Below are positions 1 to 33,555 of a DNA stretch of 33,555 bases, in pieces. The DNA lies in assembly GCA_949294395.1 (NCBI GenBank), contig CASFGU010000019.1, positions 1-33,555 on the forward strand, read 5' to 3'. The stretch's first letter is position 1. Each line of letters opens with the position of its first letter. This DNA is from an uncultured bacterium (GTDB lineage Bacteria; Cyanobacteriota; Vampirovibrionia; Gastranaerophilales; Gastranaerophilaceae). A program made the position numbers and the translations under genes. The notes beneath the pieces were generated by a model. It did no database searches. It was given only the letters and a program-made list of their open reading frames with translations, and was not told the origin of the DNA.

Positions 1-125
1 GGACGGTAACAGAAAGTCGGAACATTCATGCCTGCTTTTCTAATTACTTCAAGCAGGTTAGGTTCCGTTGTAAATTCAACTTCTTTACCGTCTATGAATA
101 ATGTTTTTTTATCTGTATCTGTCAT
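1..125 (-). CDS. NuoG/HydA-type iron-sulfur subunit, N-terminal fragment
   Basis: The first 41 codons of a gene that runs off the window. The ATG has an AAGGA Shine-Dalgarno eight bases upstream. The peptide has the IDGKEVEF start and the VPTFCYRP motif typical of the [2Fe-2S] ferredoxin domain that opens both NuoG and catalytic [FeFe]-hydrogenase subunits (HydA/HndD). C39 would be the first cluster ligand. It follows NuoE- and NuoF-like genes on the same strand, so it is probably the third subunit of that complex. A NAD(P)-linked hydrogenase is favoured because the NuoF partner carries extra ferredoxin domains and no membrane Nuo subunits are visible, but the diagnostic H-cluster cysteines lie outside the window. 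Confidence 0.8.
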   Translation of the reverse strand, partial: MTDTDKKTLFIDGKEVEFTTEPNLLEVIRKAGMNVPTFCYR

Positions 126-148
126 ATCTATGTTCCTTTTAATGTTTT

Positions 149-216
149 GTTGAATAGTTTAAATGTTGAATGGTGATGAAAAACACTTCACCCTTTAAAC
201 TTTTCAACCCTTCAAC
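149..216. repeat. GTTGAA octamer repeat, inverted arrangement
   Basis: Sits in the 91-base gap between the NuoF- and NuoG-like genes. Reading plus, units are GTTGAATA, GTTTAAAT, GTTGAATG, GTGATGAA. The second half holds the same kind of octamer inverted (complements GTTGAAGG, GTTGAAAA, GTTTAAAG, GGTGAAGT). The two halves can fold into an imperfect hairpin. The same octamer occurs as direct repeats inside the pilin gene at 8164 and 8394. Function unknown; in this place it could act as an mRNA stability or processing hairpin between operon genes. Confidence 0.6.
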
Positions 217-2079
217 TTACTCTAATACTATTGCTCTGAACGGGCAGTTGGTCAAGCAGGCTTCACACTTAATACATTTTTCCTGATTAATGTGGTGAGG
301 CTGTTTAATAGTACCCTCAATTGCTCCGACCGGACAGAGTCTTGCGCATTTTGTGCAGCCTTTGCAGAGTTCCGGCTGAATGACAACCTTCTTCATCGCA
401 GCACAAACTCCTGCCGGACATTTTTTATCTTTAATATGTGCAATATATTCATCTCTAAAGTATTTCAAGGTTGAAAGTACAGGGTTAGGAGCTGTTTTAC
501 CGAGTCCGCAGAGGGAACCTTCTTTAACTGATAAAGCAAGTTCTTCCAGCGTGTCCAGATCTTTCATTTCACCTTTACCAGCAACGATTTTTTCTAAGAT
601 TTTAAGCATATTTTTAGTACCTTCGCGGCAAGGAACGCATTTACCGCAGCTTTCATGCTGTGTAAAGTTCATGAAAAACCTTGCTACCTCAACGATACAG
701 GTATCCTCAGCCATTACAACAAGACCGCCTGAACCTACCATTGCTCCGGCTTTTATAAGGCTGTCATAATCCATAGGAAGGTCAAGGTGTTCTTCTGTTA
801 AACAGCCGCCTGACGGGCCTCCGATTTGGACGGCTTTGAATTTTTTGCCGCCTCTGATACCTCCGCCTATATCAAATACGATTTCGCGCAATGTTGTTCC
901 CATAGGAACTTCAATTAAGCCGGTGTTGTTAACTTCGCCTGTGAGCGCAAATGTTTTTGTGCCTTTTGAAGTTTCTGTACCTAAAGAGGCAAACCAGTCT
1001 GCGCCTTTCAACATAATTACAGGAACGTTTGCAAGAGTTTCAACGTTGTTAATCAAAGTCGGGCGTCCGAACAAACCTTTATTTGCAGGGAACGGCGGTT
1101 TTGGTCTTGGCATACCGCGTTCGCCTTCAATTGATGCGATAAGAGCGGTTTCTTCACCGCAGACAAATGCACCGGCGCCTTCTTTAATATGAATTGTCAA
1201 AGAAAAATCGCTTCCCATAATATTTTTGCCGAGGAAGTTTCTTTCTTCAGCATCAGCGATTGCTTTTCTAAGACGTTTAATTGCGAGCGGATATTCTGCA
1301 CGAACATAGATATAACCTTCATCAGCACCGATTGCGAATGCTGCAATAGCCATACCTTCAAGAAGTTTATGCGGGTCGCCTTCCATAACAGATCTATCCA
1401 TAAATGCACCCGGATCGCCTTCGTCACCGTTACAAACGATATAGGATTTACCGCCTCTGTTGGCTGCTGTGAATCTCCATTTTCTTCCTGTCGGGAAGCC
1501 GCCGCCCCCTCTGCCGCGTAATCCGGATTTTTCGATTTCTGCAATTACCGCTTCAGGGTCATTCTGTTCAAGAACATTCGCTAAAGCTTCATAACCTCTT
1601 ACTGCAATCGCTTCATCAATACATTCCGCGTTTATGTGTCCGCAGTTTGCAAGTGCTGTTCTTGTTTGTTTTGCGTAAAAATTAATATCTTCTGATTTTC
1701 GTACATGCTGATGTGTTTTCGGATCTGTGTAGAGAAGTCTTTCTACAGGTTTATCGTTTTTGATGTGGCTTTCGTAGATTTCTTCCACATCTTCCGGTTT
1801 AACTTTTACATAGACAACGTGTTTATCAGGGATAAGAACAAGAACGCCCTGTTCACAGAAACCGTGGCATCCTGTCGGCACGATAGTCATTTTATCGTAA
1901 TCAGTAAGGGTTGATACATCCGCACCGAGTTCTTTAAATTTTTCAATAACTTTTAAAGAACCGTTAGCAACGCATCCTGTCCCTGCGCAAACAAGGACTC
2001 TTAAGCCCTGTTTCTTTATTTCTCCCTGAGCTTTTTGCTGCTCCTGTTTTATATCAATCTTTAATGCTGTTTTTTCCAT
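217..2079 (-). CDS. NuoF/HndC-type NAD(P)H-oxidising flavoprotein subunit
   Basis: 620 residues. Subunit that carries FMN and moves electrons between NAD(P)H and iron-sulfur centres. Domains in order: thioredoxin-like [2Fe-2S] domain with C31, C36, C71 and C75; FMN/NADH-binding core with the GRGGGGFPTGRKW motif at about 188-200; [4Fe-4S] site ESCGKCVPCREG (C478, C481, C484) with C524; two C-terminal ferredoxin motifs (C572/575/578/582 and C602/605/608/612). Plain NuoF lacks the N-terminal and C-terminal extensions. This architecture is that of HydB/HndC of electron-bifurcating or NADP-reducing [FeFe]-hydrogenases and some formate dehydrogenases. It starts one base after the NuoE-like stop, with GAGGG as ribosome site inside that gene. 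Cytoplasmic. Confidence 0.93.
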   Translation of the reverse strand: MEKTALKIDIKQEQQKAQGEIKKQGLRVLVCAGTGCVANGSLKVIEKFKELGADVSTLTDYDKMTIVPTGCHGFCEQGVLVLIPDKHVVYVKVKPEDVEEIYESHIKNDKPVERLLYTDPKTHQHVRKSEDINFYAKQTRTALANCGHINAECIDEAIAVRGYEALANVLEQNDPEAVIAEIEKSGLRGRGGGGFPTGRKWRFTAANRGGKSYIVCNGDEGDPGAFMDRSVMEGDPHKLLEGMAIAAFAIGADEGYIYVRAEYPLAIKRLRKAIADAEERNFLGKNIMGSDFSLTIHIKEGAGAFVCGEETALIASIEGERGMPRPKPPFPANKGLFGRPTLINNVETLANVPVIMLKGADWFASLGTETSKGTKTFALTGEVNNTGLIEVPMGTTLREIVFDIGGGIRGGKKFKAVQIGGPSGGCLTEEHLDLPMDYDSLIKAGAMVGSGGLVVMAEDTCIVEVARFFMNFTQHESCGKCVPCREGTKNMLKILEKIVAGKGEMKDLDTLEELALSVKEGSLCGLGKTAPNPVLSTLKYFRDEYIAHIKDKKCPAGVCAAMKKVVIQPELCKGCTKCARLCPVGAIEGTIKQPHHINQEKCIKCEACLTNCPFRAIVLE

Positions 2080-2080
2080 A

Positions 2081-2575
2081 TTATCTGCCCTCTTTCAACA
2101 GTGTATCCAGAACTATTCTGATTGCATCAGACGTCATCTGCGGATAAACTTTTCCGTTAATTACAACAACAGGCGCAAGACCGCATGCACCCAGACAGCT
2201 TACGGTTTCAAGAGAGAACATTCCGTCGTTTGTTGTCATCTGTCCGTCTGTGAGATTTAGTCTTGCTTTAATAGCATTTAATACCGGCATAGAACCTCTA
2301 ACGTGGCAGGCTGTACCGTCACACACTTTAATTTCATACTTGCCCTTAGGCTCTAATGAAAACTGTGCGTAAAATGTTGCAACACCGTAAACTGTTGCAG
2401 GGGAAAGCCCTTCAAGCTTTGTTCCGATGTAAATCATTGCGTCTTCAGGAAGGTATTTGTATACTTCCTGTACTTTTTGAAGAATCGCTATCAAATTTGA
2501 CTTTTTACCTTCATACATGTTGATAATTTCGTCTAATTTGGAAGTATCGATTCTTTGAGGATTGTCTACACTCAT
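2081..2575 (-). CDS. NuoE/HndA-type [2Fe-2S] thioredoxin-like subunit
   Basis: 164 residues, the usual NuoE length. An N-terminal helical bundle is followed by a thioredoxin-like domain with the four cluster cysteines C85, C90, C127 and C131 (motifs CDGTACHVRG and CLGACGLAP). First gene of the operon with the NuoF- and NuoG/HydA-like genes. TAGGAG precedes the ATG by seven bases. The protein relays electrons beside the flavoprotein. Whether the complex is a hydrogenase or another NAD-linked dehydrogenase cannot be decided from this subunit. Confidence 0.92.
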   Translation of the reverse strand: MSVDNPQRIDTSKLDEIINMYEGKKSNLIAILQKVQEVYKYLPEDAMIYIGTKLEGLSPATVYGVATFYAQFSLEPKGKYEIKVCDGTACHVRGSMPVLNAIKARLNLTDGQMTTNDGMFSLETVSCLGACGLAPVVVINGKVYPQMTSDAIRIVLDTLLKEGR

Positions 2576-2690
2576 CTCGAACTCCTATCATATATAATAT
2601 TATTTATACTCAGATTGTATACGTTATTAACCCAAAAACTATTACAATCTTAACGAAATTATCTCACAGCAGAAGTGTAAAATCAAGTTT

Positions 2691-3191
2691 TTAAGATTTT
2701 TTACCTTTTACATCATTTGTTAAGCGTGAAATATATCTATATATTGTTCTGATAAAGTTATCTTCATGTGCCGCTGCACCCTGATAAATGTATTCGGTGC
2801 CATCTTCCGTGTTGTGTAGCATGCGGGTATTAGAGCGGGTATAGATGTAAGAGCGTTCAGTCTCGGCAGGAACAATTGCATCTTTTGCTTTACCGGTAAG
2901 CATATCTTTTACACGGATTGTAATACAATCATTCATTGATTCGGCAAGTTCAGGTTTTGTGTTTTTTGCCAGTTCTGCCGATGAAACTGTATCAAATATA
3001 TCAATACTTACAGTATTTTTTTTAGCAAAATTAGCAATGGTTTCTTTTGCCAGTGCAATTTCATTATAAGCAGCAATATGCTTTTTCAAACCATCCGTAT
3101 CAACGAGAAGGTTTACTTCTTTTTTATGTTTTTCATAATTGCGGATTTTAATTTTTTCCTGAAGTCTGTTGAGAATTTTTCCTGTTTTCAT
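2691..3191 (-). CDS. Hypothetical protein
   Basis: 166 residues, lysine-rich at the N-terminus, with no signal peptide or membrane segment. I do not recognise a family. The middle part (about 60-115) looks like an alpha/beta domain. The C-terminus is rich in Tyr, Arg and Thr and contains TRSNTRMLHNTEDGTEYIYQG. Ribosome site AGGA lies 8-9 bases before ATG. It lies downstream of nth on the same strand, about 75 bases away, and ends about 115 bases before the NuoE-like gene. No function assigned. Confidence 0.65.
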   Translation of the reverse strand: MKTGKILNRLQEKIKIRNYEKHKKEVNLLVDTDGLKKHIAAYNEIALAKETIANFAKKNTVSIDIFDTVSSAELAKNTKPELAESMNDCITIRVKDMLTGKAKDAIVPAETERSYIYTRSNTRMLHNTEDGTEYIYQGAAAHEDNFIRTIYRYISRLTNDVKGKKS

Positions 3192-3266
3192 TTTTTAATT
3201 CCTTTTTGTTTTTTACCCTGTGTTTTGATAAAAAAACGTAATAAAATTTTTTGCTAGTTTGTGTAT

Positions 3267-3902
3267 TTATATTAATTTCATACAGTAATCTTTTACTGGG
3301 CACTCTTTGCAATTCGGCTTCTGGGGTTTGCAGACATTTTGTCCGTGGGTAACTATCAGGGTATTAATATCAATCCAGTATTTAACCGGAAGTTTTTCTC
3401 TCAGTGCAAATTCAGTTTCTTCCGGAGTCTTTGTTTTAACATATCCGAGTCTGTTAAAAATTCTGTGTACGTGAACATCAACACAGATGGCAGGTTTGTT
3501 AAATCCGCGTGCGACAACAAGGTTTGCGGTTTTTCTGCCTACTCCTTTAAACTTTATAAGTTCTTCTATTGTATCAGGAACTTTGCCGTCCATTTTTTCA
3601 ACAATTTCTTTTGAAAGTTCTACTATTTGCTGAGCTTTATTTGCATAAAATCCGACTGGATAAATTGCGTTTTCGAGTTCTTTTACGTCGCATTTTGCAA
3701 AGTCCGCCGGTGTCCGCCCGAGTTTTAACATTCGTAGAGTTGCCGGGTAGGTGGTTTTGTCGTTTGTTCTGAGGCTCAGGATACAGGCTATCAAAACAAG
3801 GTACGGATCATTAAATGAGTCCATTAAGTGTACAAAATCACTCTGCGGCTGCTTTGCGGCTTTTAAAACTTCTACTACTTTATCTATGTTAATTTCCTGC
3901 AT
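3267..3902 (-). CDS. nth: Endonuclease III (DNA glycosylase/AP lyase)
   Basis: 211 residues. Base-excision repair enzyme that removes oxidised pyrimidines and nicks abasic sites. The helix-hairpin-helix motif ends in GVGRKTAN with catalytic Lys K124, and the catalytic Asp is D142 in VDVHVHRIFNR. The C-terminal [4Fe-4S] loop has ligands C191, C198, C201 and C207 in the standard C-X6-C-X2-C-X5-C spacing. The start overlaps the end of lpxK by 14 bases, and GGAG lies eight to nine bases before the ATG, so the two genes are probably translationally coupled. Confidence 0.96.
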   Translation of the reverse strand: MQEINIDKVVEVLKAAKQPQSDFVHLMDSFNDPYLVLIACILSLRTNDKTTYPATLRMLKLGRTPADFAKCDVKELENAIYPVGFYANKAQQIVELSKEIVEKMDGKVPDTIEELIKFKGVGRKTANLVVARGFNKPAICVDVHVHRIFNRLGYVKTKTPEETEFALREKLPVKYWIDINTLIVTHGQNVCKPQKPNCKECPVKDYCMKLI

Positions 3903-4917
3903 TTAACAATTCTCCGACATTAATTTCAGTTTTAAGTTTCAGCGCATAAATATTATCCATATCAAAGTTCAACATTTTCACGGCATCTTTTTCGGTTGTA
4001 ACGATTTTCCCCTCAATTCCGGAAAGTTCTGATTTTGAATAAGAATGATGATCGTCAAATGTTATTCTAGCTTTGATATTGTAATCTTTTAAAAACGCAA
4101 AAAACTGTTCAGGCTGACCAATGGCGCTTACTGCTGTTATTTCAGCACCTGACGGAAGTTTTTCCGAAGTTTTTATATTATATACAAAATCCGGTTCTGT
4201 TCTGCATACAGAGGTTGGAAGCTTTAACTTTTTAGCCATGATTTTTGCAAGTTTTTCCGCGCGGGTGTGGTCTGTGTTTTTGCTCACTATAACAAGCTTA
4301 TCCACCCGTGAAAAAGCTTCGGTGCCTTCTCTTAACGGCCCTGCAGGCAGAAGTTTTTCTCTGCCGAAGCCTTTTTCGCTGTCCATTAATACAATATCTA
4401 AATCCCTATAGAGTTTTCTGTGCTGGAAGCCGTCATCAAGGATTATATAATTTACGCCGAATTTTTCTATTGCATACTGTGCCGCTTCATAGCGGTTTTT
4501 AGATGTTACGACAACAGTGCCTTTTACGTTTTCTGCAAGCCAGTAAGGCTCATCACCTGCAAGTTTTGCGTTGTAATAAGTCTTTTCTCCGTCTGATAGG
4601 AGGTTAATTTGTTTGTTTGAAAGTTTTCCGCCGTAGCCTCTTGAGATAATTGCCGGCTTATTCCCGCGGTTAATCAGGTATTTGGCGATTTCGGCGACAA
4701 CCGGAGTTTTCCCGACTCCTCCGGTTGTAAGGTTCCCGACTGAAATCACAAAAGCTTTTACATGGTGCGGCTTTAGAATATTTTTATCATACAGAAAGTT
4801 TTTAAATCTGCTTCCTGCGCCGTAAAATAGAGATGCAAAGTCAAGAAGTTTAACAAGAACCCCTTTTGCTTCTTTGTTGTAGTGAATTTTTGTGATTTCT
4901 GTCTTTAAATTTTTCAT
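3889..4917 (-). CDS. lpxK: Tetraacyldisaccharide 4'-kinase
   Basis: 342 residues. Phosphorylates the 4'-position of the lipid A disaccharide precursor at the inner membrane. The Walker A region is GNLTTGGVGKTPVV at about 62-75. The family signature DDGFQHRKL with following DLDIVLMD is present, as is the early GAGSRFKNFLYDKN segment. Slightly longer than E. coli LpxK. Its presence, with the MsbA-like exporter at 16947, argues for lipid A and an outer membrane. No strong ribosome site is visible before ATG (GTAG at about nine bases). A long hairpin lies just upstream, between this gene and the MCE gene. Confidence 0.95.
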   Translation of the reverse strand: MKNLKTEITKIHYNKEAKGVLVKLLDFASLFYGAGSRFKNFLYDKNILKPHHVKAFVISVGNLTTGGVGKTPVVAEIAKYLINRGNKPAIISRGYGGKLSNKQINLLSDGEKTYYNAKLAGDEPYWLAENVKGTVVVTSKNRYEAAQYAIEKFGVNYIILDDGFQHRKLYRDLDIVLMDSEKGFGREKLLPAGPLREGTEAFSRVDKLVIVSKNTDHTRAEKLAKIMAKKLKLPTSVCRTEPDFVYNIKTSEKLPSGAEITAVSAIGQPEQFFAFLKDYNIKARITFDDHHSYSKSELSGIEGKIVTTEKDAVKMLNFDMDNIYALKLKTEINVGELLNAGN

Positions 4918-4938
4918 AAATTTTCTACTTTATTTACA

Positions 4939-5024
4939 GGAGAGCCCCGGTGTATTTGTTTTCGAAACGATAGCGGGAGCAGGTGCGGGAGCGTGTTGAG
5001 AAAACAAATACACCGGGGTTCTCC
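4939..5024. repeat. Long hairpin with conserved loop core (copy A)
   Basis: Arms 4939-4963 and 5000-5024 are complementary over 25 bases with a single G-T type mismatch. The 36-base loop (4964-4999) contains CAGGTGCG, three bases, then GCGTGTTGA on the plus strand. The same core occurs in a second hairpin at 7321-7399 whose arms are unrelated. It begins 18 bases after the MCE stop codon and lies before lpxK. No T-run follows the arm on either strand, so it is not a standard intrinsic terminator. Confidence 0.75.
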
Positions 5025-5042
5025 CTCTAAAGTTATTAGATT

Positions 5043-6407
5043 TTAAAACATCAGTCTAAAGAGTAAAAATCTCTTATTAAGTTTTTCCGAGAATTTTCTT
5101 AAGTTGCAGGTAGTTGCCGTTGTTTCTTCCAGAAGTTTCTGTAATTGTGTTTTGTTTTCCGGAGTAACCTGATTTACGGTTGCAAGGGTTGTTGTTATTT
5201 CAACCATTGCTTTGTTTGCGTTTTCAACGGTTTCAGTAAGCTGCCGTTTCAGGTGAGTATCTTTTGTCATAGTGTTAACAAAAGTACTGATTTCATTTAT
5301 GTTATGGGAAATTGTGCGGATGTCTTTTGCCATTTGTTCAGCTTCTTCCTCGTTGCCCATAATCTTATTGAAATTCTTAGCCAGTTTGTCAACAGAGTCT
5401 GCTGTTGAATAGATTGACTGTTTGAACTTAGGATCTCCGATAAGTTCGTTAATGTTTGCCGAAAGTTTATTAAAGTCTGTTGTTGCCTGTTCCATTAGAG
5501 CCATAAGTTCATCTATGTCGCTTCTTGAATCATCAAGAAGTTTATTAACCTTTTCAACTGTGCTGTTTGCGTTCATTGTTAAATCGCCGAGCTGGTTTAC
5601 AGTATCTTTAAGTTCCGCAATCGTTTCATCCGAAAGCAGTGTATTAATTTTCAAGTTAGTTTCGGTAAGAGTTTCGGCCGCTCTGTATTGCCAGTCCATA
5701 AAGTCAGCTATTCTCATCGGTTCAATAATTGTGTATTTAGATTTCTGTTCAGGATAAGGTAGAACAGTATTATCCAGTGAGGAAATTCTTAGCTTTTTAA
5801 CATTATCTTTGCCTTTTACGGCTTCTCCTTTTATAAAATCAGGCAGGATAAGCCCCGGAAGGTTTACGGTATAATCAACTTTGTATGCGTATCTTGTTTT
5901 AATTCTGTCTTTAAAGTTGTAAGGTACTACATCTGCCGGTACAACTTCTATATTATTAATTTTCCCTACATCGTAATACTCATCGCTTAATTTCATTTCT
6001 ACCGGATCATCTTTAAATAGAACATCTTTGTTGTACATAGGAATGTAAAGAGTTCTTGTTTTCGGCGGGGTAATTTCAAGGAAAAGTTCTCCGATAAGTC
6101 CTGATTGCTGGATTGAAAATACTGATGCCGGCGGAATTTCTATATCAGGTTCGGTTATAACAAATTTTACTTTAACATAGCTGTTTTGTTGATTAATTAC
6201 CGGCGTAATTTCTTCAACCTGACCGACTTTAAGGCCCATCATTTGAACACCTGAGCCCGGTCTCATGCCGTTAACATCTTTAAACTGTACCTCAATCCTT
6301 TTTGCTGAAGAAAAGGCTCTGCCTTTTACCCTGAATACTACACCGACCAGAAGTACCAGTGCTATCAGGGTTAAAAGTCCGACTTTAAAAGATGATGATA
6401 TTTTCAT
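5043..6407 (-). CDS. MCE/MlaD-family substrate-binding protein
   Basis: 454 residues. One N-terminal membrane anchor (about 8-27), then an MCE domain (DVNGMRPGSGVQMMGLKVGQVEEI at about 43-66 and SGLIGELFLEITPP at about 105-118). An unusual stretch of about 100 residues follows, before a long helical coiled C-terminal half rich in Asn, Thr and Leu. Proteins of this family bind lipids in the periplasm and work with an MlaE permease and MlaF ATPase in lipid transport to or from the outer membrane; neither partner is next to this gene. The ribosome site is an AAGG just before the ATG. Upstream of the lipid A gene lpxK on the same strand. Confidence 0.85.
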   Translation of the reverse strand: MKISSSFKVGLLTLIALVLLVGVVFRVKGRAFSSAKRIEVQFKDVNGMRPGSGVQMMGLKVGQVEEITPVINQQNSYVKVKFVITEPDIEIPPASVFSIQQSGLIGELFLEITPPKTRTLYIPMYNKDVLFKDDPVEMKLSDEYYDVGKINNIEVVPADVVPYNFKDRIKTRYAYKVDYTVNLPGLILPDFIKGEAVKGKDNVKKLRISSLDNTVLPYPEQKSKYTIIEPMRIADFMDWQYRAAETLTETNLKINTLLSDETIAELKDTVNQLGDLTMNANSTVEKVNKLLDDSRSDIDELMALMEQATTDFNKLSANINELIGDPKFKQSIYSTADSVDKLAKNFNKIMGNEEEAEQMAKDIRTISHNINEISTFVNTMTKDTHLKRQLTETVENANKAMVEITTTLATVNQVTPENKTQLQKLLEETTATTCNLRKFSEKLNKRFLLFRLMF

Positions 6408-6476
6408 TCGCTACCTTTCCTTAATAAACAGATTTATAAAGCTAGTGTAGCAGAAAAAATATATTAATGCAAAAGT

Positions 6477-7205
6477 TTATAAATAATTAGCAAGGATATT
6501 TTTTACATAATTCTGGGTTTCCTGATACGGAGGAACTCCGGAATATTTGTCAACTGCACCGGGGCCTGCGTTGTAGGCGGCAAGTGCCAGAATTATATTT
6601 CCATTGTATTTATCGAGCATGGATTTGAGGTATTTAACTCCGCCTTCAACATTTTGCAAAGGATTGTAGGCATCTTTTACTCCTAAATGTTTGGCTGTCG
6701 CAGGCATTAACTGCATTAATCCCATAGCTCCGGCTTTTGAGGTTGCGTCAGGGTTAAAGCCTGATTCCTGCTTAATCAGCGCTTTAACAAGTTTATCGTC
6801 AACACCGTATTTTTCAGAAACCTTTGATACCATACTCAAAATTTGTGCTTTTGAGGCTCCTGATGTGTTATAAGTGGCTGCTGCATTTGCTCCGTTGAGT
6901 TCATTAAGAGTATTTGTAAGGGAATTTTGCGAATTGTTTTTGACTATATCGGCGTTAACTCTCATTGCCTGAGGGCCGAGAAGCAGAGAACCAAAATTAC
7001 TTTTTGTTGTTGACTGGAGAATGTTTTCAAAAGACTCCATGTTATTGGGTTTGTTAGCGGGATAAATTGTATCTATAGGGTTTAAATTTGCAGGATAGTT
7101 TTGATTATTTATGTAATTAACCTGACGATTCAGGGCTGCATACCTCTGCATTGCAGCTGTTTTTCCTCCGCTTGTTAACAATCCTTGAATAAATTCTGAA
7201 AACAT
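6477..7205 (-). CDS. Lytic transglycosylase (SLT domain)
   Basis: 242 residues. The C-terminal domain (about 120-242) is a goose-lysozyme-like SLT fold: catalytic Glu E147 in IKQESGF, then GAMGLMQLMPATA, then ALAAYNAGPGAV. It cleaves peptidoglycan between MurNAc and GlcNAc with 1,6-anhydro formation. The first 110 residues are low-complexity, rich in Asn, Gln and Ala, and there is no recognisable Sec signal peptide, which is unusual for a wall enzyme. Such unsignalled SLT proteins can be exported by a secretion or flagellar apparatus; that is inference here. AGGGAAG ribosome site before ATG. Confidence 0.88.
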   Translation of the reverse strand: MFSEFIQGLLTSGGKTAAMQRYAALNRQVNYINNQNYPANLNPIDTIYPANKPNNMESFENILQSTTKSNFGSLLLGPQAMRVNADIVKNNSQNSLTNTLNELNGANAAATYNTSGASKAQILSMVSKVSEKYGVDDKLVKALIKQESGFNPDATSKAGAMGLMQLMPATAKHLGVKDAYNPLQNVEGGVKYLKSMLDKYNGNIILALAAYNAGPGAVDKYSGVPPYQETQNYVKNILANYL

Positions 7206-7230
7206 AATTCTTCCCTTGTCTGTTACACTG

Positions 7231-7259
7231 ATTATAGAATTAATCTACTACAATGTTAT
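7231..7259 (-). promoter_or_regulatory. Likely sigma-70-type promoter of the transglycosylase gene
   Basis: On the minus strand, -10 TATAAT (7231-7236), 17-base spacer, -35 ATAACA (7254-7259), followed by a short leader with the ribosome site. Confidence 0.45.
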
Positions 7260-7320
7260 CATTTAAATTAATGATTTTTTCTCGGAAGTCAAACTCATCG
7301 AAATTCCGCGACAAATTTAT

Positions 7321-7399
7321 CATGTAAAGGAATTTATTTTGGGAAGGCTGGCGCCAACAGGTGCGAATGCGTGTTGAAAAAAATAAATTCCTTTACTTG
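7321..7399. repeat. Long hairpin with conserved loop core (copy B)
   Basis: Arms 7324-7340 and 7380-7396 are perfectly complementary over 17 bases and continue to 7321/7399 with one mismatch. The 39-base loop holds CAGGTGCG, three bases, GCGTGTTGA, matching copy A at 4939-5024 in 17 of 20 positions although the arms of the two copies are unrelated. It starts about 22 bases after the stop of pilin-like gene 1. As in copy A, no T-run follows. Confidence 0.75.
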
Positions 7400-7420
7400 T
7401 AACTTGTGGGCTGAAAAAAC

Positions 7421-8452
7421 TTACCACGGATAGTTGTTTTTCATCTCCCAGCCGTCGCGCATAAGTTTTGCCGCGCACATATAGCCGGAACCGGATTTTG
7501 AACAGTTTGCATCTATCTCGTCATCATCCTTGTTATATCCGTAAGGCATTATACCTTTGCCGGCAACCCTTTCCAGAAGGAATACGTCTTTACCGAATGT
7601 GTTTGGCAGCTTTGAGGCATTGAGATCAACGATAATTCTTGTATCTGCTCCGTTTTCTATTTCAATATTTCCGTCCTCATCGGTATCGCCTGTTGACGAA
7701 CCATAACCTGAGCCGGTTAAAATGCTTACAAAGCTCCCGTCAGCAAGAATGACAGGCGTTCTCCATTGGGCTATCACAACAAAATATCCGTCCTTCGTAT
7801 TATTTGCTCTTTTCCATGGCTGGCTTGATGTGTAGGCGCAGGCTGTGGTCTTATTCCCTTTGCATTCTTCTATAATATTCAGGTAAGGTCTCCAGTATGT
7901 ATTGAAAAATACCTGTGTGCCTTTGGAGGTATCCCAGTAGATTGAAGATTCGTTATCAGCCTCCGAGCGTCTGAATGCCTGATTTAATATGGAATAAACC
8001 TTTTGAAGCTGCGCTATGGTTTGCTTTTGCTGATATTTATTGACAAGGGTTGGCAGCGTCATCGCGGCAACAACACCGATAATCCCGAGGGTTATAAGCA
8101 CCTCTGCTAAAGTAAAAGCGGATTTTCTGCGGGTTAAGCGTGAAGAGTGAGGGGTTCGACAAAGTTGAAAGGTTGAAATGTTGAACGGGTGAACGGTTGA
8201 AAGGTTGAAAGGTTCATCTTTTGATATGTCATTCTGAAACATTAATCGTTGAGGCTCACATGAGTTGCCGCTGTTCAGAATCTCTTTGTTTTGCGAGTAG
8301 GGTTCGCTATTGTATTCTCCCTCTGGAATAGGGCTTAATGGTGAGGGTTTTCCTGTGACGTAGGTCGGATTTACTAATCCGACGGGCAGAACTGTTGAAA
8401 AGTTGAACGGTTGAATGGCTGGATACAGAGCCAGTAGTTTGTTTTTTCTCAT
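7421..8452 (-). CDS. Type IV pilin-like (pseudopilin) protein with a repeat-filled leader
   Basis: 343 residues from the ATG at 8452, which has a GGAGG ribosome site nine bases upstream; in-frame codons further upstream lie beyond this site and are rejected. The prepilin motif SA|FTLAEVLITLG puts the peptidase cut before F113, with E117 as the conserved Glu5, so the leader would be about 112 residues where 5-25 is normal. That leader is encoded by repeats: GTTGAA octamers (8164, 8394), a REP-like palindrome (8360) and an ATTCTGAA inverted repeat. The mature part, about 231 residues, has the hydrophobic helix, four or more Cys, and a C-terminal DGWEMKNNYPW that resembles pilin-like gene 2. Probably a surface or pseudopilus protein. 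Promoter and operator lie in the gap to the divergent XRE gene. Confidence 0.85.
   Translation of the reverse strand: MRKNKLLALYPAIQPFNFSTVLPVGLVNPTYVTGKPSPLSPIPEGEYNSEPYSQNKEILNSGNSCEPQRLMFQNDISKDEPFNLSTVHPFNISTFQLCRTPHSSRLTRRKSAFTLAEVLITLGIIGVVAAMTLPTLVNKYQQKQTIAQLQKVYSILNQAFRRSEADNESSIYWDTSKGTQVFFNTYWRPYLNIIEECKGNKTTACAYTSSQPWKRANNTKDGYFVVIAQWRTPVILADGSFVSILTGSGYGSSTGDTDEDGNIEIENGADTRIIVDLNASKLPNTFGKDVFLLERVAGKGIMPYGYNKDDDEIDANCSKSGSGYMCAAKLMRDGWEMKNNYPW
8164..8211. repeat. GTTGAA octamer tandem repeat inside the pilin leader
   Basis: Six 8-base units (GTTGAAAG, GTTGAAAT, GTTGAACG, GGTGAACG, GTTGAAAG, GTTGAAAG), then GTTC. Three units equal eight codons, so the leader reads PFNLSTVH PFNISTFQ as an eight-residue repeat without frame loss. 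Confidence 0.85.
8231..8281. repeat. Inverted repeat in the pilin leader
   Basis: ATTCTGAA at 8231-8238 and its complement TTCAGAAT at 8274-8281 bound 35 bases. This arrangement resembles dispersed intergenic repeats of other genomes. It lies in frame in the predicted leader peptide. Confidence 0.4.
8360..8383. repeat. REP-like GTAG-headed palindrome (copy 1)
   Basis: GTAG followed by the palindrome GTCGGATT-TACT-AATCCGAC (the last G of GTAG is followed directly by it). An identical 24-base copy lies at 16595-16618. A GTAG tetranucleotide 5' of a palindrome is the known hallmark of REP sequences moved by RAYT (REP-associated tyrosine) transposases. No RAYT gene is in the window. Confidence 0.75.
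8394..8417. repeat. Short GTTGAA octamer repeat
   Basis: Three 8-base units (GTTGAAAA, GTTGAACG, GTTGAATG) near the start of the pilin gene, encoding part of the leader around QPFNFST. Confidence 0.7.
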
Positions 8453-8483
8453 ATCTATAATCCTCCAATTAGTTTCTTTATGT

Positions 8484-8515
8484 ATTTTAACATACTGTAT
8501 AGTATTTTTCAATAC
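8484..8515 (-). promoter_or_regulatory. Promoter of pilin-like gene 1 with overlapping operator-like inverted repeats
   Basis: Reading minus: -35 TTGAAA (8507-8512), 17-base spacer, -10 TAAAAT (8484-8489). Two overlapping inverted repeats with four-base spacers sit on the spacer and -35 box: ATACT/AGTAT (8492-8496, 8501-8505) and GTATT/AATAC (8502-8506, 8511-8515). Inference: binding here by the divergent XRE protein would block the pilin promoter. Confidence 0.6.
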
Positions 8516-8558
8516 GTTTAACTGTAGCGTAAAATAAATAAAAATTAAAAGGTAGATT

Positions 8559-8879
8559 ATGAGCGAAATTAAAAAGCAGTTCGGCAAGAAAATAAAATAT
8601 TACAGGGAAAAATCGGGGCTTACGCAGGAGGAACTTGCAGAAAAACTTGATTACAATTGCAGGTCGCTTTCTTTTATAGAGTGCGGTACCAATTTTGTTA
8701 CGGCAGATACCCTTGAAAAGCTCTGTAATGCCCTGCAGGTTACTCCGAAACAGCTTTTTGATTTTGAATATTATCCTCAAAAACCTGAAAATGTCCGCAG
8801 TGAAGTTGACAGGCTTATTAAAAATAATCCTGACAAGATTTTTGATATTTATAATATATTGAGAGGGTTTTTAAACTAG
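8559..8879 (+). CDS. XRE-family transcriptional regulator, divergent to pilin-like gene 1
   Basis: 106 residues. N-terminal helix-turn-helix (about 9-63) with GLTQEELAEKLDYNCRSLSFIECG, then a C-terminal helical tail. Likely dimeric DNA-binding protein; the inverted repeats between it and the pilin gene are its likely target. AAAGG ribosome site before ATG. Same length and layout as the regulator at 16251, which is also divergent to a pilin-like gene. The stop codon overlaps the queA stop by two bases on the opposite strand. Confidence 0.88.
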   Translation: MSEIKKQFGKKIKYYREKSGLTQEELAEKLDYNCRSLSFIECGTNFVTADTLEKLCNALQVTPKQLFDFEYYPQKPENVRSEVDRLIKNNPDKIFDIYNILRGFLN

Positions 8880-9919
8880 CAGATGTACATGCAATCCCCG
8901 TAACTGTAGAACCGGTAGCGTTCCGCAATTGCCTCTTTATAGGCCTCAAATATAAAATCTTTACCGGCAAGTGCGCTCACAAGCATTAAAAGTGTGGATT
9001 TTGGCAGATGAAAATTTGTTATTAAGTTATCTACTACCTTAAACTCATAAGGCGGGTAGATAAACAGTTCTGAGTGGTCATGGCAGGCTTTAATTTCCCC
9101 GAACTTTTGGTAAGCTGTTTCGAGTGTTCGTACGGTAGTAGTGCCGACTGCTATGATTTTTTTGCCGGATGCTTTTGCCCTGTTAATTGAATCTGCAGCA
9201 TCAGGTGTAATTTCAAAGGTTTCCGAGTGCATTTTGTGGTCTAAAATATTTTCGCATTTTACAGGCCGGAAAGTTCCGAGCCCTACGTTCAGGGTAACGT
9301 AAGCTATTTCAACCCCTTTATTTTTAAGTTTTTCTAAAATTTCTTCCGTAAAATGTAAACCGGCTGTTGGTGCTGCAACAGAACCTTCATCTTTTGCGTA
9401 GACTGTCTGGTATCTCTCAAAATCCAGCTTTTTTAAATCTTCCGTCTGCATTTTTCTCTCAATATAAGGAGGAAGCGGTATGTTGCCGTTTCTGTGCAGA
9501 ACGTCAAGAAGATTTCCTTCATATAAAAGTTTTACGAGCCATTCACCGTCATCTTCCAGTCTTTTTATAACTTCAACAGAGAGTTCATTGCTTATTTTTA
9601 CTATAGTTGCCGGTTTAACTCTCTTGGATGGCTTTATTAGAACTTCCCACTCATCGTTTTCCCGTTGTTTTAAAAGAAAAATTTCTATTTTAGCGCCGGT
9701 TTCTTTTGTGCCGTAAAGCCTTGCCGGTAAGACTTTTGTGTTATTCAAAACAAGTAGAGAATCCGGCTCTATTAAATCCACAATATCGTAAAAATGTTTA
9801 TGCGAAATAGAATGCTTGTTCCTGTTGAGTACAAGCATTCTTGAATTTTCCCGTTTTTCTGCCGGAAGCTGTGCAATCAATTCTTCCGGCAGGTTATAGT
9901 CATAATCTGATAATTTCAT
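8876..9919 (-). CDS. queA: S-adenosylmethionine:tRNA ribosyltransferase-isomerase
   Basis: 347 residues, normal for the family. Transfers and isomerises the ribosyl part of SAM onto preQ1 in tRNA to give epoxyqueuosine. Family motifs: start LSDYDYNLPEELIAQLPAEKR, then RLYGTKETGAKIEIFLL, SVAAPTAGLHFTEE, VGLGTFRPV, TTTVRTLE and TNFHLPKSTLLMLVSA. Lies 11 bases downstream of yidC on the same strand and probably shares its transcript. Confidence 0.96.
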   Translation of the reverse strand: MKLSDYDYNLPEELIAQLPAEKRENSRMLVLNRNKHSISHKHFYDIVDLIEPDSLLVLNNTKVLPARLYGTKETGAKIEIFLLKQRENDEWEVLIKPSKRVKPATIVKISNELSVEVIKRLEDDGEWLVKLLYEGNLLDVLHRNGNIPLPPYIERKMQTEDLKKLDFERYQTVYAKDEGSVAAPTAGLHFTEEILEKLKNKGVEIAYVTLNVGLGTFRPVKCENILDHKMHSETFEITPDAADSINRAKASGKKIIAVGTTTVRTLETAYQKFGEIKACHDHSELFIYPPYEFKVVDNLITNFHLPKSTLLMLVSALAGKDFIFEAYKEAIAERYRFYSYGDCMYIC

Positions 9920-9930
9920 TACTATCTCTG

Positions 9931-11070
9931 TTATTTTTTGTAAAGTTGTTTAAGACGTTCAAGCAAACCTGTCTTTGTCTGCTGCCCTTCCACAACTACT
10001 TCTGCTTCAATAACTTTTGACCCGTCTGTGGCTTTTACCTTTTTAGCAGCTTCTTCCATATCCATCTGCCTGTTAATAATAACAGTTTGCAGAACTTGCA
10101 CCACATTGCTTACAATAAGGTAGATTAAAACGCCTGCAGGTATAGGAATTATTACAAAAGTTCCGATAATCATTACCGGCATGAATGTACCCATTGATTT
10201 CTGGATTGCGGCCTGGGTCGGATCAAGAGAATCCTTATTTTTGTTTGAAGTTGCCATCATGAGTTTCTGCGACAGAACAATGGAAAGCCCGAACAGAACA
10301 ATCAGTGCAAACACATCCCAGTGGAAAGATTTTTTCACCTCAACAGTCGGCATTGAGGTAATCAGGTAGCCGCCGTTTCTTGTGAAGGTTAATTTTTCAT
10401 TTTCCCTTGTGTTCTGATCGGTAACCGTAATCTCAGCCTTCTCTATTCGGTCTAACTGATTAAACTTGAGCCCTAAATTATCAAGACTCATTTTAAAGTC
10501 AATATCCTGTCCCGGATTAATGCCGCCCTGAATTTCAAGCGCCTTTTTCTGGTTATCAATTTTTACGTTGTCAAGAACTTCTCCCGGAAGGTAAACCCGT
10601 GCGGTTTTACCAGGAATGAATACATCATATTTGGAAACGCCCATAACTCCGTCATTAGAAATCCCTGCGCTCGCTCTGAGCGTTGTGTCAAGCCTGTTTA
10701 TGAAAAGGAATTTTGAAGTTCCGGCAACCTGTATAAACTGAGGGCTCATTAATGCCGAATACAGAAGAATAAATATAGGCATTTGTATTAACAGAGGCAG
10801 GCAGCCGCCCATCGGGTTGAAGTTGTGTTCCTTGTAAAATTCCATCATCTTCTGCTGCATAACCTGCGGGTTACTCTGGTATCTGTCCTGAATTGCCTTT
10901 AATTTCGGCTGGAGTGTCTGCATCATTCTCATAGAGCGCTGCTGTGATGTGTTCAACGGCCACAGTGCCGCTCTTACAATCAATGTTAGTACAACGATTG
11001 CCAGCCCGTAACTTCCGACAAATGAAGCCAGCACTTTTAATATTTCAATAGTTAAAGCTACAAAATCCAA
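9931..11070 (-). CDS. yidC: Membrane protein insertase YidC/Oxa1 family
   Basis: 379 residues. Inserts and folds inner-membrane proteins, alone or with SecYEG. The first membrane segment (about 12-35) is followed by RAALWPLNTSQQRSMRMMQTLQPKLKAIQ, the cytoplasmic hairpin, then NPMGGCLPLLIQMPIFILLY. A soluble insert of about 120 residues follows (about 125-245), then further membrane segments and a basic tail. The family's conserved positive residue in the first segment is R33. No large E. coli-type N-terminal periplasmic domain; the total length and internal insert resemble what I recall of cyanobacterial YidC. The start is TTG, supported by GAGG ten bases upstream. Confidence 0.93.
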   Translation of the reverse strand: MDFVALTIEILKVLASFVGSYGLAIVVLTLIVRAALWPLNTSQQRSMRMMQTLQPKLKAIQDRYQSNPQVMQQKMMEFYKEHNFNPMGGCLPLLIQMPIFILLYSALMSPQFIQVAGTSKFLFINRLDTTLRASAGISNDGVMGVSKYDVFIPGKTARVYLPGEVLDNVKIDNQKKALEIQGGINPGQDIDFKMSLDNLGLKFNQLDRIEKAEITVTDQNTRENEKLTFTRNGGYLITSMPTVEVKKSFHWDVFALIVLFGLSIVLSQKLMMATSNKNKDSLDPTQAAIQKSMGTFMPVMIIGTFVIIPIPAGVLIYLIVSNVVQVLQTVIINRQMDMEEAAKKVKATDGSKVIEAEVVVEGQQTKTGLLERLKQLYKK

Positions 11071-11162
11071 TTTCCCTAATCCTCATTAAAATAAAAACAT
11101 TCTTCCAAAACTCTATTATAAAAGAAGCGTAAAGTCAAATGAAGCGTATATTTTTGTTATTT

Positions 11163-11447
11163 TTAGTCATAAAAATTAAAATCTTTATCAAGTCTGTCCT
11201 CAACCAGTTTTATCAAATCTGAACACTTAAGCCCGAAAGCGTTAGCGAGTTTCCAGACGGTTGTAATTCTTGCGTCAATGTTTCCTTTTTCAAGCTGTGA
11301 CAGAAGTCCGTTTCCTATGTCGTATTCAAACGAAAACTTGTTGATGCCTTTTCCGGCATCCTGTCTTTTTTCATATATGATACTTCCAAGATTTTTTAAA
11401 ATCTCTGCTTTATTCTGCTTTTGATTTTCTTTATCAGTATCTTGCAT
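11163..11447 (-). CDS. XRE-family regulator, divergent to fkbM-like gene
   Basis: 94 residues. Lysine/glutamine-rich N-terminus, then a helix-turn-helix (about 15-80) with KFSFEYDIGNGLLSQLEKGNIDARITTVWKLANAFGL and a short acidic tail. It differs from the other two XRE proteins by lacking the long C-terminal tail. The 89-base gap to the FkbM gene has a 9-base inverted repeat that may be its operator. Confidence 0.8.
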   Translation of the reverse strand: MQDTDKENQKQNKAEILKNLGSIIYEKRQDAGKGINKFSFEYDIGNGLLSQLEKGNIDARITTVWKLANAFGLKCSDLIKLVEDRLDKDFNFYD

Positions 11448-11470
11448 ATTATTTAATTTTAGAATATATT

Positions 11471-11508
11471 GATTTTATTGTATTGAATATTTTCTATAGA
11501 ATAAAATC
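11471..11508. promoter_or_regulatory. Inverted repeat between divergent XRE and FkbM genes
   Basis: GATTTTATT (11471-11479) and AATAAAATC (11500-11508) are perfect complements separated by 20 bases. Candidate operator; AT-rich context lowers confidence. Confidence 0.4.
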
Positions 11509-11536
11509 TATGATAGTTAAATAAGGAGTATGAGCG

Positions 11537-12346
11537 GTGAAATTTAATGATATGTTTTGTTTTAAAAGAGTTAAGGCTTCAAATCACATAGTATTTAAAC
11601 TCTTTGGAATTAGAATGAGCTTTCAAATTAGGTACGGTCAGAATGCTTTGCGCGACGAGATTGAAATTTTGAAAAAGCGTCTGATAAAACTTGATAACAT
11701 TACTAATGTCGGGAATATTCTTTTTTATGTTCCTCTGTATAAGACGGATTTAATCCAGAGGTATATTGTTGAGAGGAAAAAGTTTTTTGAACAGAATATT
11801 CTTCTGGAACTGCTTGAGTATCTTCCGGAAAAAGATGCCGTAATTCTAGACATAGGTGCAAATATAGGAAACCATACCCTTTACTGGGCTGGTTTGTGCG
11901 GGGCAAAAACGGTTTACTCCTTTGAGCCGGTGAAGTCTACTTTTGAAATTTTATCAAAAAATATAGAGCTGAACGGTCTGGAAGATAAAGTAAAACTTTT
12001 TAATCTTGCGCTCAGCGATGAGAAAACTACATGCTGTATGAACTGTTACCCTGAAACGAATATCGGCGGAGTGTCTGTCAGAAAATCTTCCTCCGGTGAT
12101 TTAGCGATGGAAAGATTAGATAATATTAACATAGTTGAAGAAAAAGTAGATTTTGCAAAAATTGATGTGGAAGGACATGAACTTTTCGTCCTTAACGGTG
12201 CACTGGAAACTTTACGAAAATACAAGCCGGTTATCTTTATAGAAACCGGTAATCCCGAAGAAGTTAAGAAGCTCCTTTCCCCTATAGGTTACAGGTTAGA
12301 AAAAGAATTTGAGAATAGCAATTTCCTTTTTATATGCAGAAAGTAA
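11537..12346 (+). CDS. FkbM-family SAM-dependent methyltransferase
   Basis: 269 residues. The SAM-binding motif is ILDIGANIGNHTLYWA (DIGANIG 105-111), the acidic post-strand motif is SFEPVKS (E130), and the C-terminal family motif KIDVEGHELFVLNGA is present. Family members O-methylate sugars or small molecules, often in surface glycan loci; the substrate here is unknown. The N-terminal 80 residues are an extension with a predicted coiled segment (RDEIEILKKRLIKL). The start is GTG with AAGGAG eight bases before it. Followed by a bidirectional terminator. Confidence 0.9.
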   Translation: MKFNDMFCFKRVKASNHIVFKLFGIRMSFQIRYGQNALRDEIEILKKRLIKLDNITNVGNILFYVPLYKTDLIQRYIVERKKFFEQNILLELLEYLPEKDAVILDIGANIGNHTLYWAGLCGAKTVYSFEPVKSTFEILSKNIELNGLEDKVKLFNLALSDEKTTCCMNCYPETNIGGVSVRKSSSGDLAMERLDNINIVEEKVDFAKIDVEGHELFVLNGALETLRKYKPVIFIETGNPEEVKKLLSPIGYRLEKEFENSNFLFICRK

Positions 12347-12361
12347 ATCTCAAATAAAATA

Positions 12362-12393
12362 AAAAAGAACCGTTATAATTAACGGTTCTTTTT
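12362..12393. terminator. Bidirectional intrinsic terminator
   Basis: Stem AAAAAGAACCGTT / AACGGTTCTTTTT with loop ATAATT. A-run and T-run on both sides make it work for the plus-strand FkbM gene and the minus-strand tRNA-Pro. Confidence 0.9.
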
Positions 12394-12396
12394 AAA

Positions 12397-12473
12397 TGGT
12401 CGGGATGACACGATTTGAACGTGCGACCCCCTCGTCCCAAGCGAGGTGCGCTACCAAGCTGCGCCACATCCCG
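12397..12473 (-). tRNA. tRNA-Pro (UGG)
   Basis: 77 bases including an encoded 3' CCA. Acceptor CGGGATG/CATCCCG, D-stem GCGC/GCGC with the AGCTTGGTA loop, anticodon stem CCTCG/CGAGG with loop CTTGGGA (anticodon TGG), T-arm GCACG-TTCAAAT-CGTGT. Transcribed minus, ending in the terminator at 12362-12393. Confidence 0.97.
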
Positions 12474-12576
12474 TGGTTTATTAAATTTTCAAATGTTTCA
12501 CATTTGAAAAGGTGCGCTACCACCTCTCGTGAAACAATTCACCGGATTGTTTTACTCGGCAGAGTGCTACATCCCG
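12474..12576 (-). repeat. Partial tRNA-Pro-like copy upstream of tRNA-Pro
   Basis: Reading minus from 12576: CGGGATGTAGC (one change from the true tRNA start CGGGATGTGGC), about 40 bases holding hairpins ACTC-TGCC-GAGT and AAACAAT/ATTGTTT, then GGTAGCGCACC (identical to the tRNA D-loop/D-stem region), then a second hairpin TTTTCAAATGT/ACATTTGAAAA. The true tRNA begins 103 bases after the copy begins. The anticodon arm and 3' half are missing, so it cannot be a functional tRNA. Architecture matches the array in front of tRNA-Leu. Confidence 0.75.
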
Positions 12577-12656
12577 AGGCATTTATTAACTTACTCCAAA
12601 CATTTTCTTACGTCAAGCGGTTTTATCAAAAATTTTTTGTTTATCTCTTTTTGTGC

Positions 12657-12662
12657 TATAAT
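12657..12662 (+). promoter_or_regulatory. -10 box placed for leaderless transcription
   Basis: TATAAT followed by six bases and the ATG of the thioesterase gene, with no ribosome site. The expected transcription start coincides with the ATG. Confidence 0.6.
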
Positions 12663-12668
12663 TAGGCT

Positions 12669-13094
12669 ATGAAACATACATTTGAACAAAAAGTTTTTTA
12701 TTCTGATACGGATGCTTACGGCGTTGTCTGGCATGGCTCGTATTTGAGGTGGCTTGAGATGGGCCGTGTTGAGTGGTGCGAAATGACCGGTCACAATCTC
12801 GTTGAGCTTGAAGCGCTGGATATTGTGCTGCCTGTGGTTAACCTTAATGTTAGGTATAAGGCGTCTGCAAAGCTTAATGATGAGATTATTATTGAAACTT
12901 CAATATCAAAGTTTAATGGTCTTTCGGTTACTTTTGCCCAAAGGATTACTTCCAAACAGACCGGAAAAACTTTTATTGAAGCCGAGGTTGAAGTCGTTGC
13001 TATTTCTTCAAAATCCGGAAAGCTTTACAGAAGAATGCCTGACGTACTTGCAAAGTTTTTTGAAGGGGCGCTCAAATGTCCGGCACTCGTTTAA
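12669..13094 (+). CDS. Acyl-CoA thioesterase, YbgC/4-hydroxybenzoyl-CoA family
   Basis: 141 residues, single hot-dog domain. The active-site motif near the start is SDTDAYGVVWHGSYLRWLE (D15, H22), matching the D-x-x-G-V-V-x-H pattern of YbgC-like thioesterases. Likely hydrolyses acyl-CoA or acyl-ACP; the substrate is not predictable. First gene of a three-gene overlapping plus-strand operon with the pseudouridine synthase and coaE. Probably leaderless. Confidence 0.9.
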   Translation: MKHTFEQKVFYSDTDAYGVVWHGSYLRWLEMGRVEWCEMTGHNLVELEALDIVLPVVNLNVRYKASAKLNDEIIIETSISKFNGLSVTFAQRITSKQTGKTFIEAEVEVVAISSKSGKLYRRMPDVLAKFFEGALKCPALV

Positions 13095-13807
13095 ATAAGT
13101 ATATTGCCTCATCAGGGCTCTGCTCAAGGCGCAGGGCTGATGAACTTATTGAAAGCGGTGTTGTTCAGGTTAACGGTAAAAAAGTTACCGAACTTGGCTT
13201 TCTTGTTCAGGAGAAAGATAAGGTTTTTGTTGATAAAAAGCTTATTCATCCTGCTAAGCATGAATATTACAGGTTTTACAAGCCTGCCGGATATATTACA
13301 ACAAGCGATGATGAAAAAGGCAGAAAAACTATTTACGACCTGCTTCCGGAAAATATGTACGGACTTAAACCCGTCGGACGTCTTGATAAGGATTCTACAG
13401 GGCTTTTAATATTGACTAACGACGGCGATTTGATTAATGATTTAACCCACCCGTCAGTAAAGGTTCCGAAAGTTTATCTTGTGTCCATTGACGGCAGAAT
13501 TCATCCTCACCAGATTGAGCAGATGGCAGCAGGTATTGAAATAGAAAAAGGAAAAACTGCTTACGCGGATGTTATTGTTTTGGAAGCGGATAATAAGCAC
13601 ACTATGATGCAGATTACGCTTTATCAGGGGTTGAACAGGCAAATACGAAAAATGTTTGAACACTTAGGTTTTGAGGTTAAATCATTAAAACGTATCCAGC
13701 ATGCCACAATTAGTCTTGAAGGACTAAAGCGCGGACAGTTTAAGCCGATAAAGCCGCAGCAGATTAAAGAATTGCGTAACTTTTTAAACAGGATTGCAGC
13801 GAAATGA
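13076..13807 (+). CDS. Pseudouridine synthase, RsuA/RluB/RluE/RluF family
   Basis: 243 residues. N-terminal S4 RNA-binding domain (about 4-52: TRLNKYIASSGLCSRRRADELIESG), then the catalytic domain with GRLDKDSTGLLILTNDG, catalytic Asp D104, and the motif GLNRQIRKMFEHLGFEVKSLKR. Isomerises a specific rRNA uridine; RluB-like is the closest guess, site not certain. The ATG lies inside the preceding thioesterase gene (19-base overlap), and its stop overlaps coaE by four bases. Confidence 0.93.
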   Translation: MSGTRLNKYIASSGLCSRRRADELIESGVVQVNGKKVTELGFLVQEKDKVFVDKKLIHPAKHEYYRFYKPAGYITTSDDEKGRKTIYDLLPENMYGLKPVGRLDKDSTGLLILTNDGDLINDLTHPSVKVPKVYLVSIDGRIHPHQIEQMAAGIEIEKGKTAYADVIVLEADNKHTMMQITLYQGLNRQIRKMFEHLGFEVKSLKRIQHATISLEGLKRGQFKPIKPQQIKELRNFLNRIAAK

Positions 13808-14379
13808 TTAGGGTTGCGATTACCGGAAATATTGCAAGCGGAAAGTCTGAGGTTCAAAACATTCTTGAAAAATCAGACTTTAAAGTTATGGATACCGATA
13901 AAACCGCCCACATGCTCCTTAATGAACTGGTGGCTGTGCGTGAAGTTTTTAAGGGCTTTGATGTGTTTGAGCCTGACGGCAAAATTTCCCGCGAAAAGCT
14001 TGGTAGGCTGGTTTTTGACAGGAGTGATTTAAAGAAAAGACTTGAGGAGATTATTCATCCTGCGGTAAAAGAAAAAATCTTCGAGTTTTTTGAAGCAAAT
14101 AAATCAGAAAAATTTGTATTTGTAAGCATACCGCTTTTGTTTGAGTGTGGTATGCGGGATTTGTTTGAAAAAGCTCTCCTTATTTATACGGAGGATAGTA
14201 TTCGCGAGAAACGTTTGATTGCAAGGAATCACTATAGTCTTGTTTATGCACATAAGCGCATGTCATCTCAGATGCCTCAGAATGAGAAAAAAGAGCTTTG
14301 TGATTATGTTATATATAATAACGGAACGCTTGAGGAGCTTCAAAACGCGGTTAATACTTTTTTATTGCAGCTCTCTTAG
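13804..14379 (+). CDS. coaE: Dephospho-CoA kinase
   Basis: 191 residues. Last step of coenzyme A synthesis. P-loop GNIASGKS (8-15), then MDTDKTAHMLLNE, REKLGRLVFD, HPAVKEKIFEF, and a lid region RLIARNHYSLVYAHKRMSSQMP (about 135-156). The ATG overlaps the previous stop codon as ATGA, so translation is probably coupled. The 3' end overlaps the convergent CHAP-protein gene by four bases. The pairing of a CoA-making enzyme with an acyl-CoA thioesterase may be only positional. Confidence 0.94.
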   Translation: MIRVAITGNIASGKSEVQNILEKSDFKVMDTDKTAHMLLNELVAVREVFKGFDVFEPDGKISREKLGRLVFDRSDLKKRLEEIIHPAVKEKIFEFFEANKSEKFVFVSIPLLFECGMRDLFEKALLIYTEDSIREKRLIARNHYSLVYAHKRMSSQMPQNEKKELCDYVIYNNGTLEELQNAVNTFLLQLS

Positions 14380-15293
14380 GCTGAAACCGGAACAAATACT
14401 CTTGCGCCCTGCCTAATATTGTTTGTAACCCCGTCGCTTACCGCCTGTCCGTTTCCGAGTGTAATTTCAACGTGTCCGGCTTTGCTGTCATATCCTGCAA
14501 CCCCCTGCCCGTAAACAAGTATGCAGCCTGCCGGAAGTGATGACAGGTCAACATTTTTTGTTGATATTTCTTTGAAGTTTGAGTTATTGCTTAAAATATT
14601 TGCGTATTCGTATCCGTCGCCGCGCATGCCATTTGAAAGTCCGTTTTTCTCAAGTGCAATTCTGACGTATTTTGCACATTTATGAGTAAATCCGACTGCA
14701 TTTCCTGCTGCTGTTTTTGCAAGATTATAACCCTTTTCCTCATCATATCCTGCATCTTTCAGTGCCGGAAGATTTGATTTTGTGTTGAATGAAGATGTAT
14801 GGAAGGTGTATGCTGTTGATTTCTTTCTGGATGCAGAGTTTGTCTTTGTTGAAAAGTTAAGTGTCGGCATCCATGAGAACGTGTTGCTGAACGGTGTATA
14901 TGAAGGTGAATACGCTGAAGATGATAAAGAGTTGCTGGATTTTTCTTTATTTAGGTATTTATCGGTAATACTGTTTATTGTGTTCATGGTGGAAAATGTT
15001 GTCATCATATCCATAAAGTTCTGCATAAAAGGCATTGCGCCGAACCAGCCAAAGTTTCCGAATCCGCCGCAGAAGCCACCGAATGCAGGCATTGGCATTA
15101 CGGCAGCATAACTCACAGGGCAACACATAGAAGAATATCCTGCAGGGGTAAAGCTTACGCCGGCATTAAATACTGAATTGCAGGAATATGAAGGCATAGA
15201 ATATCCGTATGACATATTGAGATTAAACCCGCTGCCATAGGAAGTACTGTTTAAGTATGAGGTATTCATCTTTACCAGTGTGCTGCCAAACAA
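14376..15293 (-). CDS. CHAP/NlpC-like cysteine peptidase or amidase domain protein
   Basis: 305 residues. The first 130 residues are low-complexity, rich in Ser, Tyr, Asn, Met, Phe and Gly (for example FGGFCGGFGNFGWFG at 71-85). The C-terminal domain (about 190-305) has the nucleophile in GFTHKCAKYVR (C206), PAGCILVYGQG and GHVEI (H274), the layout of CHAP amidases that cut peptidoglycan peptides or cross-bridges. No classical signal peptide is visible. The likely start is TTG with AGGGGA upstream; an in-frame ATG at 15269 is the alternative. Probably a wall-acting effector or remodelling enzyme. Confidence 0.75.
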   Translation of the reverse strand: MFGSTLVKMNTSYLNSTSYGSGFNLNMSYGYSMPSYSCNSVFNAGVSFTPAGYSSMCCPVSYAAVMPMPAFGGFCGGFGNFGWFGAMPFMQNFMDMMTTFSTMNTINSITDKYLNKEKSSNSLSSSAYSPSYTPFSNTFSWMPTLNFSTKTNSASRKKSTAYTFHTSSFNTKSNLPALKDAGYDEEKGYNLAKTAAGNAVGFTHKCAKYVRIALEKNGLSNGMRGDGYEYANILSNNSNFKEISTKNVDLSSLPAGCILVYGQGVAGYDSKAGHVEITLGNGQAVSDGVTNNIRQGARVFVPVSA

Positions 15294-15314
15294 AATTTTC
15301 CCCTTTATAAATCC

Positions 15315-15334
15315 CCTTTATATTTATATAAAGG
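15315..15334. promoter_or_regulatory. Perfect palindrome upstream of the CHAP gene
   Basis: CCTTTATAT-TT-ATATAAAGG, a 9-base stem with a two-base centre, 22 bases before the TTG start. Could be an operator; a T-rich run follows on the plus strand but no plus-strand gene needs a terminator here. Confidence 0.4.
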
Positions 15335-15380
15335 ATTTTTGTTTATAAAAATTGCGTAAATATTAACTGAATTTAAGGCT

Positions 15381-16115
15381 TTATTTAACTTTAAACGGAT
15401 AATCTTCAGGGATTTTCCAGCCGTTAAGCTGAATTAAGGCTGTACACCAGACCTTATAGTTTGCAGATTTTGTGCAGGCGTTAACGCTGCTGCCTGTTAA
15501 TTCTTCAACTGTTAGTTCATTTAATGCTCGTTTATACGGCTCAAAACCTTTCCGGTAGTGAAATTTTGAGTTTTTATCATTTAAAATCGGCGAGAATTCA
15601 AACGCAAAAAAAGTTGTACCGCACATTTTTCTTGTTTCTGTTCCGTCGTCACTTACGGTCATAAATTCGTCTTTATTGAAATTTTTCCCGTTAGGGTAAA
15701 AATAGTAGTCGACAAGAGAAGGGTGCATTTTCCCTATTAAAACACTTCCGTCGCTGAAATAGACAGCGAGATTATACCTTCCGGCAGCCGTAAATTCTTC
15801 TGTTTTTGTATATTTTATGTAAGGTAAAATATATTTGTCAAAATGTTGTCTGCATTCAGAAGTATTTTCTGTATTTGAATCTTCCCCGAAATCACAAAAT
15901 GACCAGTATTCTTTTGGCCCGTTATCCTTTTCTGACATCAAGATTGCCTGATTCATAACCGAGTAAATCTTTTTTAACCGGGCCTCTACCTCTTTATTTT
16001 TATTATTTTGAATTAACGCCGGCAGCGTCATTGCTGCGACAACTCCGATTATTCCGAGAGTTATTAATACTTCTGCAAGAGTAAATCCAGAACTTGTTTC
16101 AACTTTGAGTTTCAT
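15381..16115 (-). CDS. Type IV pilin-like (pseudopilin) protein 2
   Basis: 244 residues. Short leader MKLKVETSSG, prepilin cleavage before F11, conserved Glu at position +5, then the hydrophobic stretch FTLAEVLITLGIIGVVAAM shared exactly with pilin-like gene 1, and a coiled segment NKNKEVEARLKKIYSVMNQA. The globular part contains several Cys and a C-terminal LIQLNGWKIPEDYPFK that parallels DGWEMKNNYPW of protein 1. Likely exported and assembled or surface-anchored by a type IV pilus or type II secretion system; no assembly genes are in the window. AAGGAG lies ten bases before ATG. Divergent to an XRE regulator. Confidence 0.88.
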   Translation of the reverse strand: MKLKVETSSGFTLAEVLITLGIIGVVAAMTLPALIQNNKNKEVEARLKKIYSVMNQAILMSEKDNGPKEYWSFCDFGEDSNTENTSECRQHFDKYILPYIKYTKTEEFTAAGRYNLAVYFSDGSVLIGKMHPSLVDYYFYPNGKNFNKDEFMTVSDDGTETRKMCGTTFFAFEFSPILNDKNSKFHYRKGFEPYKRALNELTVEELTGSSVNACTKSANYKVWCTALIQLNGWKIPEDYPFKVK

Positions 16116-16140
16116 TCAAATTTTTCTCCTTATGAATTAA

Positions 16141-16202
16141 GTTTTACTTCTATATTATAGGTGTAAAACTCAGATTTTGCAACATGTTAAAGAGGTAAAA
16201 CT
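16141..16202 (-). promoter_or_regulatory. Promoter of pilin-like gene 2 with three GTAAAAC operator-like sites
   Basis: Reading minus: -35 TTGCAA (16177-16182), 17-base spacer, -10 TATAAT (16154-16159). The motif GTAAAACT occurs at 16163-16170 and 16195-16202 and its complement GTTTTAC at 16141-16147. One copy lies in the promoter spacer, one flanks the -10 and one lies upstream of the -35. Inference: binding sites of the adjacent XRE protein. Confidence 0.6.
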
Positions 16203-16250
16203 CAATGTTAAATATTCTAATAATATATAAAATATTTAAAGAGGGTAAAA

Positions 16251-16571
16251 ATGAATTTAAAAAAGAGTTTCGGGCGGAATGTTCAGAAATACAGAAAATA
16301 CAGAAATTTAACGCAGGAAAAGCTTGCAGAGCTTGTCGGGGTTGATGTTACAAGTATTAGTGCGGTTGAAACCGGAAAGTATTTTCCGTCTGCCGATAAT
16401 CTTGTTAAAATAGTTGAAATTTTGCAGATACAATTTGCTGACCTGTTTGAATTTGACTCGCTCAAGACAAACGAGGAATTGTTTGAGGACGTTGTCAGTA
16501 TAATTTCTTCATTCAGGGATGATAAAAAACGGCTTAACTCTGTCCGAAATTTTGTTAAGACGCTTTTGTGA
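16251..16571 (+). CDS. XRE-family transcriptional regulator, divergent to pilin-like gene 2
   Basis: 106 residues. Helix-turn-helix (about 7-61): NLTQEKLAELVGVDVTSISAVETG, then a helical tail. Same size and layout as the regulator at 8559 and similar across the DNA-binding domain (LTQE.LAE, pattern .S...E.G). GAGGG ribosome site five bases before ATG. Likely represses or activates the divergent pilin gene and itself through the GTAAAACT sites. Confidence 0.88.
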   Translation: MNLKKSFGRNVQKYRKYRNLTQEKLAELVGVDVTSISAVETGKYFPSADNLVKIVEILQIQFADLFEFDSLKTNEELFEDVVSIISSFRDDKKRLNSVRNFVKTLL

Positions 16572-16594
16572 GAGTCTGCACTGAATTTATTTAT

Positions 16595-16618
16595 GTAGGT
16601 CGGATTTACTAATCCGAC
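16595..16618. repeat. REP-like GTAG-headed palindrome (copy 2)
   Basis: Identical over 24 bases to 8360-8383. It overlaps the 3' end of the minus-strand hypothetical gene and supplies its last codons (Ser-Asp) and TAG stop, so that gene's natural end may have been altered by the insertion. Confidence 0.75.
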
Positions 16619-16950
16619 GCTAATACTTGTATAATCCCGGCTTCAGCTTTTCCCATATCAACAAGGTTAAACGGCTCATCAATATTGTCGGTGAACTCAA
16701 AATCTTCATCAGAAAAGTTATATAATTCTTTTAGATTAATGTTTTCACTGCCGCTAAAAAGGTAGAACTTGTTGACGTTTTTCATGTAAAGTCCAAAGGT
16801 ATCCGGTTTTTCCAGCGCTTTTAAAAATTCTGCGCGGACTGTATTTTTAGAAAAACCGTCAAAGGTGTAATCTTTCATCTCAAAATGCTTTTTAGCGGTT
16901 TCCAAAAGCACGTAAGGTTCTATCCATTTTTTTATAATTATATTTGTCAT
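16609..16950 (-). CDS. Hypothetical protein coupled to the MsbA-like exporter
   Basis: 113 residues, acidic (ELYNFSDEDFEFTDNIDEPFN), no membrane segment or signal peptide. Not recognised. Its ATG overlaps the exporter's stop codon as ATGA, so it is very likely cotranslated with it. The stop codon lies in a REP-like palindrome. A helper for the exporter is possible from position only. Confidence 0.7.
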   Translation of the reverse strand: MTNIIIKKWIEPYVLLETAKKHFEMKDYTFDGFSKNTVRAEFLKALEKPDTFGLYMKNVNKFYLFSGSENINLKELYNFSDEDFEFTDNIDEPFNLVDMGKAEAGIIQVLASD

Positions 16951-18800
16951 GAAATACCTGCGGCTTCTTTTGCTTCTTCCTGATTTTTAAACTGCATCTC
17001 ATAAAGCTTTCTGTAAATGCCGTTTTCGTATTTCATAAGTTCTTCATGTGTTCCGAGTTCAGCAAGTTCACCCTCATTTACCACCGCAATTCTGTCTGCG
17101 TTTTTGATTGTTGAAAGTCTGTGTGCAATGACAAATACAGTTTTATTCTGGATAAGGTTATCAAGAGCTTTCTGAACAATAGCTTCGGATTTGTTGTCAA
17201 GCGCTGAGGTTGCTTCATCAAGAATTACAATAGGAGCATCTTTAAGCATAGCTCTTGCAATTGCAACACGCTGCCTTTGACCGCCGGAGAGGGTGGTTCC
17301 TCTTTCTCCGACATAAGTGTCAAGGCCTTTTTCAAGAGAATTTGTAAACTCGTCCAGATGAGCCATTCTTACAACATTTTCAAGCTGTTCTTCCGTAGCA
17401 TCCTCATTCCCCATCATAATATTCTGTCTTATTGTACCGGAGAACAGGAAGTTATCCTGAAATACAAAAGAAATTTGATCTCTCAGGGAATGAAGTTCAA
17501 AATGTCTTATGTCAACTCCGTCAAATTCCACGGAACCGCTTGTAACATCGTAAAATCTCGGAATAAGACTTACCACTGTGCTTTTGCCTCCGCCGGAATT
17601 GCCGACAAGTGCAAGTGTTTCGTTTTTGTTAACTTTAAGATTAAAGTTTTTGAGTACCGGAACCCCTTCTTCATATTCAAAGTTAACGTTCTTAAATTCG
17701 ATAGAATTGTTAAATCCTTTTAATTCAACAGCATCAGGTGCATTTTTAATATGCGGCTGTAGATCAAACAGTTCAAACACACGCCCCATGGCAACGAAAG
17801 TTCCCTGAAGGCTTGTTAATGTATTTCCAAGGGTCTTTGTCGGTTTATAAAGGAGCAGAAGCGAGGTTACAAAAGAGGCAAAGCTTCCGGCTGACATCTG
17901 TCCTGAAAGTATCAGGTGGTTTCCATAAGCCATGACAAGCGCTATACCTATTGAGCAGACAAAATACATGATAGGCGACATCCAGCCGACACGCTTTGTT
18001 AATGACATTGCAAGATGAAACTGCTGGTGTATCTGATCTTCAAATTTTTCGTTCTGCATTTCCTGAAGATTATATGCTGTCATAATTTTATTTCCGGCGA
18101 ATGTTTCGTTAAAGTTGGTTGTCATATTTCCGCCGACAACCATGCTCGCGTTTGAAACGCTTTTGATTTTTTTTCTTATTAAAGTAACAGGAGTAATCGC
18201 AATTCCCATTACTGTAACACCGATAATTGCAAGCTGCCATGAGTTATAAATCAAAACACCGATAAGGCCGACAAGGCCAAATGCTGTTGCAATAAATGAT
18301 TTTAAGCTGTCTATGATGTTTCTTGAGGCTGCCTCAGGGTCTGATAAGAACCTTGTTAAAACAAGTCCGGATGAATTTACATCATAAAACTGCGGATCAA
18401 GATTAGTTAATTTTTTAAACAAATCTATTTTTAAAGAGTTTGAAATTTTGTTTCCCGTCCAGTCTGTCAGGTAGTTGCTAAGATATTTTAAAACTCCCTG
18501 AAATAACGCAAACCCTATTATACCAAAAGGAATAATCGCAGCAAATGCTGCCTGGATATGGACTTCATGACCTAATATAGAGTAAGTCTTTGCCGGATCT
18601 CCGTTGATTACAAGATCAAGATACGGTTTTAACGAAAGAGCAACAACACCGTCAAGCAGTCCTAACGGAATTGCTATAATAAGGTTTAATATTGCACGCG
18701 GCATGACAGGTTTTATATAAGGAAAAATCTTTTTTAAAAGGTATCCGTATTTAAAAGCGTCTTTTGAAACTGTATTTTTAAGTTTGTAATCAATGCTCAT
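16947..18800 (-). CDS. MsbA-like lipid/multidrug ABC exporter (fused permease-ATPase)
   Basis: 617 residues. Six membrane segments in the first 340 residues, then the ATPase domain: Walker A GNSGGGKST (400-408), Q-loop near FVFQDN (446-451), signature LSGGQRQR (504-511), Walker B IVILDEA (524-530, catalytic E529), D-loop SALD and switch H560 in AHRLST. A half-transporter that works as a homodimer. With LpxK in the same window, flipping lipid A-core across the inner membrane is the natural guess, but the same fold exports drugs, peptides or glycans. Its stop overlaps the start of the hypothetical gene downstream. Confidence 0.9.
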   Translation of the reverse strand: MSIDYKLKNTVSKDAFKYGYLLKKIFPYIKPVMPRAILNLIIAIPLGLLDGVVALSLKPYLDLVINGDPAKTYSILGHEVHIQAAFAAIIPFGIIGFALFQGVLKYLSNYLTDWTGNKISNSLKIDLFKKLTNLDPQFYDVNSSGLVLTRFLSDPEAASRNIIDSLKSFIATAFGLVGLIGVLIYNSWQLAIIGVTVMGIAITPVTLIRKKIKSVSNASMVVGGNMTTNFNETFAGNKIMTAYNLQEMQNEKFEDQIHQQFHLAMSLTKRVGWMSPIMYFVCSIGIALVMAYGNHLILSGQMSAGSFASFVTSLLLLYKPTKTLGNTLTSLQGTFVAMGRVFELFDLQPHIKNAPDAVELKGFNNSIEFKNVNFEYEEGVPVLKNFNLKVNKNETLALVGNSGGGKSTVVSLIPRFYDVTSGSVEFDGVDIRHFELHSLRDQISFVFQDNFLFSGTIRQNIMMGNEDATEEQLENVVRMAHLDEFTNSLEKGLDTYVGERGTTLSGGQRQRVAIARAMLKDAPIVILDEATSALDNKSEAIVQKALDNLIQNKTVFVIAHRLSTIKNADRIAVVNEGELAELGTHEELMKYENGIYRKLYEMQFKNQEEAKEAAGIS

Positions 18801-18934
18801 TCTTTCTATGCCCTCAGTAATCTATGTTCATCTAATAGCCATTATTCCATAAAAATTTTTAATTTGCTAAATATTGAGGTATTTGTGTTAAAATTTCTTT
18901 ATGAGAGTAGTTTTTTAAGGAGAATGTTTTTAGC

Positions 18935-20236
18935 ATGCAGATTTGTGTTATTGGAACTGGATATGTCGGGTTAGTTGTAGGAACATGTCTTGCCGAAATG
19001 GGAAATGATGTTGTATGTGTTGATAATGACCTTGATAAGCTTGCAAAACTTGAAAAAGGTATTGTTCCTATATATGAACCGGGGCTTGAAGAATTAATAA
19101 AAGTAAACGTCAGAGAAAATCGTCTTAAATTTACGTCTGATTTAAAGGCTGCTGTTGAAAAAGCTCTGGTGTGTTTTATTGCGGTTGGAACCCCGCAAAG
19201 CGAGGATGGCGCTGCAGATTTGCAGTATGTTGAGGCTGTTGCCGGAAGTATTGGTAAAGCTGTTAACGGTTATAAAGTTATTGTCGATAAATCTACTGTT
19301 CCTGTTGGTACGGCAGAAAAGGTTACTGAAATTATCAAAAAGCATACAACACATGAATTTGATGTCGTTTCCAACCCTGAATTTTTAAAGCAAGGAGCTG
19401 CTGTTGATGACTTTTTGAAGCCGGACAGAGTTGTTATTGGGTCAAATTCCCAGAAGGCAACCGAGATTATGCAGGAATTGTATTCTCCGTTTTTGCGCAC
19501 CGGGAATCCTGTGATTATCATGGATGTTAAATCTGCCGAGATGACAAAATACGCAGCTAATTCTTTTCTTGCCGTGAAAATTTCTTACGCAAACGAAATT
19601 GCTAATATTTGTGAAAAAGTCGGCGCTAATGCCGAGATGGTAAGAATTGGTATGTGTGCTGACAAACGTATCGGGTCGCAATTTTTATTTCCGGGGCTTG
19701 GCTACGGCGGAAGCTGCTTCCCTAAAGATGTAAAAGCACTTTTGAAAACCGCTAAAGATAACAATTGCGGCTACAGGCTTCTTGAAGCAGCTGATGAGGT
19801 TAATAAAGAACAGAGAGTTATTTTTATTAATAAAATTCTTAAAAGATTTAAGTCTGATATTGCCGGCATGACTTTTGCTGTTTGGGGGCTCGCTTTTAAA
19901 CCTAAAACAAATGATATGCGTATGGCGCCGTCTATAACGATTATTAATGCACTCCTAGAACTGGGGGCAAAGGTTAAGGCGTATGATCCGAAAGCATTTG
20001 ATTTTGCCCGTAGCCTCTGGGGTGACAGGATTGTTTACGCAAAAGGAGCATATGACGCCTTAGAAGGTGCAGATTGCCTGCTGCTTTTGACCGAGTGGAA
20101 CGAATTTAGACGTCCTGATTTTGATAGGATTAAAACACTTTTGAAAAGTCCGGTAATTTTTGACGGGCGTAATCAGTACGAGCCGGATAGAATGGAACGC
20201 CGCGGGTTTGAATACTATTGTATCGGGAAAAAATAA
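18935..20236 (+). CDS. UDP-glucose/GDP-mannose-type nucleotide sugar 6-dehydrogenase
   Basis: 433 residues. Rossmann motif GTGYVGLVVGTCLAEMGNDV (about 7-26), FIAVGTPQSEDG, VDKSTVPVGT, SNPEFLKQGAAVDDFLKPDRVVIG, and the catalytic GYGGSCFPKD with C261 and D265. Oxidises a UDP- or GDP-sugar to its uronic acid with two NAD+; UDP-glucose is most likely by overall resemblance (Ugd). Supplies precursors for surface polysaccharide. AAGGAG lies 12 bases before ATG, a rather long spacing. Divergent from the exporter gene. Confidence 0.93.
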   Translation: MQICVIGTGYVGLVVGTCLAEMGNDVVCVDNDLDKLAKLEKGIVPIYEPGLEELIKVNVRENRLKFTSDLKAAVEKALVCFIAVGTPQSEDGAADLQYVEAVAGSIGKAVNGYKVIVDKSTVPVGTAEKVTEIIKKHTTHEFDVVSNPEFLKQGAAVDDFLKPDRVVIGSNSQKATEIMQELYSPFLRTGNPVIIMDVKSAEMTKYAANSFLAVKISYANEIANICEKVGANAEMVRIGMCADKRIGSQFLFPGLGYGGSCFPKDVKALLKTAKDNNCGYRLLEAADEVNKEQRVIFINKILKRFKSDIAGMTFAVWGLAFKPKTNDMRMAPSITIINALLELGAKVKAYDPKAFDFARSLWGDRIVYAKGAYDALEGADCLLLLTEWNEFRRPDFDRIKTLLKSPVIFDGRNQYEPDRMERRGFEYYCIGKK

Positions 20237-20247
20237 TTCGAATTATT
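20232..20247. terminator. Perfect palindrome between convergent genes
   Basis: AATAATTCGAATTATT spans both stop codons of the convergent ugd-like and hydrolase genes. Short and AT-rich; a weak shared terminator is possible. Confidence 0.3.
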
Positions 20248-21226
20248 CCGCAGGATTTTTCGGTTGGATATTCATTCGGGCAAGAATATCATGGATAGTT
20301 GCAATTTTGGTTTCATCAATTCCGTGCCCGCCGCCTTTAAGAATTATTAGTTCACGCAGAGATTTTGATTTTAGAGCTATTGCTTTGGATGATTTTACCG
20401 GAATAAGATTGTCATTATCAGAGTGTATTATATAAAGAGGAATTTTAGTTTTTGCTATTCTTTCTTCAGTTTTAAAAATTCTGTCGAGCGGCGCCAGTAT
20501 TTGCGGATAATGTTTATATATGAACTGAAAGAATTTAGGAACTTTGTATTTTCGCTGTTTTACAATATTTTCAGCTTCATAGCTGAGAGTATTTACCGGT
20601 GAAATTAATATAAGAAATTTTGCCTGCGGAATTTCTTCTGCAATCCTTGTCGCAGCGAAGCCCCCCAGGCTATGGCCTGCAATACCTGTATTTTCAGGCT
20701 TAATTTTCTTTTTCTTTAAATATCTAACTACAGCTGCAATATCTTCTTCAAGAGTATATTCATCGGCTGTTCTGGATTTGTTTTTTCCAAAACCGCTGTA
20801 TTCCGGCGCAAGTACCGCGTAGTTTGAGTTTAAAAATTCTTTGTATGTTGTCTGGCAGTTGGATATATTCTGGGACGTTCCGTGAAAGAATACGATATAG
20901 TTTTCTCTGTTATCGGGATTAATGTCGTAGGCAACAATTTTTCTGCGTCCTTTAACCGGTATCATAACTTCTGTGAGTTTGCCTTCAAGATCTCTAATCG
21001 GAGGGGAAAGCCGCCTTCTTGATGCAATTTGTGAGCGTTTAAAGAGCTGCATGCAAAACCTGTATGCCGGATTGTATTTTTTTAAATTAAAACCCTGAAA
21101 TGTAACGCTGTCATTTTTAATTTGTTTTAATGGTCTGTGAAGAGCCTGTGGTGTTCTTAATTCGTGTTTGTCTTTCGACTGACTTATATAAGCTGTTCTG
21201 TATGTATTTATTGCAGTAATTCGCAT
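20243..21226 (-). CDS. Alpha/beta hydrolase
   Basis: 327 residues. The fold starts after about residue 80; oxyanion region FFHGTS (113-118), nucleophile S186 in GHSLGG, acid D270 or D272 in HSDNDNLIP, base H301 in GGGHG. Serine hydrolase of unknown substrate, esterase- or lipase-like. The first 60 residues are a basic extension containing NDSVTFQGF. No clear signal peptide. Convergent with the ugd-like gene. Confidence 0.85.
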   Translation of the reverse strand: MRITAINTYRTAYISQSKDKHELRTPQALHRPLKQIKNDSVTFQGFNLKKYNPAYRFCMQLFKRSQIASRRRLSPPIRDLEGKLTEVMIPVKGRRKIVAYDINPDNRENYIVFFHGTSQNISNCQTTYKEFLNSNYAVLAPEYSGFGKNKSRTADEYTLEEDIAAVVRYLKKKKIKPENTGIAGHSLGGFAATRIAEEIPQAKFLILISPVNTLSYEAENIVKQRKYKVPKFFQFIYKHYPQILAPLDRIFKTEERIAKTKIPLYIIHSDNDNLIPVKSSKAIALKSKSLRELIILKGGGHGIDETKIATIHDILARMNIQPKNPAE

Positions 21227-21321
21227 AAAAAATCCTTGTGGTTAAATTAAACGTATCAGGAATAAATTTTTAAGGCAAGAAAATTAAGTGTAAATTTTAC
21301 AAAAATCTAAAGAAGGTACCC
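21227..21321. other. AT-rich intergenic stretch
   Basis: The divergent gap upstream of both the hydrolase and the tRNA-Leu repeat array. Nothing recognisable before the TTGACA box. Confidence 0.5.
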
Positions 21322-21350
21322 TTGACATTAAAAGCTTATTTAGATAGAGT
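21322..21350 (+). promoter_or_regulatory. Promoter in front of the tRNA-Leu repeat array
   Basis: TTGACA (21322-21327), 17-base spacer, TAGAGT (21345-21350). It is the best promoter upstream of tRNA-Leu, so the tandem repeats are probably transcribed with the tRNA. Confidence 0.55.
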
Positions 21351-21370
21351 AGTAGATGTGGCTTTAGAGT

Positions 21371-21743
21371 GGGTGGCTAAGTCTAGCAAAGAGCCACAAA
21401 CCCGATGAAAACTAAATAAACCTTTGGGCCTGTGGCAAGGCTCCGTTTTTTGATTAAGTATCAAAAAACGGAGGGAGGTAGACGCCGTCTAGCAATGAGC
21501 CGCAAACCCGATGAAAATTAAATAAACCCTTGGGCCTGTGGCAAGGCTCCGTTTTTTGATTAAGTATCAAAAAACGGAGGGAGGTAGACGCCGTCTAGCA
21601 ATGAGCCGCAAACCCGATGAAAACTAAATAAACCCTTGGGCCTGTGGCAAGGCTCCGTTTTTTGATTAAGTATCAAAAAATGGAGGGAGGTAGACGCCGT
21701 CTAGCAATGAGCCGCAAACCCGACAAAAATTGAATAAAACCTT
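21371..21743 (+). repeat. Tandem 106-bp tRNA-Leu-like repeats leading into tRNA-Leu
   Basis: A partial unit (21371-21425) and three nearly identical 106-base units starting at 21426, 21532 and 21638. The next 106-base step, 21744, is exactly the first base of the true tRNA-Leu. Each unit starts GGGCCTGTGGC (identical to the tRNA's first 11 bases), continues with the perfect hairpin CTCCGTTTTTTGAT-TAAGT-ATCAAAAAACGGAG, then GGTAGACGC (identical to the tRNA D-loop/D-stem) and TAGAC-GCC-GTCTA. It ends in about 45 bases, of which AAACTAAATAAACCCTT resembles the tRNA's own 3' flank. In unit 3 one C-to-T change keeps the hairpin as a G-U pair. GCCGCAAACCC near each unit end can pair with the next GGGCCTGTGGC, including that of the true tRNA. 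Confidence 0.85.
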
Positions 21744-21825
21744 GGGCCTGTGGCGAAATTGGTAGACGCACTAGACTTAGGATCTAGCGCAGCGATGTGT
21801 GAGAGTTCGAGTCTCTCCGGGCCCA
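21744..21825 (+). tRNA. tRNA-Leu (UAG)
   Basis: 82 bases, no encoded CCA. Acceptor GGGCCTG/CGGGCCC (one G-U pair), D-stem GCG/CGC with AAATTGGTAGA loop, anticodon stem CTAGA/TCTAG with loop CTTAGGA (anticodon TAG), long class II variable arm (CGCA-GCGA-TGTG), T-arm GAGAG-TTCGAGT-CTCTC, discriminator A. Confidence 0.97.
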
Positions 21826-21833
21826 AATTAAAG

Positions 21834-21857
21834 AAGCCCTTTATCGGGGCTTTTTTT
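21834..21857 (+). terminator. Intrinsic terminator of tRNA-Leu
   Basis: AAGCCC-TTTATCG-GGGCTT stem followed by a run of T. The last T residues are also the first bases of the left 34-base direct repeat. Confidence 0.88.
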
Positions 21858-21888
21858 GTTGACGACTCGAACTGTCAATTTGATTTTG
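21855..21888. repeat. Left 34-bp direct repeat of the HEPN segment
   Basis: Identical over 34 bases to 22964-22997; the core is GACGACTCGAACTGTC. This copy extends into a larger structure: TCAATTTGATTT-TGCAG-AAATCAAATTGA, then GC-richer hairpins GCAGG-GTAT-CCTGC and CTCGCC/GGCGAG up to about 21968. The right copy lacks that extension. Confidence 0.8.
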
Positions 21889-22025
21889 CAGAAATCAAAT
21901 TGAGGAGTTCTGCCCGCAGGGTATCCTGCCTCGTGCGGCTCGTGCTGCTCGCCAACGATGCAGGCGAGTTAAATATATGACTTAAAACTTGTAATATTAT
22001 TGTTTGAAAAATTCGAAAAATTCTA

Positions 22026-22802
22026 TTATTCAAAGTTTAAATGCATTTGATCATTATCAAAATTAAGTGCATTTAAAATAGGAATATTCTCTTTTAATTG
22101 TTTTTCTATCTCAAATTTTCTTCTTATAATTGTCCATCTTTGAGGTAAACTCTTAAATATATAACCATTTATTAATGCAATATCATCAAATAAAATTATT
22201 AACATTTTATCATCTTTAAAATATGTTTTATCTATGTCATAAATTATTGATAAAATTTCAGGAACTGATAATTTTCTGATACTTGAAATTTTATCTAATA
22301 TGTCAAAAGTAAAAAAAGTACTACATTGTAAAATCTTTTCAAAAAATACTAAACCTTTAATCATTCTACTTCTTTCAATATAATATTTTTTCTCATTACC
22401 ATGAGCGATACAATTTCTAAAATCTTTTAATGCTTTTTGTTTTTGTTGAAAATCTGAATTATTTGTTTCAGTTGGTACAGGAAAAAATATTTTAGCAATC
22501 TTTTTATTTTTTAAATATACGGGGTTTGCAAAAAGATTCAATATCTCACCCAAGCACATTTTATTAACCGATAAAATAAGTTTTTCACTGTTATCCTTCT
22601 TGGATGAGTATATGTTTTTAAATATCTGTTCTTTTAATTTCCTTTGTATATCTAAAGTATGAAAGTATCTATATAAAATATTGTATGCCTTATCTCCAAA
22701 CACATTTGTATATTGAGTGATAATAAGTGTTTTTAAACAATTTTCTACGACCATTAATCTTTTATAAAAGATTGAAAATTCTGTTAATGTATATTCATCC
22801 AT
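22026..22802 (-). CDS. HEPN-motif protein, possible abortive-infection or toxin RNase
   Basis: 258 residues from the ATG at 22802, which has AGGAG 11 bases upstream; an in-frame ATG at 22832 overlaps the -10 box and is rejected. Mostly helical and strongly AT-rich compared with its neighbours. It carries FRNCIAHGNEKKYYIER, where R129 and H134 form the R-x4-6-H signature of HEPN RNases found in Abi proteins and in toxin-antitoxin toxins. It stands alone between tRNA-Leu and a secreted-protein gene, bounded by 34-base direct repeats, which suggests acquisition. A divergent small RNA starts 59 bases upstream. The RNase role is inference from the motif only. Confidence 0.65.
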   Translation of the reverse strand: MDEYTLTEFSIFYKRLMVVENCLKTLIITQYTNVFGDKAYNILYRYFHTLDIQRKLKEQIFKNIYSSKKDNSEKLILSVNKMCLGEILNLFANPVYLKNKKIAKIFFPVPTETNNSDFQQKQKALKDFRNCIAHGNEKKYYIERSRMIKGLVFFEKILQCSTFFTFDILDKISSIRKLSVPEILSIIYDIDKTYFKDDKMLIILFDDIALINGYIFKSLPQRWTIIRRKFEIEKQLKENIPILNALNFDNDQMHLNFE

Positions 22803-22825
22803 ATTGACATTTTCTCCTGTTACTC

Positions 22826-22854
22826 TTGACATTATATCATAAATCGGTAATAAT
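22826..22854. promoter_or_regulatory. Overlapping divergent promoters of the HEPN gene and the small RNA
   Basis: Plus strand: TTGACA (22826-22831), 17-base spacer, AATAAT (22849-22854), predicting a start at about 22861. Minus strand: TATAAT (22831-22836) for the HEPN gene, whose own -35 is poor. The minus -10 and plus -35 share a base and their polymerase footprints overlap, so the two transcripts should compete. Confidence 0.65.
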
Positions 22855-22860
22855 AATAAT

Positions 22861-22940
22861 AGTTATCCAAATATCGTTTTGCGAGAATGAATTTGGGTTG
22901 GAGTATTCCAGTGAGCCCTTTTCGGTTGGATAACTTTTTT
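22861..22940 (+). ncRNA. Predicted small structured RNA divergent to the HEPN gene
   Basis: About 80 bases from the predicted start to the end of a T-run. The first ten bases AGTTATCCAA pair perfectly with TTGGATAACT (22926-22935), immediately followed by the T-run, so the closing stem doubles as the terminator. Inside is a second hairpin: GGG (22895-22897) with CCC (22916-22918) enclosing TGGA-GTAT-TCCA. No ribosome site with a sensible reading frame. It matches no RNA family I recognise. Antitoxin RNA or sensor for the neighbouring HEPN protein is speculation. Confidence 0.6.
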
Positions 22941-22963
22941 ATACTTATTTTATACAATTATAA

Positions 22964-22997
22964 TTTGTTGACGACTCGAACTGTCAATTTGATTTTG
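22964..22997. repeat. Right 34-bp direct repeat of the HEPN segment
   Basis: Exact copy of 21855-21888, ending eight bases before the stop codon of the small secreted-protein gene on the minus strand. Confidence 0.8.
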
Positions 22998-23004
22998 TCG
23001 CAAT

Positions 23005-23457
23005 TTATTTATATACATTTATTAATGTTATCAGAGAGACCAGCTCCTCATCCAGTTTGTCGTATGCAATATCCGGTATCATAATCTTTTTACTCTCAAA
23101 TTCCTGAACAAAAGCGTTACTCATTGAGCTTTCTGACGGGTAATTTACAAGAAATTCGTATAACTCTTTTGCCTTTTCTATGTATTTTAGATTAATTTCC
23201 GCCTCAGTTGCATTTTTCTTGTTGTATTTTTCTTCAAGTTTAAGTATTGAGGAATAGATTGATGTTTTGTCGCCCGCCTTGTACAGTTCGTAATCCTCTT
23301 TAAAAGATACGTAGTGTTTGGATAACCTGCCGGATGGAGAATTTATAATGTTGCGGATAACTGTTTCATCTTTTTCCTGCTTTCCGCAGCACTCCACTGC
23401 TATAACTGATGAAGCTGCAAGAAGCAGGCAGGTAATTACGATAAATATTTTTTTCAT
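23005..23457 (-). CDS. Small secreted protein
   Basis: 150 residues. Sec signal peptide MKKIFIVITCLLLAASSVIA with a likely cut before VECCGKQ; the two adjacent Cys follow the cut site but without a proper lipobox. The rest is helical and charged (KLEEKYNKKNATEAEINLKYIEKAKELYEFL). Unknown family; a periplasmic protein is likely. GGAG lies eight bases before the ATG, 16 bases after the 49-residue gene, so the two form an operon. Confidence 0.75.
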   Translation of the reverse strand: MKKIFIVITCLLLAASSVIAVECCGKQEKDETVIRNIINSPSGRLSKHYVSFKEDYELYKAGDKTSIYSSILKLEEKYNKKNATEAEINLKYIEKAKELYEFLVNYPSESSMSNAFVQEFESKKIMIPDIAYDKLDEELVSLITLINVYK

Positions 23458-23473
23458 AAGCTATTCTCCATAA

Positions 23474-23623
23474 TTATTTTCTGTCAAAATTTTCGGGGTG
23501 CGCCGAGTTTGAAAGTTTTATTTCATAATACTCGTTTTTGTCTATATTAACCCCCATATTCTCTGTATTAATAGTAAACTTTTTCTTTTTGTTTTTTAGA
23601 ATGTTATCTATAAAACTTTTCAT
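23474..23623 (-). CDS. Small hypothetical protein of 49 residues
   Basis: Starts MKSFIDNILKNKKKKF and ends SNSAHPENFDRK. Lysine-rich N-terminus, no membrane segment. No ribosome site; a TATAAT (23632-23637, minus) ends eight bases before the ATG, so the message may be leaderless or nearly so. Followed closely by the secreted-protein gene. Support is position and frame only. Confidence 0.5.
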   Translation of the reverse strand: MKSFIDNILKNKKKKFTINTENMGVNIDKNEYYEIKLSNSAHPENFDRK

Positions 23624-23666
23624 AATTATTTATTATACTACAAAGTAAATATTTATTAATAGCCGC

Positions 23667-23695
23667 TTGCAAAATTTTATCCTTTGTCTTAGTAT
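23667..23695 (+). promoter_or_regulatory. Promoter of the rplS operon
   Basis: TTGCAA (23667-23672), 17-base spacer, TAGTAT (23690-23695), leaving a leader of about 100 bases before rplS with two CCGG boxes that could pair. No known ribosomal-protein leader is recognised. Confidence 0.5.
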
Positions 23696-23805
23696 TAAAT
23701 TACTTACGTGCGCCGGTGTATTTTTGTGGAAAATATCTATAAGCCGGTTAAGGAATTTTAAATTTAGAATTTAGTATTAAGTAAAAATTATAAAGGAATT
23801 AGAAA

Positions 23806-24159
23806 ATGAACCCTATTATTGACGAATTAGAAAAACCTTATATGGAAAAAGAAGTTCCGGACGTAAATCCGGGCGATACAGTAAGAGTATTTGTTAGAAT
23901 TGTTGAAGGAAATAAAGAAAGAATTCAGGCTTTTGAAGGTACAATTATCAAAGAACACGGTTCGGGCATTAACAGAACTATCACTGTCAGAAAAGTGTTC
24001 CAGGGTGTTGGTGTTGAACGTGTATTCCTTCTTCACTCTCCTAGAATTGAAAAAATTAATATTGTTAGACGCGGTGATGTAAAACGTTCTAAATTGTACT
24101 ACTTAAGAGAACGTTCTGGCAAGGCAACACGTATTAAGGAAAAAATTGAAAAAAGATAA
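23806..24159 (+). CDS. rplS: 50S ribosomal protein L19
   Basis: 117 residues, the usual size. Family segments VNPGDTVRVFVRIVEGNKER, QAFEGTIIKEHGSGINRTITVRK, GVGVERVFLLHSPRIEKI and RRGDVKRSKLYYLRER. Sits at the 30S-50S interface. AAAGGA ribosome site before ATG. Overlaps rbgA, a GTPase for 50S assembly, so the two are expressed together. Confidence 0.98.
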   Translation: MNPIIDELEKPYMEKEVPDVNPGDTVRVFVRIVEGNKERIQAFEGTIIKEHGSGINRTITVRKVFQGVGVERVFLLHSPRIEKINIVRRGDVKRSKLYYLRERSGKATRIKEKIEKR

Positions 24160-25000
24160 GACTCATATTCACTGGTATCCGGGGCATATTGCAAAAGCCG
24201 AGAGAAAATTGAAGGAACAGCTTTCTCTTGTAGATGCAGTGATTGAAGTTATTGATGCAAGGTTGCCGCTTTCTAGCGTTTACAAAAATATTACGGGGCT
24301 TCTTGGAGAGAAGCCCCGCTTAATTTTGCTGAATAAAGCTGATTTGGCGGATATTTCAGAATTAAAAAAATGGGTAAATCTTCTAGAGAAAAAGTTTAAT
24401 GCGCCTGTAATTTTATCAGATGCTAAAAATTCAAAAGACTTCAATTCCGTTGTAAAAAAAGCCGTGGAATTATCAGAACCACGTATACAACAATTGATGA
24501 AGAAAGGGCTTTTGCGCCGTCCGGCAAGGGTGATGGTTGTCGGAATGCCGAATGTTGGAAAATCCAGTATTATTAATAAGCTTACAAAATCATCCAAAAC
24601 AAAAACAGGTGCCAAAGCCGGAGTAACACGCCAGCAGCAGTGGGTTAGGATTAATCCGCAGCTTGAACTTTTAGATACTCCCGGAATTATTCCTATGCGT
24701 CAGGACGATCAGGAGTCTGCTAAAAAACTTGCGTTTGTAAATTCTATTTCGGAAAATGCTTACACAAATGAAATTATTGCGCATGAACTTCTGGAACTTC
24801 TTGATAAAAAATATCCTGATAAAGTGCGGGGGTATTACGGAATTAACGGTGAAGCACTTACTGTTGAAAATATTGCTCGTTCGCGTAATTGGATAATCTC
24901 GGGCGGCGAACCTGATATTGAACGTACATCTGTTTATATACTGAGAGATTTCCGGGAAGGGAAAATCGGAAAATTTATTCTTGATGATATGGAGGAATAG
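24146..25000 (+). CDS. rbgA: Ribosome biogenesis GTPase (RbgA/YlqF)
   Basis: 284 residues. Circularly permuted GTPase motifs in the order G4 NKAD (63-66), G1 GMPNVGKSS (123-131), G2 around T141, G3 DTPG (157-160). The start HWYPGHIAKAERKL is typical. Assists late 50S subunit assembly. The start codon is TTG with AAGGA five bases before it, inside the last codons of rplS. The C-terminal domain (about 200-284) includes the ANTAR-like RNA-binding part in the family. Confidence 0.95.
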   Translation: MKKDKTHIHWYPGHIAKAERKLKEQLSLVDAVIEVIDARLPLSSVYKNITGLLGEKPRLILLNKADLADISELKKWVNLLEKKFNAPVILSDAKNSKDFNSVVKKAVELSEPRIQQLMKKGLLRRPARVMVVGMPNVGKSSIINKLTKSSKTKTGAKAGVTRQQQWVRINPQLELLDTPGIIPMRQDDQESAKKLAFVNSISENAYTNEIIAHELLELLDKKYPDKVRGYYGINGEALTVENIARSRNWIISGGEPDIERTSVYILRDFREGKIGKFILDDMEE

Positions 25001-25696
25001 TTGAAGCTTACAAAAGATTCGCATATCATAAAGCTTTTTGCGTATGATTTGTATTACAAAAATCATATTATTATAGGTACTGATGAGGCAGGACGCGGCC
25101 CTGCAGCCGGCGGAGTTTTTGCCAGTGCGGTGTGTTTTTATGAGCGTTCAAGAGATTTAATTGAGAGGCTTTCAATCCTTAACGACAGCAAGCAGCTTTC
25201 AAAGAAAAAACGCAATACCCTGTATGATACTATTTTAAATGAAACAATAAATTCTACAGTATGCGTCGGAGTGGAAGAAATTGAAAAAATAAATATACTT
25301 AATGCCTCATTGAAGGCAATGAAGCTTGCTGTGGAAGATGTTTTAAAGCGTGCTGCACTTTCGGAAGCTTTAGAAGGAAATTATTCAAAATTCTTTGTGC
25401 TTGTTGACGGAAATAAAATGATAAAGGATTTTGACATGTGCTCTCAAAAATGGGTTGTAAAAGGCGACAGCACCTCGGCTTCCATTGCGGCGGCAAGCAT
25501 ACTCGCTAAGGTTTCGCGCGACAGGTATATGGAGGAACTGGACGCAAAGTATCCGCAGTATGGCTGGGCAAAGAATGCCGGATATTTGACAAAGGAACAT
25601 CTGGCAGCAATAGATAAGTACGGACTTACTGAATATCACCGGCCTTCTTTTTTACGAAAGCATTTTGAAAAACAGGAGCAGTTAAGTCTGTTCTAA
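25001..25696 (+). CDS. rnhB: Ribonuclease HII
   Basis: 231 residues. Cleaves RNA in RNA-DNA hybrids and at single ribonucleotides. Catalytic residues D28 and E29 in GTDEAGRGPAAGG, D136 in VDGNK and D156 in KGDSTSASIAAASILAKVSRD. The TTG start follows directly on the rbgA stop codon; GGAGG lies five bases before it. An N-terminal extension of about 20 residues precedes the core. Ends three bases from the convergent TPR gene. Confidence 0.96.
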   Translation: MKLTKDSHIIKLFAYDLYYKNHIIIGTDEAGRGPAAGGVFASAVCFYERSRDLIERLSILNDSKQLSKKKRNTLYDTILNETINSTVCVGVEEIEKINILNASLKAMKLAVEDVLKRAALSEALEGNYSKFFVLVDGNKMIKDFDMCSQKWVVKGDSTSASIAAASILAKVSRDRYMEELDAKYPQYGWAKNAGYLTKEHLAAIDKYGLTEYHRPSFLRKHFEKQEQLSLF

Positions 25697-25699
25697 CGA

Positions 25700-27367
25700 T
25701 TATGCTTCAAAAAGTTTGTGCAGTCTGCGTCTTATATCTTCTTCGTCAAGTTCGTTTGTGATTTTGTTTAAATCTATTGCCATCTGGTAATAATTAGCGG
25801 CATCATTTGTGAAATCCAGCATCTGGCTTGCTCTGCCCGCATTAAAGTATGCAAGCGTGTAATCCGCATTTAATGCAATGGCTTCTTCAAAATATTCAAG
25901 CGCTTCTTCCGCATCACCGAGGCCGTCAAGGTAGAGGATGCCAAGATTGTTTTGTGCGTAAGCGTTTTCAGGGTTAAGTTCAACCGCTTTGTGGTAAGCT
26001 ACGAGGGCTTCTTCTATGTAATCCTTTTCCCACAGTGCGGTGCCGGCTTTAAAATATCCTCTGTAATCATCAGGATTTAAAAGTATTGCATCACAGTATG
26101 CGCGGATTGCTTTGTCAAGGTCGTATTCCGCCATGTGAATATCGCCTAATGAGATATGCAGTTCGTAATTATTCGGATCCAGAATAATTCCGGCCTGATA
26201 GGTTGCAACAGCTGCTTCGATATTTCCTTTAATTTCTCCGTAAATTGCACCGAGCGCCTGACATACGATTGCAGTCCATTCATTATCAGGATTTATGGCG
26301 ATTGCTTTCTGGTAAAATTCTATGGCATCGTCGTAAAGTTCTGCTTTTGAAAATGCGTAAGCCAGCGAATTATTGTAGAAAGGATTTTCTATATCTCTTT
26401 CCAGTGCAAGCTTAAATGCGCTGATTGAATTAATTTTATCCTCTTTTTTCAGATAAAGATGTCCTAATTCATAGTAAATCTGTGCTGTATCAATATCAAA
26501 CTGCAGAAGGCGTTCATAACACTCAATTGTTTCATCCGTATTTTCAGGGAAATATGTCTGCAAAACGGTTGCAAGTTTTACAAGAACCTCTCTGTTCATT
26601 GGATTTGCTTCAAGAACTTTCTTGTAGCAGTCTACCGTTAAATCTATTTCATGGTTCTTGAGCGCTAAATCCCCCATTTTGCTGTAAAAAATTTGTCCGT
26701 GATTTGTTTCTGTTATTGCTTTTTTGTAAATGTTTTCTGCAATCGGGTAAAGCTTGAATTTTTCTAAAAATTTCCCGACTGTATTAAATGTGAATACAGA
26801 AAGGTCATCCGATATGTTTTTGTAGAACATTTTTAATGACGGTCTGTCCCATGCAAGCATGAGACTTCCCGAGAGGAAGTAGTATAAAAATTGCATGTAG
26901 TCTGCGGCTGTTCCGTTTTCGGAATTTATTTTCTGTAAAATTGTCTGGGATAAAACAAGCCGCGGACGTGCAGATTTAAACTTTCCGACCTTTATTGCGG
27001 ATTTAATTTCCTCCATCGCCTCAGGGTAATTTTCAGCCATCTTCATGAAAAATCCGGTGTAAAGATGTGCATTCATGTTTTTCGGAGCCAGAGAAACAGC
27101 GGTTTTGCACTGGTCAATAGCTGTATTAATACTGATTTGCCCCTGTTCCCACATAAGGGTTGCCAGTCTGTAATAAGATTCAGGAATTGTCGGGTCGAAT
27201 TTAACCGCGTCAATATAATTGGTAATTGCTTCCTGCAGATCGTTATTATCCTGCCGGATTAGATATTTTTCGTGGGCTATTCTGGCTTTTTCCAGTGCTA
27301 CCTGCGCTTTTTTGCTTTTTTCTCTTTCCTGCGCCGCTGATGGTGGTGTTAAAATCTGTTCTGACAT
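25700..27367 (-). CDS. Tetratricopeptide repeat protein
   Basis: 555 residues, no signal peptide. A charged helical N-terminus (about 10-45) precedes TPR units spread along the protein; the best run from about 200 to the end (for example AQIYYELGHLYLKKEDKINSI, NEWTAIVCQALGAIYGEIKG, AYAQNNLGILYLDGLGDAEEALEYF). A protein-protein interaction scaffold in the cytoplasm; partner unknown. GGAG lies seven bases before ATG. Convergent with rnhB, divergent from mnmG. Confidence 0.88.
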   Translation of the reverse strand: MSEQILTPPSAAQEREKSKKAQVALEKARIAHEKYLIRQDNNDLQEAITNYIDAVKFDPTIPESYYRLATLMWEQGQISINTAIDQCKTAVSLAPKNMNAHLYTGFFMKMAENYPEAMEEIKSAIKVGKFKSARPRLVLSQTILQKINSENGTAADYMQFLYYFLSGSLMLAWDRPSLKMFYKNISDDLSVFTFNTVGKFLEKFKLYPIAENIYKKAITETNHGQIFYSKMGDLALKNHEIDLTVDCYKKVLEANPMNREVLVKLATVLQTYFPENTDETIECYERLLQFDIDTAQIYYELGHLYLKKEDKINSISAFKLALERDIENPFYNNSLAYAFSKAELYDDAIEFYQKAIAINPDNEWTAIVCQALGAIYGEIKGNIEAAVATYQAGIILDPNNYELHISLGDIHMAEYDLDKAIRAYCDAILLNPDDYRGYFKAGTALWEKDYIEEALVAYHKAVELNPENAYAQNNLGILYLDGLGDAEEALEYFEEAIALNADYTLAYFNAGRASQMLDFTNDAANYYQMAIDLNKITNELDEEDIRRRLHKLFEA

Positions 27368-27509
27368 TTGTGAGCTCCAAATAAAATGTGTGTAATCTTT
27401 TTTTCGGATGAACCTTTTTTATTCTTTATTATTTTTATAAAATATCCTCTAAATGTATTAGAAGGTTAGGCAGTTATAAATTTGCTTAAATATAATTTTT
27501 CCTTTGTAT

Positions 27510-27515
27510 TATAAT
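27510..27515 (+). promoter_or_regulatory. -10 box placed for leaderless mnmG transcription
   Basis: TATAAT with six bases (ACTGTT) before the ATG of mnmG and no ribosome site. A second TATAAT at 27491-27496 would give a leader of about 19 bases, still without a ribosome site. Confidence 0.55.
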
Positions 27516-27521
27516 ACTGTT

Positions 27522-29411
27522 ATGGGATATTTGAATAACGAATACGATGTAATAGTAGTCGGGGCAGGGCACGCTGGATGTGAGGCTGCAGTTGCCTGTG
27601 CTCGCCTTGGTGCAAAGGTTCTTCTTGCAACTTTGAATGTGGAACATATTGCACTTATGCCGTGCAATCCTGCCATTGGCGGGCCTGCAAAATCTACTCT
27701 TGTCCGTGAAATTGACGCGCTCGGCGGAGTTATGGGAGAGGCTGCCGACGCTACTTATATCCAGATGAAAATGCTTAATTCCTCAAAAGGGCCTGCGGTC
27801 AGGGCTTTGCGTGCGCAATCGGACAAAAGCCTTTATATTGCTTATATGCGGAATATTATTGAAAGCAATGAAAACATTTATCTCAGGCAGGCGTGTATTA
27901 CTGATTTAATTGCACAGGATGGAATTATCTGCGGTGCTGTTGACGAGTTCGGAATAGAATATAAAGCACGTTCGGTTATTCTAACTACCGGAACCTCGCT
28001 TTCCGGAAGAATTTTTGTAGGTCTGAAATCCTACAGCGCCGGCAGGCTGGGTGAAAAAGCTGCAATAGGTCTTTCAGATTCTCTAATGAAACTAGGTATT
28101 AATATTAAAAAACTGAAAACAGGAACACCGCCGCGGGTTGATAAAAGAACAATTGACTATTCAAAAATGACTGTTCAACCGGGCGATGAGGTTTTGAATT
28201 TCTATTCGTTTAAGCCTGATCGTCCTGTTCGTCCGCAATATCCATGCTATCTTACAAGAACAAATGAAGAAACGCACAATATTATACGGGCAAATCTTGA
28301 CAAATCGCCGATGTATAAAGGCTTAATTCATGGCGTAGGGCCGCGCTATTGCCCTTCTATTGAAGATAAGGTTGTAAGGTTCAGCGAAAATCCGTCGCAT
28401 CATATTTTTATTGAACCGGAAGGATTAAATACTTATGAAGTTTACATTCAGGGATTTTCAAGTTCTCTTCCTGCGGATGTTCAGGTGAAAATGCTGAGAA
28501 CGCTTCCGGGGCTTGAAAAGGCTCATGTTATAAAGCCTGCCTATGCTGTTGAATACGATTACGTGCCGGCGGTTCAGACAACGCATTCCCTGATGTCAAA
28601 AACTGTAAAAGGTTTATTCTTTGCCGGCCAGATTAATGGAACAAGCGGCTATGAAGAAGCTGCAGCGCAGGGGCTTGTCGCCGGAATTAATGCAATGAAT
28701 TATCTGAATAATTCCGAGATGCTGGAACTTTCAAGAAGTTCTTCTTACATAGGAACCCTCATTGATGATCTTGTAACAAAAGATATTGATGATCCTTACA
28801 GAATGCTGACTTCCCGTTCTGAATACAGGCTGCTGCTCCGACAGGATAACGCTGATGCAAGACTTACTCCGACAGGACATAAGCTCGGTCTGATTGATGA
28901 TGCGCAGTTTAATAGATTTAAAGAAAAACAGGCTTCAATAGAACGCGAGATTACTCGGCTGAAAGATGCTAAACTTTCCGCAACACAGGAGGTAAATTCA
29001 GTTCTTGCAAAATACGGCGAACACATTGACCGCGGAATTAAACTCGCTGATCTTCTGAAACGTCCGAATGTTACTTATAATATTTTGCAGGAAGCAGATG
29101 AGGCTACCCGCCTGTTAAACCTTCCGCGTGATGTGTACGAGCAGGCGGAAATAATGATTAAGTACGACGGTTATCTGAAGCGTCAGGAATTTCAGGTTGA
29201 ACAGGCAGGTAAACTTGAGAAATATAAGATTCCTGAAAATATAGATTACATGTCAATGGAGCATATTTCTTCCGAAACTAAAGAAAAATTGAATAAAATC
29301 AGACCTAAAACGCTTGCTCAGGCTGCACGTATCGGAGGGGTTAAGCCTGCGGATATTTCTGTTTTGATGGTGCTTCTGGACAGGCATACTTTTGCCAGAA
29401 CCGAAAACTAA
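27522..29411 (+). CDS. mnmG: tRNA uridine-5-carboxymethylaminomethyl synthesis enzyme MnmG
   Basis: 629 residues from ATG, the same length as the E. coli protein; an upstream in-frame TTG is rejected because the -10 box lies on it. FAD-binding VVGAGHAGCEAA at the start, then ALMPCNPAIGGPAKSTLVREIDALGG, LKTGTPPRVD, FAGQINGTSGYEEAAAQGLVAGINA and TSRSEYRLLLRQDNAD. With MnmE it modifies U34 of several tRNAs. The 3' end overlaps the next minus-strand gene by four bases. Confidence 0.97.
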   Translation: MGYLNNEYDVIVVGAGHAGCEAAVACARLGAKVLLATLNVEHIALMPCNPAIGGPAKSTLVREIDALGGVMGEAADATYIQMKMLNSSKGPAVRALRAQSDKSLYIAYMRNIIESNENIYLRQACITDLIAQDGIICGAVDEFGIEYKARSVILTTGTSLSGRIFVGLKSYSAGRLGEKAAIGLSDSLMKLGINIKKLKTGTPPRVDKRTIDYSKMTVQPGDEVLNFYSFKPDRPVRPQYPCYLTRTNEETHNIIRANLDKSPMYKGLIHGVGPRYCPSIEDKVVRFSENPSHHIFIEPEGLNTYEVYIQGFSSSLPADVQVKMLRTLPGLEKAHVIKPAYAVEYDYVPAVQTTHSLMSKTVKGLFFAGQINGTSGYEEAAAQGLVAGINAMNYLNNSEMLELSRSSSYIGTLIDDLVTKDIDDPYRMLTSRSEYRLLLRQDNADARLTPTGHKLGLIDDAQFNRFKEKQASIEREITRLKDAKLSATQEVNSVLAKYGEHIDRGIKLADLLKRPNVTYNILQEADEATRLLNLPRDVYEQAEIMIKYDGYLKRQEFQVEQAGKLEKYKIPENIDYMSMEHISSETKEKLNKIRPKTLAQAARIGGVKPADISVLMVLLDRHTFARTEN

Positions 29412-29701
29412 ACAACCTCGTTGAGTTTTTCGTATTTAATATTGTTCATTTTTAAAATGCGCTCAAAAATGTGTTCTTTATCAACATTTACGTTAACAGT
29501 TACTTTGCCGTACACGCTGTTGTATTTAATTCTGTTAAATGTTGTCCGCGCGTCGAACAGCCAGAAGTTATTCATAAGCATGCCGAGCGTAAATACCTGA
29601 TTCCTGCTTACGGCAGTCGAGGTATCGACTTCGTATTTGCCTTTAAATTCAGGTGAAAACGATTTATATTGAGGGGAAAATGTATTCGGAGTGATTTTCA
29701 T
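29408..29701 (-). CDS. Small hypothetical protein with N-terminal FKG motif
   Basis: 97 residues. Starts MKITPNTFSPQYKSFSPEFKGKYEVDTS; the rest looks alpha/beta (YGKVTVNVNVDKEHIFERILKMNN). Not recognised. The N-terminal aromatic-x-Gly element recalls NDSVTFQGF in the hydrolase at 20243. Convergent with mnmG. Confidence 0.6.
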   Translation of the reverse strand: MKITPNTFSPQYKSFSPEFKGKYEVDTSTAVSRNQVFTLGMLMNNFWLFDARTTFNRIKYNSVYGKVTVNVNVDKEHIFERILKMNNIKYEKLNEVV

Positions 29702-29872
29702 ATCTCACTTAAAGTTCCTGATAAAATAAAATTAACAGGTTTTGTGTTGATTTTTATAAAACTTTACATTATGTCAAAGTTATTGAGAAAACGTATTTCA
29801 GAGTTTTTTTGCTAACCGGCGTGTACGTCTTGCTGGCCGGATTTCGGTTGTGGAAAATTTTGCAATAAAAAA

Positions 29873-29943
29873 TTCCCGGAGATGGATTCGAACCACCGTT
29901 GGAAGAGCCAGAATCTTCAGTCCTGCCACTAGACGATCCGGGA
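29873..29943 (-). tRNA. tRNA-Gln (CUG)
   Basis: 71 bases, no encoded CCA. Acceptor TCCCGGA/TCCGGGA with U1-A72 as usual in bacterial tRNA-Gln, anticodon stem GAAGA/TCTTC with loop TTCTGGC (anticodon CTG), T-arm GGTGG-TTCGAAT-CCATC, discriminator A. A T-run follows the 3' end. No partial tRNA copy lies upstream, unlike tRNA-Leu and tRNA-Pro. Confidence 0.93.
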
Positions 29944-29955
29944 GTAACAATATTT

Positions 29956-29983
29956 ATTATATACAAAAGTAATGAAAATGCAA
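29956..29983 (-). promoter_or_regulatory. Promoter of tRNA-Gln
   Basis: Reading minus: -35 TTGCAT (29978-29983), 16-base spacer, -10 TATAAT (29956-29961), 12 bases before the tRNA 5' end. Confidence 0.75.
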
Positions 29984-29992
29984 CAGGTATTT

Positions 29993-31069
29993 TTATCTGT
30001 ATTTTGGAAGATTTTTTCTGAATTTCGCTGGTACTAATTTTTCAGCTGCCGTTTCAATTTTTTCAAAATGATTTTTGTAGACAATACCTGCAAATACCGC
30101 AAGCAGTCCTGTTATTATTACGCAGGTTATTTTGACAAAACTGTCCGCCTTAAGTTCTGACAGATATGAAATCTCCAGTTCTACAAGATAGGCAAAAAAT
30201 CCTATTCCGCCGGATAGTAAAAATATATTTCTCCGTATTAAAACTGATACAATTAAAAGCAAAAAGTTAAACAAAAGCATGACAAATCTGCTTAAGTAAT
30301 CATGCCGTCCTGCGCCGTATATATCAAAGACCAGTTCCGAAAAACTTATGTATAGCAGCAGGCAGCCTGTTATATAAAGCCATTTTGCATAGTCGACAGA
30401 GTATTTTCTGTCAGTTTTATACGCTGCAGCTAGCAGTGCAATTGAAAATACCAGACCATATACAGCACCTGCGCTTGTAACATGCGGAATCTGCCTTAGC
30501 ATATCCGGTATACACATGTAACCGATATTGTACAGGGCTCCTGCAACAGGAAGTGTTAATATTGAGGCAGGACGCTTTTTCAGAACAATGTAGCCTGTGA
30601 AAAATGTAAGTGCCGATATTACATACAGTGCAGGCTTTGACGCCTCGTAAAAATCCTTATATAAATGTGCCTGCGAGAATTTCGGGTATAATCCTGTCAT
30701 CTTTGTAATTACCGTTACAACGTATGCCACTGACACTATAAATAAAAGATACAAAAGTCCTGCAGGAGTTTTGTAATTCTTTTTCCACATAAATTCAGCA
30801 GAGAAATAGAAAATAAGCGAGTAGATAAGGCTTAATGTTAAAATTATACCGTAGGTGCTGGAATTAACAAGGTCATACATGTAGTATATCATTGCCCCCA
30901 GTGCGATAATACTGCCTCCGTAATAAAGAACGGTTTCAATGTTAAATTTTTGAGGGGTTTCTGCTTTTATATTTTCTTTTTCAAAAAAAGCAATAAGATT
31001 TTTAAGTTGCTCTTTAGAAATTATCCCCTGAGTATAGGCTTTTTCCAGCATCGATTTTGATATAAACAT
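29993..31069 (-). CDS. Multi-pass membrane protein (DUF2157-like)
   Basis: 358 residues from the ATG at 31069, which has GGAG six bases before it; an upstream ATG at 31081 overlaps this site. The N-terminal soluble helix MLEKAYTQGIISKEQLKNLIAFFEKE resembles the start of DUF2157 membrane proteins, followed by about ten hydrophobic segments and a basic C-terminus. Function of such proteins is unknown. The gene ends about ten bases beyond the -35 box of tRNA-Gln. Confidence 0.75.
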   Translation of the reverse strand: MFISKSMLEKAYTQGIISKEQLKNLIAFFEKENIKAETPQKFNIETVLYYGGSIIALGAMIYYMYDLVNSSTYGIILTLSLIYSLIFYFSAEFMWKKNYKTPAGLLYLLFIVSVAYVVTVITKMTGLYPKFSQAHLYKDFYEASKPALYVISALTFFTGYIVLKKRPASILTLPVAGALYNIGYMCIPDMLRQIPHVTSAGAVYGLVFSIALLAAAYKTDRKYSVDYAKWLYITGCLLLYISFSELVFDIYGAGRHDYLSRFVMLLFNFLLLIVSVLIRRNIFLLSGGIGFFAYLVELEISYLSELKADSFVKITCVIITGLLAVFAGIVYKNHFEKIETAAEKLVPAKFRKNLPKYR

Positions 31070-31153
31070 TGATTTCTCCATTTATCTGCAATGTATTATT
31101 CAATAGTATATAAATTAGTATCTGATTATGCTATTAATTTATAAATCGTAACA

Positions 31154-31248
31154 TTGACATAAGTATTATATTTGTAGTATAATAAGGTAACGCCTTATTT
31201 TATAGCATTTTTATTTGAAATATTGTCCTCTAAAAAAATATAGGAGGA
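31154..31248 (+). promoter_or_regulatory. Orphan promoter and ribosome-site region without a gene
   Basis: TTGACA (31154-31159), 18-base spacer, TATAAT (31178-31183), then hairpin AATAAGG-TAACG-CCTTATT. Further on, TCCTC (31226-31230) can pair with GAGGA (31244-31248) over a strong AGGAGG ribosome site. No start codon follows at usable distance and stop codons occur at once. It looks like the 5' leader of a lost or replaced gene, or a small RNA. Confidence 0.5.
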
Positions 31249-31258
31249 TTTAGCAAAA

Positions 31259-31612
31259 TTAAATAAAAATTTTAAATATTAAATACGAATAAAGCGGAAT
31301 TGTTATAACCGGGAAGGTTACCGCTGAAAACTTTTGAAGTTTTGTAAGTGGTTTGCTGCAATGTATTCTTATAGTGGCACTTGCTGATATTGGCGTAATT
31401 ATAACATATAACTGGGCGAGGATTATAACTGAACCAGCAATTGTTATAAAAGGAAGTGCTGCTGCTGGTGTTGTTATATTTGATGCTCCCAAGCCATATA
31501 GCGTTGCACTTATGATTATCAGATATATAAATATTAAAAAATTCACCACTGTAGCAATACACTGAAAACAAAAATACACAGTTAATAAGTATTTTTTTAA
31601 AGACTTATTCAT
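31259..31612 (-). CDS. Small membrane protein
   Basis: 117 residues from ATG with three hydrophobic segments (about 9-36, 52-74, 93-115) and a basic N-terminus MNKSLKKY. Not recognised. TATAAT (31619-31624, minus) lies six bases before the ATG, with TTGCGT 17 bases further up and no ribosome site, so the message may be leaderless. Divergent from the lipase-like gene. Confidence 0.55.
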   Translation of the reverse strand: MNKSLKKYLLTVYFCFQCIATVVNFLIFIYLIIISATLYGLGASNITTPAAALPFITIAGSVIILAQLYVIITPISASATIRIHCSKPLTKLQKFSAVTFPVITIPLYSYLIFKIFI

Positions 31613-31648
31613 AACGAGATTATACAAAAATAAACGAAAGGACGCAAG

Positions 31649-32677
31649 ATGGATAGAAAATATAAAGAAATCATAGAATTTAGCAGTAGTTTACATAATA
31701 ATAAAGATGTAAATGGCTGGACAACCTTACATGAGTTTGACAAGTCATCAAAAAATAAAGCTTTTGATGCAAGAGTATACAAACAAAAAGATAGAATAGT
31801 GATTGTATTTGCCGGTACAAATATGAACAGTCTAAATGATATAAAAAATGACTTAAATATTATGTATTTTATGAATATCCCTTCTCAATTTGGAGATGCA
31901 GAAAGGTTATATAATCAGGTAAAATCAAAGTATCCGAATGCCAAAATAGAGGCAATGGGTTATTCTTTGGGTGGTTCAATTGCAAATCTGTTAGCTCATC
32001 GTACGGGTATTAAGTCAACAGCACTAGCTCCAATTGGAAGTAAGCATATAGCTAATGCTTATCCCCAGTATTTTAAGTATGGAGATGCTAATATAATTAC
32101 TTATGGGCGTAAAGGTGATGCTCTTTTCTATAATAATATAGATAATCAATCAGGTAATATTTATATTATACCAGATCTGCCAAAATCGTTTTCAAATGAA
32201 TTTAGTGCGCAGCACCTGTTACATAATTATACCGAGTATAATATTTATCAGGCAAAACCGTATAACCGCGGACAAAAGACAGGATTTGCTGCACCGTTAG
32301 ATAATATTTCGGAAATATTCACTCCTGAGGAAATCGGCAGAATGAGTGCAGATGAGTTTTTTCAAAATGAAAAAGCCATTATGCAGCAGCTACGTAATGG
32401 TAAAATCGGCAGAAAGATTCAAAATTATGCAGGATATAAAAATCCGTTAACCGGAAACGGGAAAATCTTTTCTCGGGAAGATATATCAGCAATGAGCGGA
32501 GAAGAATACTTACGGCATGAAAATGCTATTATGTCACAGTTAAAAGAAATCGGAATCCCATCTTCAAGTGAACTGGAAACATCTTCACTTTATACAGGCG
32601 GTACAGTTTACGTAAGGCCTTACGTTCGGGATGACGGAACCAAAGTCCGCGGTTACTGGCGTAGTCTGCCTGATTAG
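31649..32677 (+). CDS. Lipase-like (class 3/DUF2974-type) protein with repeated C-terminal motif
   Basis: 342 residues. Residues 1-200 form a lipase-like alpha/beta hydrolase: strand VIVFAGTN (51-58), nucleophile S106 in GYSLGG, possible base H189 or H192 in AQHLLHNY. Residues 223-253 and 273-303 repeat one motif (FTPEEIGRMSADEFFQNEKAIM and FSREDISAMSGEEYLRHENAIM). The tail is TVYVRPYVRDDGTKVRGYWRS (about 319-339), a short domain I associate with phage and secreted bacterial proteins. No signal peptide. AAAGGA before ATG. AT-rich; a phage-derived or effector protein is possible. Confidence 0.7.
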   Translation: MDRKYKEIIEFSSSLHNNKDVNGWTTLHEFDKSSKNKAFDARVYKQKDRIVIVFAGTNMNSLNDIKNDLNIMYFMNIPSQFGDAERLYNQVKSKYPNAKIEAMGYSLGGSIANLLAHRTGIKSTALAPIGSKHIANAYPQYFKYGDANIITYGRKGDALFYNNIDNQSGNIYIIPDLPKSFSNEFSAQHLLHNYTEYNIYQAKPYNRGQKTGFAAPLDNISEIFTPEEIGRMSADEFFQNEKAIMQQLRNGKIGRKIQNYAGYKNPLTGNGKIFSREDISAMSGEEYLRHENAIMSQLKEIGIPSSSELETSSLYTGGTVYVRPYVRDDGTKVRGYWRSLPD

Positions 32678-32692
32678 TTTATGGACCGGCAG

Positions 32693-32727
32693 TAAGGGGA
32701 TAATTTTTATCTCCTTATTTGTTTTTA
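32693..32727 (+). terminator. Intrinsic terminator of the lipase-like gene
   Basis: TAAGGGGATAA-TTT-TTATCTCCTTA stem with one G-U pair, then TTTGTTTTTA. Confidence 0.8.
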
Positions 32728-32820
32728 TACTGATAATTTTTTAATAGAGTGAAGTAGGTGATATTTAACAATTCTTTATATAGAAACATAATCAATTATT
32801 TTTTATTATATTATTAATTT

Positions 32821-33008
32821 ATGAATACTAAACTCGACCCTTTTAAATACACCAACTACTTAATTAACAATTCTTTATCTGCAAAAAAGCTCCAAATCCC
32901 TATGAATTATTCTATAGTCTTAAAGTCGGAGCTTATAATTCTTCACAAAAGTCAGAAGTCGCCAGCAATACAATGAAGCTGGCAAACGATATGTTAGAAG
33001 ATAATTAG
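32821..33008 (+). pseudogene. Small gene split by a -1 shift at an A6 slippery site
   Basis: The zero frame from ATG reads MNTKLDPFKYTNYLINNSLSAKK and then a poor 28-residue end. The -1 frame from the same place reads APNPYELFYSLKVGAYNSS and ends KLANDMLEDN at a TAG. The join lies on GCA-AAA-AAG, which contains the classic A-AAA-AAG slippery heptamer. AAGCTCC at its edge pairs with GGAGCTT about 35 bases on. Either a programmed -1 frameshift gene (62 residues) or a broken gene. No ribosome site visible. Confidence 0.4.
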
Positions 33009-33011
33009 AGA

Positions 33012-33383
33012 ATGGTCTCAGGGATTATATATGCTTTTGTTGCAAGATCCTGTAGTAGTCGTTGCGCTAGTATGGCAACGCGGATACTGCTTTTGGATGA
33101 AAGAAACATGGATCCTGCATATACTCATAAAATAGCGAAAACCTTAAAAGGTTATTATAAAACACGTAATAGCAATATGTATAATCTAATGAAAGCATAT
33201 GAAATGAGAGCACTCTCAAGGATAATGCAGCAAAGAGCGTCGCTATCTAAACAATACAAAAATTTTAATTATTTCTTTTATAAGGGATCTGTCGTCAGAT
33301 GTACAAAAAATGAATTATTACGGTTAAAACTTGTAGTTTTCACCTCTCCCCCATCACCTTTTCGTGGCTCATATCGCCTTACC
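33012..33383 (+). other. Probable gene remnant, frame open but unconvincing
   Basis: From an ATG at 33012 the frame stays open to the window end, but its last part is only the antisense of the minus-strand gene at 33384. The part reading ARILLL-like hydrophobic residues then HKIAKTLKGYYKTRNSNMYN looks protein-like but matches nothing I know. The alternative frame from about 33001 (EWSQGLYMLLLQDPVVV) also reads for 40 codons. Together with the split gene before it, this suggests decayed DNA. Confidence 0.25.
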
Positions 33384-33555
33384 TTACGAAAACGCCTTGA
33401 AGCTTCTCTCAACGTTCTTATCTATTGTGCTCTTTATGGAATCGTATTCGGTCTGCAAAGCACTGTGCTCGGTATCAAGGTTCTTCAGGTCTATATCATA
33501 CTGTTTGTCTTTCGCTTCGATTTCTTTCAATGCCTTGTTGTATTTCACTTCCGCC
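33384..33555 (-). CDS. C-terminal fragment of a coiled-coil protein
   Basis: The last 56 residues of a gene entering from beyond the window. Highly charged helical heptads (ALKEIEAKDKQYDIDLKNLD, then TEHSALQTEYDSIKSTI) ending NVERSFKAFS. I recall similar tails on large structural or surface proteins of the proposed lineage, but this is memory, not a search. GC content is visibly higher than in the preceding remnant. Confidence 0.65.
   Translation of the reverse strand, partial: AEVKYNKALKEIEAKDKQYDIDLKNLDTEHSALQTEYDSIKSTIDKNVERSFKAFS

What the first reader, a model, noticed from the sequence alone, without database searches (positions are those of the whole stretch)
21371..21825. Tandem tRNA-like repeats whose period runs exactly into a real tRNA-Leu
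Three 106-base units and a partial one precede tRNA-Leu(UAG), and the tRNA begins exactly one period after the last unit. Each unit keeps the tRNA's first 11 bases and its GGTAGACGC D-arm segment but replaces the D-loop start with a perfect 14-bp hairpin and lacks a proper anticodon arm. The hairpin is conserved, with a pairing-preserving change in unit 3. A promoter stands before the array. This could be a new structured RNA, a tRNA-derived mobile repeat that regenerates the tRNA 5' end on each insertion, or a processed leader that controls tRNA-Leu maturation.
Basis: partly seen in the sequence, partly recalled or inferred. Interest (0 to 1): 0.82.

Follow-up and report, generated by a model that had tools for sequence, protein, structure and literature searches.

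The report
Mobile hairpins copying tRNA gene ends
In an order of gut bacteria (Gastranaerophilales), a family of tiny hairpin sequences sits just outside tRNA genes, each copy wrapped in a duplicate of that tRNA's own first letters plus their antisense, which looks like an undescribed short mobile element rather than an ordinary duplication.

Summary
In detail: three 106-bp units and a partial one lie between a promoter and tRNA-Leu(UAG), in exact register with the tRNA. Each unit also carries the reverse complement of the tRNA's first ~25 nt, closing a three-way junction. And it is not local: the hairpin (type A) and a sister (type B) occur across the order Gastranaerophilales (B in 226/286 genomes; A in 63/386 phylum genomes, all in the window's family). 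Most sampled A copies precede tRNA genes (Pro, Leu, Val, Thr, Lys, Met), each copying and antisensing its own neighbour. Hairpin stems covary (525/594 cells paired; shuffles 375±9). Nine congeners carry 0-3 units at tRNA-Leu(UAG). B also sits in dispersed palindromes and, antisense, at tRNA and 5S 3' ends. This favours a non-autonomous mobile hairpin over a tRNA-specific leader or a decaying tRNA duplication. No Rfam family matches; the REP tags and RAYT link were not met. The mobilising enzyme, transcription and function are unknown. New variant of small mobile palindromic elements.

The parts
21322..21350 (+). sigma-70-like promoter TTGACA-17-TAGAGT before the array
   Evidence: a promoter at the same place stands before the unit-less tRNA in congeners
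21381..21425 (+). 5' partial unit: antisense of tRNA 5' half (21381-21403) and A-rich linker
21426..21531 (+). unit 1: X (tRNA nt 1-11) 21426-21436, core hairpin A 21437-21476, Y (GGTAGACGC) 21477-21485, antisense 21487-21509, linker to 21531
21532..21637 (+). unit 2, same layout
21638..21743 (+). unit 3, same layout; core has one C to T change giving G-U; its antisense (21699-21721) can pair with the tRNA's own 5' half
21744..21826 (+). intact tRNA-Leu(UAG), exactly one period after unit 3
12474..12576 (-). a B-type unit before tRNA-Pro(UGG): X CGGGATGTAGC 12576-12566, core B 12565-12523, D-arm piece TGGTAGCGCACC 12522-12511, linker
12397..12473 (-). intact tRNA-Pro(UGG)

Best explanation
The array is a tandemly amplified copy of a short, non-autonomous mobile hairpin family of the order Gastranaerophilales. 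The mobile part is the core hairpin (type A here, type B elsewhere, sometimes with a second hairpin module). It inserts in hairpin-forming DNA: most often the D-arm near the 5' end of a tRNA gene, less often the T-arm or a 5S end from the 3' side, or dispersed palindromes. At a tRNA end the outcome is a pseudo-copy of the gene end carrying the core, an inverted (antisense) copy of the same target, the duplicated leader linker and then the intact tRNA, so the essential gene survives. Units then multiply by tandem duplication, which keeps the period running into the tRNA. SHOWN: layout, tRNA-specific antisense, covarying hairpin, order-wide spread, non-tRNA locations, presence/absence and copy-number differences at one locus, genome-specific core variants. 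INFERRED: active mobility of the core, the insertion route (probably single-stranded DNA or fold-back template switching at hairpins), and that the effect on the tRNA is nearly neutral.
For: Same core before ~10 tRNA types and in dispersed palindromes, antisense tRNA 3' ends and beside 5S rRNA. Flanking tRNA parts always match the local tRNA; antisense score 10.9 for own vs 6.3 for other tRNAs, unit-less leaders 6.1 vs 5.5. Unit number 0,0,0,0,1,1,2,2,3 at one orthologous locus. Cores within a genome more alike across tRNAs than label shuffles (0.188 vs 0.255 sd 0.007); one-base-deleted core AAGGCTCC at all three A loci of G000. Stem covariation 525/594 vs 375 sd 9. B in 226/286 order genomes, A in 63/386 phylum genomes.
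Against: No mobilising enzyme identified: no RVT_1 or IS110 in the genome, only a Y1 fragment. No clean insertion of a core at an otherwise identical site within one species was seen. Orthologous cores are conserved beyond their flanks and a wobble G-U and G-A mismatches are conserved in the stem, which would also fit a selected RNA. Within-genome similarity was not corrected for phylogeny. Nearly all 5'-end units are on the transcribed strand.
Confidence: 0.55

Rival explanations
1. A functional leader RNA. Units are transcribed with the tRNA; the antisense pairs either with the upstream pseudo-tRNA half (decoy) or with the tRNA's own 5' half, timing tRNA folding and RNase P maturation; or RNase P cuts each unit into a discrete small RNA.
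For: Array lies between promoter and tRNA on the same strand. Unit pairing is kept by paired changes, e.g. L037 GGTAGAT/ATCTACC against GGTAGAC/GTCTACC. Leader plus tRNA prefers the alternative antisense fold. Conserved G-U and core conservation.
Against: Four of nine congeners lack it at this tRNA; about half of the second sample of cores is away from tRNAs and some are antisense at 3' ends; G-U versus A-C counts in the antisense give no clear strand bias.
Confidence: 0.22
2. Replication errors only: fold-back template switching at tRNA hairpins plus tandem duplication, with no mobile element; the core is a by-product homogenised by gene conversion.
For: Inverted copies of the target and tandem amplification are typical of such errors; linkers are homogenised within an array.
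Against: The core is a foreign conserved sequence with constant ends and loop in dozens of genomes and unrelated sites.
Confidence: 0.15
3. A local tandem duplication of decaying tRNA sequence.
For: Units contain the tRNA's first 11 nt and a D-arm segment; one decayed unit is seen before tRNA-Val in G006.
Against: The core hairpin has no tRNA counterpart, is shared by about ten tRNA types and dozens of genomes, and its stem covaries.
Confidence: 0.03

Closest known systems
REP / REPIN palindromes with RAYT transposases (PMC3733652, PMC3116915)
   Same: Short, gene-less, dispersed hairpins that spread within a genome, are structurally conserved, and can sit in clusters.
   Different: No GTAG or CGTC tag; not flanking RAYT genes (RAYTs in these genomes flank a TTGGGC..GCCCAA palindrome); inserts at tRNA and 5S ends and is accompanied by antisense copies of the target.
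Mitochondrial repetitive hairpin / double-hairpin elements (PMC2800124, PMC4478555)
   Same: Very short mobile hairpins, nested and tandem, without genes and with unknown mobility mechanism.
   Different: Bacterial, order-specific, with conserved core ends and loop, target-matched antisense and systematic rebuilding of the gene end.
tRNA-integrating genomic islands and prophages (own knowledge)
   Same: Insertion at a tRNA that leaves an intact gene and a duplicated gene end.
   Different: About 45-110 bp, no integrase or any ORF, mostly at the 5' end rather than the 3' end, plus an inverted copy of the target.
E. coli tyrT rtT repeats (own knowledge)
   Same: Tandem repeats that include a piece of the neighbouring tRNA gene.
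   Different: Those lie downstream with the tRNA 3' end and are, as far as I know, a single locus; here there is an order-wide family at many tRNAs with a foreign core hairpin.

Membership tests
REP/REPIN | Unpaired GTAG or CGTC tag at one end of a 20-40 bp palindrome | tested here: not met
   Core ends are AAGG(A)CTCC../GGAGGG and ACTCTGCCGA../GAGAGG
REP/REPIN | Linked to a RAYT (Y1) transposase flanked by the same palindrome | tested here: not met
   Y1 hits in 15 of 39 relatives; of the six Y1 loci scanned only one has a complete core nearby, and it belongs to a tRNA 3' end; the palindrome flanking the gene is different
REP/REPIN | Dispersed hairpin repeats within one genome | tested here: met
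   up to 27 exact-pattern copies per genome
Known Rfam RNA family | Match to a curated covariance model | tested here: not met
   only tRNA at gathering score; only chance-level others at permissive threshold
Mobile element | Presence/absence at an orthologous site | tested here: met
   0-3 units at tRNA-Leu(UAG) in nine congeners
Mobile element | Observed movement or an identified mobilising enzyme | tested here: inconclusive
   RVT_1 and IS110 absent from G000, only a Y1 fragment; no movement data
tRNA-leader regulatory RNA | Covarying structure on the transcribed strand | tested here: met
   525/594 cells paired vs 375 sd 9 in shuffles; same strand as the tRNA for 5'-end units
tRNA-leader regulatory RNA | Transcript and effect on tRNA maturation | not testable with these tools
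   no expression data available

The most novel reading that the evidence does not exclude
The antisense copy is functional: each unit carries a target-matched guide (antisense of the very tRNA it sits beside) that either directs insertion by base pairing, making a gene-less, self-programming mobile hairpin, or acts in the pre-tRNA as a decoy/antisense switch controlling tRNA folding in cis.
Probability: 0.2. Interest if true: 0.92.

Novelty: new variant of a known kind. Interest (0 to 1): 0.68.

Why it matters
If right, a whole bacterial order carries a gene-less hairpin element that uses the ends of tRNA and 5S genes as landing sites and keeps the essential gene intact each time, leaving an inverted copy of its target. 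That is a readable record of how very short palindromes move, an open question for REP-like and mitochondrial hairpin elements. It also bears on how tRNA expression tolerates or exploits antisense leaders, and warns that tRNA upstream regions break assemblies in Gastranaerophilales.

Tried and rejected
Rfam at gathering and permissive thresholds: only tRNA, plus 5S in one locus. RAYT/Y1, reverse transcriptase and IS110 as mobilisers: no consistent presence. Transcription attenuation: a terminator-like GGGCCT..AGGCTC-CGTTTTTT exists in this array, but the T-run is not conserved in other cores, so rejected as a general function. RNA-versus-DNA test by G-U versus A-C counts: weak bias only, inconclusive. 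A domain-V-like look of the GCGAGCCGTAT module (group II intron idea) was dropped: no RT in the genome and no Rfam hit. Viral scan: one hit (L156) without a 3' arm, judged chance. Literature searches on Gastranaerophilales/Melainabacteria, tRNA and repeats returned nothing. A covariance model was not built; exact patterns sufficed, so counts are lower bounds.

Full report
WHAT IS THERE. The array before tRNA-Leu(UAG) is real and exact: TRF 21381-21754, period 106, 95%; copies of tRNA nt 1-11 start at 21426, 21532 and 21638 and the tRNA starts at 21744. Each unit reads [X = tRNA nt 1-11][core hairpin AAGGCTCCG..GATTAAGTATC..CGGAGGGA][Y = GGTAGACGC][antisense of tRNA nt ~25-1: GTCTAGCAATGAGCCGCAAACCC][A-rich linker]. 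Folded as RNA, a unit is a three-way junction: X with its antisense, the core, and Y with its antisense. The array folds 8.35 sd below shuffles. The last antisense can instead pair with the tRNA's own 5' half.

IT IS A FAMILY. In the same genome the core recurs before tRNA-Val(GAC) and tRNA-Pro(CGG), but there the flanking X, Y and antisense are those of tRNA-Val and tRNA-Pro. The genome has 40 tRNAs. Their leaders show units of a sister hairpin B (ACTCTGCCGA..GAGAGG) before Pro(UGG) (in this window), Pro(CGG), a Met, Ile(GAU), Leu(CAG) and Leu(GAG), and units with other inserts before Phe, Arg(ACG), Lys(CUU), Gly(UCC), Val(UAC) and another Met; roughly 25 tRNAs have none. A and B alternate in some arrays. 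Whole-genome pattern searches: A in 63 of 386 Cyanobacteriota genomes, every one in the window's family; B in 226 of 286 genomes of the order, up to 27 copies; reversed-pattern controls near zero.

POSITION AND ORIENTATION. Of 210 distinct cores in the loci held at that point, 166 were nearest to a tRNA on the same strand; the 18 of these classed as 3' of it mostly lie between it and the next tRNA. Four were on the opposite strand at a tRNA 3' end, none on the opposite strand at a 5' end, and most of the rest lie at contig or locus ends. That sample is biased by its search pattern. In a second sample, taken mainly from listed B places of a few genomes, about half the cores are away from tRNAs: in dispersed palindromes (ACCCTCCCCTTGAG|B|.., G496); others are antisense at 3' ends of Phe, Glu and Arg tRNAs, and one lies beside a 5S rRNA 3' end. 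At gene ends the common rule is that the core points into the gene, and the gene beyond it is intact.

STRUCTURE IS MAINTAINED. Among 66 distinct inner stems of A cores, 525 of 594 cells pair, against 375 (sd 9, max 398) when 3' arms are shuffled. All four Watson-Crick pairs occur at several positions. The pair after CTCC is a conserved G-U (53 of 65), and G-A/A-G mismatches recur nearby.

ANTISENSE IS TARGET-SPECIFIC. The segment between core and tRNA matches the reverse complement of its own tRNA (mean score 10.9) better than other tRNAs (6.3); own is strictly best in 46 of 80 A units, clearest for Leu(UAA) and Pro, absent for Thr and weak for Val. Leaders without units show little (6.1 vs 5.5).

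DYNAMICS. At tRNA-Leu(UAG) in nine congeners the unit count is 0, 0, 0, 0, 1, 1, 2, 2, 3. tRNA-Val(GAC) also varies, with one decaying copy in G006. Cores at different tRNAs of one genome are more alike than label shuffles predict (0.188 vs 0.255, sd 0.007), and the three A loci of G000 share a one-base deletion (AAGGCTCC). This fits within-genome spread or concerted evolution but is not corrected for phylogeny. At the same tRNA in different congeners the core (identity 0.79-1.00) is usually better conserved than the rest of the unit (0.70-1.00) and the upstream flank (often at shuffled level). That fits recent copies or selection on the core.

MECHANISM. I commit to a non-autonomous mobile hairpin that inserts in hairpin-forming DNA. 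At tRNA ends it leaves a pseudo-copy of the gene end, an inverted copy of the target and a duplicated leader; units then amplify by tandem duplication. The layout and the antisense are shown. The single-strand/fold-back route is inferred. No mobilising enzyme was found: no RVT_1 or IS110 in G000, only a Y1 fragment, and of six relatives' Y1 loci scanned only one has a complete core nearby. The main rival is a functional leader RNA, because 5'-end units are on the transcribed strand after a promoter and pairing inside units is kept by paired changes. It does not account for the empty congeners, the dispersed copies or the antisense 3'-end copies. It could be a secondary use.

COMPARISON. It works like other gene-less mobile hairpins: REPINs (PMC3116915, PMC3733652) and mitochondrial repetitive hairpin elements (PMC2800124, PMC4478555). 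It is not filed as a REP: the terminal tags and the RAYT link were tested and not met. It has no Rfam family. What I have not found described is the target-matched antisense and the systematic rebuilding of tRNA ends. The literature search covered only open-licence papers.

LIMITS. Genomes are mostly metagenome-assembled; arrays often sit at contig ends, so unit numbers may be collapsed. There are no transcript or population data. Pattern counts are lower bounds for each type.

Noticed in passing
window 12474-12576 (minus): A second unit of the family (B type) before tRNA-Pro(UGG) in the same window, directly after a promoter-like sequence.
   Followed up: yes
G000 loci L159 (Lys CUU), L160 (Gly UCC), L158 (Val UAC), L165 (Phe), L166 (Arg ACG): Pseudo-tRNA 5' halves with a different insert (about CCAGNGNAGYCGGAGRCGYAGCG) placed after tRNA nt ~19 and followed by antisense of the tRNA D-arm (15 bp perfect at Lys). 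Possibly a third element family.
   Followed up: partly
L055, L080, L090, L121, L074: A second hairpin module (GGCGAG..CGAACG..CGAGCCGTATA or GCTAAGTCAGAAGC..GTGCAGTATA) follows core A; a further core A can be nested after its GCGAGCC.
   Followed up: partly
L204, L207 (Y1 transposase loci of G005 and G023): RAYT-like Y1 transposase genes in relatives are flanked by a different palindrome (TTGGGC..GCCCAAC), an ordinary-looking REP system.
   Followed up: partly
L243, L246-L249, L251-L253 (G496); L280-L282 (G380): Dispersed CCCTCCCC..GGGTGGGG palindromes occur both with and without an inserted core hairpin in one genome.
   Followed up: partly
many loci, e.g. L011, L012, L043, L080, L093: Contigs often end inside these arrays, so tRNA upstream regions probably break assemblies and hide unit numbers.
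   Followed up: no
window 8164-8214: An 8-bp tandem repeat (GTTGAAAG, 6.4 copies) inside a prepilin-like open reading frame on the minus strand.
   Followed up: no
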